NCBI RefSeq assembly: GCF_018798885.1
Contig: NZ_CP076361.1
Coordinates: 2,075,501 to 2,139,500, forward strand
DNA length: 64,000 nt
Reading direction: 5' to 3'
From: Gemmobacter fulvus
Lineage (GTDB): Bacteria; Pseudomonadota; Alphaproteobacteria; Rhodobacterales; Rhodobacteraceae
The translations under genes and the position numbers were made by a program. The stretch's first letter is position 1, and every line of letters starts with the position of its first letter. The notes below the pieces were generated by a model that saw nothing but the letters and a program-made list of their open reading frames with translations, was not told where the DNA came from and searched no databases. Positions 1-64,000 of this stretch are shown piece after piece.

Positions 1-1
1 T

Positions 2-775
2 TCCACCTTCGTGCTGCTGGGCGGCGGGCCTTATGGCTCGGTCGGGGCCGTGGGCAGCTGGATCGTCGGCCTGCTGGCCTGCGCCGCCATCCTGTGGATG
101 CTGGTGAATGGCCGCAAACAACGCGCCAAACACGGCTTTGCCCAGCGTCCGATGTGGGCGGAATATTTCCTTGGTGCGCTTGGCTGTGCCGTGGCGATTG
201 GTGCGACCCTGCTGGTCAATGCCTATCCCTGGCCCAAGGGGATTGTGGCCCAATATGCGGCGGCGCATAACATGACCGTGCCTGAAGGCGGCATGTTCAT
301 TTCGCATGGCTATGCCATTCCGGTGCTGATCCTGATTGCGGTGGGCATCTTCATGACCATCCTCGCCACCCGGACCCGCTTTGGTCGCTATGTGTTCGCC
401 ATCGGCGGCAACCCGGATGCGGCAGAGTTGTCGGGGATCAACACCCGCTGGATGACGGTGAAGATTTTCGCGCTGATGGGCTTTCTGACCGGCCTCAGCT
501 CGGTCGTGGCCTCGGCCCGTCTGAATTCGGCCACCAATGCGCTGGGCACGCTGGACGAGCTTTATGTCATCGCCGCCGCCGTCATCGGGGGCACCTCGCT
601 CGCCGGGGGGGTGGGCACGATCTATGGCGCGATCCTTGGCGCGCTGGTGATGCAGTCGCTGCAAACCGGGATGGTGCTGATCGGCTTTGACGCCGCGATG
701 CAGAACATCGTGGTCGGCGTGGTGCTGGTGTTGGCGGTCTATGTCGACATTCTGTACCGCAAGAAAACGAAATAA
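2..775 (+). CDS. xylH: Xylose ABC transporter permease XylH, 3' part (gene begins before the window)
   Basis: Integral-membrane permease of a type-1 sugar ABC importer. The frame is already open at base 2, so the N-terminus lies upstream of the window; the GTG at 11 is probably internal. Visible are hydrophobic segments and the family signature GRYVFAIGGNPDAAELSG followed by the glycine-rich GTSLAGGVGTIYGAILGA segment typical of RbsC/XylH permeases. It is followed 12 bases later by an ATPase gene and then by xylulokinase and xylose isomerase, so xylose is the likely substrate. The family is certain. The substrate is inferred from the neighbours. Confidence 0.88.
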   Translation, partial: STFVLLGGGPYGSVGAVGSWIVGLLACAAILWMLVNGRKQRAKHGFAQRPMWAEYFLGALGCAVAIGATLLVNAYPWPKGIVAQYAAAHNMTVPEGGMFISHGYAIPVLILIAVGIFMTILATRTRFGRYVFAIGGNPDAAELSGINTRWMTVKIFALMGFLTGLSSVVASARLNSATNALGTLDELYVIAAAVIGGTSLAGGVGTIYGAILGALVMQSLQTGMVLIGFDAAMQNIVVGVVLVLAVYVDILYRKKTK

Positions 776-787
776 GGGGGCAATGCC

Positions 788-1546
788 ATGACCAATACAG
801 GAACACCCCTTGTCGAGCTGCGCGACATCTCGATTTCCTTCGGGGGCATCAAGGCGGTCGATAACGTCACGGTTGATCTTTATCCGGGCGAAGTGGTCGG
901 GCTGCTGGGCCACAACGGCGCGGGCAAATCGACGCTGATCAAATGCCTGTCGGGGGCCTACAAGGCCGATGCGGGCGAGATCATGATCAATGGCGAAAAA
1001 GCCGAGATCAACAACCCGCGCGATGCCCGCAGCTACAACATCGAGACGATCTACCAGACGCTTGCACTGGCCGACAATCTGGATGCCGCCTCCAACCTGT
1101 TTCTGGGGCGCGAAATCGTCGGCCCCGGCGGGTTCCTGAACGACGCGGCGATGGAGGCGGAAACCCGCAAGATCATGGGCCGTCTCAACCCCAACTTCCG
1201 CAAGTTCAACGTGCCGGTTTCGGCGCTGTCGGGCGGTCAGCGGCAGTCGGTGGCCATCGCGCGGGCGGTGTATTTCAACGCCAAGATCCTGATCATGGAT
1301 GAACCCACGGCCGCGCTTGGTCCGCATGAGACGCAGATGGTGGCCGAGTTGATCCAGGAGCTGAAGAAGCAGGGTCTGGGCATTTTCCTGATCGAGCATG
1401 ACATTCACGCGGTGATGAATCTGTGTGACCGCGCGGTGGTGATGAAGAACGGCCAGCGCGTCGGCACGGTGAATGTGAACGAGGTGACGGATGACGACAT
1501 TCTCGGCATGATCATCATGGGCAAGAAACCCGCACAGGCCGTATGA
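788..1546 (+). CDS. xylG: Sugar (xylose) ABC transporter ATP-binding protein, single-domain
   Basis: Cytoplasmic ATPase of the xylose importer, 252 residues. Walker A is GHNGAGKST (about residues 38-46), the signature loop is LSGGQRQS, Walker B is [12 protein letters not shown], and the switch histidine lies in LIEHDIH. It contains only one nucleotide-binding domain, whereas classical XylG/RbsA proteins have two fused domains of about 500 residues. Single-domain forms are common in alphaproteobacterial FrcA/XylG transporters. A purine-rich AGGGGG lies just before the ATG. Its stop overlaps the start of xylB (ATGA), which indicates translational coupling. Confidence 0.88.
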
Positions 1547-2988
1547 TGTATATCGGACTGGATCTGGGAACCTCGGGGCTGAAGGGCATCCTGATGGATG
1601 ACACGCAGTCGGTGCTGGCAGAAGCCAGCGCCGCACTGGCGGTGTCCCGCCCGGCTGAGGGATGGAGCGAACAATCCGCCGCCGACTGGATTGCGGCGGC
1701 GGAAACTGTGCTGGATGCGCTGGCGCGGCAGGTCAGTCTGGCGGGTGTCACCGCCATCGGCCTGTCGGGCCAGATGCACGGCGCGACCCTGCTGGACAGT
1801 GCCGATGAAGTGCTGCGCCCCTGTATCCTGTGGAACGACACCCGCAGCCATGCCGAGGCCGCCGAGCTTGATGACGACCCGATGTTCCGGCGCATCAGCG
1901 GCAATATCGTGTTCCCCGGCTTTACCGCCCCCAAGCTCAACTGGGTGCGCCAGCACGAACGCGCCTTGTGGGATCGCGTCGCCAAGGTGCTGCTGCCGAA
2001 GGATTATCTGCGGCTGTGGCTGACGGGCGAGCATGTGGCCGAAATGTCGGATGCGGCGGGCACCAGTTGGCTGGATACCGGCGCGCGCGATTGGTCGGAT
2101 GACCTGCTGATGGCCACCGGCCTCACGCGCCAGCATATGCCGCGTCTGGTGGAAGGGTCTGCGGTGTCAGGCCAGCTTCGCCCGGCGCTGGCTGCGCGCT
2201 GGGGCCTGCCGTCTGGCGTGGTGATCGCGGGCGGCGGTGGCGACAATGCCGCCTCCGGTGTGGGCGTCGGTGTGGTGAAAGCGGGCGACGCCTTTGTCAG
2301 CCTTGGCACCTCAGGGGTGCTGTTTGCCGCCAATGACGGCTATCAGCCCGCGCCCGAAACGGCGGTGCATACGTTCTGCCATGCGCTGCCCGGCACCTGG
2401 CACCAGATGGGGGTGATTCTTGCCGCCAGTGATGCGCTGAACTGGTATGGCCGATTCGTGGATCGGGATGCCGCTGCCCTGACCGGCGAGCTGGCAGGCG
2501 TGCAGGCCCCCGGCAAGACGCTGTTCCTGCCCTATCTGGGCGGCGAGCGCACGCCGCTGAACGATGCGGCCATTCGCGGCGCATTCTTCGGGCTGGACCA
2601 TGCCACCGACCGTGCGGCAGGCACCCGTGCGGTGCTGGAAGGCGTGACCTTTGCCATCCGCGATTGCCGCGATGCGCTGGCCGCCACCGGCACACGGCTG
2701 GAGCGGTTGATCGCAGTCGGCGGCGGCTCGCGCTCTGACTATTGGCTCACGGCCATTGCTACCGCGCTCAATGTGCCGGTCATGCTGCCGAAGGCCGGGG
2801 ATTTTGGCGGTGCCTTCGGGGCTGCCCGTCTGGCCATGATGGCCGCCACCGGCGCCGGCGCCGAAATCGCTACCTTGCCGCCCATCGCGCGGGTGATCGA
2901 ACCCGACAACGCGCTTCTTGACGCATTCGACGCGGGCCATGCCCGCTATCGCGCCGCCCAATCCGCGCTGCGCAGCCTGAGCTCCTAA
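1543..2988 (+). CDS. xylB: Xylulokinase
   Basis: Phosphorylates D-xylulose to xylulose 5-phosphate. It is 481 residues, normal for the FGGY family. The N-terminal phosphate-binding segment [13 protein letters not shown], the segment GLSGQMHG characteristic of xylulokinases, the second-domain LGTSGVLF and the C-terminal adenosine-binding [15 protein letters not shown] are all present. The start ATG overlaps the stop of the ATPase gene. Xylose isomerase follows after a 12-base gap with an AAAGGA ribosome binding site. Together these make a complete uptake-to-pentose-phosphate route for xylose. Confidence 0.95.
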
Positions 2989-3000
2989 AGGACCGAATCC

Positions 3001-4302
3001 ATGACCGACTTTTTCAAAGGCATCCCGCAAATCGCATATGAGGGGCCTTCCAGCAGCAACGAATACGCCTTCCGCCACTATAACCCCGATGAGGTTGTGC
3101 TGGGCAAACGCATGGAAGATCACCTGCGCTTTGCCGTGGCCTATTGGCACAGCTTTGCCTGGCCGGGTGGCGATCCGTTCGGCGGCCAGACCTTTGACCG
3201 CCCGTGGTTCGGCGACAGCATGGCGTTGGCCAAGCTGAAGGCCGATGTGGCCTTCGAGATGTTCGACATCCTTGGCGCGCCCTTCTATTGCTTCCACGAC
3301 GCCGATGCGCGGCCCGAAGGCGCGACCTTCGCTGAAACCCTGCGCAATCTGGAAGAAATCGTTGATTACCTTGGGGAAAAGCAGGCCAATCACAAGACCC
3401 AGCTTCTGTGGGGCACTGCCAATATGTTCAGCCACAAACGCTGGATGTCGGGCGCGGCCACCAACCCCGACCCGGATGTCTATGCCTATGCCGCCGCGAA
3501 TGTGAAGGCAAACATGGATGCCACGTTCAAGCTGGGCGGGCAGAACTACGTGCTCTGGGGTGGGCGCGAAGGCTATGAGACTCTGCTGAACACCGACCTC
3601 AAGGCCGAGCGTGCCCATGCGGGCCGCTTCCTGCAACAGGTGGTCGAATACAAACACAAGATCGGCTTCAAAGGCGCGATCCTGATCGAGCCGAAACCGC
3701 AGGAACCGAGCAAACATCAGTATGATTACGATGTGGCCACGGTTTACGGCTTCCTCAAGGATTTCGGTCTGGAAAAGGAAGTTCAGGTCAATATCGAACA
3801 GGGCCACGCCATTCTGGCCGGGCACAGCTTTGAACATGAAATCGCGCTGGCCTCGGCGCTTGGCATCTTCGGTTCGATCGACATGAACCGCAACGATTAC
3901 CAATCCGGCTGGGATACCGATCAGTTCCCGAACAACCATGCCGAAAAGGCGCTGGCCTTCTATGAGATCCTGCGCGCGGGCGGCTATACCACCGGTGGCA
4001 CCAATTTCGATGCCAAGGTGCGCCGTCAAAGCCTTGATGCCGAAGATCTTATCCTCGCCCATGTCGGTGGCATGGATACCTGCGCGCGGGCGCTGAAGGC
4101 GGCGGCAGCGGCGCTGGAGGATGGCGGGCTGGAGGCGGCGCGGGCCGACCGCTACGCTGGCTGGCAAAGCCCGGCGGCACAGGCGATGCTGGCAGGGGGG
4201 CTGGAGTCCGCTGCCGCCCGCGTCACCGCCGAAGGGCTGGAGCCGGAGCCGAAATCGGGCCGGCAAGAGCGGCTGGAGAACCTCTGGAACCGCTTCGTCT
4301 GA
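3001..4302 (+). CDS. xylA: Xylose isomerase
   Basis: Converts D-xylose to D-xylulose; class II enzyme of 433 residues. Diagnostic segments are [16 protein letters not shown] (metal-ligand Glu and catalytic Lys region), [13 protein letters not shown] (metal-binding Glu/His) and [20 protein letters not shown] (metal-binding Asp residues). The start has AAAGGA upstream. It is the last gene of the xyl operon and is followed directly by a strong stem-loop. A remote risk is that it prefers a related aldose, but the pairing with xylB supports xylose. Confidence 0.96.
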
Positions 4303-4322
4303 TCCGGTTTTGTTCCGTATTT

Positions 4323-4364
4323 GGCCGCGCGCAGCCTTGCGCGCGGCCGTTATCACGGCTTTTT
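4323..4364 (+). terminator. Rho-independent-type terminator of the xyl operon
   Basis: A perfect 10-bp stem, GGCCGCGCGC (4323-4332) with GCGCGCGGCC (4339-4348), encloses a 6-base loop. A run of five T follows about 11 bases after the stem. It begins about 20 bases after the xylA stop and no further xyl gene follows. Confidence 0.75.
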
Positions 4365-4505
4365 GCCACAAAATCCGCTCAATCCCCCTGTGGTTTAAGC
4401 CGCCCCCCTTGCCACCATGCTGAAATCCCCTGAAATGGCCGGAATGTTGCTGGCGCTTCGGAGGATGGATGCGCCAGCTGTCTTGTGCGTCGAAGGATGT
4501 CGGTC

Positions 4506-4943
4506 ATGGAAATGGAAGAAAGCCTGTTCATCGCAGCCCCGCAGCAGGCGGTCTGGGAGGCGCTTAACGATCCGGGCATGTTGCAGCGGTGCATTCCTGG
4601 CTGCACCGCAATCACGCGCAAATCGCCCGACGAGATGCTGGCCAAAGTTCATATCAACATCGCTTTCGTACAGAAAGACATCGTTGCCCGCCTGCAGCAT
4701 CAGCACCGGTCTGCTCCTGACCGGCTGACGCTGGTCGGCATGGTGGGGCAGCGCGCCACCGGCACGTCCCAGATCGTGCTGACCCCCGCCGAAGGTGGCA
4801 CGCTGCTGACCTACAAGATCAAGGCGTCGATCAACGTGTCTTTCGCGACTCTCGGCTCTTTCGTAATCAACAAGACGGCCAAGCGGTTGAGCGGCGAGTT
4901 TTTCGCCCGTCTCGCTGCCGAGCTGCAAAAGGCCCACGCCTGA
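4506..4943 (+). CDS. CoxG-like SRPBCC (START-fold) protein
   Basis: About 145 residues of the carbon monoxide dehydrogenase subunit G (CoxG) family, a hydrophobic-ligand-binding SRPBCC fold. The N-terminus (MEMEESLFIAAPQQAVWEAL) and the segment NDPGMLQRCIPGC match the family pattern. The ATG at 4506 is preferred because AAGGA (4493-4497) sits 8 bases before it; a GTG at 4485 and an ATG at 4497 are in frame. No CO dehydrogenase genes are nearby. In other genomes CoxG-like proteins occur both with molybdenum hydroxylases and alone. Its role here is not indicated by the neighbours. Confidence 0.75.
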   Translation: MEMEESLFIAAPQQAVWEALNDPGMLQRCIPGCTAITRKSPDEMLAKVHINIAFVQKDIVARLQHQHRSAPDRLTLVGMVGQRATGTSQIVLTPAEGGTLLTYKIKASINVSFATLGSFVINKTAKRLSGEFFARLAAELQKAHA

Positions 4944-5006
4944 CAGCGGCGGGGCAGGGGCTTTGGGCCGCTGCTTACGTCTTGGAAAGATTCGGTCCCT
5001 AGGATG

Positions 5007-5031
5007 GGGCGGCACAGCACTGGTGCCGCCC
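5007..5031. other. GC-rich hairpin ahead of the flagellar operon
   Basis: A perfect 9-bp inverted repeat, GGGCGGCAC (5007-5015) and GTGCCGCCC (5023-5031), has a 7-base loop. It lies 20 bases before the transglycosylase start and has no T-tract. It may end transcription from the CoxG-like gene or lie in the leader of the next operon; the sequence does not decide between these. Confidence 0.45.
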
Positions 5032-5050
5032 GTTCAAAGAGCCCGAACCC

Positions 5051-5743
5051 ATGCCCTTACATGCCGTCCATCTGATCTTTTTCGCGCTGCTCCTGATCTG
5101 CGGCCCCGCCATCGCCCGCACTACCGATGCGGCACTTTGTGATCAGGCGGCAGAGCGGGCGGCGCTGGCCGAAGGGGTTCCGATTGAAATCCTGCGCGCC
5201 CTGACCCGGACGGAAACCGGGCGGGCAGGGCCGGGGGGCAGGCTTGAACCCTGGCCCTGGGCTGTCAATCAGGGCGGCGAGGGCTATTGGTTTCCCAATG
5301 CGGCCGAGGCGGCGGCGTTTGTGACCAGTCAGATCAGCCTTGGGGTCAGCAATCTGGATATTGGCTGTTTCCAGCTCAATCACCATTGGCATTCTGCGGC
5401 TTTCCCGAGCCTCGACAGCATGTTCGACCCGGATCGCAACGCGCAATATGCGGCGGCCTATCTGGCGCAGAAATATCAGATCACCGGCGACTGGCTTCTG
5501 GCGGCGGGTGCCTATCACTCTGGCAGCGAAGGCCCGGCCACGCGATATATGGCACGGTTTGACGAGATCCTGTCCGGTTTGGCACCGTTCCAGATTGCCA
5601 GACTGGATCACGCGCCGCCGACCGGGTCCGCCCCGCGCCAGAACAGCTTTCCGCTGTTGATGGCGGGCGAGGGCGCGGCCCTGCGCGGCTCCATCGTGCC
5701 GCAATTCACGGGCCGGGCAGCCCTGTTCGCGGCGGTGCCATGA
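5051..5743 (+). CDS. Lytic transglycosylase-type protein of the flagellar cluster
   Basis: 230-residue protein with an N-terminal signal peptide (hydrophobic HLIFFALLLICGPAIA, cleavage near residue 23) and an SLT-type lysozyme fold. The segment IEILRALTRTETGR carries the likely catalytic Glu, followed by DIGCFQLNHHWH and AAYLAQKY, which match the SLT pattern. It should act in the periplasm, cutting peptidoglycan so that the flagellar rod can pass, as SltF does in Rhodobacter. Its stop overlaps the flhA start, so it is part of the flagellar operon. The family call is firm. The flagellar role is inferred from position. Confidence 0.8.
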   Translation: MPLHAVHLIFFALLLICGPAIARTTDAALCDQAAERAALAEGVPIEILRALTRTETGRAGPGGRLEPWPWAVNQGGEGYWFPNAAEAAAFVTSQISLGVSNLDIGCFQLNHHWHSAAFPSLDSMFDPDRNAQYAAAYLAQKYQITGDWLLAAGAYHSGSEGPATRYMARFDEILSGLAPFQIARLDHAPPTGSAPRQNSFPLLMAGEGAALRGSIVPQFTGRAALFAAVP

Positions 5744-7815
5744 TGCTGGATCTGTCGCCCCGCACCCTGTTCCGGCCCACCGTTCTGCTGGCCTTTGCGC
5801 TGATGGCGGTGATTGCGATGATGGTTCTGCCGGTGCCGACCTGGCTGTTGGACATCGGGCTGGCCCTGTCTTTCGCGCTGGCAATCCTGATGTTCACCGT
5901 GACGCTATTCGTGGAGCGACCGCTGGATTTTTCGGCGTTCCCGACCATCCTTCTCGCCTCGCTGATGCTGCGCCTGTCGTTGAACGTCTCGTCAACCAAG
6001 CTGATCATCGGGCAGGGCCATACCGGCACCGATGCCGCCGGCCATGTGATCGAAGGTTTTGCCAGTTTCATCATGGGCGGCAATCTGCTGCTGGGCCTTG
6101 TGGTGTTCTGCGTGTTGCTGATCGTAAATTTCATGGTCATCACCAAAGGCGCGGGGCGCATGGCCGAGGTGGGGGCACGGTTTGCGCTGGACGGGATGCC
6201 CGGCAAGCAGCTGGCGATTGATGCCGATATGGCGGCGGGCGCCATCGACCATGCCGAAGCAAAGGCGCGGCGGGAACGCGAACTGGCCGAGACGAACTTC
6301 TTCGGCTCGCTGGATGGCGCGTCGAAATTTGTGAAGGGCGATGCCGTTGCCGGTCTGCTCATCACCCTGCTGAATATCGTGATGGGGCTGGTGATGGGTA
6401 TCCTCGTGCATGGGATGCCGGTTGGTGAAGCCTTTGAAACCTATGCCATTCTGACGGTCGGTGACGGGCTGGTCAGCCAGATCCCTGCCGTGGTCATCTC
6501 TGTCGCGGCGGCGCTTCTGCTGGCCCGGGGCGGGGCAAAGGGTGCGGTCGACATCTCGTTCTTCCATCAGCTTGGCCAATACCCGGCGGCGCTGGGCACC
6601 GTTGCGGTGCTGCTGGCGTTGTTTGCGCTGGTGCCGGGTCTGCCGTTCCTGCCCTTCATGCTGGGGGCGGCGGCGCTCGGCTTTGCGGCCTATCAGGGTG
6701 CGCGCAAGGCGGCAGCCCCCGCCGCGCCGACAGATCTGGCCATGGCCCCGCTTGTGCAGAAATCCATGGGCGACATCCTCGATTTTGACGATATTCACAT
6801 CGAATTCGCGTCCAACCTCGTTGCAATGGTGTTGGATCCGGCCACGGGTCTTGATGCGCGGATCCACAACATGCGCACCCATATTGCCACGGGCTATGGG
6901 CTTATCCTGCCAGAAATCCGGCTGACCGATGATGCCGCCTTGCCGCCCGGCACCTATCGCATCCGCCTGCAAGGGGTGGAACGTGTACGTGACCGGCTGA
7001 TCCCCGACCGGGTGCTGGTTCTGATCGCAGAGGGGATCGCGCCGCCGGAAGGGCTGGATGTGCGCGAACCCGTTTATGGCGCCCCGGCCCGTTGGATTCA
7101 GCCGGACGATCAGGAAGAGGCGGCGATTGCCGGAATGACGGTGGTCGCCCCTCCCGAGGTGCTGGCCACCCATTTGCTTGAGGTGTTGAAAGCCAATCTG
7201 GCGCGTCTGCTGACGCTCAAGGCCTTGCGCCGCCTACTGGATGAATTCACCACCATGTCCGATACGCATCGGGCCGAGGCCAACCGCCGCCTGCTGGATG
7301 AGCTTGTGCCCGACAAGGTGCCGGTCGATCTGATGCTGACGGTTCTGCGCATGCTGCTGGAGGAGCGGGTGTCGATCCGCAACCTGCCGCTGATCCTTGA
7401 GGCGATTGCGGAATCGCGCGGCCTGCCTTCGCCTGAGGCGGTGTGCGAGCATGTGCGCCAGCGCCTCGGGTTTCAGCTTGTCGCCGAACTGAAGCGCGAG
7501 GATGGCACCATTCCTCTGATCCAGCTGGCCCCCGAATGGGAAAAGACCTTTTCCACCTATCAGATGGAGGGAGAGCGCGGCCTGCGTGACGTGGCGCTGC
7601 CACCGGACCAGTTCAGCAGGCTGGCCAATGCCCTGGCCGAAAAGCTTGCCCGTGCGGCGGAAACTGGCGTCTATCCTGCCTTGGTGACATCCACGCTGCG
7701 GCGGCGCTTCCTGCGCACGGTTCTGGGCGCAAAAGGGCTGACCGCGCCGGTTCTCTCCTATGAGGAAATCGGGATGGAGGCCCGGCCGGCCATGATCGGC
7801 GTGGTGCCTGCATGA
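5740..7815 (+). CDS. flhA: Flagellar biosynthesis protein FlhA
   Basis: Large export-gate subunit of the flagellar type III secretion apparatus, 691 residues, normal for the family. The N-terminal half has about eight membrane segments. The FHIPEP signature region is visible as GRMAEVGARFALDGMPGKQL (about residues 142-161), followed by a cytoplasmic domain that binds substrate-chaperone complexes. The start ATG overlaps the preceding stop (ATGATG) and the end overlaps fliR. No frameshift is seen. Confidence 0.97.
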   Translation: MMLDLSPRTLFRPTVLLAFALMAVIAMMVLPVPTWLLDIGLALSFALAILMFTVTLFVERPLDFSAFPTILLASLMLRLSLNVSSTKLIIGQGHTGTDAAGHVIEGFASFIMGGNLLLGLVVFCVLLIVNFMVITKGAGRMAEVGARFALDGMPGKQLAIDADMAAGAIDHAEAKARRERELAETNFFGSLDGASKFVKGDAVAGLLITLLNIVMGLVMGILVHGMPVGEAFETYAILTVGDGLVSQIPAVVISVAAALLLARGGAKGAVDISFFHQLGQYPAALGTVAVLLALFALVPGLPFLPFMLGAAALGFAAYQGARKAAAPAAPTDLAMAPLVQKSMGDILDFDDIHIEFASNLVAMVLDPATGLDARIHNMRTHIATGYGLILPEIRLTDDAALPPGTYRIRLQGVERVRDRLIPDRVLVLIAEGIAPPEGLDVREPVYGAPARWIQPDDQEEAAIAGMTVVAPPEVLATHLLEVLKANLARLLTLKALRRLLDEFTTMSDTHRAEANRRLLDELVPDKVPVDLMLTVLRMLLEERVSIRNLPLILEAIAESRGLPSPEAVCEHVRQRLGFQLVAELKREDGTIPLIQLAPEWEKTFSTYQMEGERGLRDVALPPDQFSRLANALAEKLARAAETGVYPALVTSTLRRRFLRTVLGAKGLTAPVLSYEEIGMEARPAMIGVVPA

Positions 7816-8603
7816 CGGATCTGATGGCCCTTCTGACCCAGCTTTCCGGTGCTGCCGAGCCGGTGCTGCTGGCCTATCTGCATGTCTTCATGCGGGTCGC
7901 GGCGGCAGTGGCGCTTTTACCCGCATTTGGCGAACATACGGTGCCGCAACGGGTAAAGCTGGCAATCGCACTGGCCTTTACCGCCATCACCGGCCCGGCG
8001 GTGCTGGACCGGGTGCCGGTGGCGGCCGGGCTGGCGATGGCACCGCTGGTGATCGAGGCGGTGATCGGCTGTTTTCTGGGGCTGGGCCTACGCTTTTTTG
8101 TCTTTGCCTTGCAGATTGCCGGGACAATCATCGCGCAATCCACCTCGCTGGCGCAATTGCTCGGTGGGGCTGGGGCTGGGGCTGGGGCCGAGCCGCAGCC
8201 GGTGATCGGCAATATCCTGACGCTGGCGGCACTGGCGCTTGCCGTTTCGGCGGGGCTGCATGTGCAGGCGGCGGAGCTGCTGATCCTGTCTTACCAGATG
8301 CTGCCGCCTGGACAGATGCTGCACGCGCCGGATGTCGCGCAATGGGGGCTGCATCAGGTGACGCGCGCCTTTGGCCTTGCGCTCTCGCTCGCCGCCCCCT
8401 TCGTGATCGGCTCGTTGCTCTACAATGTTGCGCTGGGCATCATCAATCGCGCCATGCCGCAACTGATGGTGGCTTTCATCGGAGCCCCGGCCCTGACATG
8501 GGGCGGGCTCGTCCTGTTTGCGGTGGCCGCGCCGCTGATCCTGTCGGTCTGGCTGGCGGCTTTTGCAGTATTTGTGGCCGACCCGTTGACGGTCGCGCCA
8601 TGA
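7812..8603 (+). CDS. fliR: Flagellar biosynthetic protein FliR
   Basis: Membrane component of the flagellar export gate, 263 residues with about six hydrophobic segments. Family-typical features are the N-terminal LAYLHVFMRVAAAVALLPAF and the region IAQSTSLAQLLGGAGAG. ATGA overlaps join it to flhA upstream and flhB downstream. A short in-frame GGGGCT hexanucleotide repeat at 8166-8188 encodes a Gly-Ala run after the conserved IAQSTSLAQ region. Confidence 0.95.
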   Translation: MTDLMALLTQLSGAAEPVLLAYLHVFMRVAAAVALLPAFGEHTVPQRVKLAIALAFTAITGPAVLDRVPVAAGLAMAPLVIEAVIGCFLGLGLRFFVFALQIAGTIIAQSTSLAQLLGGAGAGAGAEPQPVIGNILTLAALALAVSAGLHVQAAELLILSYQMLPPGQMLHAPDVAQWGLHQVTRAFGLALSLAAPFVIGSLLYNVALGIINRAMPQLMVAFIGAPALTWGGLVLFAVAAPLILSVWLAAFAVFVADPLTVAP

Positions 8604-9682
8604 CGGAGGACAACAGCGACGACAAGCCGTTCGAGGCCACGCAAAAGCGACTGGACGACCTACGCAAACAGGGGCGGATTCCGCGCTCGCCCGATCTGCT
8701 GACGGCGGCAAGTTATGCGGGGTTCTTGTTGGCCATCATGGGGGCCGGGCTATGGTCGCTGGACCAGATCGGCACCGCGCTGGCGATGTTTCTGGACCGG
8801 GCCGGGGAGCTTGCGGGGCTGATGCACCACGGTGCGCGCGCCGCTGTACCGGGGATCTTGTCGCAGGTTGCGCTGGGGCTGGCACCGCTGATCCTCCTGC
8901 CCGCCTGCGCCGTCCTGCTGATGGTTGCCGTGCAGCGCGCCTATGTGTTCACGCCGGACAATCTGATGCCAAAGCTGTCACGCATTTCGCCGCTGGCCAC
9001 AGCCGCCCAGAAATTCGGGCGGGCGGGTCTGGTTGAATTTGCGAAAAACAGCCTGAAGCTCTGCCTTGTCGCGCTGATCCTCGGCGCGTTTCTGCTGGCC
9101 CGGCTGGATGAGATGCTGGGCACCCTCTATCTGACGCCGCTGGCGGGCACCGCCGTGCTGTTCCGGCTGCTGGTGGATTTTCTGCTGATCGTGCTGCTGA
9201 TTGCGGCGGTGATCGGTGGGTTTGATTACCTGTGGCAATGGTTCGAACATGGCCGCAACAACCGCATGTCGCGGCAGGATATGCTGGAAGAACACAAGGA
9301 TTCGGACGGGGATCCGCATGCGAAATCGCATCGCCGCCAACGTGGGCAAGAGATTGCGATGAACCGGATGTTGCAGGATGTGCCCAAGGCCGATGTGGTG
9401 ATCGTGAACCCGACCCACTACGCCGTGGCGCTGGCCTGGGACAGGCAGGCGCGGCGCGCCCCGATCTGTGTGGCAAAAGGTGTGGATGCCATGGCGGCGC
9501 AGATCCGCCAGCAGGCCGCGCAGAATGGTGTGCCGATCCACAGCGATCCGCCCACCGCCCGCACTTTGCATGCCACGGTCGAGATCGGCGCAGAAATCCA
9601 GCGCGAGCATTTCAAGGCAGTGGCCGCCGCCATTCGCTTTGCCGAGGCGATGCGCAAACAGGCGAAAGGGCGCAGGCGGTGA
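8600..9682 (+). CDS. flhB: Flagellar export switch protein FlhB
   Basis: Substrate-specificity switch of the flagellar export machine, 360 residues. The N-terminus has the typical EATQKRLDDLRKQGRIPRS, followed by four membrane segments and a cytoplasmic domain with the self-cleavage site NPTH at about residue 270, then the conserved YAVAL. The ATG at 8600 overlaps the fliR stop and is chosen over longer in-frame extensions, which run through fliR. The next small gene overlaps the stop by four bases. Confidence 0.96.
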   Translation: MTEDNSDDKPFEATQKRLDDLRKQGRIPRSPDLLTAASYAGFLLAIMGAGLWSLDQIGTALAMFLDRAGELAGLMHHGARAAVPGILSQVALGLAPLILLPACAVLLMVAVQRAYVFTPDNLMPKLSRISPLATAAQKFGRAGLVEFAKNSLKLCLVALILGAFLLARLDEMLGTLYLTPLAGTAVLFRLLVDFLLIVLLIAAVIGGFDYLWQWFEHGRNNRMSRQDMLEEHKDSDGDPHAKSHRRQRGQEIAMNRMLQDVPKADVVIVNPTHYAVALAWDRQARRAPICVAKGVDAMAAQIRQQAAQNGVPIHSDPPTARTLHATVEIGAEIQREHFKAVAAAIRFAEAMRKQAKGRRR

Positions 9683-10011
9683 ACCGGATCACGCAATTGC
9701 GCGCCTTGTCGGGTTTGGCCGCCCTGATGCGCGACCAGAGTCTGGAGGCGTTGCGCCGGGCCGATCAGCGCTGTCAGGAAACGCGTGATCTGATTGCGGG
9801 GCTTGCGGCCCCACCGGCCGAGGATATTGCGCCGCTGATCCAGGCGCAGGCCGAGATCGCCTATACACGCTGGGCCGATCAGCGCCGGGCAGAGCTGAAC
9901 CTCTGTCTGGCACGACAGATGGCGGAATGGGTGCAGTGTCAGGACGCGGCGCGCATCACCTTTGGCAAGGCCGAGGTTCTGCGCAGGCTTGGCCTGCAAA
10001 AGACGCTGTGA
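9679..10011 (+). CDS. Small helical protein of the flagellar operon (FliJ-like by shape)
   Basis: 110-residue protein starting at a GTG that overlaps the flhB stop (GTGA). It is almost wholly alpha-helical, rich in Gln, Arg, Glu and Ala, with heptad-like segments (LEALRRADQRCQETRDLI; AEIAYTRWADQRRAEL). Size, charge and coupling to flhB suggest a flagellar rod/chaperone accessory such as FliJ, but no diagnostic motif is visible. It ends 20 bases before a convergent response regulator gene. Confidence 0.6.
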   Translation: MNRITQLRALSGLAALMRDQSLEALRRADQRCQETRDLIAGLAAPPAEDIAPLIQAQAEIAYTRWADQRRAELNLCLARQMAEWVQCQDAARITFGKAEVLRRLGLQKTL

Positions 10012-10030
10012 CGTGACCTGGGCCGTGAGC

Positions 10031-10672
10031 TCAGTCCAGCCCGAGGCTTTCGGCCATGATCGCCGCCTGCGTGCGGTTGCGGGCATTCAGCTTGGTGCAG
10101 ATCGACCGCACATGCATCTTGATCGTCACCTCGCTCAGCCCCATGCGATTGGCGATTTCCTTGTTCATCAGGCCACCGCGCACGGCGCGCAGCACCTCCA
10201 GCTCGCGCGGCGACAGGCCGGAATCTCCGGCACCCGGCGGCGGGGCGGATTGAAAGCTGGCGGGCAGATACACCTCGCCCGACAGAACCAGACGGATGGC
10301 ATTGGGCAGCGATTTGGCCGAGGTGCTTTTGGGAATATACCCCGACGCGCCGCGTGCCAGCGCCTCCATCACCGTTTCACGGCGGGCGAGGCCGGAAAAC
10401 AGCACCACCGGCTTGCCCTGGTTTGCGGCCACCAGATCGGCGACGCCCTGCACACCCTTCATGCCCGGCATCGCAAAATCCAGCAGCACGATGTCGAACC
10501 CGCCCTGCGCGGCGATGGCCTGCTGTGCGGCGGCGAAACTGTCGGCGGTGGTCACGGAAAACCCGCCCTGCGCGCGCAGATGCGAGGCCACCAGATCGCG
10601 GACCAACTGGTGATCGTCTGCGATCAGCAGGTCAACCTCTGTGTCTGCCGCGCCCGTCATCTGTTCCACCAT
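10031..10672 (-). CDS. LuxR/NarL-family response regulator
   Basis: 213-residue two-component regulator. The N-terminal receiver domain has the acidic pocket DDHQLVRD and phospho-acceptor Asp in DIVLLDFAMPGMKG. The C-terminal GerE helix-turn-helix shows LSPRELEVLRAVRGGLMNKE and NRMGLSEVTIKMHVRSICTK. The start at 10672 is chosen because the receiver begins about 14 residues later; an ATG at 10660 is an alternative. It lies 277 bases downstream of the hybrid kinase on the same strand, so it may be its partner. Its DNA targets are unknown. Confidence 0.88.
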   Translation of the reverse strand: MVEQMTGAADTEVDLLIADDHQLVRDLVASHLRAQGGFSVTTADSFAAAQQAIAAQGGFDIVLLDFAMPGMKGVQGVADLVAANQGKPVVLFSGLARRETVMEALARGASGYIPKSTSAKSLPNAIRLVLSGEVYLPASFQSAPPPGAGDSGLSPRELEVLRAVRGGLMNKEIANRMGLSEVTIKMHVRSICTKLNARNRTQAAIMAESLGLD

Positions 10673-10949
10673 CACCGTGTTCTGACCGATCCTTGCCCGG
10701 CACACACCATTTATAACGCGGAACGCGGGCGGGCGATACCTCACAGCCTGCAAACCCCGCGTCAGGCCGGGCGATTCCGGCGGTGCGCCGCCCATCCTTC
10801 TGCGCGGGGCACCTATACGGATGATAGGGGGCGCTTGCCGGTCAGCGGCGGTAAGAGCAGCCGGGGCCGCATTGCGGGCCTGCCCATCTGGTTGCGCGCA
10901 TTCCGCCTCTCGCGCGTGCCAGACGCCCGGAGCCTGGCTCCGGGCGGGG

Positions 10950-13511
10950 CTACTGGAGCAGGCAGCGCGGCAAGGCGCTGCGCAGCGCCGCCCATTCCGC
11001 CGCAAACACCGCGTGATGCGCCGCCAGCGCCGTGGCATCCGCATTGCGCGCCGCCCGCTCCACCGCCACCAGCCGCCGTGTCAGCGCCACCGCCCCCAGA
11101 ACGGCTGCGGCACCCTGAAGCCGGTGCGCCGCCTCGGCCAGTTGCGCTGATTGCACCGCGGGGGCTGTCAGCTGGGCCTGAAAGGCATCGCCCTCGTCCA
11201 GAAAGCGGGAGAGCGCCTGTTGCCGCGCCTCGGGCGACAGCAAGTCGCGCAGCTCCTGCACCACCTGCGCGTCGATCCCGGATTCGGCGGCGGGTGGCAG
11301 CGGGCCAGACAGAACCTGCGTCAGCGCGGCAAAGGTCAGGGGTTTGCGCAGAACTTCGGGCAGGCCGCCGGCCTCGAAGCGGCGCAGCTCTTCGGGCAGG
11401 CCATGCGCGGTCAGCCCGACGATGCGCGCATCCGCCGAGGCGCCGCTGGCGCGGATCGCCTGAGTCGCGGTCAGACCGTCGATCACCGGCATGCTGATGT
11501 CCATCAGGATCAGATCGAAGGCCTGCTGCCGCGCAAGGGTGATGGCGCGCGCGCCATCCTCGGCCTCTGTCACCTGCTGGCCCAGATGTTCCAGCATTTC
11601 GCGCACCACGATGCGGTTCGTTGCATTGTCTTCCACGATCAGCACCTTGTGGCGGGGGAGGCTGGCATCGGCCTGCGGATCGGGCAGGGGCTGGTCGGTA
11701 TCGACATCCTGCGCCGCACGCTGCATCGGGGCGGTGAACCAGAAGCGGCTGCCGGCACCCGGCGTGCTGCTGACCCCGATCTCGCCGCCCATATGTTCCA
11801 CCGCCCGTTGCGCGATACCCAGCCCCAGCCCGGTGCCTTCGACGGCCCGGTCATAGCCGCTGTCCAGCGTTTCAAACGCGTCAAAGATGCGGTGCAGCTT
11901 GTCTTGCGCAATGCCGATGCCGGTATCCGAAACCTCGACCCGGACCAGAAGCCGATTGCCAACGTCGGGAAGCAGCGTCGCGCGGATGGCAATCGTGCCG
12001 TCATGGGTGAATTTTGCGGCATTGCCGACAAGGTTCAGCAAGGTGCGCAGAAAGATGCGCCGCATCCCCGACACCTCTGCCATCGCCTCGGGTGGCAGAT
12101 CCAGGGTGATGCGGTTGCCCTGTTTCTGCGCCAGCGGCATTGCCTGTTCGGCAAGATCGGCAATCACCCGCGTCAGGTTGAACGCGGACGGGCTTTCGAT
12201 CAGCACATCCCCGTTCAGCCGCGCCAGCTCCAGCACGTCATTGATCTGATCCAGCGCCAGTTGCGCCGCACTTTCGGCAATCGACAGGAAGCGCGCCTGT
12301 TTCGCGCTGAGCTTGGTGGTTTCGCGCAGAATGTCCAAAGCGGCGATCACGCCGTTCAGCGGGGTGCGCATTTCATGGCTCATCACCGCCAGAAAGCGCG
12401 CTTTGGTATCGGCGGCCTCGACGGCGGCATCGCGGGCCTCGCGCAGGCTCGCCTCGAAGCGGACCTGTTCGGAAATGTCGCGGATGAAGGCGAAGAACAC
12501 CGGAATGCCATCGCTGTCGCGGTCTGTCGCCAGCGCGAGTTCGATCGGAAAGGCGGTGCCGTCGCGCCGGACCGAGGTCAGCACCACCCGGCCTTGCGGT
12601 GCCTCTCCGGCCAGACCGCCGCCCAGAAAATCGCGCAGCTTCTGGGTTTGCGGGTCGCTCAGATGGCCGGGCAGCAGCACTTTGGCAAAATCGGCGGCCA
12701 CCATCTCGTCGCGGCTATACCCGAAGATGGCCTCTGCCGCCGGGTTGAAGGTAACAATGCGGCCATCGGCCCGCGCCAGAATCACCCCGTCGAGCGAGGC
12801 ACTGAGGGTTTTTTCCAGATTGGAGCGGACCCGCTCTGCCTCCTGGCTGCGCCGCTGCAACTGTTGCGACAGGCGCAGCATCAGCCATGTGGTGCCCAGC
12901 AGCAGCCCGATCAGGGCCAGCGCCACCGTTGCAAAGCGCGCGAGCATGCCGCGCAGCGCCTCGCGGTCATGGGCATTGCCCTCGACCAGCAGCGACAGCG
13001 ATGACACGGTGAAATCGCGCATGGGCCGGTGCATCCGCGCCAACTGCCCGGACATTGCAGGCAGCGCCACCCACAGTGCCGCATCCGGCACATCGACCAT
13101 GGCGCGCAGGATCTGCGTCTGTGCCTGCACCGTCTGCCAATCGGCATTGGTCTGCTGCACGTTCAGCCTGCCGGGGCGGCTGATGAAACCCTCGATCACG
13201 CTGACCCGGCTGAAATACACGTCGAAGGCCTGCCGCACCGGGCCCAGGCCGGAGCTGTGAACCGGCCCATAACGCGCGGCATCAATGGCCCGGCTGAGTT
13301 TCAGCAACTCCACCTCGATCTGCGCGATCAACCAGGTGGTATTGTCGGATTGCGCGATGCGGGCATCATCAAGCTTGCTGCTGACCCGGTAGGCGCTGAT
13401 CGTCAGCAAGCCAAGGCCCAGCAGCACCACGATCAGCAGCGGCCACAGCTTCGGCACCAGCCGCAGCAAGGCACCGCCCGGCAGATCCGGCAACGGGTTG
13501 CCCCGCCTCAC
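10950..13511 (-). CDS. Hybrid sensor histidine kinase with PAS, receiver and HPt domains
   Basis: 853-residue membrane kinase. In order: TM helix near residues 20-42, a periplasmic sensor of about 150 residues, TM helix near 190-212, PAS (DGVILARADGRIVTFNPAAE), HisKA with VMSHEMRTPLNGV (phospho-His about 379), HATPase with GTGLGLGI, a receiver with LILMDISMPVIDG (Asp about 671) and a C-terminal HPt-like domain with AAHRLQGAAA (His about 796). This is a full phosphorelay of the ArcB/BvgS type. It starts at a GTG overlapping the stop of the upstream molybdopterin-fold gene. The signal is unknown. Confidence 0.92.
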   Translation of the reverse strand: MRRGNPLPDLPGGALLRLVPKLWPLLIVVLLGLGLLTISAYRVSSKLDDARIAQSDNTTWLIAQIEVELLKLSRAIDAARYGPVHSSGLGPVRQAFDVYFSRVSVIEGFISRPGRLNVQQTNADWQTVQAQTQILRAMVDVPDAALWVALPAMSGQLARMHRPMRDFTVSSLSLLVEGNAHDREALRGMLARFATVALALIGLLLGTTWLMLRLSQQLQRRSQEAERVRSNLEKTLSASLDGVILARADGRIVTFNPAAEAIFGYSRDEMVAADFAKVLLPGHLSDPQTQKLRDFLGGGLAGEAPQGRVVLTSVRRDGTAFPIELALATDRDSDGIPVFFAFIRDISEQVRFEASLREARDAAVEAADTKARFLAVMSHEMRTPLNGVIAALDILRETTKLSAKQARFLSIAESAAQLALDQINDVLELARLNGDVLIESPSAFNLTRVIADLAEQAMPLAQKQGNRITLDLPPEAMAEVSGMRRIFLRTLLNLVGNAAKFTHDGTIAIRATLLPDVGNRLLVRVEVSDTGIGIAQDKLHRIFDAFETLDSGYDRAVEGTGLGLGIAQRAVEHMGGEIGVSSTPGAGSRFWFTAPMQRAAQDVDTDQPLPDPQADASLPRHKVLIVEDNATNRIVVREMLEHLGQQVTEAEDGARAITLARQQAFDLILMDISMPVIDGLTATQAIRASGASADARIVGLTAHGLPEELRRFEAGGLPEVLRKPLTFAALTQVLSGPLPPAAESGIDAQVVQELRDLLSPEARQQALSRFLDEGDAFQAQLTAPAVQSAQLAEAAHRLQGAAAVLGAVALTRRLVAVERAARNADATALAAHHAVFAAEWAALRSALPRCLLQ

Positions 13512-14035
13512 GGATGGATCGCCGCGACGGCGATCAACTGCCAGACGCTGGCGGCAAAGATCGTCTCATCCTGAAACGCCCGGTTCGTATCGAATGGATA
13601 GACCAGCCAGAGCGGCCCATTGTCGCGCACGCCGAAGGTGGCCCCATCCTTGCGGGTGGCGATGATCGGGTGTTGCGGGCCCAATTCCTCGACCACCAGT
13701 GTCACGGCGTAATCATTCAGCGCCATCAGCTCCACCGGCCCGGTGGTGATGCCGGCCTCTTGCAGCACAGCGCGCAGTGGTGGGCCGGAAAAGGTGATCG
13801 GGCCATCGGTCCACAGGGTTGTGGTGGTGAAGCTGATTTGTGGCATGGCATCCAGCGTCGTCAGGTCAAACGCATGGCGTGCCCCGCTGGTATCGGTGAC
13901 GGTCAGCAGCACGACGCCCTCGGCTTCGGATCTTGCTGGCCCCAGCAGGGCCGAAGCCAGCAGTCCGGCGGCAAGGCAGCCCCGCCAGACCGGGCTGCCG
14001 GGCCATCCCGACGAAACGTTCGCTCCACACACCAT
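13508..14035 (-). CDS. Secreted molybdopterin-oxidoreductase-fold protein coupled to the kinase
   Basis: 175-residue protein with a signal peptide (hydrophobic GCLAAGLLASALLG) and a fold resembling the oxidoreductase molybdopterin-binding domain (segments LTTLDAMPQISFTTTTLW, PPLRAVLQEAG, GPLWLVYPFD). No cofactor-ligating cysteine is evident, so it may not be an enzyme. The start at 14035 is supported by GGGGAG five bases upstream; a longer in-frame start exists at 14083. The stop overlaps the GTG of the hybrid kinase, suggesting that it works with the sensor, perhaps as a periplasmic ligand-binding partner. That role is inference. Confidence 0.7.
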   Translation of the reverse strand: MVCGANVSSGWPGSPVWRGCLAAGLLASALLGPARSEAEGVVLLTVTDTSGARHAFDLTTLDAMPQISFTTTTLWTDGPITFSGPPLRAVLQEAGITTGPVELMALNDYAVTLVVEELGPQHPIIATRKDGATFGVRDNGPLWLVYPFDTNRAFQDETIFAASVWQLIAVAAIHP

Positions 14036-14114
14036 GTCAACTCCCCGAACACCACGGGAACCGACTATAGACGCCACAACCACAAGGAAAACACTATCTT
14101 ATGGACAGGTCCCG

Positions 14115-16148
14115 TCAGATATCCTTCATCAGACGCAGCGCATCATAGATGGCGGCATGGGTGTTGCGACTTTCTACCGCATCCCCGATCCGGTAAAGCC
14201 GGAACCCGGCAGGCCCACCCGCAAGCGTTTGCGGCCGGCCCGCAATCAGCGCGTCATAATCGACTGCGCCCAGATTCTCGGATTGCGGTTTCAGCTCGAA
14301 ATAGATCTCGGCCAGGGGCTGTGTGCCATGATTGACCACCACCTGATCGAAGTGGCGCTCCTTGGTGACATCCATGTAATCCGACCCGATCACCGCGCGC
14401 AGCCGGTTGCCATCGCGCAGCACCGATTGCAGGCGGTAGGTGACGGTAAAGGTGACGGCCTTATCCTGAAGCGCGCGCATATAGGGCACAAGGTTCATGC
14501 CCATCACCTCGGGGGCAAAGCTGCGGTCGGGGGTCATCACCTCGACCGTGGCGCCGCTTTCGGCCAGCAGTTGTGCGGCTTGCATCGCCGTATGGTCGCC
14601 CGCATCATCATAGAGCAGAACCTGCGTGCCGGGTTTCACATCGCCGGCCAGAATGTCCCATGCCGACACCGTCAGGTCATTGCCTGCCGCCAGCACATCC
14701 TTTTCCGGCAGGCCGCCCGAGGCGATGATGACCACCTCGGGTTGCTCTGCTAGCACATCTGCCGCTTCGGCAAAGGTGTTGAAGCGGAACTCCACCCCGC
14801 GCGCGGCACATTGCGCCACGCGCCAGTCGATGATGCCGATCATTTCGGCCCGGCGTTTGGTCTGCGCCGTCAGCCGCACCTGCCCGCCGGGCTGGTCTGC
14901 CGCCTCGAACACCACAACGCGGTGGCCACGTTCCGCCGCCACGCGGGCGGCCTCCAGCCCGGCCGGGCCTGCGCCGACAATCACCACCTTTTTCGGCTGG
15001 GCGGCGGGCGTGATGTCATGCGGCATGGTTTCTTCGCGGCCGGTGGCCGCGTTGTGGATGCACAGCGCCATGCCGCCCTGATAGATCCGGTCGAGGCAAT
15101 AGGTGGCGCCGACACAGGGGCGGATGTCATCCTCGCGCCCTTCGATGATTTTGCGCACGATATGCGGATCGGCCATATGCGCCCGTGTCATGCCGACCAT
15201 ATCCAACTGGCCCGAGGCCACCGCGTGCCGCGCCGTTGCCACATCGGGGATGCGCGCGGCGTGGAAGGTGGGCAGGCCAACCTCGTGGCGGATGCGCCCG
15301 GCAAAATCCAGATGTGGCGCTGACCGCATCCCCTGCACCGGGATCACATCCGTCAGCGCCGCATCGGTGTGGATGCGCCCGCGAATGATATTGACGAAAT
15401 CCACCAGATCCGAGGCCTTGAAACGCCGCGCCATTTCCACGCCTTCGGCCTCGGGGATGCCGCCCGCCGCGACCTCATCCGCCGTATAACGCACTCCCAG
15501 CAGGAAGCGTGCGCCCACCCGCTTGCGGCAGGCTTCCAGCACGTCCATGGCAAAGCGGATGCGGTTGTCGAAGCTGCCGCCATAGGGATTGGCCAAAGTA
15601 TTGGTCAGCGGGCTGACGAATTGGTCCATCAGGTGGCCGTAACATTCGAACTCCACCCCATCGAGCCCCGCCCTCGCCATGCGTTCGGCGGCATCGGCAT
15701 AGTCTTCGATGATGCGGGCGATATCCCAGTCTTCGATGATCTTCGGAAAAGCCCGGTGCGAGGGTTCGCGCGACGGGCCGGGGGCCACCACCGGCAGCCA
15801 ATCGGCCTTGTCCCATCGGGTGCGGCGGCCCAGATGCGTCAACTGGATCATCACGGCGGCCCCGGCCTCGTGGCAATCATCGGTCAGCCGTTTCATCCAG
15901 CCGACCACCTCGTCCTTATACGCCAGCACATTGTTGAACACCGGCGGGCTGTCGCGCGACACGGCGGCCGACCCTGCCGTCATGGTCAGCGCCACGCCCG
16001 CCTTTGCCCGCTCCAGATGATACAGCCGATACCGATCCTTCGGCATCCCGTCCTCGGGATAGGCCGGTTCATGGCTGGTGGTCATGATCCGGTTGCGCAG
16101 GGTCAGGTGCTTGAGCTGATAGGGCTGAAGAAGCGGATCGGTCGACAT
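14115..16148 (-). CDS. NADH:flavin oxidoreductase, N-methylproline demethylase (StcD)-like
   Basis: 677-residue two-part flavoprotein. The N-terminal OYE-type FMN barrel (LLQPYQLKHLTLRNRIMTTS) is followed by an iron-sulfur motif (CVGATYCLDRIYQGGMALC, cysteines spaced for a 4Fe-4S cluster) and a FAD/NAD(P) domain with VVIVGAGPAGLEAARVAAE. This is the trimethylamine dehydrogenase/2,4-dienoyl-CoA reductase layout. The N-terminal sequence resembles proteins annotated as N-methylproline demethylase in stachydrine breakdown. The start at 16148 has GGAGG upstream. It is divergent from a TetR gene with a palindrome between them. The family is firm, the substrate less so. Confidence 0.8.
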   Translation of the reverse strand: MSTDPLLQPYQLKHLTLRNRIMTTSHEPAYPEDGMPKDRYRLYHLERAKAGVALTMTAGSAAVSRDSPPVFNNVLAYKDEVVGWMKRLTDDCHEAGAAVMIQLTHLGRRTRWDKADWLPVVAPGPSREPSHRAFPKIIEDWDIARIIEDYADAAERMARAGLDGVEFECYGHLMDQFVSPLTNTLANPYGGSFDNRIRFAMDVLEACRKRVGARFLLGVRYTADEVAAGGIPEAEGVEMARRFKASDLVDFVNIIRGRIHTDAALTDVIPVQGMRSAPHLDFAGRIRHEVGLPTFHAARIPDVATARHAVASGQLDMVGMTRAHMADPHIVRKIIEGREDDIRPCVGATYCLDRIYQGGMALCIHNAATGREETMPHDITPAAQPKKVVIVGAGPAGLEAARVAAERGHRVVVFEAADQPGGQVRLTAQTKRRAEMIGIIDWRVAQCAARGVEFRFNTFAEAADVLAEQPEVVIIASGGLPEKDVLAAGNDLTVSAWDILAGDVKPGTQVLLYDDAGDHTAMQAAQLLAESGATVEVMTPDRSFAPEVMGMNLVPYMRALQDKAVTFTVTYRLQSVLRDGNRLRAVIGSDYMDVTKERHFDQVVVNHGTQPLAEIYFELKPQSENLGAVDYDALIAGRPQTLAGGPAGFRLYRIGDAVESRNTHAAIYDALRLMKDI

Positions 16149-16212
16149 GGGCAGCGGGCCTCCGGCTGGCGTTTGGACAAGGCTAGCCGCAGCGTGCGAG
16201 TCTGGAAAGCAG

Positions 16213-16236
16213 AAATTCGACACTCATGTCGAATTT
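16213..16236. promoter_or_regulatory. Perfect palindrome between divergent flavoprotein and TetR genes (probable TetR operator)
   Basis: Arms AAATTCGACA (16213-16222) and TGTCGAATTT (16227-16236) are exact reverse complements around a 4-base spacer. The 145-bp intergenic gap serves both promoters, so a repressor bound here could control both genes. The size and symmetry fit a TetR-family operator. Confidence 0.7.
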
Positions 16237-16293
16237 AAAAAACAAGACTGTCAATTTTCTTGCTGCGCCGGGCGCAGATGCTATCCTGACGCC

Positions 16294-16908
16294 ATGAATG
16301 ATGTTCCTGACCGTGGCTGGCGCGGCTCTGCCGATCTGTGGCTTGATGCCGCCCATGCCCTGCTGCTGGAAGGCGGGGTCGAGGCGGTGAAAGTCGCGCC
16401 GCTTGCTGCGCGGCTCAATCTGTCGCGCACCAGCTTTTACCACCATTTTGCGGATCGGGATGCGCTGCTGGCAGCGCTGATCGCCCGCTGGCAGGCGCAG
16501 AACACCGCCAATCTGGTGGCGCGTTGCGAAGCCTATGCCGAAACCATTGCCGAAGCGGTGCTGAATGTCTTTGATTGCTGGATCGACGTCCGGCTGTTTG
16601 ACAGCGCAATGGATTTTGCCATCCGCAACTGGGCGCTGACCGCGCCGGATCTGGCGGACCTGTTGCAACAGACCGATCAGGTGCGTCTGGCTGCACTTTC
16701 CGCCCTGTTCCGCCGCTTCGGCTATGACGAGGCGCAGGCCGATACGCGGGCGCGGGTGATCTATCTGACGCAGGTCGGCTATATTTCGATGCGCAGCGCC
16801 GAAAGCCTTGAGGTGCGGCTGAAACGGATTCCGGCCTATGTGATGGCCTTTACCGGAACGGCGGCGACCGATCAGGAAATGGCGCGCTTTTCGGCGCGCC
16901 ATCTGTAA
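16294..16908 (+). CDS. TetR/AcrR-family transcriptional regulator
   Basis: 204-residue regulator. The N-terminal helix-turn-helix (ALLLEGGVEAVKVAPLAARL, then NLSRTSFYHHFADRDALLAA) is classical TetR; the C-terminal ligand domain is not assignable. The start ATG at 16294 lies about 58 bases after the intergenic palindrome. It is transcribed away from the flavoprotein gene, the usual layout of a local repressor and its target. Confidence 0.87.
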   Translation: MNDVPDRGWRGSADLWLDAAHALLLEGGVEAVKVAPLAARLNLSRTSFYHHFADRDALLAALIARWQAQNTANLVARCEAYAETIAEAVLNVFDCWIDVRLFDSAMDFAIRNWALTAPDLADLLQQTDQVRLAALSALFRRFGYDEAQADTRARVIYLTQVGYISMRSAESLEVRLKRIPAYVMAFTGTAATDQEMARFSARHL

Positions 16909-16911
16909 GCC

Positions 16912-17958
16912 TCAGGCGGCAACCCGGCGGCAGCCCTGCTGCAAGATGCGCTCTGCCAGCGCATCCGCCGCGACATTGGTGGGGATCTGCGCCTGATGCG
17001 CATGGTCCAGCACCTCGCGCGTTGTGCGCAGGATCACGGCGGCCCGCTCCATCCGCTGCGGCATGGTCAGGGTTTCACCGGGCAGCGGAATACCCAGAAC
17101 GCCGCCCGCATTCACCACATAATCCGGGCAATAGAGCACGCCACGCGCGTGAAGGCGGGCGCCATCCTCGGGGGTTGCCAGCTGATTGTTGGCGGCCCCC
17201 GCAATCATGCGCGCGCCCAGCTCCGGGATCGTATCGGCATTCAGACCGGCTCCCAGCGCACAGGGCGCGAACACGGTGGCAGGCACGCGATGCGCGGTGC
17301 CAACCGCCACCGCCTCGGCCCCGAACCGTGCCACGGCCTCGGCCACGCGGCTGGCCGAGGTGTCGGACACGATCAGCTTGGCGCCCGCCTGATGCAGCCG
17401 CTCTGCCAGATCCATGCCCACTTTGCCCAACCCCTCCAGCGCCACGACGATGCCTGACAGCGGCAGGCCCAGCACCTGCAAACCCACCTGAATGCCGTAA
17501 AACACCCCCAGTGCCGTCACTGGCGAGGGGTTGTCCTCCGGGCCGAACCCCATGTTGCGCACATGCCGGGTGCGGCTGGCGATTTCGGCCATGTCCTGCG
17601 GCGCGGTGTTGGAATCCTCGGCGGTGATATAGGCCCCGCCCAAGCGTTCGACAAAATCGCCAAAGGCCCGCATCAGCGCGGGCGTTTTGTCGCGCAGCGG
17701 ATCGCCGATGATCACCGATTTGCCACCGCCCAGCGGCAGCCCCGCCAGCGCGTTCTTGTAGGACATGCCGCGCGACAGACGCAGCACATCAGTCAGCGCC
17801 TCGGCCTCGCTGGCATAGGGCAACATGCGGCAGCCGCCGAGTGCAGGCCCGAGCCGGGTATCATGCACGGCAATGATCGCCCGCAGACCGGAGGCGGCAT
17901 CGCGGCAGAAGGCGACGGTTTCATGCGTGTCGAATTCGATATGGTCCAGAACAGCCAT
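16912..17958 (-). CDS. Leucine dehydrogenase (Glu/Leu/Phe/Val dehydrogenase family)
   Basis: 348-residue NAD-dependent amino-acid dehydrogenase that deaminates branched-chain amino acids to 2-oxo acids. The catalytic-lysine loop GLPLGGGKSVIIGDP and the early substrate-binding LGPALGGCRMLPY are present, with a Rossmann segment GIVVALEGLGKVGMDLAERL. The length fits leucine/phenylalanine/valine dehydrogenases and is shorter than glutamate dehydrogenases. It is divergent from an Lrp-type gene that probably controls it. Leu versus Phe or Val preference cannot be settled by reading. Confidence 0.85.
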   Translation of the reverse strand: MAVLDHIEFDTHETVAFCRDAASGLRAIIAVHDTRLGPALGGCRMLPYASEAEALTDVLRLSRGMSYKNALAGLPLGGGKSVIIGDPLRDKTPALMRAFGDFVERLGGAYITAEDSNTAPQDMAEIASRTRHVRNMGFGPEDNPSPVTALGVFYGIQVGLQVLGLPLSGIVVALEGLGKVGMDLAERLHQAGAKLIVSDTSASRVAEAVARFGAEAVAVGTAHRVPATVFAPCALGAGLNADTIPELGARMIAGAANNQLATPEDGARLHARGVLYCPDYVVNAGGVLGIPLPGETLTMPQRMERAAVILRTTREVLDHAHQAQIPTNVAADALAERILQQGCRRVAA

Positions 17959-18064
17959 GTGTTTTCCCTGTCGTTTCCCCGTCGATCACGGGGATGGCCA
18001 GAGCCTAGGCGCTGTGGCAGAGAACGGCGTTGTCATTGCGCGGGGCGAAACCTAGTCTTGCGAT

Positions 18065-18104
18065 GATCCTGTCCGGCAAAAGCCGCAGGTCGCAGGACAG
18101 GATC
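18065..18104. promoter_or_regulatory. Inverted repeat upstream of the Lrp gene
   Basis: GATCCTGTCC (18065-18074) and GGACAGGATC (18095-18104) are exact reverse complements with 20 bases between them, so the half-site centres are 30 bp apart (near three helical turns). The repeat sits between leucine dehydrogenase and the Lrp gene and is a candidate for autoregulation or cross-regulation. Confidence 0.5.
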
Positions 18105-18134
18105 GCCGGTTTGGCGCAACAGGGGGGGGCCAAC

Positions 18135-18587
18135 ATGGATGACTTCGACAAACGCATCCTCCGGGTCATCCAGAGCCAGCCGGATCTGACGATCCGCGAG
18201 ATCGGGGCCGCCGTCGGCCTCAGCCACAGCCCGTGCTGGAAGCGGCTGCAAGCCTTGCAGGCGCGCGGCATCCTGCGCGGCAAGGCCTATGTGCTGGACC
18301 GCGAGGCGCTGGGCCTCGACGTGCGCGCCTGGTGCATCGTCAAGCTGAAAAGCCATTCCAATGATGCGCTGGCACAGTTCGAACGCGCTGCCCGTGCGAT
18401 GCCAGAGGTGATCAGCTGCGCGATCCTGTCGGGCGATGACGATTACATGCTGGAAATCGTCACCCGCAATCTGCGCTCGTTCGAGGTGCTGATCAAGGAC
18501 AGCCTTGTGCGCCTGCCCGGCGTGGCGCAGGTCACGTCACGGATCGCGCTGCGCGAGGTGAAATCCAACGGCCCGCTGCCGCTGTAG
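18135..18587 (+). CDS. Lrp/AsnC-family regulator
   Basis: 150-residue regulator with an N-terminal winged helix (DDFDKRILRVIQSQPDLTIR, then VGLSHSPCWKRLQALQARGI) and a C-terminal RAM/AsnC effector domain (SGDDDYMLEIVTRNLRSFE). The ATG at 18135 follows a G-rich stretch; longer in-frame reading would extend through the intergenic operator region. Divergence from leucine dehydrogenase makes that gene its likely target, with a branched-chain amino acid as effector. Confidence 0.88.
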   Translation: MDDFDKRILRVIQSQPDLTIREIGAAVGLSHSPCWKRLQALQARGILRGKAYVLDREALGLDVRAWCIVKLKSHSNDALAQFERAARAMPEVISCAILSGDDDYMLEIVTRNLRSFEVLIKDSLVRLPGVAQVTSRIALREVKSNGPLPL

Positions 18588-18699
18588 CGGTGGTCTTTCA
18601 GGCAGATCCCTGACCCCTCCACAACGCGCAAGCCGGATTTGTGAAAGAACAAAGACGTCCGACTTGGCAACGCCGCCCGCACCGATTAGGAAGCGAGGT

Positions 18700-18789
18700 G
18701 GAGCAGTGGTCGAGTGGTCTAAGGCAACCGACTTGAAATCGGTCGGGCCAGAGATGGTCCCGTGGGTTCGAATCCCACCTGCTCCGCCA
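18700..18789 (+). tRNA. tRNA-Ser (anticodon TGA)
   Basis: 90-base gene. Acceptor arms GGAGCAG and CTGCTCC pair, CCA is encoded, the anticodon stem-loop ACCGA-CTTGAAA-TCGGT carries TGA, a long class II variable arm follows, and the T-loop GGTTCGAATCCC is standard. Its 3' end is the integration site of the element to the right. Confidence 0.95.
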
Positions 18790-18790
18790 C
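18775..18790 (+). repeat. attL, 3' end of tRNA-Ser
   Basis: The 16 bases CCACCTGCTCCGCCAC recur exactly at 28900-28915 and mismatch on both sides. Integration into a tRNA 3' end restores the tRNA, the usual behaviour of P4-type integrases. Confidence 0.85.
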
Positions 18791-18915
18791 ATACCATTGA
18801 AATTATTAGGAATTTTGGATTTCTATGGCACAACCCGCCAAAGAACCCACCATTATTTTTGCGCTTGGGTGCGAAGTCATGCAACAAGCATGTGTGGCGT
18901 TGGTGTCACTGTAGC

Positions 18916-18953
18916 CGGACAAAAATATGAGTACAAACGGACAAAAATATGAG
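18916..18953 (+). repeat. Direct repeat pair near attL, possible integrase/excisionase arm sites
   Basis: CGGACAAAAATATGAG occurs at 18916-18931 and 18938-18953, exactly 22 bp apart (two helical turns), about 125 bp inside attL. The rest of the 18790-18996 gap is AT-rich and shows no gene. Confidence 0.5.
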
Positions 18954-18996
18954 CACATGAGCTATGCTAGCGGCGCATAGCTCGAGCGGCGATAGC

Positions 18997-19302
18997 CTAC
19001 CCATCCGCACGCTGCTTGGGATCATACAGGTCCGGGAACGGATAGCCCGGCACCAGGCGATGCAGTTCTTCCTTCGGCAGTGCCGCTTCCAGCACAACCA
19101 TCGCCTCATGGACGACACTGTGCCACATCGGGGCACCATGCCATCGGGTATCCTCGGGCTGGCCGCGCAGCCGACATAGCGCACGGCAGGCCAGTTCCAG
19201 TGGCGGTTTCTCTCTGCGCGGCGCCATTTTCATCCCCAATGAGATCAGAAACTGAACCGCAGATTCGCAAAGCGGGCAAGGAATTCCTTGCCCCTTCCGC
19301 AC
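18997..19302 (-). CDS. Hypothetical protein downstream of the dcm-like gene
   Basis: 101-residue product from a GTG directly after the methylase stop, suggesting coupling; an internal ATG at 19233 would give 78 residues. The N-terminal part contains a CPLC pair. The body (REKPPLELACRALCRLRGQ, then HEAMVVLEAALPKEELHRLV) is charged and helical. No function is recognised. Position at the end of the dam-com-dcm operon suggests that it travels with it. Confidence 0.5.
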   Translation of the reverse strand: MRKGQGIPCPLCESAVQFLISLGMKMAPRREKPPLELACRALCRLRGQPEDTRWHGAPMWHSVVHEAMVVLEAALPKEELHRLVPGYPFPDLYDPKQRADG

Positions 19303-19303
19303 A

Positions 19304-20227
19304 TCAGCCCATCGCCAGCAGAGCCGCCTTCAGATGCCGCCACGCGCGCGCTGCAGCCAGGGGGACCACCCCGTTACCGGCTGCTGCGGATCGGTCCAGC
19401 CCGGAGGCCACCCCATCATCCAGTCCATGAAGGCAGGGGAATAGCTCAGGGCACCGCTGCCATGCTTTTCCCCATTCAGCAAAATCACCCGGCAGCGGTG
19501 GGAAGAGACCGGGCTGCCAGGCACCCACCCCGCCGCCATCAGAATCTACCACAGGAGCGACCAGGCCGAGGCTGCGTTCTTCAGCCCGATCTGACTGCCG
19601 GTCTGGTTCTCGTCGGTCTTGAAGGCAACTCCGGCCGGGCTCAGCATCACACAGGCCCGATTGCCGCTGCCCTTGAAGGTCGGTGTGGGCCAGAATGAAC
19701 AGCCTTTCACGGGTATGCGACCCGCCGACTTCCGCCGCTGATACGACGCGTGCTGCAACCCGGTAGCCCAGTTGCTGAAGGTCTCGGGCGACGTCTCGGA
19801 AACCAAGGGAGAGATGTCCTGGCACGTTTTCAAAGAAGCACCATTCGGGGCGTATCTCGCCCACGATCCGGGCCACATCGGGCCAGAGGTGGCGGGGGTC
19901 ATCCTCGCCCCGGCGCAAGCCGGAGAGGGTGAAGGGCTGGCAGGGATATCCGGCAGAGAGGATATGAATGCGGCCACGCCACGGGCGGCCGTTAAAGGAT
20001 CGCAGATCGTCCCAGACAGGAGCCGCAGCCAGGGACGCGTCCGCCATCCGTGCCACGAGAGAGGCCGCAGCGAAACTGTTTCGCTCGACATAACACACAG
20101 TTCTGTATCCGGGTTCTGCGAGGTGAAGGCCGAGATCCAGTCCGCCGACACCGGCGCAAAGGCTGAGGCCATGAAAGACGTCATGTCTTCCGGGGGAACG
20201 AAGAGCCACACGAGGCATCCTTTCCAT
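19304..20227 (-). CDS. DNA (cytosine-5) methyltransferase
   Basis: 307-residue C5-cytosine methylase. Motif I is LSLCAGVGGLDLGL, the catalytic motif IV is GYPCQPFTLSG (Cys about residue 94), motif VI is FFENVPG and motif VIII is SHTRERLFIL. The C-terminal part is short for this family but retains a motif X-like AAAGNGVVPLAA. No partner restriction enzyme is adjacent, so it looks like an orphan methylase, usual in phages and satellites for protection of their own DNA. It overlaps the com-like gene by 47 bases. Confidence 0.88.
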   Translation of the reverse strand: MERMPRVALRSPGRHDVFHGLSLCAGVGGLDLGLHLAEPGYRTVCYVERNSFAAASLVARMADASLAAAPVWDDLRSFNGRPWRGRIHILSAGYPCQPFTLSGLRRGEDDPRHLWPDVARIVGEIRPEWCFFENVPGHLSLGFRDVARDLQQLGYRVAARVVSAAEVGGSHTRERLFILAHTDLQGQRQSGLCDAEPGRSCLQDRREPDRQSDRAEERSLGLVAPVVDSDGGGVGAWQPGLFPPLPGDFAEWGKAWQRCPELFPCLHGLDDGVASGLDRSAAAGNGVVPLAAARAWRHLKAALLAMG

Positions 20228-20390
20228 CGCGGTCCTGCCGCTGCGGGTTCGGGCTCTCGGATGGCCTCAAATGGTTGTAAGCGGCACAGCGCGGGCACTT
20301 GATTGAAATCGTGCCGCTGAATGCGCCTGCTGTCAGTTTGAACAGCAGGCGGCGACATCCGCAACAGCGGATTTCAGTCCAGACAGTCAT
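20181..20390 (-). CDS. Com-like zinc-finger regulator
   Basis: 69-residue protein resembling phage Mu Com. Two Cys pairs (RCCGCRRLLFK and IKCPRCAAYN) form a zinc finger with the family's conserved LLFK and IKCPRC. Mu Com activates translation of the Mom DNA-modification gene by binding its mRNA. Here it lies between an adenine and a cytosine methylase, overlapping both (ATGA with the first, 47 bases with the second), so a similar translational control of the dcm-like gene is plausible but unproved. Confidence 0.78.
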   Translation of the reverse strand: MTVWTEIRCCGCRRLLFKLTAGAFSGTISIKCPRCAAYNHLRPSESPNPQRQDRDGKDASCGSSFPRKT

Positions 20391-21211
20391 GCCGCCTCAA
20401 TCACGAAGTTTGAGATGAGCAGCTCTGCGCGTGTCTTTGCCCCATCATTGGCGGTGCGGCTGATTGTGTAACTGGTGCGCACCTCGGTCAGATGGAAGCG
20501 TGCGAACAGGTCTCGGATCTCGGGCACATCATTGATCGACATGATGAAGCGGCCCTTGATGCTGCCCAGGACATCCGCCATCCGCCCGAAATCCTCGCGG
20601 CTGAACAGGGTGCGGCCATAGTCGCCCTCGCACCCCCAGTAGGGCGGATCGAGATAAAACAGTGTGCCTTCGCGGTCATAGCGCGGGATGAATTCGGCCC
20701 AGTCCAGGCATTCGATTGTCACCCCGGCCAAGCGGCTGTGCAAATCCTCAAGCATCGGCTCCAGAGTGGTCAGGTTGAAGCGCCCACCACGCTCTGTCTG
20801 CACCCCAAAGTTCCGCCCTGATACCTTGCCGCCAAAGGCGGTGCGCTGAAGATACAGGAAGCGCGCAGCGCGCTCGAGATCGGTAAGCGTGTCGGGATTT
20901 GTGTCGACCAGCCGATAGAACTCGGCACGCGTGGTCAGCTGGAATTTGAGCGTGTCGAGGAACTGCGGATAGTGGCGCTGAAGGATCCTGAACAAGGTGG
21001 CGATGTCGCGCCCCTTGTCATTGATCACTTCGCAGCGTGCGCGCGTGCTGCGGCGCAGGAAAATGCCGCCCATGCCGACAAAAGGCTCGGCATAGGCGGT
21101 GCATGGAGTGCGGTCGATGATGGCGCAGATCCGCTTGGCAAGGTTGCGCTTGCCACCCAGCCAAGGGGCGACAGGAAGAGTTGGTTCAACAGGCCTTAAA
21201 TCGGCGTTCAT
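20387..21211 (-). CDS. DNA adenine methylase (D12 class)
   Basis: 274-residue N6-adenine methylase of the Dam/D12 type. APWLGGKRNLAKRI (AdoMet-binding start), YAEPFVGMGGIFLRR (motif I) and LFYLDPPYWG (motif IV, DPPY) are present, with a C-terminal LLISNF. The ATG at 21211 fits the family start and has AGGA upstream; 15 more residues are in frame before it. No cognate endonuclease is visible. First gene of the dam-com-dcm operon. Confidence 0.9.
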   Translation of the reverse strand: MNADLRPVEPTLPVAPWLGGKRNLAKRICAIIDRTPCTAYAEPFVGMGGIFLRRSTRARCEVINDKGRDIATLFRILQRHYPQFLDTLKFQLTTRAEFYRLVDTNPDTLTDLERAARFLYLQRTAFGGKVSGRNFGVQTERGGRFNLTTLEPMLEDLHSRLAGVTIECLDWAEFIPRYDREGTLFYLDPPYWGCEGDYGRTLFSREDFGRMADVLGSIKGRFIMSINDVPEIRDLFARFHLTEVRTSYTISRTANDGAKTRAELLISNFVIEAA

Positions 21212-21407
21212 GGGTGTGTTCCTGATGTTGTGACAACAGGAACATATCAGGAACAAAGTGGGCTGTCATAGCCCCATGGTGCGGAGGTGATCTTTTTGGA
21301 TCGGTGCGGGAACCTAAGCCAGAGTGGATCTCGACCCTGGACGGGTTGTGGGTTCCGTTGATCGAATATAGCATATTCGTTGAGGATTCTAAGGATAGGC
21401 AGATACT

Positions 21408-22364
21408 ATGGCTCGCCACACGAAAGTCACTATACTTAGGTGGCGCTCAAGAGTTCAGAGCCCCAAGTATTGGCTTAAGGGTGGGTTCAGAGCTCCCTTT
21501 GGCTCGTGCTATATGAGGGCAGATCAACTCATAGAGTTGATGGCTCCCTATGTATCAGACAAAGCGGTGATAAGGTCAGCAGAGATCGGACCCAGTCTGC
21601 CTTTGATAGGTGGTGCAAGATCACTCTGTCAGCAGTCGCATGTTGTAATACTCACCAAGCATGCTGCGGAGCGCATCAGTGCCGATGTCGTGGCGGATCT
21701 CAGGAGAACAGGTTCGATAGTTGGTGTCGATCATGTCGACAGCGACTTTTCCAAGATAGACGGCAAACCGTTTGACTTTCATATTTCAGCCACACAAGCT
21801 GGCAAAGCTGAGATGGAGGAGCGCTTCAGAAATCAGCCCGTGTTCAGACTTGACCATCATGCCGATCCACGCATTCGCCAAGTACACACAGACTTTCCCG
21901 GATTGTCTGCAGTTTACTTAGGAAAGCCAGCCAACTGTAGATTGCCGCCCGGCCTGTCTTCGGAAGTAACGATGTTGCGGGCGGTCACGAATCCACAAAT
22001 GGAGGTAGCACTACGCACGCTGAGCGCATTCAACTTTCACTACGCAATGCGCTCAGTAGAAAGTGGCGAGGGTCACATCTATAAGCCCTTTACCAAGGGA
22101 TTCAACTCCGCTGCTGCAGGGGCGAATATTCTTGTCGGTCGCGATACAGATGACGCAACGCACTTTCTTGGATCAGACTATCCGTATCTAGTCTCTGGCA
22201 ACGACGATAAGTCTATATATGACACATACAATCGTGCAAAAGATGGTTTCAATAGCCCTGAGTGGCATCGTGGTTTAGATGCAATTCGGGCTCTGCGTGA
22301 CTCTGTCAGCCCTCGCGCCATAGCTGAACAATTTATGTATATACTGCAGTCACTTAGGTCTTGA
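21408..22364 (+). CDS. Unknown cargo protein, possibly glycosyltransferase-like
   Basis: 318 residues from the ATG at 21408, or 283 from the ATG at 21513, where the more protein-like sequence starts. Local GC is visibly lower than in the flanks, suggesting separate origin. A segment VVILTKHAAERISADVVADL resembles a Rossmann strand-helix unit. The later KPFTKGFNSAAAGANILVG and HFLGSDYPYLV resemble the donor-binding half of GT-B glycosyltransferases. I do not recognise the family. It stands alone on the plus strand between minus-strand genes, in the place where satellites often carry cargo. Confidence 0.6.
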   Translation: MARHTKVTILRWRSRVQSPKYWLKGGFRAPFGSCYMRADQLIELMAPYVSDKAVIRSAEIGPSLPLIGGARSLCQQSHVVILTKHAAERISADVVADLRRTGSIVGVDHVDSDFSKIDGKPFDFHISATQAGKAEMEERFRNQPVFRLDHHADPRIRQVHTDFPGLSAVYLGKPANCRLPPGLSSEVTMLRAVTNPQMEVALRTLSAFNFHYAMRSVESGEGHIYKPFTKGFNSAAAGANILVGRDTDDATHFLGSDYPYLVSGNDDKSIYDTYNRAKDGFNSPEWHRGLDAIRALRDSVSPRAIAEQFMYILQSLRS

Positions 22365-22573
22365 TTGAGCTTATTCCCCGCCACGACCAAGGCGAAGCCA
22401 TTCATGAAAACGGGGCATATAAAAATGGCTCCGTTAAGAACTTTGACACTTGTGGCGTTAGTCCCTGTTCGTATGGCCCCACCACATCACCTTGCCGATG
22501 ATGTCGAGGGTTTCAATCTTGGGTCCGCTCAGGACTTCTGGCGCGTATGCGGGATTGTCTAACAGCAGCATAA

Positions 22574-23089
22574 TCAAGCCCTGCTCCGGGCCTTCGCCCG
22601 TTCCAAACGATCAGCCAGACCGTTAAGACCCCGGTTGTTCGATATGGCATCAGCGGCTGCGTCAACCTTCGCCGCCAACATCGCCTTGGCAAACGCCAGA
22701 GCCTCTTCGGGGTGGGCATCGGCAGAGGTGCGGGGCTTCGCGTGAACGAAGGGCAGAACCTTGCCGTAGCACTCCGCAGCTAGGGACAGTTCAGCGCGCG
22801 CCTCAGCCAACTTCCGCGCAATCGCTTGGTCGGCGTCCTCCATGAGAACACGGGACTTTGCCGCCTTCGCGATTACCTCAGTCAGCAGTTCGGTGACTGC
22901 CATGGCCCGCGCTTCAGCCGCCTTCCCTATCCGCATAAGCGCCACGGCAGGATCGACGCCCTCGGCTTCGATGGCTTCTCGCAGAGCAGAAGTGCGGCGG
23001 TTCGGCGACCCGCGCGGACGCCCGGGACCACGCCGCTTTTCATCTTGCGAGCCTTCGACCTGTTTTTCATCTGCTTCCGAAGCTGACAT
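22574..23089 (-). CDS. Hypothetical phage-type protein with AT-hook-like N-terminus
   Basis: 171 residues. A basic RRGPGRPRGSPNRRT at about residues 19-33 is an AT-hook-like/DUF5681-like motif, followed by a long Ala/Glu-rich helical region. Such proteins occur near packaging genes in alphaproteobacterial phages, but no terminase is present here. A DNA-binding role is likely; anything more is guesswork. The ATG at 23089 is preferred over the in-frame TTG at 23095. Confidence 0.6.
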   Translation of the reverse strand: MSASEADEKQVEGSQDEKRRGPGRPRGSPNRRTSALREAIEAEGVDPAVALMRIGKAAEARAMAVTELLTEVIAKAAKSRVLMEDADQAIARKLAEARAELSLAAECYGKVLPFVHAKPRTSADAHPEEALAFAKAMLAAKVDAAADAISNNRGLNGLADRLERAKARSRA

Positions 23090-23255
23090 CGCCAATATCC
23101 ATCCAATACTTTATTGAAGGATGGCGCAGGATGGTTATCGGCTTTTCACACCTTCAGCGCGTTTCTTTCAGATTGACAGAACCGGCATGCAAGACAGGGT
23201 TGCCCGATGGAAGCGGGGAGTGCTTTGATCGACGGCAAGTAGCTTGGGGAACGAA

Positions 23256-23846
23256 TTGACTAGAGAAGCTATTGTGGCCTTCGTCCTGATCGTCGTTCCA
23301 GCATCTGTATATGCCGAGGTTTGCACAACGGTGGGAACGTCCCCTTACTTCACCGGAGATGGCAATTTCGCGCTGCTAGAGCCAGCTTTTGAAGACTACG
23401 CTCACATGCTCGATGACGCCTGTGCCGCGTGGGGCTTCACAGCGCGGGATGAATGCGGGATTGTCACGCTTATGGGTGACGTGGGCTTGAATGCAATCGC
23501 GACACACTGCGATGAAATACCCGTGATCATATACAATCGACAGCTTTCTGGGATCGTAGGTGGTGACGGAGCCGAATTCGTTATCGCCCATGAACTTGGC
23601 CACCATTTCTGCGGCCATCTGGATCATCCATCAGATGACTTTGTGGCTGTCAGGGCAGAGGAACTTGAGGCAGATCGGTTTGCAGGCGCTACTCTTCGGA
23701 AGATGAACCGAAAACTGGAGCACATCTTGGATATCACGAGCATTTTCCCGGAAGAAGAGGGTGATACCCACCCCAGCAGGCCTTTGCGCGAGACGGCAAT
23801 TCGTGCGGGATGGATCAATCCTGAAACGGCGCTTGATTGTCGATAA
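23256..23846 (+). CDS. Secreted zinc metalloprotease-like protein
   Basis: About 196 residues. A signal peptide (AIVAFVLIVVPASVYA) precedes a domain with FVIAHELGHHFCGH, the HExxH zinc site, and a downstream EELEADRFAGA that supplies the third Glu ligand, as in M48/gluzincin-type peptidases. Cysteines suggest export. The start is uncertain: the TTG at 23256 has GGGGA five bases upstream, and a TTG at 23244 is also in frame. Why a satellite carries it is unclear; it may be cargo. Confidence 0.65.
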   Translation: MTREAIVAFVLIVVPASVYAEVCTTVGTSPYFTGDGNFALLEPAFEDYAHMLDDACAAWGFTARDECGIVTLMGDVGLNAIATHCDEIPVIIYNRQLSGIVGGDGAEFVIAHELGHHFCGHLDHPSDDFVAVRAEELEADRFAGATLRKMNRKLEHILDITSIFPEEEGDTHPSRPLRETAIRAGWINPETALDCR

Positions 23847-23903
23847 GAGCCGATGGGCACCCAATCTCAATTTACCGGCAGATTGGCGCGTTTGACACAG
23901 GGT

Positions 23904-24164
23904 TGCAGGGGGTTCAGGTGGTTATTTCCCAACTCTACCCGTCAGTATGTGAAGATCGCCACTGACGGCGACTCTTTTAGAATAACCACCTGCACCCCCT
24001 GCACCTCCATAAATGACAAAAAATCAATGGCTTATGCCGCAGGTGGTTCACTTTGGAACCACCTGCACTTGGCAGTGAACCACCTGCACCTGTCTGGACT
24101 GGCGGCTTGTGCAGGGGGTTCGAGGTCGATTGCAGGTAGTTCCAACGTGCCTTGCAGGTGGTTC
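23904..24164. repeat. Iteron and nested inverted-repeat array, probable replication origin
   Basis: The GCAGGTGGTTC core recurs in both orientations: 23905-23915 (GGG variant), 24039-24049, 24056-24066 (reverse), 24077-24087 (reverse), 24111-24121 (GGG variant), 24132-24142 (TAG variant) and 24154-24164. A 23-nt inverted repeat (23904-23926 with 23981-24003, one mismatch) encloses a second one, CCGTCAGT (23939-23946) with ACTGACGG (23961-23968). Copies at 24039 and 24056 form an 11-bp stem. This fills the 374-base gap after the protease and adjoins the helicase gene. A small plus-strand reading frame across it is not credible as a gene. Confidence 0.7.
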
Positions 24165-24220
24165 GGCAGCGATTGCCCAGCGCAATGGCCGTGCTGAATG
24201 TCGTGATTATCTAGGGCCAG

Positions 24221-25540
24221 CTACCACCCCTCATAGCACGATGGGGGCAGGTTCGGCTGATCGGATGACCACCACGGCGCTTCATGACTTTCGCCCCGAA
24301 CCCACGCGGCGACTGACTTGCCGTCAAAGCGCAACCCTTTGTCCTTCTTCTCGAAGCCGAGGCCGATCATCGCGGCCTTCATGTTGGCATGGTGCCTCTT
24401 GTCCATGCCGTTCACATCATCGGCGTTGATGCCGACGATCTTCCAAGCATCGACAGCCCGTATCTTCATCGGACCTTCAGGGATGCGGTCAGCCAGCATT
24501 TCATGCCACGGCCCGAAGTCCGTTGCCGCGCGCGCAACCACCGCCGCAGCGGCCTTCAGATCGGCATCATCCAGCCACAGGGCTTCATCCGGTTCCCGCG
24601 CGACCGCTTCAGCCCATATCTGATCACGGATGGCCCGCACCCCAGCGGCATCGGCTTGGGTGACGGACACGGGCCAGAAGCGACGGTTTCCGGTGGTGTC
24701 GGTCAGGTAGGTCGTTTCATTCGTAGTGCCGAACAGGACGAACTGCCGACCGCGCGTGACCGGGTATCTGTCGAAAGCCAGCCGGGCGCGGTCATGGGTA
24801 GTGGTGATGAACGACTTCACGCGGTTGGCATCGCGCTTCCCGAGGCCGTCCAGTTCGGCCATTTCGACCACCCACGCGCCCGATGTCTTCTCAATCGTTA
24901 CCTTCGGATCAGCGCCGATCTCAAGCTGATCTGTGAACCAGCCGGGATCGTTGCAGAGGGCCTTCAGTAGCGACGACTTCCCCAAGTCCTGCGCCCCTTG
25001 CAGCACCAACATATGATCGAATTTGCAGCCCGGTTGTCGTGCGCGGCGCACGGCAGCACACAGCACCTTCCGACCAATCGCGCGATTCAGTGGTGTATCT
25101 TCGGACCCCGTGTAGTCAATCAACCAGCTATCGATCCGCGCTACCCCATCCCATTCCAGACCGTCCAGATACTGGCGAACCGGGTGGTAGGCGTTTCGCC
25201 TGCCGATCAGGGATATCGCATCGGCAATCTTGTCCTTGGCAGGCTCTTGGCCATTCCGCGCCCAGATCAGCGAAAATCGGATGTCAGACAGTATGTCATC
25301 TGTCATCACCGTGACACCATGCGACCCATGAAGTTCCAAATTGTCGGACAGCAGGTTACGCTTCACCGATTGCCGCCTGTCACGCAGGACGCCTTCAACT
25401 TCAAAGTCGAAGCGTGTCTCACCCGTCAGCGCAGTTTGACCGCGCGCGCGATGTTGTTCGAGATCGACCACCGTCGCCCCCTTCTTTGCCGGTGCGGCCT
25501 TACCTGTGTTCTCTATCCAGCCGGGAACATCATCCTGCAT
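24221..25540 (-). CDS. VapE/VirE-family (D5-like) replication helicase
   Basis: 439-residue protein with the virulence-associated E domain. The P-loop is LQGAQDLGKSSLLKALC, Walker B is WVVEMAELDGL and a sensor-like FVLFGTTNE follows, with NRRFWPV typical of the family. It is predicted to unwind DNA at the element's own origin, which lies directly beyond its 3' end. The common N-terminal primase domain is absent. The start overlaps the upstream gene by 11 bases, so it belongs to one operon running from the integrase end. Confidence 0.86.
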   Translation of the reverse strand: MQDDVPGWIENTGKAAPAKKGATVVDLEQHRARGQTALTGETRFDFEVEGVLRDRRQSVKRNLLSDNLELHGSHGVTVMTDDILSDIRFSLIWARNGQEPAKDKIADAISLIGRRNAYHPVRQYLDGLEWDGVARIDSWLIDYTGSEDTPLNRAIGRKVLCAAVRRARQPGCKFDHMLVLQGAQDLGKSSLLKALCNDPGWFTDQLEIGADPKVTIEKTSGAWVVEMAELDGLGKRDANRVKSFITTTHDRARLAFDRYPVTRGRQFVLFGTTNETTYLTDTTGNRRFWPVSVTQADAAGVRAIRDQIWAEAVAREPDEALWLDDADLKAAAAVVARAATDFGPWHEMLADRIPEGPMKIRAVDAWKIVGINADDVNGMDKRHHANMKAAMIGLGFEKKDKGLRFDGKSVAAWVRGESHEAPWWSSDQPNLPPSCYEGW

Positions 25541-26042
25541 GGATCACCCCTTTCGGCAGGGTGCGCCAAGTGAAGTAGAGAGGGCCGACGACAGACTGCC
25601 CCTGAAGCAGCGTGATGCCCTTCGCCTGCGTTATCCGGGACGCAACGATGGCATCTGGCATGGGGAAAGGCATAGGGTGCCATCCGCCCGATACCAGATG
25701 CGGACAGGCGTCTTCAGCAGTTTCGGCGCATCGGCGGCAGGTTGGTGCGTTCGCGGTTGCCCACGCCCAGGAAGTCCCATCTTCGCGGATCAGATCGGCT
25801 TTGCCCTTGCCGAACCACCAGCGATGACCCTCTTCGGTCGGTTCAGCGCAGATCGGACAGAGCCATTCCCAGACGGCACGGCGGGCGCGGACCACATGCA
25901 AATCTTCGAATATTGCCTTACCCTGGCCCGGCAGATCAGGCTGCCACAGCGCAGCGCGATTGTCAGCCCACGGACACACGCGAACATCGAACAGCATCTC
26001 AGCGGACCAGCACACGACCCAGGGAACATCAGGGCGCTTCAT
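25530..26042 (-). CDS. Hypothetical zinc-ribbon-like protein before the helicase gene
   Basis: 170 residues, Trp- and Cys-rich. The Cys pairs CPIC and CRRC plus a later CPHL suggest a zinc-binding module. It is coupled to its neighbours on both sides (ATGA overlap upstream, 11-base overlap with the helicase gene). A replication-accessory or primase-like role would fit the missing primase domain of the helicase, but no catalytic primase motif can be pointed to. Confidence 0.6.
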   Translation of the reverse strand: MKRPDVPWVVCWSAEMLFDVRVCPWADNRAALWQPDLPGQGKAIFEDLHVVRARRAVWEWLCPICAEPTEEGHRWWFGKGKADLIREDGTSWAWATANAPTCRRCAETAEDACPHLVSGGWHPMPFPMPDAIVASRITQAKGITLLQGQSVVGPLYFTWRTLPKGVIHAG

Positions 26043-26413
26043 GCTGCACCGCCGATCTGATACTTCGCTTCCAGCCGTTGGACATACTCGCTGACGCGGT
26101 GGAAATAGCCAAGGACGCGGCTGAAGTCGGGTGCCTTGTCATCGGCATAGGGATGAATCGCCGTGGCCATCGGACGGCAGCCAGGGTCGGGCAGAGGTTT
26201 TCCGACAAGATTGTTCAGTTCTTGCCAGTAAAAGGCGGCGAACGTCTCCAGGTTAGCGCCAGACCACACGATCCGGTTACATTCGGCATCGGACAGCGCG
26301 CCCGAATGATCCAGGCGTTCGATCTTGGCGATCAACATGCAGACATCAGGATGACCCAAGCCTGCGCGATAGCGGCGGCTGGTGTTAGAGATGAGGGAGG
26401 AATTCAGTCCCAT
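26039..26413 (-). CDS. Hypothetical protein in the satellite replication operon
   Basis: 124 residues from the ATG at 26413, which has GAGG five bases upstream; a longer in-frame start at 26587 has no comparable site. Soluble and mainly helical, with ending EYVQRLEAKYQIGG. No family is recognised. It lies between the AlpA-like regulator and the zinc-ribbon gene with tight spacing, so it is probably expressed early with replication genes. Confidence 0.55.
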   Translation of the reverse strand: MGLNSSLISNTSRRYRAGLGHPDVCMLIAKIERLDHSGALSDAECNRIVWSGANLETFAAFYWQELNNLVGKPLPDPGCRPMATAIHPYADDKAPDFSRVLGYFHRVSEYVQRLEAKYQIGGAA

Positions 26414-26549
26414 ATGGGCCTCGCAGTTATTGCGGGGCGCGCCGAAAGTTGCTAATCTCACAACAGTGACGAAGTGGATTTCTTTTCGGAACGCCCGGTC
26501 AGAAATGCCCGGGTTTTCTTTTTTTCCCCGGCAGACTTCATGGGAGCGG

Positions 26550-26729
26550 TCACGCGGCGGCGCGGGATTTTTCCCAAGCCTCGACATCGGCTAGACACCA
26601 GCGGCGGCATCCAGGCGAGAGTTGCACCGATTTCGGAAAGCCTTCTGCGTTACCCGCTTCCCAGCGCCAGATCGTGGCGCGGTGGACCCCAAAGCGGGCG
26701 GCGAGTTGTCTATCTGTTGCATAAGCCAT
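26550..26729 (-). CDS. AlpA-like/excisionase-type DNA-binding protein
   Basis: 59-residue protein. A winged helix-turn-helix reads RQLAARFGVHRATIWRWE followed by FPKSVQL and WCLADVEAWE, the AlpA/MerR-like pattern of P4-family regulators. The ATG at 26729 has AGAGG seven bases upstream; the longer frame (to 26780) adds no recognisable sequence. In P4-like elements AlpA activates integrase expression or directs excision. The position between integrase and replication genes fits. Confidence 0.8.
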   Translation of the reverse strand: MAYATDRQLAARFGVHRATIWRWEAGNAEGFPKSVQLSPGCRRWCLADVEAWEKSRAAA

Positions 26730-26826
26730 GATTGGACCTCTTGCGTTGACCTGTAGTCGCAAGGTGTCGCAATCATTCAAGAATTGCCAATGAAGCCTAC
26801 CCTAATCAAATGCAGGGGTTTCCTCG

Positions 26827-27441
26827 TCAAAGGGAGAGGAATTGATCATACAATCGCATGACGTTTTTTAATTTATGCGGATCATCGCCTTTAGCCTTTG
26901 GTGGGCGATTAGCAGTAGATAGGGCAAACGCGTAAGTCGCTTGCTGGTAGGTTTTTCCGGTTAGCCGCAGCCCCTCAATTGCGATCCCTGTCATCGCAAC
27001 TTGCATAGGGTCTGCATATCGGCCTCGCCTTGACCGAACGCCCTCAAGCAATGTCGCCGCTTGGCCTGCTAGTGCGCCAATCTGCCGGTCGTCCTTAGTT
27101 CGGATTGCCTCTCGAAGCCCGCAGATAATGGCACGCGCAGCCTTAGTCGGTGCGCCACCTGTTTTTCCAGACCGTATGCGCAACCCCCACCCAGTCACGG
27201 GGCCACCGTCCAAGCCTTCAAGCACCAACGCATGCAGTGCCGTCACCACCCTATCGCGCGACAGGGCGACGAGCAGTTTTTTGGCATCACCTCTCTGAAG
27301 CCATCGGATGACCGCTATCCGGTTTTCCGCCCCTAAGTCCGACCACCACACAGGCGAGGCATCCCGATAACGCAGGGAGGCGCGAAGAGGACGCTGGGGG
27401 CTTCGCTCAGGATCACCGGCAACGTAATCATCGTCATCCAT
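26827..27441 (-). CDS. Hypothetical protein coupled to the integrase
   Basis: 204 residues. The ATG at 27441 shares bases with the integrase stop (TGATG), so it is translated from the integrase message. Basic and helical; segments ENRIAVIRWLQRGDAKKLLV and TYQQATYAFALSTANRPPK are visible without a known motif. It may regulate or accompany integration. No function is recognised. Confidence 0.6.
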   Translation of the reverse strand: MDDDDYVAGDPERSPQRPLRASLRYRDASPVWWSDLGAENRIAVIRWLQRGDAKKLLVALSRDRVVTALHALVLEGLDGGPVTGWGLRIRSGKTGGAPTKAARAIICGLREAIRTKDDRQIGALAGQAATLLEGVRSRRGRYADPMQVAMTGIAIEGLRLTGKTYQQATYAFALSTANRPPKAKGDDPHKLKNVMRLYDQFLSL

Positions 27442-28742
27442 CACCCGCGCCCCTGATTGATAGGCACCACCTTGCCTTTGGCCCCAGCGCCCAGCAGGAA
27501 GCCCGCCCATGCGGCCATCATGGCGCGGCGCTTCTCCACCATGTCGCCCCGGCGATAGGCGGCTTCGACTGCGTTGCTGATACGGTGGGCAAGCGCCACC
27601 TCGGCCATTTCGCCGGGGTAGGTAGTCCGCTCTGCCACCCAGTCGCGGAAGGTAGAACGCAGTCCATGCGGCACTGCTGGGCGTTTGTTGCGAGGGTCCA
27701 GATAGCCCGCGCCACCCTTAGCAACCGCAGTCTCGTGGATGCGGCGCATCGTGGCGGAAAGTGTCATGTCGCTCAACTGGCCCCCTCTGACAGCAGGGAA
27801 CACCTGCGGGTTGCCTTCCAGCTTGGGCAAGGCTTCCAGCATGGCTACGGCGGTGGGCGACAGGGGAACCCGATGTTCGCGCGCCATCTTTATGCGGGCC
27901 GCAGGGATAATCCACAGCGCGGCGTCAAAGTCTATTTCATTCCAAGTGGCCCCACGCACCTCCCCAGAACGGGCGGCAGTCAGGGCGGCAAACTCCACAG
28001 CCCGTGCGCCGAAGCCGTCACGGGTCCGCAGATCGGCAAACCATGCCGGGGCATCGCCCAGCGCAAGGGCGGGATGGTTGCCCTCGACAGCGATCTTGCC
28101 GGGTGCTGGCAGAAGTTCCTTCAGGTTGCCAGCCCAGCGCGCGGGGTTGTCTCCCATCCGATGCCCCGCAACAGTCGCCCAAGAAAGCACCGCCTCAACC
28201 CGCCCCCGCAGGCGTGACGCGGTTTCAGTCTTGCTCGCCCAGATCGGCTGCAATACCCGCAGCACGTCCTGCACCGTGATTTCTTGCACGGTCATCTTTC
28301 CCAGCTCCGGCATGGCGTAGGTTTGCAGAGTGTTGCGCCATTGGTCCTGATGTTTCTCATTCTTGAAAGCGTCCAGCTTCGCGGCGAGGGCCTTATCGAC
28401 GGCATCGGCAAAGGTCATACTACGACGGCGCGCCGCAATCAGGGCAGACCGCTTGGCCTTTCGATCTTCGACCGGATCGACACCCTGACGGATCAAGTCT
28501 TTGATGTCGCGCGCCCTCTCCCGCGCTTGGGCCAGCGTGACATCGGGATACCCGCCTATCCCGATTTCCCGGCGCTTGCCCCCGACCATCGCCCGCAAGA
28601 GCCAAGTCTTTCCACCAGACGGCAGAAGTTGCATCACAAGCCCCGACACCCCACCGACCGCAACAGTTTCACCTGCCCCCGTCCCTGAGTGCTTCAGACG
28701 CTTCACATCCAGCGGCCCAAGTTCAGCAGCAATCTTTGGCAT
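27441..28742 (-). CDS. P4-type tyrosine integrase
   Basis: About 433 residues with the N-terminal arm-binding domain typical of P4-like integrases (REIGIGGYPDVTLAQARERA) and the tyrosine-recombinase catalytic set: Arg in TAARSGEVRG, HGLR in PHGLRSTFRDW, His in LAHRISNAVEAAYRR and the Tyr in AAYRRGD. It cuts and rejoins the tRNA-Ser 3' end. The start at 28742 has AAGGG upstream; 28757 is an in-frame alternative. It sits 158 bases from attR. Confidence 0.92.
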   Translation of the reverse strand: MPKIAAELGPLDVKRLKHSGTGAGETVAVGGVSGLVMQLLPSGGKTWLLRAMVGGKRREIGIGGYPDVTLAQARERARDIKDLIRQGVDPVEDRKAKRSALIAARRRSMTFADAVDKALAAKLDAFKNEKHQDQWRNTLQTYAMPELGKMTVQEITVQDVLRVLQPIWASKTETASRLRGRVEAVLSWATVAGHRMGDNPARWAGNLKELLPAPGKIAVEGNHPALALGDAPAWFADLRTRDGFGARAVEFAALTAARSGEVRGATWNEIDFDAALWIIPAARIKMAREHRVPLSPTAVAMLEALPKLEGNPQVFPAVRGGQLSDMTLSATMRRIHETAVAKGGAGYLDPRNKRPAVPHGLRSTFRDWVAERTTYPGEMAEVALAHRISNAVEAAYRRGDMVEKRRAMMAAWAGFLLGAGAKGKVVPINQGRG

Positions 28743-28757
28743 TTTGACACCCTTCAT

Positions 28758-28915
28758 CTAACCCGCCAAAAAGGCTACTACTCGATGCGACAGGGTGCAA
28801 CAGCCTGCTAAAGCACGCTATGCAAATTCCTTCTATCATTCTGTTTTTTTATTTATTTTATGCGCCATGCTGCAAATTCATGCGACAGAAAAATGGCGGC
28901 CACCTGCTCCGCCAC
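28758..28915. repeat. attR region with 16-bp core and short flanking repeats
   Basis: The core CCACCTGCTCCGCCAC (28900-28915) duplicates the tRNA-Ser end. Inside it ATGCGACAG occurs at 28785-28793 and 28880-28888, and TGCAAATTC at 28821-28829 and 28871-28879, in an AT-rich stretch. These pairs are candidates for integrase arm or excisionase sites. Confidence 0.75.
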
Positions 28916-29229
28916 TTGCCTTCACGAAAGCGTTCTCCCGATCCGGCTGCGGCCGGATTTTCCCGTTGTTTTCTGGGGTTATGCGGGGCGGGCTGAACAC
29001 TGGCCTTGGCGCCAAGAGGCCCGGAAGGGTTCTCTCAGGGCCGATATTCTCCGGACCTGATGACTGCGCCAGTTTGGTACGGGACCTTAAGTGGCTGATA
29101 TTTAGAGATGATTTAGATCATGGAATCGGTACCTTTCTAATCCCGCTCGTAGCTGCGAACGGCACTGAGATCGAAACCCGGTACTGAAATTGCTGGGGAT
29201 TTTGGGAGTCCCCAGATCGGCTGAGCATT
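28916..29229. other. Intergenic gap between the two islands
   Basis: 314 bases. A plus-strand frame (28795-29187) crosses attR and has no protein-like composition. I see no RNA gene, repeat or clear terminator here. It separates the satellite element from the defence locus and probably contains the old junction. Confidence 0.5.
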
Positions 29230-31098
29230 CTAAAAGTCAAAGAACGCGGACGTGTTTCCTGCCATAGTTTGCAGAAGAAGATCCCGATCAAGAAAGAGGT
29301 TCTTCATTTCGCAGCTCGTCTCGGCGATCAGCAGGCATCCATGGCATGCGGCGCCGTGGGTTGCCCGATCGCCGCTCCTATCGTCTGGTTCGTGATCGGC
29401 GCAAACGGGGTCATTTGAGCAAATCCGCAAACGTTCCAAGGCACTCTTGAGAATGTAGGCAAACCTTGGAGCCATGGCGACAAGCCCTCCAAGACTGCCC
29501 TGCGCACCAGCGCTAGCCGTATAAACAAGAATTCCGCAACGGTCGACGTCGCCGCCGCCGCGCGTGCTGGACAGCGCATATACGCGTTCCTTTAAAGAGC
29601 TGGCTGGATAGCCGCAGTCGAGGGCAATCTCAGCCATCAACGCGTGAGATATGCTGTGAAGAAGTACGTAAGCCGTTCCAGGATATGACGGCGCTTTCCC
29701 AGCAAATCGCTTTTGCCAGTGCCCGTATCCAGCAAGCAGCTTTTGATTCCGGATAGCCGTGAGCTCCTTTCGAAGCCATGCGGTAATCGCGGTGGCATCG
29801 AAATGGATGAAGATGCCTTCCCCAAACTGTTCGATCGCGGGCAACCAGTCTGCATCACGTGATATTGGGGCGCCGCGGACGCTCAATTGAATATCTTCGA
29901 TATCGCCGTCAGCTCCCGTCGGTGCCGCTTCAAATCGTGTGAACCCATAGAGGCATGATACCTCCCTCAGTCGATGCACCGCGATCAGGTTTTTGATCCC
30001 CGATAAGTCAATCCCGGCAGCGGGGTCGGCCCAAGCGTCTCTCGGAAGAGTCTGTGCAAAGAGCTTTGCCGTCGGATGATTCGCGCCGATTTCAGATCGA
30101 CCGCTGGCGAAAGTGTCGAACTCGGACAGCTTTGGTGAACGAGTTGCGTCGGTTTTTGCGCCCTCACGAATGCGCTGAAGCCTATCAAAAATGTCGTGGT
30201 CAGGATAAGGGCCAAGCGATGCCGATACCTTTGGATTGAATTTCTTTGCTTGAGCGATATCCTGAACTGTTTGAACGCTGGCCAGATCGCCTGTTAATTC
30301 ATCTACAAGCTGGCTGAGTTCATCCTCCTCAGTCGGCAGCGAAATCACCGTTTGGACCTGCGGGAAGTAGGTGTTCGTCGCGGTTCGAGTGAGCAACTTC
30401 AGGTTGTCCCCGCATCCTTCAGGGTCTCGGTCGAGCAGCCACGGACGCTCACCGCGGCATTTGCCTAGACGCCCGGGCTGGAAAGTGTCCTGCAGGGACA
30501 GACGGCTGCCGCATCCGCACACGACGCTGGTGTCTGCAGGGTCCGCGCTGGTTCCCTTTTCCTCTACCCACATCGGCTCATGGCATGCCCCCGATCCGTG
30601 CACGACCCAGCGCCAGTCAATGTCTTGCAGATGCCCTTTGTCGCATGCGCAAACGAAGCGGATCGGCGTCACATCGCTCTTCCGGCCGTCATCGTATTGG
30701 AACCTTCTGCGCCCCTTGCTATCGAGGTCTTGCCAACGGACCAACCGGCGACGCCGGATCGTGCTAGTCCCCAACGTGTTCGTTTCGACCTGCTCGCAGA
30801 TGAACCATGTCGGGAAGACAGGCGCGGAGACTCCACGCGGCACGCCGTCTCTTAAATCAACGGATGTCGGCGGTGTCCTCAACGTCAGGCTGGCTGCCGG
30901 ATCAAGGCGCCCTTGCTCTTTCAAAATCTGCTCGAGGCGCTGCGTCAGACGCGGCTCTGGAAGAGTCTTGAAGGCGCCGCCTTTCATGTCCCACTGTTCT
31001 AGTCCGCCCACTACAACAGATCGAGTTGGCAGGTCGATCATTGCCCCCGGACCGAAGGTGGAAATTAGCTGGCTGAGACGCTGGGCATTCTTGGTCAT
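29230..31098 (-). CDS. drmB: DrmB-like DUF1998 protein (DISARM-type defence)
   Basis: 622 residues. The N-terminal QLISTFGPGAMIDLP and the zinc-binding FVCACDKGHLQDIDW match DISARM DrmB. A second Cys group VVCGCGSR follows, and the C-terminal DUF1998 region has ALSSTRGGGDVDRCGILVYT and CHGCLLIAETSCE. In DISARM, DrmA and DrmB form a complex that engages incoming phage DNA. The start overlaps the drmA stop (ATGA), giving the canonical drmA-drmB order. No drmC (phospholipase D-type) gene follows before the island edge. Confidence 0.85.
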   Translation of the reverse strand: MTKNAQRLSQLISTFGPGAMIDLPTRSVVVGGLEQWDMKGGAFKTLPEPRLTQRLEQILKEQGRLDPAASLTLRTPPTSVDLRDGVPRGVSAPVFPTWFICEQVETNTLGTSTIRRRRLVRWQDLDSKGRRRFQYDDGRKSDVTPIRFVCACDKGHLQDIDWRWVVHGSGACHEPMWVEEKGTSADPADTSVVCGCGSRLSLQDTFQPGRLGKCRGERPWLLDRDPEGCGDNLKLLTRTATNTYFPQVQTVISLPTEEDELSQLVDELTGDLASVQTVQDIAQAKKFNPKVSASLGPYPDHDIFDRLQRIREGAKTDATRSPKLSEFDTFASGRSEIGANHPTAKLFAQTLPRDAWADPAAGIDLSGIKNLIAVHRLREVSCLYGFTRFEAAPTGADGDIEDIQLSVRGAPISRDADWLPAIEQFGEGIFIHFDATAITAWLRKELTAIRNQKLLAGYGHWQKRFAGKAPSYPGTAYVLLHSISHALMAEIALDCGYPASSLKERVYALSSTRGGGDVDRCGILVYTASAGAQGSLGGLVAMAPRFAYILKSALERLRICSNDPVCADHEPDDRSGDRATHGAACHGCLLIAETSCEMKNLFLDRDLLLQTMAGNTSAFFDF

Positions 31099-34000
31099 GA
31101 GAGATCATCCGCATTTGCGATCGTATTTCCGTGAGGATCACGGACCTTCAAGGTGACGTTGGGCTCGACGTCGCGCATTGAACGGCCCGCAACAAAGCGG
31201 CGATGAGGTTCAGCCAGATTGGCGATCTCTGGCTCAAGCGGCATGTGCAATAGTCGATGAGGACTTTTCTTTTTGGAATAAGCGAACGCATTACCGCCGG
31301 CGGCCTGCTCATCGGAGGTTTCAATCCAGGCATCCAAAATATCGTCAATCAGCTTTGACAAAGCCGCTCGGCCGCCGGCAATCATTCTCTCAGGCGCGCG
31401 ATCAACAATAGAATCTCGGACCAGATTGCGTATCCATAAATTGTTCTTCAGTTCGTTGACGGCGACATCCGGGGTAAGCGCGCTATCTACATGACGCGCT
31501 GCAGCAACCACGACCGCGGCCAACGCACGATCAAGAGCTCGGGCCGCCCAAGGTGTGACACTCGTTGCTTCTACAGCGCGATAAAAGGTGCGGTGGAATT
31601 GTCCGAACTGTTCGAAATGCATGCGGTCCCGTGGCTTATGCAGGTTTAGAACGGCAAGCACGATGCCGGGTCGGGTATGATCTCGGCCCACGCGGCTCGT
31701 TGCCTGGATGTACTCAGCAGCAGTCTTTGGCTGACCTTGTACCACCATGAGCCCCAGGCGCGTGATATCGAGTCCGACCGATATCATGTTCGTCGCCAAT
31801 GCGATGTCGACAGTTTCGGCGTCCCGGCCGAATACTGCCTCAAGGCGTTGTTTTGCTTTCGCGACCTCGTCGGTTGATACCCGGGAGGTAAGCTCCAACG
31901 GTTCCTTGACACGGCGGTCGGCGAATGGGCTGTCGGCCGGCTCAACCCTGCGGCGTTGGGCACCATAGCGGGCCGAGCGATCCCGGACTTCGTCTTCGAC
32001 GATCCGGCGGGCGCCACCCAGTTCGCGCAATGCGTTGAAGTAGCAGATCGCTGTCATGAACGGATCGGCAGGGTTTACGTGTTTGCTATCTGCCGAAAGA
32101 TTAGCTTCGTAAGCTGCTTGTGCTGCCGCAACGAGCGTGGTCAAGGAACGCAGGAAGACCAGCTTTGGGCCCCGCCCTTGGGCGGCAATACCGAGGTAGA
32201 GCCTTGCAGCGTTTGTGGTTGTCGGAACAGTGCGGGCAAAAAAGCTGTCGATCCGATCAATTCCGGGTGGCGGGAAGATGCTAGTGCTGCTGCGATCAAA
32301 CAACGCCGAGATTTGATCTGCTGCACGCCTGACCGTTGCGGTCGAAGCCACTATCTTTGGGCGAATACGAGTTTCCCCGGAACCTCGGGATGCGAGTTGA
32401 TCGATTGCAGCCTCGTAAAGTCCCGCGACAGTCCCAAGCGGCCCTGCGATAAGGTGTAGTTCATCCTGAATGATGAGATCGGGCGGATCCAGCGACCAGC
32501 CATTGCTTAGTGGACTTCCCTGACCAGGCTCAGCGGCGCCGTAAAACCCGACATCGTTTTGGAACCGGTCAACGTGCCCGAAGAATGCGCCAGTTTCGCC
32601 AACCCAAGGCAACGCCGCGAACTTATCGACCGTGGCGATCAGGAACGCTGGCAGCCGACGATAGATCGGCTCATCGACAGTCAGGACAGGCAAGGGTCGG
32701 CTTCTGCTGAAATCACAACTTGTATTGACACAGCGGATTTCAAGATTGGTCGGAGCATGCATGTTCGGGGTGCATGAAAACGAAGACGGCTTGAACTCTG
32801 TCCCGCACCACGGGCACGCCTTTAGCGGTGCCGGCGCACGTTTGTCGCGTCCGCTTTGGTAGCGCCGCACCCGCCCTACAGCGGTTGTTTCATCGGTGTT
32901 GCCCTTGCCACCGAGTTTATTCGGCGAGGCGTCTGAACCGACCCACAAGCCGATCTCGATAGGCCAGTCACCAAGCAAGCGTCGGCCATCAACGTCGATG
33001 TTTTTGGCGTCAGTGCGCATGAGTTCGAGCGCGCAGACGACACCGGCCGCACGGGCGAGCTGGTCAAGGGTAAGAAGGCGAAGAGTGTAGCGCATGATCA
33101 CCGCCACACCGGCTCCAAGCACGCCGGAGGCCCCGAGCCGACGATGGGCGATGACGAGTGCCGCGAGGCCGAGATAGGCTTCGGTTTTGCCGCCGCCTGT
33201 CGGAAAGAAAAGGAGGTCCGCCGTTTCACGGTCAACGTGGCGGCGATCAACCAAGCCCGCCAAGTTAAGCAGCACAAACGCGAGCTGGAATGGGCGCCAC
33301 TGCGGCTCGGCCAAGCCAGCAGGTTCACCTGTCGCGCCAGCAACACGGCGTCGCGCAGCCATCGCCACCGCGAGGTTCATGAAGCGGAATGCAGCCCGCG
33401 CCTGGGAATCAGTCGCAAGCATTCCGATACCGGTTGCAATCCGCACCTTCGCCTTTGCCATGTCCGCGATCAAACGTTCTGCCGTTTCCTTTCGCCGTGC
33501 GGGCAAACCGCCGAGCTTTCCACGCTCAACATCGATCCAGGCACCATACAGATTTGGCAGATCGGCTAGGGCCGATGTTAGGTCCGCGCCATTGCCCTCT
33601 GCCAGCTGCGCGAGAGTTTCCATCCCGAACGAGACATGCGTTTTCAAGTCCGCGTCTTCGTTCGGCGCGACGCGTTCGACCTCGGCCGATGGTAGAGGAT
33701 CGGTCCAAACTCGAGTGATACCTTGATCGTTGCCCACGGGCGCGTCCCAGCCCGCAGCGGCATTGCGGCCCACCGCCCATTCGTTGAGATCGCGATAGTG
33801 CAGATCGGCGACCCGCAAATCCCAATCCTGCGCACGATAGCCGGATAGGTCACGCCGCGGCCGAAAACTGCTTGCTGATACCAGTTCCAGCCGCGCTTGA
33901 AAGGCGTAGCTGACATCAGAATAGAAGCGATGCACTGTTGCGCGTCGATTGACGAGGAACACTGTCAACGCGCGCACGCGCTCGGTTTGCCCATCTGGCG

Positions 34001-34640
34001 TCGTGTAACTGAAAAGGCGCGAATGCGTTTCGAGCACGAGGCCACCGCCGCGCCTTTGCTCGGCGGCGCTTTCCGGCACGACGACTGGGGAACTGCGGCC
34101 TTCCGTCACCGTCAAGGCAACGACACGCTTTTTCGGACTGCGAACCCAATCAACCATTGGTCGCTCGATCCGCTTCTTCTTTCCCTCTTCGTCGAATTGC
34201 TCGACCTTGGGCTCAGGGAGAAGCACGTCCTCCGGCAATTGCGGTTCGGTGCGATAGTCCCCCCATGACACGTGTGCCTCGATTTCGGTGACATCGGGAT
34301 CGAGCAACACGGTCAAGCCGATTGAGGATGGAAGGAAGCGCCTTCGTGTAACCGGTGCCTCGGGCTCCTCGTTGTCGGCAGCCGCACCGTTCGTGCCATC
34401 AGAATCCGGCTCCTCGACATCAAGTTCCATCTCTTCCTGAGCAGACGGGTCGGCGTCGTCGTTGTCGCCATCGAGACCGAGTGGGTCTTCGGCAGGGGCT
34501 ATGAAACCAGCGAGATACCAGCGCGCAGGGTTCTCGTTCAGGCGTTCTGTCGCGAGGTCAGCATCCTTAGGGCCGGGACCGATTAGGTCGCGCCGGAAGA
34601 CGTTTACGATCTGAGCGCGCACTTGCTCCGATGTCATCAT
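31095..34640 (-). CDS. drmA: DrmA-like SF2 helicase (DISARM-type defence)
   Basis: 1181 residues. An acidic low-complexity stretch lies near residues 55-90. Walker A is FFPTGGGKTEAYLG (about 480), the DExH-type box is IIQDELHLIAGP (about 725), a motif III-like KIVASTATVRR follows, and motif VI is YIQATSRVGRD (about 980). The layout, length and the downstream DUF1998 gene match DrmA of DISARM. It is coupled by a 4-base overlap to the upstream PIN-like gene. The reading frame is intact. Confidence 0.87.
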   Translation of the reverse strand: MMTSEQVRAQIVNVFRRDLIGPGPKDADLATERLNENPARWYLAGFIAPAEDPLGLDGDNDDADPSAQEEMELDVEEPDSDGTNGAAADNEEPEAPVTRRRFLPSSIGLTVLLDPDVTEIEAHVSWGDYRTEPQLPEDVLLPEPKVEQFDEEGKKKRIERPMVDWVRSPKKRVVALTVTEGRSSPVVVPESAAEQRRGGGLVLETHSRLFSYTTPDGQTERVRALTVFLVNRRATVHRFYSDVSYAFQARLELVSASSFRPRRDLSGYRAQDWDLRVADLHYRDLNEWAVGRNAAAGWDAPVGNDQGITRVWTDPLPSAEVERVAPNEDADLKTHVSFGMETLAQLAEGNGADLTSALADLPNLYGAWIDVERGKLGGLPARRKETAERLIADMAKAKVRIATGIGMLATDSQARAAFRFMNLAVAMAARRRVAGATGEPAGLAEPQWRPFQLAFVLLNLAGLVDRRHVDRETADLLFFPTGGGKTEAYLGLAALVIAHRRLGASGVLGAGVAVIMRYTLRLLTLDQLARAAGVVCALELMRTDAKNIDVDGRRLLGDWPIEIGLWVGSDASPNKLGGKGNTDETTAVGRVRRYQSGRDKRAPAPLKACPWCGTEFKPSSFSCTPNMHAPTNLEIRCVNTSCDFSRSRPLPVLTVDEPIYRRLPAFLIATVDKFAALPWVGETGAFFGHVDRFQNDVGFYGAAEPGQGSPLSNGWSLDPPDLIIQDELHLIAGPLGTVAGLYEAAIDQLASRGSGETRIRPKIVASTATVRRAADQISALFDRSSTSIFPPPGIDRIDSFFARTVPTTTNAARLYLGIAAQGRGPKLVFLRSLTTLVAAAQAAYEANLSADSKHVNPADPFMTAICYFNALRELGGARRIVEDEVRDRSARYGAQRRRVEPADSPFADRRVKEPLELTSRVSTDEVAKAKQRLEAVFGRDAETVDIALATNMISVGLDITRLGLMVVQGQPKTAAEYIQATSRVGRDHTRPGIVLAVLNLHKPRDRMHFEQFGQFHRTFYRAVEATSVTPWAARALDRALAAVVVAAARHVDSALTPDVAVNELKNNLWIRNLVRDSIVDRAPERMIAGGRAALSKLIDDILDAWIETSDEQAAGGNAFAYSKKKSPHRLLHMPLEPEIANLAEPHRRFVAGRSMRDVEPNVTLKVRDPHGNTIANADDLS

Positions 34641-35149
34641 GATTTCTTTGTGCCTTCTTCAAGAACGAATTCACCCAAAACTCGGTTCAGCCATTTAGTA
34701 GTGTGTTTTTCGTCGAGTCGTTTTGGGTTGAACCCAGCCTCTGACAGTAAGCGTTCAAGCGAAATCATGCGGTCACGGCACTTCATTCGAACACCAAAGC
34801 GGAGGCTGGCCTTGTCAGGACCGCACAAGACCCATGCATCCGCCCTCGTTAGCGCGTGCGCCCATAATGACTGCTCTCCGATATCGAGAGCGATGCCATC
34901 TGCATTTAACAGCACATTTGCACGTTGGACCTCGCTCACACTGTGAACAGCCCTGAGGTCTTTCCGAAGCTGGGCAGCATCAATGTTTTCTTCGGGTCTA
35001 CGCCGCTGAAATCCTGTCTGCGTTTCGACAACGCAGTCTTCAACCGTTTCGACATTGTATCCACCCGACAGTGCTCCCCAAGCCGCCCACTTGTGGGTGT
35101 CGAGTATGGTCATAGTGTCGACCAGGACAGGTCCGGTGTGCCGCGCCAT
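34637..35149 (-). CDS. PIN-like nuclease-fold protein in the defence operon
   Basis: 170 residues. LVDTMTILDTHKW, an early acidic VEDCVVET, then LDIGEQSLWAHAL and WVLCGPDKASLRFG followed by DRMISLERLLSEAG reproduce the acidic-residue spacing of PIN-like domains (Asp near residue 11, Glu and Asp later). PIN domains cut RNA, many as toxins. It lies 6 bases after the XRE-ImmA gene and overlaps drmA, so it is part of one transcription unit. It could be an effector replacing DrmC or a toxin guarded by the protease. Both are inference. Confidence 0.7.
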   Translation of the reverse strand: MARHTGPVLVDTMTILDTHKWAAWGALSGGYNVETVEDCVVETQTGFQRRRPEENIDAAQLRKDLRAVHSVSEVQRANVLLNADGIALDIGEQSLWAHALTRADAWVLCGPDKASLRFGVRMKCRDRMISLERLLSEAGFNPKRLDEKHTTKWLNRVLGEFVLEEGTKKS

Positions 35150-35155
35150 GGAACC

Positions 35156-36262
35156 TCACAAGCCATCTGGCTTTGGCACGCCATGAGTGGCGAAGAGTTC
35201 AATCAGGTCGTCAACCGTTTGGTCCAATAACCCCGCTGCCCGTCGCGCTGAAATACGACCCTGATCAACAGCAAGACCGATCACTTCCGCGAATGGCCTA
35301 GAGAACATCGGCGGTGTCGCCGCTTGTCCATCATTGCGACCATTGTTTCGCAGCGCCGCGTCGGGCACGGCGCGCGCAGCAGCTGGCTTCAGCCGGTCGA
35401 GCGCAACGAGCCGCCATTTCAGCGCCGAGGCGGTCACCAGTAGCGCATCCGCGGCAGCATTTAGCCGGGCGGGAAGCTCCTGCTCAGGGATTGCCGCCCA
35501 ATCGCCAAAGCCATCGAGGATCGCAGCGGGCATCAGCACGGCCGAGGCAAAATTGTTAGCCAGTTGCTCGACGCGGTTGCCGCCGGTCTCGCGCGCCTCT
35601 TCCGAATGTTCTGGCGGCATCGCGTCCCAGGTGAGGATGTGGAACAACTCGTGCGCAAGGTCGAAATGACGACGACCGACCACCTCGTGGCGGTTTATCA
35701 AAACCACATCGAGTTCGGGCAAGCGGCAGGCCGCGCCGGAAATTCCGTCGAAGGCATCGACGTGCAAGACGAGGATGCCGAGTTCACGCTCCATCACCTC
35801 GGCAAGGCGAACGGCTGGGATATCGCCAAGCTTGAATTCAGCGACGAAGCGTTCGCCCGCGTCCATGGCGTCCTCAAAGTGCGAGCCCTTGTGTAGGCCG
35901 AGCGCGCGGCGCAGCAGGGGCGCCTCTCGTCCCACGTGAGGGGCGATGGAGCGGAACGCGGCGATCCAGCGACCGGCGTTGCGCTCATAAGCGCCGAGGC
36001 GCTGCGGACCAACATTGGTCTGTCTCCATGAAAACCGGCCTTCGCCGACCAGCAGGAAGGGATCGGTGAAATAGTCGAGCGACGCACCCAGCTTTTCGAC
36101 TGCAAGTACCAGTTCCTCGGCCGTGACGCGGCGTTCGCCGGTCTCGATGGCCGATACGGTTTGCCGATCCTTGAATCCGAACATGCGCGCCAGATCGTCT
36201 TGGCTGAGCTTTCGCTCTTCGCGTAGCGCCTTGATCCGCGGTCCGATGAAATTCGCTGACAT
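35156..36262 (-). CDS. XRE-family regulator fused to ImmA/IrrE metallopeptidase
   Basis: 368 residues. The N-terminal helix-turn-helix has IKALREERKLSQDDLARMFG and RQTVSAIETGERR. The C-terminal ImmA/IrrE peptidase has the zinc site FDLAHELFHIL. Such fusions sense a trigger, cleave a repressor or themselves, and control a neighbouring toxin or defence gene. The ATG at 36262 is supported by GGAGG seven bases upstream. A 9-bp inverted repeat lies just upstream. It precedes the PIN-like gene, a pairing that resembles toxin-antitoxin modules. Confidence 0.85.
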   Translation of the reverse strand: MSANFIGPRIKALREERKLSQDDLARMFGFKDRQTVSAIETGERRVTAEELVLAVEKLGASLDYFTDPFLLVGEGRFSWRQTNVGPQRLGAYERNAGRWIAAFRSIAPHVGREAPLLRRALGLHKGSHFEDAMDAGERFVAEFKLGDIPAVRLAEVMERELGILVLHVDAFDGISGAACRLPELDVVLINRHEVVGRRHFDLAHELFHILTWDAMPPEHSEEARETGGNRVEQLANNFASAVLMPAAILDGFGDWAAIPEQELPARLNAAADALLVTASALKWRLVALDRLKPAAARAVPDAALRNNGRNDGQAATPPMFSRPFAEVIGLAVDQGRISARRAAGLLDQTVDDLIELFATHGVPKPDGL

Positions 36263-36286
36263 AGGGCACCTCCGACCGCTGATGTA

Positions 36287-36322
36287 TTCTTGCAAAGTGA
36301 CGATTGCAAGAAAATCTTGCGA
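36287..36322. promoter_or_regulatory. Inverted repeat upstream of the XRE-ImmA gene (probable operator)
   Basis: TTCTTGCAA (36287-36295) and TTGCAAGAA (36304-36312) are exact reverse complements with 8 bases between; a related half-site TCTTGCGA follows at 36315-36322. It lies 25-60 bases before the XRE start, right for autorepression of the regulator-PIN-drmAB unit. Confidence 0.65.
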
Positions 36323-36327
36323 TCTGG

Positions 36328-36741
36328 TTACGCATCCACGCCCGGTGAAGACGAGCCAGAAAGCGACGCCCTGCCCATCCTCCAGGCAGATGGGCTGAGA
36401 ACGGCCCTCCGACGTGGCGCAGCTTCATATACCAGCATCGACATGGGATCGGAGTTCATCTTGGAACCTACGGCACGGTCAAAATCGTCGAGGGTCTCCC
36501 ACATCCCGACGTTCACGAAAGAGATGTAGGTTTCAGACTTCCAGAGTGACTTGTCGTTCTCGAGTTCGCTCGGTTCCATTTGCCAAGTGATCTTCTCAAA
36601 GAAGTCTGGCCCTTCGACCCTGCTCAGAAACTCGCCGATCAAGCCTGCTGCGTTGTTGAGCTTGAGTGTCGAACTCCAAAACTGGATAAAATCACGCTCC
36701 TTTTCTGGAGTTATCCGCCAATTAATCAGGACAATAATCAT
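36328..36741 (-). CDS. Small ABM-like (dimeric alpha-beta barrel) protein
   Basis: 137 residues. The N-terminal strand MIIVLINWRITPEKERDFIQ, the middle YISFVNVGMWETLDDFDRAV and the length resemble antibiotic-biosynthesis-monooxygenase-type dimeric barrels. The start overlaps the stop of the methylase stub (ATGA), so it was co-translated with the methylase before the IS arrived. The basic, Ser/Pro-rich tail after about residue 108 looks unstructured. No such protein belongs to the described DISARM core. Its role is unknown. Confidence 0.6.
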   Translation of the reverse strand: MIIVLINWRITPEKERDFIQFWSSTLKLNNAAGLIGEFLSRVEGPDFFEKITWQMEPSELENDKSLWKSETYISFVNVGMWETLDDFDRAVGSKMNSDPMSMLVYEAAPRRRAVLSPSAWRMGRASLSGSSSPGVDA

Positions 36742-37238
36742 TCATTCTCTCCTTCCAATTCTGCATCCTCATCCTCCCCATCGTCCACCGCCACCAACCC
36801 GGCAGCACGTTCTTCGGCGGCGCGGGTAGCGTTCAGGGCGAGGAGGCGGGCGAGAACTTCGTCCTTGAAGTCGGACGGCCAATCGAGACGGGTCTTGGGC
36901 GTTTTTCCCTCGTCAGCATCCTGATCGATGAACTCGGGTGCGGCGCGGTCGGCCAGATCGTTCCAGCCCCTCGCATCGTCTTCGGATGAGGCGCCACGCG
37001 CATAGGCACGAAGCACTGCGACATCCATTTCATGGTGTAGCGTGCGCAGGCGGGCGATGTCGGCGGCGTTTTCGCTGCGCGCATGAAAGCGATTGTAGGT
37101 CTTCGTCAGGCCCTGGTTGCGTGTGATCATCAGTTGGGCCCGGAATGTGTTATAGGCTTGGCCTACCGCTTCGACGGCGGGGTCTATTCTAAAATAGGCA
37201 GGGAATGGGAAAGTGCGGAAGCAGTCGGATGGAGTGTA
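36738..37238 (-). pseudogene. drmMI: C-terminal stub of a DrmMI-like DNA adenine methylase, cut by the IS
   Basis: About 166 residues remain in frame from the IS edge to the stop. They read SDCFRTFPFP, AVGQAYNTFRAQLM, LTKTYNRFHARSE and LHHEMDVAVLRAYARG, then WPSDFKDEVLARLLALN, the characteristic C-terminal end of large Eco57I-class/DrmMI methylases. An internal ATG at 37130 would make a 130-residue product, but the family residues upstream of it show that it is a fragment. The catalytic half is not found on the far side of the IS within this window. Loss of the methylase would remove host-DNA marking if it belonged to this system. Confidence 0.75.
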
Positions 37239-37299
37239 GGCCGTGTTGACAAAAGGGATTCACGGGGCGCTCTGAACGTGATTCAAGCTGGTATCTGCG

Positions 37300-37731
37300 A
37301 TGGAGACCAGCTTGGCACGAGACCTGATGTCGGACGATGAATGGGCGTTTCACGAACGCTTCATCCTGGCCGTCCGCGCACCGAACGGGCGCAAACCTAT
37401 GAACCATCGTCTTGTTCTGGATGGGATTTTCTGGATAGCGCGCACAGGTTCTCCGTGGCGTGACCTGCCGGAGGAGTTCGGCAAGTGGTCGTCTGTCTAC
37501 CGCCAGTTCCGGCGCTGGACCCTGGCTGGGCTGTGGGAAGGGATACTGGAGGCCTTGAACGAGAGCGGGGTGGTTCCTGCGGCCTTGCAGATGATCGACA
37601 GCACCGTGGTCCGCGCCCATCATCAGGCAGCGGGCGCTAAAGGGGGACTCCGCGACAAGGTTTTGGCCGTTCGCGAGGTGGCTTCACGACCAAGATCCAC
37701 CTCCGCGTCAATGGCGCAGGCCTGCCCATGA
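37300..37731 (+). CDS. IS transposase, first frame (OrfA)
   Basis: 143 residues beginning MSDDEWAFHERFIL after a short lead, with the DUF4096-type N-terminal helix-turn-helix and the first catalytic Asp in MIDSTVVRAHH. The frame leaves the conserved sequence after GAKGG. A slippery AAAGGGGGA near 37638 permits a -1 shift into the second frame, restoring family sequence TPRQGFGRSRGG. Without the shift the product lacks the rest of the DDE site. Confidence 0.85.
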   Translation: METSLARDLMSDDEWAFHERFILAVRAPNGRKPMNHRLVLDGIFWIARTGSPWRDLPEEFGKWSSVYRQFRRWTLAGLWEGILEALNESGVVPAALQMIDSTVVRAHHQAAGAKGGLRDKVLAVREVASRPRSTSASMAQACP

Positions 37732-38087
37732 GGTCGGACATCACGCCGGGCCAGACATCGGACTATCTGGGCTTCAACCTCATCATGGACGACAACCTGC
37801 CCGAGCCGAGCGTCCTGCTGGCAGATCGCGGCTATGACTCTGACAAGCTTCGAGAAACCATGGAGGGACGCAACGTCGTGCCAGTGATCCCCATGCGCAA
37901 GTCCCGCAAGCTGCGCGTGGCCGTGGACCGCACCCTCTATCGGCTGCGCAACCTCGTCGAGCGCTGTTTCAACAAGCTGAAGAACGCCCGCCGCGTCGCC
38001 ACCCGCTACGACAAAACCGCAGAGAGCTTCTTGGGCTTCATCGACATCACCTCGATCCGCCTCTGGCTCCGCCATTTGTCAACATGA
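37728..38087 (+). CDS. IS transposase, second frame (OrfB)
   Basis: 119 residues from the in-frame ATG, but the conserved sequence begins earlier in this frame (about 37643), so it is normally made as a frameshift fusion with OrfA. It carries the second catalytic Asp in LLADRGYDSD and the Glu in RNLVERCFNKLK, completing the DDE triad. It ends at the right terminal repeat. Confidence 0.85.
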   Translation: MRSDITPGQTSDYLGFNLIMDDNLPEPSVLLADRGYDSDKLRETMEGRNVVPVIPMRKSRKLRVAVDRTLYRLRNLVERCFNKLKNARRVATRYDKTAESFLGFIDITSIRLWLRHLST

Positions 38088-38229
38088 CCTAGTGTGATTT
38101 CGGCCTCAGCCACCTTCTGCATAACTTCTCCCGCTTGTTGGATTCTTGGCGCTGCCCCACTTTTTGCCAAGATGGACGCACAAGCAATGCCGCCAGGTCG
38201 TTTTGATTCAATTCCGGGCAGGAAAAGCC

Positions 38230-38619
38230 TTACGGACCACAAAAATCCACCCGCTGCCCCGCCCAACCCACGGGAAACGCCTGCATCGCCCGCGCAAGTG
38301 TGAGGCTGTCGGGCTGTCGGCCATCAACGATAGATTCGATGATGTCGGGTGCTAGTAGGGTCATTCGAAGCACGCGGCTTACATAAGAAGGGTTGATCCT
38401 CTCCGCCGTGGCAATCTCATCGATGGTCCCGTAAGCCCCGGACTCGATGAGATTTCTCCATCGGAAGGCACGGGCCAGCGCCTTGACGAGCGCATTGTCG
38501 GCCTTGTGTTTCGGTGGAATGTCCGGTGGCAACTGGATTTCTTTCCGACCGCCACGCCTCACGATACGGAACGCGACATGCACGGTGATGGTATCGGGGA
38601 TCGGTCGGGCGCATGTCAT
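38230..38619 (-). CDS. Small HTH protein of the recombinase cassette
   Basis: 129 residues. A basic N-terminal half is followed by a ParB/KorB-like helix-turn-helix (YGTIDEIATAERINPSYVSR, then VLRMTLLAPDIIESI). The start overlaps the recombinase stop (ATGA). The same trio, DUF2924 protein, serine recombinase and this HTH protein, recurs in alphaproteobacterial islands, so it probably regulates or assists recombination. The 138 bases between it and the IS hold no convincing gene. Confidence 0.7.
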   Translation of the reverse strand: MTCARPIPDTITVHVAFRIVRRGGRKEIQLPPDIPPKHKADNALVKALARAFRWRNLIESGAYGTIDEIATAERINPSYVSRVLRMTLLAPDIIESIVDGRQPDSLTLARAMQAFPVGWAGQRVDFCGP

Positions 38620-39923
38620 GCTGCTGCTCCCACTTCCGCGCGCATTTCGCGGGCAAGCCCAGCTAGCCCGTCCATTCGCATCCGCACTTTCAGACCGTCA
38701 ATGCCAATGTCGACCCGTTCGACAAGAAGCGTTACGATGCGGGCGTGCTCGGCAGGGAATAATTCGTCCCACAGCGGATCAAGTCGGGTCAATGCCTCGC
38801 GCGCCTCGGCTTCGGTGGCATCGCCGTCCCCCAACTGCGCCGCTTTCCTTGTGCCAGCCACAATCTCAGGCTGGCGGAACACGGCGCGGATCTGATCGAT
38901 GACCACGGCCTCGATATCACCTGCGGGAACGCGGCTGACCGGGCATGACCCTGCACCGTGCTTCAGCACGGTTTGACTGACATAGTAGCGGTAAAGCCGT
39001 CCGCCCTTTCGGGTGTGGGTTGGCGAGAAGGCCGCTCCATCAGGCCCATGTAGCAATCCCCGCAGCAGCGCAGGCGTGTCGGCGCGGGTTCGGGCGGCGC
39101 GCTTTCTCGGGCTCTCGGTAAGGATGGCATGGGCCCCATCCCAAAGTTCATGGTCGATGATCGCCGAATGCTCGCCGGGATAGCTAGTTCCCTTGTGAAC
39201 AGCCTCGCCGATGTAGACCCGGTTGTTCAGCATCCGGTAGATGAACTTCTTGTCGATCCGGTGGCCCCGGCTGGTGGTGACGCCCCGCTCGGCAAGTTCG
39301 CGCGCCAGCACCGTGCCCGATCCGATCTCGATGAACCGGGCGAAGACCCAGCGAACATGCGCGGCATCTGCGGGATTCTCGACGAGCTTCCGGGCCTTCA
39401 CCTCATATCCAAGGGGCGGACAGCCACCCATCCACATGCCCTTCATCCGGGAAGCCTTCACCTTGTCGCGGATGCGTTCGGCCGTCACCTCGCGTTCAAA
39501 CTGGGCGAAGGACAACAGGATGTTCAGCGTAAGCCGCCCCATGGACGTGGTGGTGTTGAAGGACTGGGTGACGGAAACGAAGGTCACGCCGTTGCGGTCG
39601 AACACCTCGACCAGCTTCGAGAAGTCCATCAGCGAACGGGACAAGCGGTCGATCTTGTAGACCACCACCACGTCGACCAGCCCATCCTCGATATCGGCCA
39701 GCAGCCGCTTCAGGCCGGGGCGTTCCAGTGTGCCGCCGGATATGCCGCCATCGTCATACTGGTCGCGAACCAGCACCCAGCCTTCGGACCTTTGGCTGGC
39801 GATGTAGGATTCGCAGGCCTCGCGCTGAGCGTGCAGGCTGTTGAACTCCTGCTCCAGCCCTTCTTCGGAGGATTTGCGGGTATAGACCGCGCAGCGCAGC
39901 TTGCGGACGACAGGTTTGTTCAT
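38616..39923 (-). CDS. Large serine recombinase
   Basis: 435 residues. The N-terminal resolvase domain has CAVYTRKSSEE (nucleophilic Ser), DDGGISGGTLERPGLKRLL and VVVYKIDRLSRS, followed by the recombinase domain (ARELAERGVTTSRGHRIDKK) and a zinc ribbon-like region. It is a candidate for mobilising the defence island. The ATG at 39923 overlaps the upstream DUF2924 stop and sits just before the family start; the longer frame has no match. Its att sites were not identified. Confidence 0.92.
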   Translation of the reverse strand: MNKPVVRKLRCAVYTRKSSEEGLEQEFNSLHAQREACESYIASQRSEGWVLVRDQYDDGGISGGTLERPGLKRLLADIEDGLVDVVVVYKIDRLSRSLMDFSKLVEVFDRNGVTFVSVTQSFNTTTSMGRLTLNILLSFAQFEREVTAERIRDKVKASRMKGMWMGGCPPLGYEVKARKLVENPADAAHVRWVFARFIEIGSGTVLARELAERGVTTSRGHRIDKKFIYRMLNNRVYIGEAVHKGTSYPGEHSAIIDHELWDGAHAILTESPRKRAARTRADTPALLRGLLHGPDGAAFSPTHTRKGGRLYRYYVSQTVLKHGAGSCPVSRVPAGDIEAVVIDQIRAVFRQPEIVAGTRKAAQLGDGDATEAEAREALTRLDPLWDELFPAEHARIVTLLVERVDIGIDGLKVRMRMDGLAGLAREMRAEVGAAA

Positions 39924-40375
39924 GCCGTCCTCCGATGGTTCTTCAGCCCAAAGAAGACCCAGCCGTTCCAACGTGTGCCGGTGATGGCGCGCGCGATGGC
40001 AGAAAGCGACTGGTATGGCCGCCCCTGCCATTCGAAACCACCTTGGGTCACGGTGACGATCTGTTCGACCCCCTGCCATTCGCGCAGCAGCCGGGTGCCG
40101 GTGATGGGGCGGTCGCGATCAGCGCGGATCCGGCGCGTCGTGATGTTGCCCCCGTCAAGCTGCTCGCCCAAGGCTTCCAGCCGTTTGATGGTTTCTGGCT
40201 TCAGCCCGCCATAGGCCAGTTCCTGGATGCGGTAGGCGAGGCGGCTTTCCAGGTAGCGGCGGTTGAAGGGCGGCGGTTCGGTTTCGAACAGGTCGCGCCA
40301 CTGCGCCTTCAGGTCGGGCGTGGTGGTCGTCTTCAGCGCGGCCAGGCGCTTCGGGATGGGATCGGACTTCGTCAT
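39920..40375 (-). CDS. DUF2924-family protein
   Basis: 151 residues with the DUF2924 pattern (LKAQWRDLFETEPPPFNRRY, RLAYRIQELAYGG, then GGFEWQGRPYQSLSAIARAI and GTRWNGWVFFGL). GGAGAG lies five bases before the ATG at 40375. The family is nearly always found immediately upstream of a serine recombinase, as here. Molecular function is unknown. Confidence 0.85.
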   Translation of the reverse strand: MTKSDPIPKRLAALKTTTTPDLKAQWRDLFETEPPPFNRRYLESRLAYRIQELAYGGLKPETIKRLEALGEQLDGGNITTRRIRADRDRPITGTRLLREWQGVEQIVTVTQGGFEWQGRPYQSLSAIARAITGTRWNGWVFFGLKNHRRTA

Positions 40376-40769
40376 GCGTCTCTCCGGTGGCTTGGAGTTG
40401 CATGAAGGCATTGGTCGGGCAGACAGTGTAGGCAACTTTCTCCAGTCTGGTCAGAGAATTCACCCCGTACTTGCATCCGCAGCCGGATCAGGCCAAGCGC
40501 CATCGGTTCAGTAGGTGTTTGATCCGCTGGTCTGATTGTGCGGTCCTGTTGCGGAAAGTGCGCGAGGCACTCTGAGACGCGTCTGGCGGGAACGGCTGTG
40601 TCCACCGATGCGCATCCGCCTGAGACCTGAATCCTGTGTTGGCTTGGCGCGGTGGCGCTATGGGCGCGGGGAACCGCCAGGATCAGGATGTCTGCGCGAA
40701 CGTTCCGCACAGATGCCGGGATGCTGAAATCCAAGGCAGCAGCGGCCAACAAGGCGCGTTTGACCGGAT
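40376..40769. other. Gap between the recombinase cassette and the SorC gene
   Basis: 394 bases. Small frames exist on both strands, but none has protein-like sequence or a ribosome binding site, and no tRNA or copy of the tRNA-Ser end is present. It probably contains the right edge of the second island, which I cannot place. Confidence 0.5.
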
Positions 40770-41939
40770 CTAGGGCCTGTGCTGCGCGAAAGGCATTCTT
40801 GCTTCAAGCGCCCTGGCAAGATCCCAGTCGATGATCAGTTGGTTGACCAGTTGATGGGACATCATCTCGTAGATCACCTCGGCCCGTTCACGCCCGATAG
40901 CGATGACCACCACGCCGGGGGTGCCGTTCTGTGCCGCTTTGCGCGCCAGCCAGGACAGGTGTTCCATCGTGATGCCGGTCCACATCGCGTTGATTTCGGC
41001 CAGCAGCGCCGTATCCCGCGCCGACAGACCTGACTTGGGGATGAGCACGCCACCGACATCGCCGGCAATCAGGGACTGAAGTTCAGCGGCAGAGATGTCG
41101 CCTGCGGAGACCAGCTCGCTTTGCGCCCCGCCAAGCGGGCGGTCAGATGAGCCGACACTGGTGATGATCATGTCCATCTGCCGGATCAGGGCATTTTCGC
41201 CGACGAAGATGCGGTGATAAGATGCCGCATCATGCACATATTCGCGGATGGCCTGGGTTTTCGCCTCGTCATAGCGCCGTGGGATGAAGGCGGGCACACC
41301 GCCCAGAAGCAGCCTTTCTTCGCTTCCGCTCCCCACACTGTTGTTCAGCCGGTCGGCCAGAAGGGTCGAGGAATGGTCTGGCAGGGCCAGTGTGACAAGT
41401 TCGGCAGTGACCGGCACGAACAGGAGCGAGCGGTCCTTGCGCAACCCGCGCCCGGCATATTCCAGCCCGTCGACAAGTGCCCCGACGGTGCGCCCCCAAG
41501 TGACCCCGACGATGGAGGAGCGGTGCAGCAGCTCGGTCAGCCGCCCCGCAGCCGAGCGGCCGATGCGGCGGGACCGCAGGTCGAAGGCCCCCGCCGTGGG
41601 AGAATCGCTGCCGCTGTCGAAAACCCGCACCTCCGGTGCGAAGCCGCCACTGGCCTGCGCCAGCTTCCGCAGCCCCTCGGCGAGTTTTCGTGGCTCCAGC
41701 AGTTGATGAAGTTCACGCATGACTTCGGGTGAAAGGTCACGGTCGTTGAAACGCAGCTCGATCTCCAGCCAGCCCTTTTCTGTGGCATGGGCCAGAAGGC
41801 GCGAGACATGCGATTGAGACACATTCCCGAGGTGCAGACGGATTTCATCCTGCGACAGGCCGTGGCGCGCCCGCAGATAGGCCGCCTGAAGCGCCTGAAT
41901 GTCGCGCGCACTTGTCGGCGTCTGCTGATCTGACCGCAT
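40770..41939 (-). CDS. SorC/DeoR-type sugar-binding transcriptional regulator
   Basis: 389 residues. The N-terminal helix-turn-helix reads HGLSQDEIRLHLGNVSQSHVSRLLAHATEKGW. The C-terminal SorC sugar-phosphate-binding domain has VGVTWGRTV and IITSVGSSDRPLGG. It is divergent from the sugar ABC operon and should respond to a phosphorylated intermediate of that pathway. The C-terminus extends past the usual end with about 30 extra residues. Confidence 0.87.
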   Translation of the reverse strand: MRSDQQTPTSARDIQALQAAYLRARHGLSQDEIRLHLGNVSQSHVSRLLAHATEKGWLEIELRFNDRDLSPEVMRELHQLLEPRKLAEGLRKLAQASGGFAPEVRVFDSGSDSPTAGAFDLRSRRIGRSAAGRLTELLHRSSIVGVTWGRTVGALVDGLEYAGRGLRKDRSLLFVPVTAELVTLALPDHSSTLLADRLNNSVGSGSEERLLLGGVPAFIPRRYDEAKTQAIREYVHDAASYHRIFVGENALIRQMDMIITSVGSSDRPLGGAQSELVSAGDISAAELQSLIAGDVGGVLIPKSGLSARDTALLAEINAMWTGITMEHLSWLARKAAQNGTPGVVVIAIGRERAEVIYEMMSHQLVNQLIIDWDLARALEARMPFAQHRP

Positions 41940-41963
41940 GTCCGCTCCTGCTGTCGAGGTTCT

Positions 41964-41975
41964 GCATATTTATGC
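41964..41975. promoter_or_regulatory. Short palindrome between SorC and sugar operon
   Basis: GCATATTTATGC has 5-bp arms around TT and lies in an AT-rich stretch of the 152-bp divergent gap. It is a candidate operator or promoter element, based on position and symmetry only. Confidence 0.4.
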
Positions 41976-42091
41976 CGAATTGTTATTATCATGGCAAGAC
42001 GGCGGCGTCCCGATTAGCGTTTTCAGGGGAGCGAAAACCCGGGAGTGCCGCACAGCCGCAGTCCCGAACGATGTCCAAGGGAGGGGATATT

Positions 42092-43147
42092 ATGAGTCTG
42101 ACACGACGTGCATTGCTGCAATCCACCACGGCTGCCATTCTGGTTGCGGGGCTTCTGTCGCCGCGCCGCGTTGCGGCTGCCACTGTCAAGATCGGCTTTC
42201 TGCTGAAGACAATGGAGGAAGAACGCTATCAGCTGGACAAGGCTGTCTTCACCGCCAAGGCTGAGGCTCTGGGCGCCGAAGTGATCTTCGATTCCGCGAA
42301 CAATGACGAACAGCAGCAGCTGGCGAAATTCGAGAACATGATCTCGAAGGGCGCACAGGTCATCGTCATGCAGCCGGTCAACACCGGCACTGCGGGTGCC
42401 ATGGTGTCGATGGCGAATGCCGAGGGCGTCAAGGTCGTGGGATACGATTCCATGCTGACCAACGGCCCGCTCGACGCGATGGTCATGCAGGACAGCTGGG
42501 CCGTGGGCAAGCTGCAGGGCGAGGCCATGGTCGAATGGTTCAAGGCCCACAAGGGCGGCAAGGTCGAAGGCAAGGTGGCGCTGATCATGGGCCAGCCGGG
42601 CGATTCCAACGCCATCGCCATGTCCAGCGGCGCGCTGGAGATCATCAAGGCGAATCCCGGGCTGGAACTGGTGGCCGAACAGGCACATGAGGGGTGGTCT
42701 TCGGAAAAGGCCATGGCCACGACCGAGAACGTCCTGACCAAATACAGCAATGGCGTAGATGCCTTCATCTGCAACAACAGCGGCATGGCGCGCGGCGTGA
42801 TCGCGGCGCTGGATGCGCAGGGCCTTGCCAGCGCGGACAAGGTCTTTGTCGCGGGTTCGGATGCCGATCTGGTGAATATCCAGTTCGTCGCGCAGGGCAA
42901 GCAGGCCGTCGAGATCTGGAAGAAGATCGAGCCGCTGGCCGAAACCGCCGCACAGATCGCCTTTGATCTGGCCTCCAACCCCGACACGCCCACGACCGAG
43001 GCGATCAAGGCGGACCGGATCATCAACAACGGCATGGTGGATGTGCCCACGGTCGTGACGCCGGTTGTGCTGGTGGCACGGGACAATGTGGACAGCACCG
43101 TCGTCGCCGGCGGCTATTACACCAGCGAGCAGGTCTACGCGAAGTAG
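42092..43147 (+). CDS. Sugar ABC transporter substrate-binding protein (type-1)
   Basis: 351 residues. An N-terminal signal with TRRALLQ before a hydrophobic run suggests Tat or Sec export. The mature protein has the ribose/xylose-binding pattern (KIGFLLKTMEEERYQLDK, VIVMQPVNTG, FICNNSGMARGVIAAL, VFVAGSDADL). The ATG at 42092 has a strong AAGGGAGGGG upstream. First gene of the operon; the ATPase follows after a hairpin. The downstream GH65 phosphorylase suggests that the ligand is an alpha-glucoside or its derivative rather than a free pentose. Confidence 0.9.
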   Translation: MSLTRRALLQSTTAAILVAGLLSPRRVAAATVKIGFLLKTMEEERYQLDKAVFTAKAEALGAEVIFDSANNDEQQQLAKFENMISKGAQVIVMQPVNTGTAGAMVSMANAEGVKVVGYDSMLTNGPLDAMVMQDSWAVGKLQGEAMVEWFKAHKGGKVEGKVALIMGQPGDSNAIAMSSGALEIIKANPGLELVAEQAHEGWSSEKAMATTENVLTKYSNGVDAFICNNSGMARGVIAALDAQGLASADKVFVAGSDADLVNIQFVAQGKQAVEIWKKIEPLAETAAQIAFDLASNPDTPTTEAIKADRIINNGMVDVPTVVTPVVLVARDNVDSTVVAGGYYTSEQVYAK

Positions 43148-43179
43148 ACCGCGGGCCTGACAAGGTCTGCGGACCTGCA

Positions 43180-43214
43180 GCCGCGCCCAAGGCAACGCCA
43201 CGGGCGCGGCGCTT
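43180..43214 (+). terminator. Stem-loop between binding-protein and ATPase genes (partial terminator)
   Basis: GCCGCGCCC (43180-43188) pairs exactly with GGGCGCGGC (43202-43210), followed by GCTTTT. Hairpins here often stop most transcripts or protect the upstream mRNA end, so the binding protein is made in excess over the membrane complex. Confidence 0.6.
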
Positions 43215-43285
43215 TTCCGAAATTTCCCAGATAGCGCAGCCGGTCGCCAGTCGCCCGGGGCGCAAGCACGGAGGTCGCTGGTGCG

Positions 43286-44839
43286 ATGGCGAATGAAATC
43301 GTTCTGAAAATGGTAGATATCACCAAGGAGTTTCCGGGGGTCAAAGCACTCAGCCATGTGAACTTCGAGGCGCGTGCAGGTGAGTTGCTGGCCCTGATGG
43401 GCGAGAATGGCGCGGGCAAATCCACCCTGATGAAGGTGCTGTCGGGGGTTTGGCCCTATCCGACCTATACCGGCGACATCTATGTCAACGGGCAGAAGAA
43501 AACCTTTTCCGGCACCCGGCAGGCCGAAGAGGCGGGCATCGCCATCATCTATCAGGAGTTGAACCTGATCCCCGAGATGACGGTGGCCGAGAACATCTTT
43601 CTCGACCGGCAGTTCACCGATGCCCTCGGGCGGATCGACTGGGTGCGGTTGAATCACGAGACGAAGCTTTTGCTGGACGAGTTGGGCATCCGTGACTTTC
43701 AGCCCACCGACAAGGTGTCCAGCATCACCGTCGGCAAGCAGCAGATGGTCGAGATTGCCAAGGCCCTGTCCAAGAATGCGCGCATCCTGGTGCTGGACGA
43801 GCCGACATCGGCCCTGACCGACAAGGAGGTGGCCGACCTCTTCCGCATCATCCGCAAGCTGAAGGCGGATGGCGTCTGCATGTGCTACATCTCGCACAAG
43901 ATGGAGGAAATCCAGCAGGTTGCCGACAGGATCGTCGTGCTGCGCGACGGCCAGACCATCGGCGATGTGACCCCGATCTCTGAAATCACGCTGGATCAGA
44001 TCATCAGCCGGATGGTCGGGCGCGACATCAAGGACATGTTTCCCAAGCGCGTGGCGAAACCCGGGCGCAAGATCCTTGAAGTACGTGACCTTGAAGTCGA
44101 TCACCCGACCCTTCCGAACGAAAAGCGGGTCAAGAAAACCTCGTTCAGCGCCTATGCGGGCGAGATTCTGGGGATTTCCGGGCTGATGGGAGCGGGCCGC
44201 ACCGAACTGGTGGGCGGCATCTTCGGCGCCTATCCGGGCATGAGCCGGGGCGAAGTCTGGCTGGACGGCAAGAAGATCACCATCCGCTCACCGCGCGAAG
44301 CCATTGATCAGGGGATCGCGCTGCTGACCGAGGACCGCAAGGCCCTTGGCCTGTTCCTCAGCGAACCGATCAGCTTCAACACCACGATCAGTTCGCTGGA
44401 AACCATCAGCTCGAAGCTTCTGGGCGTGATCAACCACGCGCGTGAGCAGGAGCTGGTGACGGATTACGTCAAGAAGCTGGGGGTCAAGGCGCCCAGCATC
44501 AACACGATCATCGGCACGCTGTCGGGCGGCAACCAGCAGAAGGTGATCCTTGGCAAATGGCTGAACGCCAAACCCAAGGTTTTCATCCTGGATGAACCGA
44601 CACGCGGCATCGACATCGGTGCCAAGGTCGAAATCTACAAACTGCTGCACAGCCTGGCTGAAGAGGGCGTCGCGGTCATCGTGATCTCGTCCGAGCTGCC
44701 CGAGGTGTTGGGGATCAGCGACCGGATTCTGGTCATGGCCGAAGGGAGGATCGTCTCGGAGTTCAACCGTGACACCGCGACAAAGGAAGCAATCATGGAA
44801 TACGCGACGGGAAGCGTGAAGGGAGGGAACGGCAGATGA
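43286..44839 (+). CDS. Sugar ABC transporter ATP-binding protein (two-domain)
   Basis: 517 residues with two nucleotide-binding domains, as in MglA/RbsA/XylG. The first has [28 protein letters not shown] and ILVLDEPTSALT. The second has a degenerate P-loop (SGLMGAGRTELVG), LSGGNQQKVILGKWL and FILDEPTRGIDIGAK. This asymmetry is normal for the family. The stop overlaps the permease start. Confidence 0.92.
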   Translation: MANEIVLKMVDITKEFPGVKALSHVNFEARAGELLALMGENGAGKSTLMKVLSGVWPYPTYTGDIYVNGQKKTFSGTRQAEEAGIAIIYQELNLIPEMTVAENIFLDRQFTDALGRIDWVRLNHETKLLLDELGIRDFQPTDKVSSITVGKQQMVEIAKALSKNARILVLDEPTSALTDKEVADLFRIIRKLKADGVCMCYISHKMEEIQQVADRIVVLRDGQTIGDVTPISEITLDQIISRMVGRDIKDMFPKRVAKPGRKILEVRDLEVDHPTLPNEKRVKKTSFSAYAGEILGISGLMGAGRTELVGGIFGAYPGMSRGEVWLDGKKITIRSPREAIDQGIALLTEDRKALGLFLSEPISFNTTISSLETISSKLLGVINHAREQELVTDYVKKLGVKAPSINTIIGTLSGGNQQKVILGKWLNAKPKVFILDEPTRGIDIGAKVEIYKLLHSLAEEGVAVIVISSELPEVLGISDRILVMAEGRIVSEFNRDTATKEAIMEYATGSVKGGNGR

Positions 44840-45954
44840 ACAGTGCCGCATTAAGTTTCATCAAGAAGAATGCAACGCTGATCGCGCTGGTTGTTCTGGC
44901 TTTGGGAATGGGGTTCGCGGACGATTCGTTCTTTACCGCCCGCAACCTCAGCAATCTGGCGCGGCAGGTGACCATCATCGGCATCATCGCGGTCGGCATG
45001 ACCATGGTCATCCTGATCTCGGGGATCGACCTGTCGGTCGGCAGTGTCGCCGGTCTTGCGGCAGTGGTCGTGACCATCCTGATGCAGAATGACGTGAACG
45101 TCTGGATCTCCATCATTCTCACGCTCTCGCTGGCCGGTGTCGTGATCGGGGGATGGAACGGGTTCTGGATCGCGCATTACAAGATTCCCCCCTTCATCAT
45201 TACGCTGGGGATGCTGACCATCGCGCGCGGGCTTGCGCTGACCATCTCGGACGGCAGCGCGGTGCCGGTGACCGACACGACCTTCCCGCTGATCGGCGGG
45301 GCCTATATCCCGCCCATGATCTCGGTCATCCTGATCGCAGCGGCCATCGGTCTGGTGCTGCTGTCCACCCTGCGCGGCGTGATGCGGGCGCGGGCCGTCG
45401 GCGGTCAGGTCGACAAGGTGCAGGTCATCTCGAACCTGATCCTGACAGGGGCGGGCGGGGCGCTGTCGCTCTATATCTTCGGCAGCTACAACGGCATTCC
45501 TGTTCCGGTTGCGATCTTTGTCGCCATTGCCGGGGCCGGGATCTATGTGCTGGGACAGACCCGCTTTGGCCGCCGTCTTTACGCCCTGGGCGGCAACGAG
45601 GACGCGGCGCGCCTGTCGGGGATTGATGTCTACCGGACCAAGCTGATCGTCTACATCATCGTCTCGACGCTTTCGGCGCTTGCCGGGATCCTTCTGGCCT
45701 CGCGGCTGAACGGCGCGTCGCCCAACCTCGGCACGATGTTCGAACTGGACGCCATCGCGGCCGTGGTCATCGGCGGCACCAGCCTGGCGGGCGGATCGGG
45801 CACCATCGGGGGAACCGTGATCGGCGCACTGATCATCGGCGTGCTGAACAACGGGATGAGCCTTCTGGGCGTCTCGGCCTTCTACCAGCTGATCATCAAG
45901 GGGTTCATCATCATCCTCGCAGTCTGGTTCGACGTCCTGCAGAAACGCAAATAG
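44836..45954 (+). CDS. Sugar ABC transporter permease (XylH/RbsC-type)
   Basis: 372 residues with about ten membrane segments. Conserved GIDLSVGSVAGLAAVVV, GRRLYALGGNEDAARLSGID and GGTSLAGGSGTIGGTVIGAL match RbsC/XylH. The start overlaps the ATPase stop (ATGA). A 10-bp GC stem-loop follows the stop. Confidence 0.92.
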   Translation: MNSAALSFIKKNATLIALVVLALGMGFADDSFFTARNLSNLARQVTIIGIIAVGMTMVILISGIDLSVGSVAGLAAVVVTILMQNDVNVWISIILTLSLAGVVIGGWNGFWIAHYKIPPFIITLGMLTIARGLALTISDGSAVPVTDTTFPLIGGAYIPPMISVILIAAAIGLVLLSTLRGVMRARAVGGQVDKVQVISNLILTGAGGALSLYIFGSYNGIPVPVAIFVAIAGAGIYVLGQTRFGRRLYALGGNEDAARLSGIDVYRTKLIVYIIVSTLSALAGILLASRLNGASPNLGTMFELDAIAAVVIGGTSLAGGSGTIGGTVIGALIIGVLNNGMSLLGVSAFYQLIIKGFIIILAVWFDVLQKRK

Positions 45955-45964
45955 TCGGACTACC

Positions 45965-45997
45965 GCCCGCCGCGTGTCACTCCCTCGCGCGGCGGGC
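45965..45997 (+). terminator. GC-rich stem-loop after the permease gene
   Basis: GCCCGCCGCG (45965-45974) pairs exactly with CGCGGCGGGC (45988-45997) around 13 bases. There is no T-tract. It could end most ABC transcripts or separate transporter from enzyme genes within one operon. Confidence 0.5.
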
Positions 45998-46161
45998 ACC
46001 CAGCCCTGGATCAGACGGGCACCCACCCCTGCGGACAGCGCTTTCAAGGGCACACAGGGGGTATGAGGGGCAGCCTGTCATCGGATAGTCTTTGCCCGCC
46101 CGAAGTCTGGTTTTCTCAGGTCGCCGCGGCGCCGCCGCCACAACATGAAGAGTTTTGTGAC

Positions 46162-47145
46162 GTGTCGAAACGTTTGAAAATTGCGGTTCTGGGCCCGATC
46201 CCGCGCGACCGTATCGTGACCCATCAGGGCGAAAATTTCGAGAAATATGGTTGCGCCAGCTATACTGCGGCAGCGCTTTCGGCCCTGCTGGGCGACAGCG
46301 GAGAGGTGCACCCGATCTGCCATGTCCGCAAGCGCGACGAAGGCCCGGTAAAGGAACTGCTGGGACAGTTTCCAAATGTCGACCTGAAGGGCATCACCTC
46401 CGAGCTGGATCAGGGCGACGTTGTCCAGCTGACCTATCTTGACCAGAATCGGCGGCTCGAACGCCAGACCGGCTTCATGGACCCGATCCTGCCCGAAGAT
46501 CTGGCCTCTGTGCTGGATGCCGATGCCTTTGTCTGTGTGCCGATCACCGATTATCAGGTGAGCCGGGCGACGCTGAAATACATCAAGCAGAACAGCAAGG
46601 GCGTGACGATCCTTGATGCGCACGGCCCGACCAGCTGCCTGACGCGCAGCGGCGAGCGGCATCACCGCTTCTGGGCCGACCGCGACAGCTGGCTGCCCTA
46701 TATCGACATTCTCAAGATGAACCTCGAGGAAGCGGCTTGCAGTTGGTTCGACGCGGAATATTCGGCCGAGGATCTGCGCGATGTCGAGCAGCTGGCCATG
46801 GACGATCTGCCGCGCTTTGCAAAACACTGCCTTGACCGTGGCGTGAAGGCGCTCTGCGTCACGCTCGACCAGCATGGATGCGTGGTCTACTTCCGCGATG
46901 AAAGCGGGGCGATCCGCGAATATGTGGTGAAGCGGGTGCCGGTCGAGAAAGTGGTGGATACCACGGGTTGCGGCGATTCCTTCGCCGGCGGGCTGGCCTT
47001 CGGGTATCTGCGGCACCGCGATTTTGTGAAGGCCTGCCAATACGGCAATGCGGTTGGCGCGCAGCGCTGCGTCAGTTCGCAGATCGCAATCTACAAATCC
47101 CTGGAAGAGACGGATCGGCAGATCGCCGAAACCTACGGCGCCTGA
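46162..47145 (+). CDS. PfkB-family carbohydrate kinase
   Basis: About 327 residues from a GTG at 46162; an ATG at 46063 would add an N-terminal tail with no family similarity. PfkB features are KIAVLGPIPRDRI at the start, LKMNLEEA, and VDTTGCGDSFAGGLAFGYL with the catalytic Asp near residue 272. It probably phosphorylates the sugar or polyol released by the GH65 phosphorylase, whose gene follows after 42 bases. The exact acceptor is unknown. Confidence 0.85.
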   Translation: MSKRLKIAVLGPIPRDRIVTHQGENFEKYGCASYTAAALSALLGDSGEVHPICHVRKRDEGPVKELLGQFPNVDLKGITSELDQGDVVQLTYLDQNRRLERQTGFMDPILPEDLASVLDADAFVCVPITDYQVSRATLKYIKQNSKGVTILDAHGPTSCLTRSGERHHRFWADRDSWLPYIDILKMNLEEAACSWFDAEYSAEDLRDVEQLAMDDLPRFAKHCLDRGVKALCVTLDQHGCVVYFRDESGAIREYVVKRVPVEKVVDTTGCGDSFAGGLAFGYLRHRDFVKACQYGNAVGAQRCVSSQIAIYKSLEETDRQIAETYGA

Positions 47146-47187
47146 CGCGCCCTTTCAGGGCATGACCTTCAGAACTGGAGACGAACG

Positions 47188-49545
47188 ATGCGCCATCATT
47201 TGAATGGGCAGGAATGGTGTGTCTGCGAAAGCGGGTTCGACATCGGCAAGGCGAATGTTTTCGAGACGCTGTTCACCCTCGGCAACGGTTATCTCGGCAC
47301 CCGCGGCACACTGGAAGAGGGGTTCCGGGGCGAGTATTCCGGCACCTATCTGAACGGCGTCTTCGACGCGCATGACGCTTCGGTCATTGATCTCGTGAAT
47401 GCGCCGGACTGGCTGCCGCTTGCGGTCTATGTCCATGGCATCCGGCTGGATGTGCAGGGCTGCAAGGTGCTGTCGCACCAGAGGGCGCTGGATCTGCGGC
47501 AGGGCGTGCTGTGGCGCGAGACGGTGTTCGAAGACCCGCAGGGCCGGCGCACCCGACTTGAAACGCTGCGCTTCGCCAGCTTTGCCGATCCGCATCTCTG
47601 TGTCCTGCGGCTGGCCGTCACACCGGAAAACCACGGCGGCCCGGTGGTGATCGAAAGCGCGCTGGAGGGCCGCCGCAGCAATCTGGATCTTCTGCCTGCC
47701 TATGCCGGAACGCCGGTCTTTCCGCCCGAAGTGAAATGGGACAAATGGGCAAAGTCGCTGCATCTTGCGCCGGTCATGGCCACTTGTGATCAGGACAGCC
47801 TGTATCTGGAAATGCGCACGATCGACAGCGGCATAGCGATCGGCCTTGCGTCCACGCTGCTTCCCTCGGTGCCGCCGCTGCGCAACACGGTCGAGCGACA
47901 CGCCACGCGCGTGGCCGAACGGCAGGAGTTCCTGATCCCGGTCGGGGTGACTCTGTCGGTGGACAAGTTCGTCACGATCCACACTTCTCGCGAAACCCCG
48001 GCCTCTGGCATCGCGGCGCGCTGTCAGGAGGAGCTGGCGGGCCATCTGGCCTCCGGGTTCGAGGCTGCCCTTGCCGCCAATGCCGCCGCATGGGGCCGCA
48101 AGTGGGAGGCGAGTGATATCGTCATTCACGGCGATGCGGCGATGACGCAGGCGGCGCGCTTCAACATCTATCACCTGCTGATCACCGCAAACCCCGCAGA
48201 CCCCAAGGTCAGCATCGGCGCCAAGTCGCTTTCGGGCGAGGGCTATCGCGGTCATGTGTTCTGGGACAGCGAAATCTTCCTGCTGCCCTTCTACATCTAT
48301 ACCCAGCCAGAGGCCGCGAAGGCCCTGCTGATGTATCGTTACCACACGCTGGACGGCGCACGGGACAATGCAAGGGCGAACGGGTTTTCCGGCGCGCAGT
48401 TCGCATGGGAATCCGCCGATACCGGGCACGAAACCACACCGAAATGGACAGCGGACGGACGGCACCGCATCTGGACGGGGGAGGAAGAGATCCACGTCAC
48501 CGCCGATGTGGCCTATGGGGTGCTGACTTATGTCGCCGCTACGGGCGACACCGCGTTCCTCACGGACTATGGTGCCGAAATCCTGTTTGAAACCAGCCGG
48601 TTCTGGCTCTCGCGTCTTGATGAGGACACTGCGAGCGACAGGTTGGTGTTGCGCCGGGTGATTGGCCCGGATGAGTTTCACGAACATGTCGACAACAATG
48701 CCTTCACCAACCGCATGGCGCAGTGGCACCTCGTGCAGGCCGCGCGCATCCATGACGATCTGGCGCGGAAGGCCCCCGAGGCCCTCGCGGCATTGGCGCA
48801 CCGCATTGGCCTACTGCCCGGCGAGGCCGCGCAGTGGCGCGAGGCTGCCGGGCGGATCCTGATCCCCTTCGATGCGGGCAGCGGCCTGATCGAGCAGTTC
48901 GAGGGGTATTTTGCCCTCAAGGACGTTCCGGTGACGGAATGGGATGGCAATGACATGCCCTGCTATCCCGCGGGCTATGACCATTTCAACGCAGGCGAGA
49001 CCAGGCTGCTGAAGCAGCCCGATGTTGTGATGCTGATGTATGTGCTGCCTGACGAATTCAGCGACGAGGCCAAGCGCGTCAACTATGCGCATTACGAGCC
49101 GCGCACCCTGCACAAATCCTCGCTCAGCCCGGCGATCCATTCGATCATGGGAGTCGAGGTGGGCGACAGGGCGCGGGCGCTGCAATATTTCCGCCGGTCT
49201 GCCCTTGTCGATCTGCTCGACAATCAGGGCAATACTCAGGACGGGATTCATATCGCCTCGGCGGGCGGCACCTGGCAGGCGCTGGTCTTCGGCTTTGGCG
49301 GGTTCCGTGTGCGAAATGCGCGGATGAGCTTTCGGCCTTGGCTGCCTCCCGGCTGGAGCGAGCTTCAGTTCTGCCTGTTCTGGCAGGGCAGCAGGATTCA
49401 GCTGCGCATTGGCCGCGAACAGGCCTCCTTCCTGCTGGAAACCGGCCCCGTCACCTGGGTGCCCATCCTCGTCGAAAACCAGGAAATCATTCTCGAGGCC
49501 GGGCGCATCGTCACGGCTTCCCTGTGCCCGGAGACTGCGTCGTGA
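47188..49545 (+). CDS. GH65 family disaccharide phosphorylase
   Basis: 785 residues, the size of maltose/kojibiose/trehalose phosphorylases. It has an N-terminal beta-sandwich (TLGNGYLGTRGTLEE), an (alpha/alpha)6 barrel with GHVFWDSEIFLLPFY, a general acid Glu in IGPDEFHEHVDNNAFTN (about 496-499) and phosphate-binding KQPDVVMLMYVLP. It splits an alpha-glucoside with phosphate to beta-glucose 1-phosphate plus the acceptor. The stop overlaps a beta-phosphoglucomutase gene, which uses exactly that product. The glucoside linkage cannot be read from the sequence. Confidence 0.92.
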   Translation: MRHHLNGQEWCVCESGFDIGKANVFETLFTLGNGYLGTRGTLEEGFRGEYSGTYLNGVFDAHDASVIDLVNAPDWLPLAVYVHGIRLDVQGCKVLSHQRALDLRQGVLWRETVFEDPQGRRTRLETLRFASFADPHLCVLRLAVTPENHGGPVVIESALEGRRSNLDLLPAYAGTPVFPPEVKWDKWAKSLHLAPVMATCDQDSLYLEMRTIDSGIAIGLASTLLPSVPPLRNTVERHATRVAERQEFLIPVGVTLSVDKFVTIHTSRETPASGIAARCQEELAGHLASGFEAALAANAAAWGRKWEASDIVIHGDAAMTQAARFNIYHLLITANPADPKVSIGAKSLSGEGYRGHVFWDSEIFLLPFYIYTQPEAAKALLMYRYHTLDGARDNARANGFSGAQFAWESADTGHETTPKWTADGRHRIWTGEEEIHVTADVAYGVLTYVAATGDTAFLTDYGAEILFETSRFWLSRLDEDTASDRLVLRRVIGPDEFHEHVDNNAFTNRMAQWHLVQAARIHDDLARKAPEALAALAHRIGLLPGEAAQWREAAGRILIPFDAGSGLIEQFEGYFALKDVPVTEWDGNDMPCYPAGYDHFNAGETRLLKQPDVVMLMYVLPDEFSDEAKRVNYAHYEPRTLHKSSLSPAIHSIMGVEVGDRARALQYFRRSALVDLLDNQGNTQDGIHIASAGGTWQALVFGFGGFRVRNARMSFRPWLPPGWSELQFCLFWQGSRIQLRIGREQASFLLETGPVTWVPILVENQEIILEAGRIVTASLCPETAS

Positions 49546-50198
49546 CTCTGCTGAGAGGTGTTATCTTTGATCTGGACGGCGTGATTGCCGATACCGTGCC
49601 CGCCCATTTCGCCGCGTGGAAGCAGATGTTCGCGGAAGAGGGCTATGCCTTTGACGAACGGGTCTATCATGACAGGGTGGACGGGCGCCGCAGGTTCGAC
49701 GGGGCGCAGGCGGTGATGGTGGATGCCACGCCCGACCGGGTCAGTGCAGCCGCTTCACGCAAGGATGCGTATTTCCTCAAGCAGATCGAGCAGGGACAGT
49801 TCGAGGTCTTTGCCGACACGCTCAATTTCCTGCGTGCCTGCCGCGCCGAGGGGCTGGTGCTGGCAACCGCCTCCAGCAGCCGAAACGCGCGTCTCGTGCT
49901 GGAAAAGGCCGGGATCGCCGACAAGTTCGCCGCCATCGTCGGGGGCGATGATGTGTCAAACGGGAAACCGCATCCCGACATCTTCCTGCTGGCCGCAAAG
50001 CGGCTGGGGCTGCCGCCGGAGGCCTGCGTGGTGATTGAGGACGCGATCTCCGGGGTTGCCGCCGCCAAGGCCGGGGGCTTCCTCTGCATCGGGATCGACC
50101 GCACGGGGCAGACCGAACGCCTTGCGGGGGCTGACCTGATCGTCGAGAGCCTTTCGCGACTGAAGCTCTGTGATATTGAGCAACTCATGGGGAAATGA
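49542..50198 (+). CDS. pgmB: Beta-phosphoglucomutase
   Basis: 218-residue HAD-family enzyme that turns beta-glucose 1-phosphate into glucose 6-phosphate. The nucleophile motif is GVIFDLDGVIADT, the cap residues include HFAAWKQMF, motif II is LATASSS, and KPHPDIFLLAAKRLG and VVIEDAISGVAAAKAGG complete the site. The GTG start overlaps the phosphorylase stop. It is the last gene of the operon. Confidence 0.92.
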   Translation: MTLLRGVIFDLDGVIADTVPAHFAAWKQMFAEEGYAFDERVYHDRVDGRRRFDGAQAVMVDATPDRVSAAASRKDAYFLKQIEQGQFEVFADTLNFLRACRAEGLVLATASSSRNARLVLEKAGIADKFAAIVGGDDVSNGKPHPDIFLLAAKRLGLPPEACVVIEDAISGVAAAKAGGFLCIGIDRTGQTERLAGADLIVESLSRLKLCDIEQLMGK

Positions 50199-50350
50199 GC
50201 GTATCCATCAGGGTCGTCGCGGCGATGCTGCACCAGCCGCAGGCGTTGGTGCAGCATCGCGGGGTCGATCAGGGGCAGGGCCTGTTGCACGGTCCGCCCC
50301 CCTCTGTCACCTGCCCTTGCCAGAGGTGTCGCCCCCAACGCGCCGGTTGC

Positions 50351-51865
50351 CTAGGGGTTTGCACCGGGCAGCGGGGCGTCGGGGGGCAGGACTTCCAGCG
50401 GGCGGGTGGCGATCACCTCGGTATCCGACAGTTTGTAGCGCAGCTCATATTGCCCGGGCGTATCCGGGGCCGTCATCGTCAGCGGATTGCCTGCGTTGAC
50501 ATAGGCATAGGAGATATAGCTGTCGCTGCCCGCCTCGGCGATCTGGATATTGTCCTGCGGGGCGTTCGGCCCGATCCATGTGATGGACATCTCGCTGCCT
50601 GCCCGCACCTGCGCCGGGGCCGTCATCGTCACCGGCGCGTCTGTGGCCACGATGGCGCGTGTGGCTATCACCGTATGGTCGCGGAACCTGTAGCGCAGCT
50701 CATAGTTACCCGGCTCGCCCGGCATCAACAGGCTGACCGGGTTGCCATTCGCCACATAGGCCCAGGTCCAGCGTTCGCCGTCACCGGGAAGCCCGATCTC
50801 GATTGTGTCCAGCTCTGCTGCCGGTCCGGTCCAGCCGACGGCGACGGATTGGCCGATCGGCGCGGTTTCGGGTGCGTCCAGCGTGGCTTCGGGCAAGGGT
50901 TCCTGCGGCACATAGGGCCGCACCAGCATCAGCACCCCGTCCTTGATGCCCGAGGCCCAGCCGTCGCCCAGCCCCTGCGTGGTGTAATCCATTTCGGTCG
51001 ATGCACCAAAGCCGGTGCATTGTGCCGTGGCACCGGGATCATAACGCCAGGCGGCGCAGAGGGCGTCGCCCGCGCAGAGGGCATTGCACTGCTCTGCGGT
51101 TCCATCTGGGGGAAAGGCGAAGGCGGCTGGCATGCCTGCGGGCGCGCCGGTTGTGCCGCCGGTCGGGGCCAATGCGATGGCCGCCATCATCGGCGCACCG
51201 GGGAAATACCGGCGCGGTTTGGGCGGCACGGGCGGCGAGGGGGGCGCAGTCACCGTTGCGCGCAGGGCTTCGGCCAGATCATTGGCATTGGCTGCCTCGA
51301 AATACCGCCCGCCCGTGGTGTCGGCCAGACAGGACACCTGCGCGCCCTCGGCCTCTGACAGGCCAAAGCCGATGACATGCGCGGTGAAGTTCAGACCTGC
51401 GGCTTCCAGCTCTTGCCCGAGGGCGCAGGGATCGGCGGCGCAGGTCTCCAACCCGTCGGTCACCAGCACCACTGTGGCCGCCTCTTCACCGGAGCGCAGT
51501 GCTTCGGCGGCCTGCCGCACGGCATCGGACAGCGGGGTCTTGCCCAGAAAGCGCATGGCATTCACCGCATCGCGGATCTGCCCGGCGGTGCCCGGCGCGG
51601 GCGGCACCATCAGTTCGATGTCGCCGCAATTGCCCTTTTCACGGTGGCCATAGGCCAGAAGGCCCAGTTCCTGTTCTGCCGGGATCTGTGTCAGCACCCC
51701 GGCCACGGTTTCGCGCGCAATCTCCAGCTTGGGCCGCCCATCGATCTGGCCCCACATGGAGCCTGATCCGTCCATGACGATGATCGTCGCCGGGGTTTCG
51801 GCCTGCACTGGCCCGGCTGCCGTCAGCGCTGCTGCCATCATTCCTGCCCGCCAGCCATTCCGCAT
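50351..51865 (-). CDS. Secreted VWA-domain protein with PAN-like and tandem beta-sandwich repeats
   Basis: 504 residues. A signal peptide (to about residue 22) is followed by a von Willebrand A domain with MIDAS IVMDGSGSMWG and LVTDGLETC. A Cys-rich PAN/Apple-like segment (QCNALCAGDALCAAWRY) lies in the middle. Two tandem repeats of about 80 residues follow, each with a WTGP/WIGP motif, a GNP turn and NYELRY/QYELRY. It is an envelope or periplasmic binding protein. It stands alone; no partner gene is obvious. Confidence 0.85.
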   Translation of the reverse strand: MRNGWRAGMMAAALTAAGPVQAETPATIIVMDGSGSMWGQIDGRPKLEIARETVAGVLTQIPAEQELGLLAYGHREKGNCGDIELMVPPAPGTAGQIRDAVNAMRFLGKTPLSDAVRQAAEALRSGEEAATVVLVTDGLETCAADPCALGQELEAAGLNFTAHVIGFGLSEAEGAQVSCLADTTGGRYFEAANANDLAEALRATVTAPPSPPVPPKPRRYFPGAPMMAAIALAPTGGTTGAPAGMPAAFAFPPDGTAEQCNALCAGDALCAAWRYDPGATAQCTGFGASTEMDYTTQGLGDGWASGIKDGVLMLVRPYVPQEPLPEATLDAPETAPIGQSVAVGWTGPAAELDTIEIGLPGDGERWTWAYVANGNPVSLLMPGEPGNYELRYRFRDHTVIATRAIVATDAPVTMTAPAQVRAGSEMSITWIGPNAPQDNIQIAEAGSDSYISYAYVNAGNPLTMTAPDTPGQYELRYKLSDTEVIATRPLEVLPPDAPLPGANP

Positions 51866-51946
51866 CGTTCACCCCACCTGTTGCGCCCGGCGACTATGAC
51901 GGAACGGCGAAGGCCGATCTTGGGGCAGGCGGAACAGCGGCAGGGG

Positions 51947-52903
51947 TCAGCGGCACAGACCGCCGGCCCGCACCTCGGACGGCGTTGTGCCAAAGGCGGC
52001 GCGGAACCGGGCGTTGAACCAGGAAATGTCACCAAAGCCCGCATCCAGAGCGATCTGGCTGATGGAGTGCCCGGCATGGCGCGGATCGGTCAGTTGCCGA
52101 TGCACCCTCATCAGCCGCCGCCCCGCCACATAGTCGGAAAATGAGGTGCCATCCTGTGCGAAGAGGCTGCGAAGATAGCGGTCGGAAATGCCGTGCCGGG
52201 ACGAGATCCAACCCGCAGTCAGCTCCGCTTGCGTCAGATGGGCCTCGATATCGGCCTTGATTGCCTTCAGCCGGGCCGCCCTTGCGCCACGCCCCTGTGC
52301 GATCTGCGCCGCCTCACGCTCGGCCCCCAGGGCCAGGATCAGCAGATCCTGTAGATGCACGGCGCAGAGTTGCAACTGATCAGGCGGCAGATCCCCCGCT
52401 TCGGCATGCAGCGACCGCGCATAGGCGATCAGCAACCGCCATTGCGGCGTGGTCTGGGTGATCTGCCGCAGGGCGGGGTTGAAGCCCGGATCGGCCGCCA
52501 GCAGCGCCGCGCGCGGGATGCAAACATACAGCACGTGGCTGCTTTCGGGGGTGAATTGCGCCAACCCCGGCACTTCGCTGGGGTCCAGATAGATCTGGCC
52601 GGGCTGGCAGGTGACTTCGGCCCCGCGCTCCTGCCGGATTGTGAACCCGCCCGTCAGCGGCACATGCAGCAGGATATTGTCGCCGGTCTCGGCCGCCAGC
52701 AGCGCGGTGCGCCGGGTCTTGCAGGCGGAATGCACCGTGTCGGCGATCACCGCCCCCGGCAGCACGGCAATCGAGGTCGAGGAGGCATAGGCCGTATCGC
52801 CCGGTTCAATCACCAGCTTGCAGACGGTGGCGGCCATGCTTTCAAATTCCGCAACGCGGTGGCGTTGGTCGAAATCTGCCGTGCGCAGAATGAAATGGCT
52901 CAT
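51947..52903 (-). CDS. AraC-family transcriptional regulator
   Basis: 318 residues with an N-terminal AraC-binding-like domain and a C-terminal double helix-turn-helix (LTAGWISSRHGISDRYLRSL, then ISQIALDAGFGDISWFNARF and FGTTPSEVR). No adjacent operon is clearly its target; the VWA gene lies 81 bases downstream on the same strand. Confidence 0.9.
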   Translation of the reverse strand: MSHFILRTADFDQRHRVAEFESMAATVCKLVIEPGDTAYASSTSIAVLPGAVIADTVHSACKTRRTALLAAETGDNILLHVPLTGGFTIRQERGAEVTCQPGQIYLDPSEVPGLAQFTPESSHVLYVCIPRAALLAADPGFNPALRQITQTTPQWRLLIAYARSLHAEAGDLPPDQLQLCAVHLQDLLILALGAEREAAQIAQGRGARAARLKAIKADIEAHLTQAELTAGWISSRHGISDRYLRSLFAQDGTSFSDYVAGRRLMRVHRQLTDPRHAGHSISQIALDAGFGDISWFNARFRAAFGTTPSEVRAGGLCR

Positions 52904-53005
52904 CGAAAACCCTTCGGGATTTGGTCCAAACCGTATTTCATCGCAGCGCAGTTTGTCGCAGCGCGCAACCTGAATCTCGTGCCCTGTGCAGGGATCCTGC
53001 TTTGG

Positions 53006-53308
53006 TCAGTTTTCGCGCAGATAGGCCCAGGACACATAGCCTTCCAGCCCGCGTGCCTGTTTCAGCGCGACCTTGCACCAGCGCGTGCCACCGGATTGTT
53101 CACAGCTATAGACCCGCAAGAGCGTGCCGTTGGGCAGCCCGACAATGACGCGGTAGCCGATGCCCGGCCCGGCGCGCATCTTCAGCATGTCGTCCTCATC
53201 GACCCCCGTGACCTCGTAATACCGGCCCGGTCCCGCCGTTGCGGGGGCAGCAGCGCCGAGGGTGCCGACCACAGCTGCGGCCAATACGGCAAAGATGACT
53301 TTGCGCAT
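53006..53308 (-). CDS. Secreted SH3-domain protein
   Basis: 100 residues. A signal peptide (VIFAVLAAAVVGTLGAAAPA) precedes one bacterial SH3 domain (MLKMRAGPGIGYRVIVGLP, then RWCKVALKQARGLEGYVSWA) with two cysteines. Such proteins usually bind cell wall peptides. It is a single gene with an aggaga motif before the ATG. Confidence 0.82.
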   Translation of the reverse strand: MRKVIFAVLAAAVVGTLGAAAPATAGPGRYYEVTGVDEDDMLKMRAGPGIGYRVIVGLPNGTLLRVYSCEQSGGTRWCKVALKQARGLEGYVSWAYLREN

Positions 53309-53384
53309 GGATTTCTCCTGATTTTTTCTGCCTCGGCCAGAGTGTAGGCCGGGGCAGCCGGTATCGGCAACCCGAAGCCGCGCC

Positions 53385-55775
53385 CTAAGGCTGGGGCGCG
53401 GTCCAGCCGGGCCGCCCGGAGGTCAGGCCATTGACCTTGTCGACAATGGCGCGGGCATCAATGCCGAAATGCCGGTACAGATCGCCAATCGTGCCGGTCT
53501 GCCCAAAATGTTCAACCCCAAGCGGGATCGTCCGGTGCCCTGCCACGGCCCCCAGCCAAGACAGGGTTGCCGGATGGCCATCCAGCAGCGTGACCAGATG
53601 GGCGTCGCGCGGAATCTCTGCCAGCAGCCGCTCGATATGCGATGATGCCGCACGGTTGCCGCGCGCCCGGGCGCGCTGTGCCGCCGTCCAGCCGGCATTG
53701 AGGCGGTCGGCGGATGTCACCGCCAGAACCCCCACATCGCGCCGCGCCTCGGCCAGAAGGCCCGCCGCGCGTATGGCCTCCGGCGCGACGGCCCCTTGAT
53801 AGGCGATCACCACCTCGCAATTGGGGCCAGGCGGGCGCAGCCAATAGGCACCGTCGATGGCCCCCTGGCGGAAGGCGTCATCCTGGCGTTTGCCGGGCTG
53901 GTCGATCGGGTTGGTGCTGAGCCGCAGATAGACAGAGCCGCCTGTCTCATCGCGCAGCCAGGTGCGTTCGTCCGGGTCGCCTTCGCCCTCGCGTTGCAGA
54001 TAATCAAATGCCCATTCCAGGATCACCGCCAACTCGTCGGCGAAAGCGGGTTCAAATGCGGCGAGGCCATCCTGCGACATGCCGATCAGCGGCGTGCCGA
54101 TGGATTGATGCGCCCCGCCCTCTGGTGCCAGCGTCACGCCCGACGGTGTGCCGACGATGATGAATCGCGCATCCTGATAGCAGGCATAGTTGAGCGCATC
54201 GAGACCCCGGCAAATGAAGGGATCATAGACGGTGCCCACCGGAATCAGTCGCTTGCCGAACAGCGCATGTGACAGCCCGGCGGCGGCAAGCAGCAGGAAC
54301 AGGTTCATCTCGGCAATGCCCAGCTCGATATGCTGGCCTTCGGGCGCGAAATCCCATTTGGCGGTGGACGGGATGTTCTGCGCCCGGAATTCATCCTGCC
54401 GGGCATGGCGGGCAAAAAGCTTGCGGCGGTTCACCCAGGGCCCGAGGCCGGTGGTGCCCGTCACATCCGGCGAGGTGGTGACGATGCGGTCTGCCAGCGC
54501 GCTGCTGCCACGGGCCAGATCGTCCAGTATCTTGCCAAAGGCCTGCTGGGTCGAGATTTCGCGGTCAGCGGTGATCATGACAGGGGGCACGGGCAGGCGG
54601 CTGTCGCTGTGGCTGCGCGGGCCTGCGGCAAAGAACGTCACCGACGCCAGAAAGCTGCGGAAGGCACCGGGATCGGCCACCCCGGCCATCGGCTCCCATT
54701 CCTGCCCTTCGGCAATGCCCATATGCGCCTGCCAGCTGGCCATCTGCGCCTTGGTCATCAGGCCGCTATGGTTGTCCTTGTGTCCGGCAATCGGCGTGGC
54801 CCAGCCTTTGATCGTATAGGCGAGAAAGCAGGTCGGGCGGTCATGGGTGATCGCGGCGAAGGCCTGCGCCATGGTGTCGACGCAGTTGCCGCCAAGGTTT
54901 TCCATCAGCGCCGCCAGCTCCGGGTCCGAGCGCGCCTCGATCAGCCGCGTCACATCCCCCTGATCGCCCAGGGCCTCCATCAGCCGCGCGCGCCAGACCG
55001 CTCCGCCCTGAAAGGTGAGGGCGGCATAGGTCTCGTTCGGGCAGGCGTCGATCCAGTCACGCAGCTTGTCGCCGCCCGGCTCTGCAAAGGCGGCGCGTTG
55101 CAGCGCCCCATATTTCACCCGGACGACCTCCCAGCCGAAGGCGGTAAAGATCTGCTCGATCCGTGACCACAACCCCTCGCGCACGATGCCGTCCAGCGAC
55201 TGACGGTTGTAATCAATGATCCACCAGACATTGCGCAGATCGTGCTTCCAGCCTTCCTGAAGACATTCATAGATATTGCCCTCATCCAGTTCGGCATCGC
55301 CCATCAGGGCAATCATCCGCCCCATGCCCGGCGTTTGCGCCCAGGGTTTTGCGGCGATGTAATCCTGGATCAGCGATGCGAACGAGGTGATGGCGACGCC
55401 CAGCCCCACGGAGCCTGTGGAAAAATCCACATCATCCACGTCCTTCGTGCGCGAGGGATAGCTTTGCACCCCGCCGTAGCCCCGGAAATTCTCCAGCTTT
55501 TCGCGGGGCAGCGTGCCCATCAGATAGTGCATCGCGTGAAACACCGGCCCGGCATGAGGCTTCACTGCCACCCGGTCCTGCGGGCGCAGCGCCGAGAAAT
55601 ACAGCGCCGTCAGGATCGAGACCATCGAGGCCGAGCTGGCCTGATGCCCGCCAACCTTGATGCCATCCGCCTTGGGGCGGAGGTGGTTGGCGTTGTGGAT
55701 CATCCAATGCGACAGCCAGAGCAGGCGCTGCTCGACCGTCTTGAGATGGAAGGTTGCGGGCGTGGCGTCCGACAT
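53385..55775 (-). CDS. Transketolase/AceE-type thiamine diphosphate enzyme
   Basis: 796 residues, related to homodimeric pyruvate dehydrogenase E1 and transketolase. The N-terminal HQASSASMVSILTALYF, the thiamine diphosphate motif MALMGDAELDEGN-like (residues LMGDAELDEGNIYE), and the later GIAEMNLFLLLAAAG and GHPATLSWLG are visible. The length is under AceE (about 890) and over transketolase (about 660). No E2 or E3 gene adjoins it, so a 2-oxo acid dehydrogenase complex is not assured. The ATG at 55775 has AGGGGA six bases upstream. Divergent from an Lrp regulator. Confidence 0.82.
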   Translation of the reverse strand: MSDATPATFHLKTVEQRLLWLSHWMIHNANHLRPKADGIKVGGHQASSASMVSILTALYFSALRPQDRVAVKPHAGPVFHAMHYLMGTLPREKLENFRGYGGVQSYPSRTKDVDDVDFSTGSVGLGVAITSFASLIQDYIAAKPWAQTPGMGRMIALMGDAELDEGNIYECLQEGWKHDLRNVWWIIDYNRQSLDGIVREGLWSRIEQIFTAFGWEVVRVKYGALQRAAFAEPGGDKLRDWIDACPNETYAALTFQGGAVWRARLMEALGDQGDVTRLIEARSDPELAALMENLGGNCVDTMAQAFAAITHDRPTCFLAYTIKGWATPIAGHKDNHSGLMTKAQMASWQAHMGIAEGQEWEPMAGVADPGAFRSFLASVTFFAAGPRSHSDSRLPVPPVMITADREISTQQAFGKILDDLARGSSALADRIVTTSPDVTGTTGLGPWVNRRKLFARHARQDEFRAQNIPSTAKWDFAPEGQHIELGIAEMNLFLLLAAAGLSHALFGKRLIPVGTVYDPFICRGLDALNYACYQDARFIIVGTPSGVTLAPEGGAHQSIGTPLIGMSQDGLAAFEPAFADELAVILEWAFDYLQREGEGDPDERTWLRDETGGSVYLRLSTNPIDQPGKRQDDAFRQGAIDGAYWLRPPGPNCEVVIAYQGAVAPEAIRAAGLLAEARRDVGVLAVTSADRLNAGWTAAQRARARGNRAASSHIERLLAEIPRDAHLVTLLDGHPATLSWLGAVAGHRTIPLGVEHFGQTGTIGDLYRHFGIDARAIVDKVNGLTSGRPGWTAPQP

Positions 55776-55900
55776 GGCATTCCCCTGTAATCTGATGCGG
55801 AAAAAATGCGGGCCGAACTGCGGAAAGTCCGATCTATGATGGCTTGAAGGGCCGAAAGATCGGTAAGTCTGTTCCAGATATGGAGAATATGAGGTGAAAC

Positions 55901-56395
55901 ATGCCGGACAAGCCTGCAAAGCTGGATGATGCGAGTCTGCGAATCCTCGATGCGCTTCAACAGAATGCCGAACTCAGCAATGCCGAGTTGGCCGAGGCTG
56001 TGCATCTGTCAGCCTCGCCGTGCTGGCGGCGCGTGGCCGAAATGCGTGAGCAGGGCATCATTCGCGGTTCGGTCATCCTTGCCGATCCGGTCAAGCTGGG
56101 TCTGTTGGTGAATGTCTTTGTGCATGTGACGCTGGTGCAGCAGGACAAGGCTTCGTTGAAGGCCTTCACCGATGCCATCGAAGGGCGGCCCGAGGTGATG
56201 GAATGTTACCTGATGACGGGCGAGGCCGATTTCATGCTGCGCGTCGTGGTGGAGGATCTGCTGCGCTATCAGGAGCTTGTTCTGGACTGCCTGACGCAGA
56301 TCCCCGGTGTGGCCAATATCCGCTCCAGCTTTGCGCTGGATCAGGTGAAATACACCACGGCCTTGCCCACGGCGCATTTGAAGGGCCGGGGCTGA
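55901..56395 (+). CDS. Lrp/AsnC-family regulator
   Basis: 164 residues. The winged helix (LDDASLRILDALQQNAELSN, then VHLSASPCWRRVAEM) and the C-terminal effector domain (MTGEADFMLRVVVEDLLRYQ) are typical. It is divergent from the AceE/transketolase-like gene with a 125-bp gap, so that gene is the likely target. It is clearly a different paralogue from the Lrp protein near the tRNA. Confidence 0.9.
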   Translation: MPDKPAKLDDASLRILDALQQNAELSNAELAEAVHLSASPCWRRVAEMREQGIIRGSVILADPVKLGLLVNVFVHVTLVQQDKASLKAFTDAIEGRPEVMECYLMTGEADFMLRVVVEDLLRYQELVLDCLTQIPGVANIRSSFALDQVKYTTALPTAHLKGRG

Positions 56396-56445
56396 GCGGC
56401 GGCCCAACTGCGGCTTGGCGCAGGCGGCGCGATGCCAGGCCCGGA

Positions 56446-57573
56446 TCAGGCCGGTTTTTGCAGAAAGAACCGGATCATCTGCGCCGTGGCATCGGGGCCT
56501 TTGCTGTCGGTATAGGATCCCGCTGCCCGGCCACCCGACCACGCATGCCCGGCGCCTTCAAGCATCCAAAGTTCCAGCAGCACACCACCGTCCGGCCCCG
56601 CGAAATCGCGTCGCGCATACCCGCGCCCACGCACCGATCGTTTGCTGATCTTGCCGGGTGTCGCGTCAGGCCCCACCGCCGCCGCGACGATCATCGCCGC
56701 GTTGGACGGGTGAACCGTGCTGTCGGCATCGCCCTGAAAGACGATCCGCCGCACCGGGCGCGCCCGGGGGATGACAGGTGGCACTGCCCCCCCCTCAGGC
56801 GCGCCGCCCCGCCGCATCGCCGCCACAGCCGAGCGCGCATCCCGCGCCGCCCCGCGCGCAAGGCCGGAATGTATGCCCGCCGCAGAAAAGACATCCGGGT
56901 AGACATCGGCCAGAATGGCCGCCATCGCCCCGCCCGCCGACAGCCCGGCCACAAACACGGCATCGCGGCTCAGCCCAAGATCCTTCATCAGCTTGCGGGT
57001 CAGCGAGGCCAGAATTGCAGGCTCGCCCGCGCCGCGCCCCTGATTGCCCGGTTTGAACCAGTTCCAGCAGGACACCGGATTGTCGGGGCGGCCTTGGGCC
57101 GGATAGGCGATGGCGAGGCCATGTTTCTCGGCCATCGCATTCATATGCGTGCCAAGCGCAAAATCATCCGGCGTCTGGTTGCAGCCATGCAGCATCAGGA
57201 TCAGGCCCTTGGGCCGTTTCGGCTGGCTGGCGGGCAGATAGAGCTTGTAACTGCGCGACCCTGCGGCGCTGCGATGCACCCGGGCCAGATATTGCGCGCC
57301 CTTCGGGATCCGGGGGGCCACCGTCTGTCCCGCCGCTCCGGGCATCAGCGATTGCGCCGCGCGCAACTGTTTCAGCACCACGCCAAGCGAGCGGCCCGCC
57401 TTGGGCACTGCGGCTTTGGGCGTTTTGGCAGGCTTTGGCGTCAGCGCGGCCATGGCGGATTTGACCATCAGCCCCGTCATGGTTTTCTGGATGGAACGGC
57501 CGGTCTTGCCCAGTTTGGCCGGGCGCATCAGCCGGTTTGCCCGGCGCAGGGCGGCCGCGAAGGAGCGTGTCAT
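56446..57573 (-). CDS. PHB depolymerase-family esterase
   Basis: 375 residues. An alpha/beta-hydrolase core of the extracellular PHB depolymerase/LpqC type has LILMLHGCNQTPDDFA, the nucleophile elbow GLSAGGAMAA and a C-terminal His in GAGHAWSGG. The basic, Ala-rich N-terminal 100 residues lack a clear signal peptide, so an intracellular polyester or a phasin-associated role is possible. The ATG at 57573 has GAGGA upstream; the frame reaches 57645. It is convergent with the Lrp gene. Confidence 0.82.
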   Translation of the reverse strand: MTRSFAAALRRANRLMRPAKLGKTGRSIQKTMTGLMVKSAMAALTPKPAKTPKAAVPKAGRSLGVVLKQLRAAQSLMPGAAGQTVAPRIPKGAQYLARVHRSAAGSRSYKLYLPASQPKRPKGLILMLHGCNQTPDDFALGTHMNAMAEKHGLAIAYPAQGRPDNPVSCWNWFKPGNQGRGAGEPAILASLTRKLMKDLGLSRDAVFVAGLSAGGAMAAILADVYPDVFSAAGIHSGLARGAARDARSAVAAMRRGGAPEGGAVPPVIPRARPVRRIVFQGDADSTVHPSNAAMIVAAAVGPDATPGKISKRSVRGRGYARRDFAGPDGGVLLELWMLEGAGHAWSGGRAAGSYTDSKGPDATAQMIRFFLQKPA

Positions 57574-57739
57574 GGGCAATATCCTCGCAATGGGGCGTTC
57601 GGGCCGATACAGGCAAGGCACGGGCCCATGAGGGGCCCGGTTCACGCAGCCTGCGCTGCTAAAGTGGGGATCAAGACCGGCAGCGCAAGGCAGCGACCTG
57701 CAGGAAACCTGTCGGCAATGGGCGGCGGCTCTGGCCCGG

Positions 57740-57770
57740 CATTGGCTGGACGCATCCGAACCATTGGCTG
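57740..57770. promoter_or_regulatory. Direct repeats upstream of the TRAP operon
   Basis: CATTGGCTG occurs at 57740-57748 and 57762-57770, 22 bp apart (two helical turns), 68 bases before the DctP start. A tandem site on one DNA face suits a regulator dimer, perhaps the LysR protein at the end of the window. Confidence 0.4.
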
Positions 57771-57837
57771 ACGCTATTTGCCAGCGCGGGCGATCACTGG
57801 TTCAATTCTACCATAACAAACGGAACAGGAGAGGGCG

Positions 57838-58833
57838 ATGACCCATATTTTCACATTGCGGAACCGGCTGTCTGCGGGGCTTGTCGCGCTTTCGGCGCTG
57901 GCGCTCTCCGCCGGGATTGCGTCGGCGGAAACCACCATCCGCATCGGTCACGTGTTGGCAGATACCCACAGCTGGCATGTGGCCGCGCAAGGCTTTGCGG
58001 CGGATGTGGCCGAAAAGACCGAAGGCCGCGTGAAGATCGAGATCTTCGCGGGCGGTCAGCTTGGCAATGAAAAGGACATGATCGAGGGCTTGCAATTCGG
58101 GGCCGTGCAGGGTGGCGTGATCGGCGGTGGGTCGTTCCAGTCGATCGAACCCAAGATGGGCATCATCGAAATGCCCTATGCCTGGGCCAGCCGCGAACAG
58201 GCCTTTGCCGCGCTGGACGGCGATCTGGGCGCGCATCTGGCCGGGCTGCTGGATGGCAAGGGTGTCAAGCTGCTGGCCTGGTGGGAAAACGGCTATCGCA
58301 ATGTCACCAACAGCAAACGCCCGATCACGACACCCACCGATCTGGCTGGCCTGAAAATCCGCGTCACGCCCGATAAGGTGCGTCTGGCCACCTTCGAGGC
58401 GCTTGGTGCGCAGCCCGCACCGCTGGCCTTTGGCGAGCTGTATTCGGCGCTGCAACAAGGCGTGTTCGACGCACAGGAAAACCCGCTGGCGATCATCCAT
58501 TCCTCCTCGTTCTTCGAGGTGCAGAAATATGTGTCGATGACGAACCACGTCTGGGGCTCTGCCGCGCTGGTCGTCTCGTCGATCACCTGGAACAGCCTGT
58601 CACCCGAAGATCAGGCCGTGGTGCAGGCCGCCGCAATGGCCTGGGGCGAAAAGCAGCGCCAGATGGTTGCCGATTCCGACGCCGAAATGGTGGAAAAGCT
58701 GAAAGCGGCAGGCATGGCGTTCAACGAGGTCGACCGCGATGCCTTTGTGGCCGCCGTGCAGCCGATCTGGGAATCTGAAGCTGCCACCTTCGGGCCGGAG
58801 CTGATGGGCCTGATGGAAAGCGCGCGGAAATGA
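57838..58833 (+). CDS. dctP: TRAP transporter substrate-binding protein DctP
   Basis: 331 residues. The signal peptide ends near ASAETT. The DctP fold shows TTIRIGHVLADTHSWHVA, IEIFAGGQLGNEKDMIEGLQ, KIRVTPDKVRLATFEALGAQ and the conserved LYSALQQGVFDAQENP (with the binding Arg at IRV). It delivers an organic acid-type ligand to the membrane complex. AGGAGA precedes the ATG. It begins the catabolic operon and overlaps the cupin gene. Confidence 0.93.
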   Translation: MTHIFTLRNRLSAGLVALSALALSAGIASAETTIRIGHVLADTHSWHVAAQGFAADVAEKTEGRVKIEIFAGGQLGNEKDMIEGLQFGAVQGGVIGGGSFQSIEPKMGIIEMPYAWASREQAFAALDGDLGAHLAGLLDGKGVKLLAWWENGYRNVTNSKRPITTPTDLAGLKIRVTPDKVRLATFEALGAQPAPLAFGELYSALQQGVFDAQENPLAIIHSSSFFEVQKYVSMTNHVWGSAALVVSSITWNSLSPEDQAVVQAAAMAWGEKQRQMVADSDAEMVEKLKAAGMAFNEVDRDAFVAAVQPIWESEAATFGPELMGLMESARK

Positions 58834-59207
58834 GCGCGCGCCTGCCAGAGGTGAAGCAGGTTGCATCGGTCTCCCCGGTGCAGCTTTACGACTTCAGCCA
58901 GAAAATCCTGTTCTCGCCCAAAGAGCGCGGCGAGGGTTTCATCAAGCTGACGGTCACCACCGGCAAGAAGGGCGCGCGCAGCACGCCGCATGCCCATCCG
59001 CGGGATGAAGTGACCCTGACGCTGAAAGGGCAGGCCGTGCTGCGGGCAGGCGGGCAAGAGTTCCACATGACCGAAGGCACCGCCCTGCGCCTGCCGCCTG
59101 GCGTGGTGCATGAGGTCGAGGTGCTGTCCGACGAATGGGTGGTGGTGGCCGCCTATTGCGACGAATGTATGCTGTGCCGTGGCCCCGACGGAGGATTGAC
59201 CGGATGA
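58830..59207 (+). CDS. Cupin-domain protein within the TRAP operon
   Basis: 125 residues with a double-stranded beta-helix. PHAHPRDEVTLTLKG and LPPGVVHEVEVL carry the His/Glu metal ligands. The C-terminal CDECMLCRG adds a Cys cluster that is unusual for small cupins. It overlaps the genes on both sides (ATGA), so it is co-translated with the transporter. It may be a sensor or a small isomerase/lyase for the imported compound. Substrate unknown. Confidence 0.78.
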   Translation: MSARLPEVKQVASVSPVQLYDFSQKILFSPKERGEGFIKLTVTTGKKGARSTPHAHPRDEVTLTLKGQAVLRAGGQEFHMTEGTALRLPPGVVHEVEVLSDEWVVVAAYCDECMLCRGPDGGLTG

Positions 59208-59671
59208 GCGGCGCACCTGTTTCTGCGGCAGAGCGGCTGGACCGGATCGTGCGCAACATCGGCGCCATCGGCGTGTTGGCCCTTGCCGTCATCGTGGTCT
59301 ACGTCGTGCTGTCGCGTTATGCGCTGTCGCAGACCCCGCGCTGGTCGGAAGAATTGCCCCGGCTGATCCTCGTCTGGGTCACCTTTTTCGGGGTGATTTC
59401 GGCCTTCATCCGCGGCAGCCATTTTCGGGCGGGTTTGACAGACCTGATCCTGTCGCCCGGCCCGCTGCGCCGGGCGGTGTTTGGCCTGGCCGCGCTCAGC
59501 GGTGTTGCCTTTCTGATCGTGCTGCTGGTGACGGGGGTGAAGATCACCGGCTTCACCTGGCACCATGAAACCACGGCGATGAGCCTGCCGGGCGGGCTGT
59601 TCTATCTGTGCCTGCCGATCAGCGCGGTTCTGTCGTTGCTGGGTCTTGCCCTCGGAGGATGGCGCAAATGA
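59204..59671 (+). CDS. dctQ: TRAP transporter small permease DctQ
   Basis: 155 residues with four membrane helices; the segment RWSEELPRLILVWVTFFG is the DctQ hallmark. The ATG at 59204 overlaps the cupin stop. The stop overlaps dctM. Confidence 0.92.
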   Translation: MSGAPVSAAERLDRIVRNIGAIGVLALAVIVVYVVLSRYALSQTPRWSEELPRLILVWVTFFGVISAFIRGSHFRAGLTDLILSPGPLRRAVFGLAALSGVAFLIVLLVTGVKITGFTWHHETTAMSLPGGLFYLCLPISAVLSLLGLALGGWRK

Positions 59672-60948
59672 GCCTTGCCCTTTTCATTCTGCTGGCGGTC
59701 TTCGTCTTTCTGGTGCTGATCGACGCGCCCATTGCGGTGGCGCTTGGCCTTGCGGCGGCGGTCTATCTGCTGATCGCTGATCTGGCACCGCTGATGATCG
59801 TGGCGCAGCGCATGGTGGCGGGCATCGACAGCTTCACGCTGCTGGCCATTCCGCTGTTCCTGCTGGCGGGTACATTGATGGTGCAGGGCGGGCTTGCCCC
59901 GCGCATCATCGCATTGTGCGCCGCCATTGTCGGGCGTGGCACCGGCGGTCTGGCCATCGTGATGATCGCCGCCTGCATGTTGTTCGGGTCGCTGTCCGGA
60001 TCGGGCGTGGCGGATGTGGTGGCCATCGGGTCGATGATGCTGCCCGCGATGAAGGACCGTGGCTATCACCCCGGCTTTTCCTCGGCGGCACTTGGCTGCG
60101 CCGGGTCGCTGGGCACGGTGATCCCGCCCTCCATCGTGCTGATCGTCTATGGCACCGCCACCAATACCTCGATCGGGCAGCTGTTCGTCGGGGCGATCAT
60201 ACCGGGGCTGCTGCTGGGCTTTGGCCTGATGGTTGTGGCCTGGTGGATCTCGCGCAAGAATGGCTGGAAGGGGGGCGAGCCCTTCTCGTGGCCGGTGCTG
60301 GGCCGGGCCTTCATCGACGCCATTCCGGCGCTGATCGCACCGATGATCATCGTGGGCGGCATCCGCTTTGGCATTTTTACCCCGACCGAAGCGGCGGGGG
60401 CGGGGGTCGCCTATGCGCTGCTGACCGGCGCGCTGCTCTATCGCAAGCTGACGCTGCGCGGCATGATGGATCTGCTGCGTGACACCAGCGAGATGACCGG
60501 CTCCATCCTGTTCGTCATTGCCACAGCCTCGGTCTTTGGCTGGATTCTGGCGGCGGAACAGGTGCCGCAAATGGCGGTGAACGGCATCCTTGGCCTGACC
60601 GACAGCGCGACACTGGCGCTCCTGCTGATCATGGTCGTCGTGCTGGTGCTGGGCACCTTCATGGAATCGCTGGCGATCATCCTGATCCTTGCGCCGGTCT
60701 TCATGCCGGTGCTGACGGCCTATGACATCAACCCGGTCTATTTCGGCATCCTGCTGACCATCAATCTTGCCATCGGGGCCAATACGCCCCCCTTGGGCAT
60801 CGACCTGATGGCCGCCTGCCGCACGGCGGGGATCCCGATGTCGGCCTCGTTCCGTTACCTGCTGCCCTTCATCGGCGTCATGACCCTTGTCATGGTCCTG
60901 CTGGTGCTGTTCCCGCAGGTCATCACCACAGTCATCGGCGCGTCCTGA
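59668..60948 (+). CDS. dctM: TRAP transporter large permease DctM
   Basis: 426 residues with about 12 membrane helices. The start region SLALFILLAVFVFLVLIDAP, the conserved LFGSLSGSGVADVVAIGSMM and GCAGSLGTVIPPSIVLIVYG, and the terminal helix are typical of DctM. The ATG at 59668 is chosen because it overlaps the dctQ stop; an earlier in-frame start lies inside dctQ. Confidence 0.94.
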   Translation: MSLALFILLAVFVFLVLIDAPIAVALGLAAAVYLLIADLAPLMIVAQRMVAGIDSFTLLAIPLFLLAGTLMVQGGLAPRIIALCAAIVGRGTGGLAIVMIAACMLFGSLSGSGVADVVAIGSMMLPAMKDRGYHPGFSSAALGCAGSLGTVIPPSIVLIVYGTATNTSIGQLFVGAIIPGLLLGFGLMVVAWWISRKNGWKGGEPFSWPVLGRAFIDAIPALIAPMIIVGGIRFGIFTPTEAAGAGVAYALLTGALLYRKLTLRGMMDLLRDTSEMTGSILFVIATASVFGWILAAEQVPQMAVNGILGLTDSATLALLLIMVVVLVLGTFMESLAIILILAPVFMPVLTAYDINPVYFGILLTINLAIGANTPPLGIDLMAACRTAGIPMSASFRYLLPFIGVMTLVMVLLVLFPQVITTVIGAS

Positions 60949-60979
60949 CGCGCCGGACATCCTTTAATCCGAGGCTTCC

Positions 60980-62224
60980 ATGACCTTTTCTCCCGAAACA
61001 CGGGCCGATCTCGGCCGCTTCTGGTCCACCCTTGAACGCTCGGCCGAGATCGGGGTGGGCCGCCCCGGTGGTCTGGCCCGGCTGACCCTGACCGATGACG
61101 ACCGCCTCATGCGGGACCAGTTCGTGCAGTGGTGCGAGGCCGCAGGCCTGACGGTCGAGGTGGACGAGGTGGGTTCCATCTTCGCGCGCCGCGACGGCAC
61201 CGACAACAGCCTGCCGCCGATCCTGATCGGCAGCCATCTGGATACCCAGATCAACGGCGGGCGGTTTGACGGTATCGCCGGGGTTCTGGCCGGGCTGGAG
61301 CTGGTGCGCTGTCTGAACGATGCGGGCCATGTGACGCGCCGCCCGCTGGTCATCGTGAACTGGACCAACGAAGAGGGTGCGCGGTTTTCGCCGCCCATGG
61401 TCGCCTCGGGCGCCTTTGTCGGCAAATATGCGGTGGATTGGGTGCATGACCTGATCGCCGATGATGGCCCACGCTTTGGCGACGAACTGGCGCGGATCGG
61501 CTATCACGGCACCCGCCCCTGCAAGGCGGGTGAGATCGACGCCTATTTCGAGCTGCATATCGAACAGGGCCCGATCCTGGATGCCGAAGGGCGGCAGGTC
61601 GGGGTGGTGACGGGGGGCTACCCCAGCCATGGCATGCGGGTGCGCTTTGACGGCCAGACCGCCCATACCGGCCCCACCCCGATGGATCTGCGCCACAATG
61701 CGCTGATCGCGGGCGCGCGCTGGCTGACGGCGGTGGATGATATCGGCTGGGATTTCGCGGTGGGTGATGGCAAGGCCACCGGCTCGCGCCTGACGGCCTG
61801 GCCGAACAAGCCCGGCATCCTGTCGGATACCGCGCAGGCAGTAGCCGATGTGCGCCATCCCGATCCTGTCACCGCACGGGTGATGGGCGAAAAGATGCGT
61901 CGCGCCCTGTTCGCCAGCGCCGCCATGGCGGGCTGCACGGCTGAAATCGAGGATGAGTGGTTCTGGGGTGGTGACATCTTTGACCGCGCGCTGGTCGATG
62001 GCATCCGTGATCAGGCGATCCGCATGGGGTTTGACTGGCGCGACATCCGTTCGCAGGCCGGTCATGATGCCTATCATCTGGCGATGCACTGCCCGACGGC
62101 GATGATCTTTACCCCCTGCAAGGGCGGCATCACCCATAACAACGCCGAAAGCTGCGAGCCTGAGGATTTCCTCGCGGGGCTGAATATCCTGCTCCATGCC
62201 GTTGTCACGCGGGCAGACCGCTGA
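60980..62224 (+). CDS. Zn-dependent amidohydrolase (N-carbamoyl-L-amino acid hydrolase/allantoate amidohydrolase family)
   Basis: 414 residues of the M20-type HyuC/AllC family. Metal ligands lie in IGSHLDTQINGGRFDGIAG and TNEEGARFSPPM, then the dimerisation segment GQTAHTGPTPMDLR and a C-terminal GHDAYHLA. It probably removes an N-carbamoyl or similar group from an amino acid taken up by the TRAP system. Its stop shares bases with the next start (TGATG). The exact substrate is not readable. Confidence 0.88.
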   Translation: MTFSPETRADLGRFWSTLERSAEIGVGRPGGLARLTLTDDDRLMRDQFVQWCEAAGLTVEVDEVGSIFARRDGTDNSLPPILIGSHLDTQINGGRFDGIAGVLAGLELVRCLNDAGHVTRRPLVIVNWTNEEGARFSPPMVASGAFVGKYAVDWVHDLIADDGPRFGDELARIGYHGTRPCKAGEIDAYFELHIEQGPILDAEGRQVGVVTGGYPSHGMRVRFDGQTAHTGPTPMDLRHNALIAGARWLTAVDDIGWDFAVGDGKATGSRLTAWPNKPGILSDTAQAVADVRHPDPVTARVMGEKMRRALFASAAMAGCTAEIEDEWFWGGDIFDRALVDGIRDQAIRMGFDWRDIRSQAGHDAYHLAMHCPTAMIFTPCKGGITHNNAESCEPEDFLAGLNILLHAVVTRADR

Positions 62225-63162
62225 TGCAGATGCTGGATCACGCCGCCATTGACGCACGGCTGGACTGGCCTGCGCTGATCGCCGCGCTGCGGGCGGCCTT
62301 CGCGGGCAATGCCATCACCGCCCCGCCGCGCCAGACGCTGACCATCGACCTGCCCGACGGGCAGACGGCCTCGCTGCTGCTGATGCCGGCATGGGAGGCG
62401 GGCAAGGCCATCGGGGTGAAGGTGGTCACGTTCTTTCCCGGCAATGCCGCACAGGGCAAAGCCACGATCAACGCGGGCTATCTGCTGTTTGATGGCGCAG
62501 ACGGGCGGATGCAGGCCGTTCTGGACGGCGATTCCCTGACTGCGCGGCGCACGGCGGCGGCCTCGGCACTGGCGGCGGATTATCTGGCGCGGCCGGATGC
62601 GCGGGTGCTGTTGGTCGCAGGAACCGGGCAACTGTCCGAAGAGGCGGCGCTGGCCCATTCTGCCGTGCGCCGCTATGACCGCGTGCTGATCTGGGGGCGC
62701 ACAACCGACAAGGCGCAGCAGATCGTGGCGCGGCTGAAGGCGCAGGGCCTTGCCGCCGAAACCTGCCTTGATCTGGAGGCAGGCGCGCGCGGCGCGGATG
62801 TCATCTGCACCGTCACCGCCTCGACCGTGCCGCTGATCCGGGGCGACTGGCTGCGCCCCGGCAGCCATCTGGATCTGATTGGTGCCTTCAAGCCGGACAT
62901 GCGCGAATGTGACACGCAGGCCATCGTTCAGGCGCAGATCTTCGTCGACAGCCGCGCCGGGGCGCTGCTGGCCGGGGATCTGGCACAGCCTTTGGCCGCA
63001 GGCGCGATCACCGACACCGATGTTCTGGCCGATCTGGCCGAGCTGGTGCAGGGCGGCCATCCGGGCCGCCGTGATGCCACGGCGCGTACCGTGTTCAAAT
63101 CCGCCGGGATGGCGCTGGAAGACCTTGCCGCCGCCATGCTGGCACAGGACGGATCAGCATAG
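62224..63162 (+). CDS. Ornithine cyclodeaminase/mu-crystallin-family enzyme
   Basis: 312 residues with the family pattern KVVTFFPGNAAQGKATIN and DGDSLTARRTAAASALAADY, then the NAD-binding ARVLLVAGTGQLSEEAALAHS and HLDLIGAFKPDMREC. Members include ornithine cyclodeaminase, alanine dehydrogenase and delta-1-pyrroline-2-carboxylate reductase. Following an amidohydrolase, it could deaminate or reduce the freed amino acid. It overlaps the convergent LysR stop by nine bases. Confidence 0.87.
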   Translation: MQMLDHAAIDARLDWPALIAALRAAFAGNAITAPPRQTLTIDLPDGQTASLLLMPAWEAGKAIGVKVVTFFPGNAAQGKATINAGYLLFDGADGRMQAVLDGDSLTARRTAAASALAADYLARPDARVLLVAGTGQLSEEAALAHSAVRRYDRVLIWGRTTDKAQQIVARLKAQGLAAETCLDLEAGARGADVICTVTASTVPLIRGDWLRPGSHLDLIGAFKPDMRECDTQAIVQAQIFVDSRAGALLAGDLAQPLAAGAITDTDVLADLAELVQGGHPGRRDATARTVFKSAGMALEDLAAAMLAQDGSA

Positions 63163-64000
63163 ATCCGGATAAAGTTGCAGAAGTTCGTCGAGCAGATCGA
63201 CGAACTTCTGTTCCGGCACCGTCAATGGGGTGGCGGGGTGGCGCACCATGAAGACATCCGCCCCCAGCGGCTGATCGGTGAAGCGCAGCGGCCAGAGCTG
63301 CCCCCGCTCCACCTCATCCGTCACGGCCATCAGCGGCAGGATGCCGATGCCAAGGCCCGACACGATCATCCGGCGCACCTCCTCCAGATTATGGCTCGAT
63401 CCGCTGATGCGGTTGCCAAGGCCGACGCCGTCGCGCAGCATCACCATCGGCTCCAGCCCCATGCCTTCGGTGGCGCAGGTGAAGGCGACAAAGGGTTCCT
63501 GTTGCAGGTCACGGGCGGTCACATCCGTCTGGCCGAACAGCCGGTGTTCGGCCCCGCAGAACACCACGAATTCTTCACGGAACAGCAGCTTGCAATCGAG
63601 GTTGATGATCGGCTTCGTCAGCAGGCACAGCCCGATCCCGGTCTTTTCCTGCGTGATGCGGCGCAGAGTTTCCTGGCTGTTCTGCACTTCGATCCGCCAG
63701 GTGATCGACGGGTTGCGCTGGTGGTAAAGCCGCAGCGCCTCGTCCACCAGCGGCGAGCAGAGATTGCTGATGATCTGCAAGCGCAGCTCGCCATAATCCT
63801 CGTCATTGCGGTCTTCGGTCAGCACCGCGATCCGGTCGACACAGCGGAAAATCTCGGCACATTCCTGATAGATCCGCTCGCCGCGCAGGGTCAGGGCGAA
63901 ATGGCGGCTGTCGCGGAACACCAGCTGGCAACCAAGCTGTTCTTCCAGCCGCTGCAAGGCGAGGCTGACGGAGGGCTGGCTCATGTTCAGCCGCTTGGCG
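63154..64000 (-). CDS. LysR-family regulator, 5' end beyond the window
   Basis: At least 282 residues. The helix-turn-helix is visible from the window edge (RLNMSQPSVSLALQRLEEQL), followed by the effector domain with LRLQIISNLCSPLVDEALRL. The frame is open to base 64000, so the ATG at 63984 is internal to the DNA-binding domain and the start lies outside. It is convergent with and overlaps the operon it probably controls. Confidence 0.9.
   Translation of the reverse strand, partial: AKRLNMSQPSVSLALQRLEEQLGCQLVFRDSRHFALTLRGERIYQECAEIFRCVDRIAVLTEDRNDEDYGELRLQIISNLCSPLVDEALRLYHQRNPSITWRIEVQNSQETLRRITQEKTGIGLCLLTKPIINLDCKLLFREEFVVFCGAEHRLFGQTDVTARDLQQEPFVAFTCATEGMGLEPMVMLRDGVGLGNRISGSSHNLEEVRRMIVSGLGIGILPLMAVTDEVERGQLWPLRFTDQPLGADVFMVRHPATPLTVPEQKFVDLLDELLQLYPDLC

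Follow-up and report, generated by a model that had tools for sequence, protein, structure and literature searches.

An XRE-ImmA/PIN gene pair with a putative operator recurs between drmMI and drmA in one lineage of class 1 DISARM loci

In one lineage of class 1 DISARM loci, a pair of genes encoding an XRE-ImmA fusion and a PIN-fold protein (xre-pin) lies between drmMI and drmA, and in the ten loci where it was found there its slot, order and orientation are identical (10/10). One of these loci belongs to the window, by which we mean the whole stretch of 64,000 nucleotides from Gemmobacter fulvus that was analysed. The explanation that we consider the best overall, with a probability of roughly 0.6, is that the pair would be a RosmerTA-like switch lying where drmMI meets drmA in a class 1 lineage without drmC, working through steps that are worded conditionally below. 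This explanation draws on sequence, namely on the pair itself, its recurrence in a single slot, its occurrence on its own in other places, a palindrome lying over a promoter-like site, and the start/stop overlaps that join pin to drmA and drmA to drmB.

The DISARM locus of the window

The order of transcription on the minus strand is drmMI remnant, ABM-like ORF, XRE-ImmA, pin, drmA and drmB (Table 1). On reading the junctions, 4-base ATGA overlaps are seen between the drmMI remnant and the ABM-like ORF, between pin and drmA, and between drmA and drmB, and 6 bases separate the stop of xre from the start of pin; xre itself probably starts at the ATG of 36262, the TTG at 36295 falling within the putative operator. 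The initial annotation had placed these genes at coordinates that proved correct, and had described drmA as coupled to drmB by 4 bases and overlapped by the PIN-like gene, both of which the junctions bear out, with drmA and drmB each passing their NCBIfam cut-offs. Its ABM-like gene stands in part, as the ORF is present but its ABM score lies under the Pfam cut-off. As regards the features of DISARM class 1, the window holds the DrmA helicase and a DrmB (DUF1998) coupled to drmA, DrmMI is represented by its C-terminal residues only, and DrmD was not found.

Table 1. Features of the window locus, with positions counted from the first base of the window
Feature	Position	Strand	Basis or remark
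drmB, DUF1998/MZB protein	29230..31098	-	NF038324 DrmB_fam 520 bits against a cut-off of 240, E 9e-156; PADLOC DrmB
drmA, DISARM helicase, DrmAS type	31095..34640	-	NF038325 1086 bits against a cut-off of 950
pin, PIN-fold protein, 170 aa, predicted RNase toxin	34637..35149	-	D11, E42, D89, E92, D112
xre, XRE-ImmA fusion (HTH + zinc-peptidase), predicted antitoxin/autorepressor	35156..36262	-	longer ORF opens at TTG 36295
sigma70-like promoter TTGCAA-N17-TACATC over the operator	36281..36309	-	consensus reading
putative palindromic operator TCTTGCAA-N8-TTGCAAGA	36288..36311	.	just upstream of xre, overlaps promoter
ABM-like small ORF, variable position between drmMI and xre	36328..36741	-	ABM 19.4 bits, under the Pfam cut-off of 23.1
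drmMI remnant, last ~150 codons	36738..37241 (C-terminal end called at 36738-37130)	-	PADLOC; alignment with L007 DrmMI
IS5-like transposase ORFs, adjoining the drmMI break point	37300..38087	+	DUF4096 and DDE_Tnp_1_2 over cut-off

The PIN fold that had been proposed for the product of pin was recovered in its AlphaFold model (pLDDT 90), which matches VapC toxins, with an identity to the VapC chains of about 9-14%, and the acidic residues are invariant in 22 of 23 sequences. The exception (D112G) is found on an Acidibrevibacterium plasmid (L008), where all four genes are kept and where PIN activity is probably dispensable, because glycine replaces D112. Searches with this protein gave no PADLOC match, one chance match only against PDB sequences (E 0.53), nothing informative in Pfam and PHROGs, and no match among phage records. 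The neighbouring protein is indeed an XRE-ImmA/IrrE fusion, with Peptidase_M78 above its cut-off, a PADLOC match to RmrA (7.3e-17), and predicted folds of a CapH-like HTH and a CapP/PprI-like peptidase, the ImmA part being nearest to CapP; its HTH resembles C.AhdI and C.BclI in both sequence and fold. The dN/dS ratio is low for both xre and pin.

The methylase end that the initial annotation had recognised beside the ABM-like ORF is all that remains of drmMI there: it matches positions 1229-1323 of the 1347 of the PADLOC DrmMI model (E 2.5e-23), and residues 1160-1300 of the 1310 of the DrmMI of a Methylocystis plasmid (L007) align with 36786-37241 of the window at 65% identity. With this same relative as the only source of queries, the window genome yielded no second close drmMI (the other match has 32% identity, on contig C5) and no close drmD, the matches being of 34% and 44% on C5 and of 25% elsewhere. 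Since no further close copy of either gene was met, the window locus is, as judged from these L007 queries, a truncated DISARM from which the modification half, that is, drmD and most of drmMI, has gone. What did not survive is therefore the notion of an intact DISARM variant in the window, where no drmD was met and only the last ~150 codons of drmMI remain, next to an IS5-like element for which a simple search gave no terminal repeats. A rescue of this DISARM by the second system, to which the DrmD matches of 34-44% belong, was considered and set aside, as the C5 system resembles a separate one of ARMADA type and there is no sign of cross-talk.

For the window copy alone, it is a serious possibility, a little short of even odds, that we are looking at a dead remnant in which, without drmD and drmMI, neither regulation nor defence matters. 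The shortened drmMI, the lack of a close drmD in the genome and the IS5-like ORFs at the break would agree with this, but xre, pin, drmA and drmB are still uninterrupted reading frames, and the operator shows no mismatch. Such a reading does not compete with the other readings of the module, and it is not applicable to the loci L114 or L004. The conservation of the genes in the window dates mostly from selection that preceded the insertion of the IS.

Recurrence of the pair and the question of DrmC

Besides the window, the pair lies between drmMI and drmA in an uncultured Rhizobiales (L004), a contig labelled Streptomyces (L005), Acidocella (L006), plasmids of Methylocystis (L007), Acidibrevibacterium (L008) and Sinorhizobium meliloti (L009), and the genomes G627 (L039), G490 (L040) and G1104 (L114, of the same family as the window); the named hosts of this DISARM lineage are mostly Alphaproteobacteria. 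The Streptomyces label belongs to a 19-kb contig of strain AcH 505 and may reflect a contaminant. Relatives of the PIN protein were found in 5 of 72,556 plasmid records, at three loci in genome contigs and at one in viral contigs; in the class sample, a search with the PIN alignment found only the window genome and G261 (2/385, E <= 1e-6), and the single PIN protein as query added a weak partial match in G192 (E 7.5e-5, 26%). The loci L039, L040 and L114 were added through drmA-driven searches and comparison of loci, and the frequency suggested by the ten loci is biased, because six of them (L004-L009) were found using PIN as query.

A survey driven by drmA is better suited to the question of frequency. 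Three overlapping samples, of 398, 385 and 390 genomes, gave 32 drmA loci in 30 distinct genomes (E <= 1e-100), and once the two loci cut by contig ends (L018, L120) are left out of the count, 30 assessable loci remain, of which 4, counting the window, carry the pair; of the 16 survey loci that exceed the curated DrmAS cut-off, 4 do so. Of the 54 plasmid records matched by drmA, three are also matched by PIN. In a 30-row drmA tree the pair label clusters, yet at least three label changes are required, therefore either repeated gain or gain followed by losses must have taken place; L029, for example, is without the pair though it is the sister of the pair-bearing L040. One of the loci counted as pair-less, L068, shows an HTH-only similarity to XRE upstream of drmA (61 residues, E 5e-6), with no PIN match. 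From these sequence comparisons the pair is a feature of one drmA lineage and rare among DISARM loci overall. The initial annotation had held that the pair would be a chance neighbour if homologous drmAB loci rarely carried it, and this must now be divided: the rarity holds for the survey as a whole, whereas within the one drmA lineage the pair is regular, and a chance neighbour is rejected because the pair recurs in the drmMI/drmA slot of ten loci.

The pair-bearing loci are in part complete. Full-length drmD occurs in eight of the nine loci other than the window, full-length drmMI in L004, L006, L007, L009, L039 and L114, and five of them (L004, L006, L007, L039, L114) have both, in class 1 order, with everything except DrmC. 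By tblastn with two DrmC queries, the proteins of L034 (DrmC by PADLOC, E 1.3e-128) and L035, no match was obtained in the window or in the nine other pair loci, and a search of the window genome with the L034 protein, run without a positive control, was likewise empty. To the question raised in the initial annotation, whether drmAB and the pair recur together without drmC, the ten loci, with no DrmC match, give a positive answer. Since DrmC is described as non-essential and often missing in the excerpt consulted (PMC9142583), its absence alone does not exclude DISARM.

That the PIN protein stands in place of DrmC, as had been supposed, is correct insofar as no pair locus has a DrmC match, but the same is true of all seven loci without the pair that were tested from its drmA branch (7/7: L029, L030, L031, L033, L059, L060, L115), therefore the pair is not a simple replacement and a direct swap was discarded. 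DrmC was matched in all seven loci tested from the other branch of the drmA tree (L036, L037, L058, L110-L113), as well as in L034 and L035, L032 being left out of this test. On these matches, the pair sits in a largely DrmC-less drmA branch. A gene annotated as 'phospholipase D family' in L007 was also considered as DrmC and rejected, as it had no match by PADLOC, Pfam or tblastn.

The slot, the stand-alone pairs and the putative operator

In the pair-less L029, L031 and L033, drmMI runs 4 bases into drmA; where the pair is present, the gene that overlaps drmA is pin, with 4 shared bases in the window, L004, L005, L007, L008 and L039, and 1 in L009. Between drmMI and xre, further genes are found: a 377-aa 'PLD-family' gene in L007, a 283-aa gene in L004 that by eye resembles the 299-aa gene of the pair-less Ensifer L030, a gene of 207/218 aa in L039 and L114 (again by eye), one of 252 aa in L040, one of 162 aa in L009, an ankyrin gene on the opposite strand in L006, and the ABM-like ORF in the window. 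The slot of pair-less loci also takes other genes, such as that 299-aa gene (L030) or MqsA together with a SecB-like gene (L032). ORFs near the end of drmB (L005, L006, L030, L031, L039, L114, window) had no PADLOC match.

The pair is likewise found in stretches that, as far as they were read, contain no drm genes: on a plasmid of Rhizobium (L010), on one of Burkholderia (L011/L042), in a viral contig (L028), beside ORFs that we read as methylase- and terminase-like, and in G261 (L041), where a DSR2 gene lies ~100 bases downstream (PADLOC Dsr2 1.5e-160). The XRE-ImmA alignment matched 17 viral contigs, and in 16 of them a PIN-like ORF directly follows XRE-ImmA, L085 being the exception (1/17). 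In both the XRE and the PIN tree the stand-alone L041 and L010 fall among the DISARM-borne copies, with weak support for single branches. Two plasmids with stand-alone pairs are typed conjugative, and stand-alone pairs also occur next to relaxase- and TraG-like genes. Given these occurrences outside DISARM, on plasmids, in viral contigs and ahead of a DSR2 gene, the pair is, by its predicted antitoxin (ImmA) and toxin (PIN), a mobile RosmerTA-like module.

This mobility, and the other genes that the slot accepts (L030, L032), could suggest a hitch-hiker, that is, a toxin-antitoxin module that landed in a tolerant junction and is functionally unconnected to DISARM; we regard this as highly doubtful, in view of the constancy of slot, order and orientation in all ten loci, of a drmA tree that demands repeated gain, or gain and losses, and of the low dN/dS of the two genes. 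The three DISARM pairs on plasmids and the conjugative setting of the stand-alone ones would also fit a role in addiction, in which the pair would stabilise mobile DISARM islands or plasmids by post-segregational killing with no sensing of phage. This is decidedly unlikely in our judgement, since addiction would not require that the pair be wedged between drmMI and drmA, that start and stop overlap, or that drmAB lie behind the operator of the pair, as is seen in the ten loci.

The operator of the window is a perfect match to the palindrome and the sole match with up to three mismatches there (shuffled versions of the window give a mean of 0.22), and with up to two mismatches the palindrome occurs in a single place of the 4.68-Mb genome. 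Taking the best match within the 150 bases upstream of xre (L071, with 126 bases, was included and L085 excluded), one mismatch or fewer was found in 9 of the 10 DISARM pair loci and three or fewer in all ten, L040 having 3; at this latter threshold it also precedes xre in 3 of 4 stand-alone and 12 of 16 viral loci, and is absent upstream of xre in L028 (best match, 6 mismatches) and in 4 of the 16 viral loci. Random 150-base stretches drawn from the same locus, up to 2000 per locus, never equalled the operator match in any of the 25 loci with three mismatches or fewer. Over whole DISARM pair loci, matches with up to two mismatches lie near xre only, in nine loci, L009 having two, and 18 pair-less DISARM loci (359,497 bases) contain one weak match. 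The palindrome is overlaid by a promoter-like TTGCA(A/T)-N17-TAnnnn, whose second hexamer, with the spacing fixed beforehand at 17, starts with TA in 22 of these 25 loci, all ten DISARM ones among them; of the six positions of TATAAT, the -10 of the window matches three. Just upstream, a divergent DUF2188 gene is present in L007 and L008.

Because the operator also accompanies the stand-alone pairs, it is, on this pattern of matches, part of the module and not of DISARM. Since the palindrome overlaps the promoter-like site upstream of xre, xre-pin-drmA-drmB probably forms its own autorepressed transcription unit, apart from drmD-drmMI, and half of DISARM in the pair lineage would probably be under separate control.

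The proposed switch and its known relatives

In the switch that we propose, XRE would bind the palindrome and repress xre-pin-drmA-drmB, such that DrmAB would be produced separately from DrmD-DrmMI, in a manner analogous to the C proteins that part restriction from modification. A signal of infection or damage, for which ssDNA is a plausible candidate by analogy with CapP and PprI, would then activate the ImmA peptidase, which would cut away XRE or otherwise end the function as antitoxin; the level of DrmAB would rise and PIN would be freed, to cleave RNA and halt the cell if DrmAB should fail against the phage. The proposal of ssDNA is made because, in the excerpts consulted, ssDNA is what activates PprI and CapP, stimulating cleavage of the repressor (PMC10904395), and DrmAB binds DNA with a 5' overhang (PMC9142583). 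The anatomy of the module, with its own operator and promoter and an ImmA fold nearest to CapP, points to a switch of drmAB at least as much as to the suicide branch, triggered when DrmAB fails, that the initial annotation had suggested.

A somewhat unlikely alternative is that the module is a regulator only, in which XRE-ImmA would delay or induce DrmAB, as the C proteins of R-M systems or CapH/CapP do, and PIN would be minor or dispensable, not an abortive effector. Several observations lend themselves to this, such as operator sites that within the DISARM pair loci are confined, at two mismatches or fewer, to the region upstream of xre, the likeness of the HTH to C.AhdI and C.BclI, and the D112G of L008, which retains the four genes. 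To these could be added that half of the pair loci (5 of 10: window, L005, L008, L009, L040) have drmD or drmMI disrupted or absent, with xre, pin, drmA and drmB near full length in all ten, a loss that repression of DrmAB would make tolerable; yet the contrast with pair-less class 1 loci (2 of 15: L032, whose drmD runs off the end of the locus, and L034; L035, L038, L115 and the loci without a class 1 drmMI lie outside the 15) was spotted post hoc and is not significant (p 0.075). Where the genome is a draft, a break may in some cases be an error of sequencing. Also against a regulator only are the acidic residues of PIN, otherwise invariant (22/23), and the stand-alone pairs, in which pin lies behind xre with no DrmAB present.

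The proposed switch should also be distinguished from a reading that we hold as rather unlikely, in which DISARM would not be constitutive here: the fused repressor-protease, perhaps sensing the same ssDNA as DrmAB binds, would silence drmAB and PIN, infection would release both, with restriction first and arrest of the cell should this fail, and the methylase would be losable, because with DrmAB kept off the lineage could lose it without self-attack. In the original DISARM paper, DISARM without its methylase is reportedly toxic. A recurrent, operator-bearing XRE-ImmA/PIN module before drmAB makes the regulation of DISARM, and the avoidance of self-attack, testable.

Among the matches listed in the open-licence PMC literature there was no description of the xre-pin pair inside DISARM, so these are known parts in a real, recurrent and apparently unreported arrangement. 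The class 1 order is said, from the original paper, to be drmD-drmMI-drmA-drmB-drmC; the drmA and drmB of the window are full members of this class, and L004, L006, L007, L039 and L114 add drmD and drmMI with the order kept, but here xre-pin with its own operator lies between drmMI and drmA, the ten pair loci have no drmC match, and the window copy is without drmD and most of drmMI. With the C proteins of R-M systems the module shares an XRE HTH with a palindromic operator and, if the switch is correct, control of the restriction side apart from the methylase, and differs in its peptidase domain and its PIN partner. With VapBC it shares a toxin with PIN fold and acidic active-site residues, although here the partner is XRE-ImmA and not a VapB-type antitoxin, and the identity to VapC is low, as given above. 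CreTA and its kin are said to be toxin-antitoxin modules whose toxin is linked to the state of a second defence system, an idea that is common to both, but here there is no sign that DISARM components restrain PIN.

The folds of an XRE HTH and an ImmA/IrrE peptidase are also those of CapH-CapP, regulators of CBASS, and of DdrO-PprI, with the difference that two genes there are one fused chain here, and that the targets here would be a toxin and DrmAB. The closest likeness in layout, a predicted XRE-ImmA antitoxin adjoining a toxin-like gene, is to RosmerTA and to the D25-PIN pairs of NetFlax; in the excerpt consulted, RosmerTA consists of the ImmA-type antitoxin RmrA and diverse RmrT toxins, and an association of ImmA with PIN is mentioned (PMC10440598). 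In contrast to RosmerTA, the PIN protein is without a PADLOC match and the module is embedded in another defence operon, upstream of its core genes. If the switch is correct, this would be a further case of a toxin-antitoxin module acting as controller within a larger defence system, because the same pair also precedes a DSR2 gene elsewhere (L041).

Possible cargo behind the xre-pin pair

A stand-alone xre-pin pair (an XRE-ImmA fusion, the predicted antitoxin and autorepressor, with a PIN-fold predicted RNase toxin) precedes a DSR2 gene at L041:9200-14505, a locus of another genome, and from this case it may be that one xre-pin switch fronts different defence systems. By our own reading of the neighbouring ORFs, this pair and its DSR2 gene lie beside relaxase- and TraG-like ORFs. 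In several viral contigs the pair is followed by an ORF of ~420-760 aa, which is perhaps another cargo behind the switch; none of the five such ORFs tested matched Pfam, and two of three tested matched phrog_37634, a PHROG annotated as function unknown.

Toxin-antitoxin-like genes around DISARM operons

In the pair-less DISARM locus of Thiodictyon (L032), a different TA-like set occupies the gap between drmMI and drmA. Upstream of drmD there is a PHD-type antitoxin sequence in a Methylocystis plasmid (L007:3834-4031) and in L114 (528-665), a locus of the window's family, and an annotated ribbon-helix-helix/PIN pair in an Acidibrevibacterium plasmid (L008:3827-4510); because such genes precede drmD, this other half of the operon may also be under TA-type control. 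The PIN of the xre-pin pair in L008 (14001-14516) carries Gly in place of D112, a conserved acidic residue, and the drmMI of this locus is also interrupted by an IS5-family transposase.

Probable neighbouring element and second YprA-family system

A 16-base repeat occurs in the window at 18775-18790, at the 3′ end of tRNA-Ser (18700-18789), and at 28900-28915, just past an integrase gene (27441-28757), and between them probably lies an integrated element of ~10 kb whose far end touches the DISARM remnant.

Coordinates of accompanying features
Locus	Position	Strand	Feature
L032	8419-9896		106-aa ORF, MqsA-type antitoxin, SecB-like protein (below cut-off)
L075	4715-6928		ORF behind xre-pin, viral contig
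L077	4312-6567		Same, similar viral locus
L084	4267-5682		Same, similar viral locus
Window	20387-21256		D12-class DNA methylase, near second ImmA-like ORF
Window	23244-23846	+	Second ImmA-like ORF, within the probable element; weak capP/RmrA matches (best E 3e-5)
Window	24221-25540		VapE-like gene, near second ImmA-like ORF
L090	2134-8538	-	DruE-like helicase with MZB domain, 2134 aa
L090	8540-13549	-	Type IIG/DrmMI-like methylase, 1669 aa
L090	13479-16430	-	DrmD-like helicase, 983 aa

The window's genome holds a second YprA-family system on contig C5 (L090, 175000-193372), similar to the ARMADA systems (PMC12458937).
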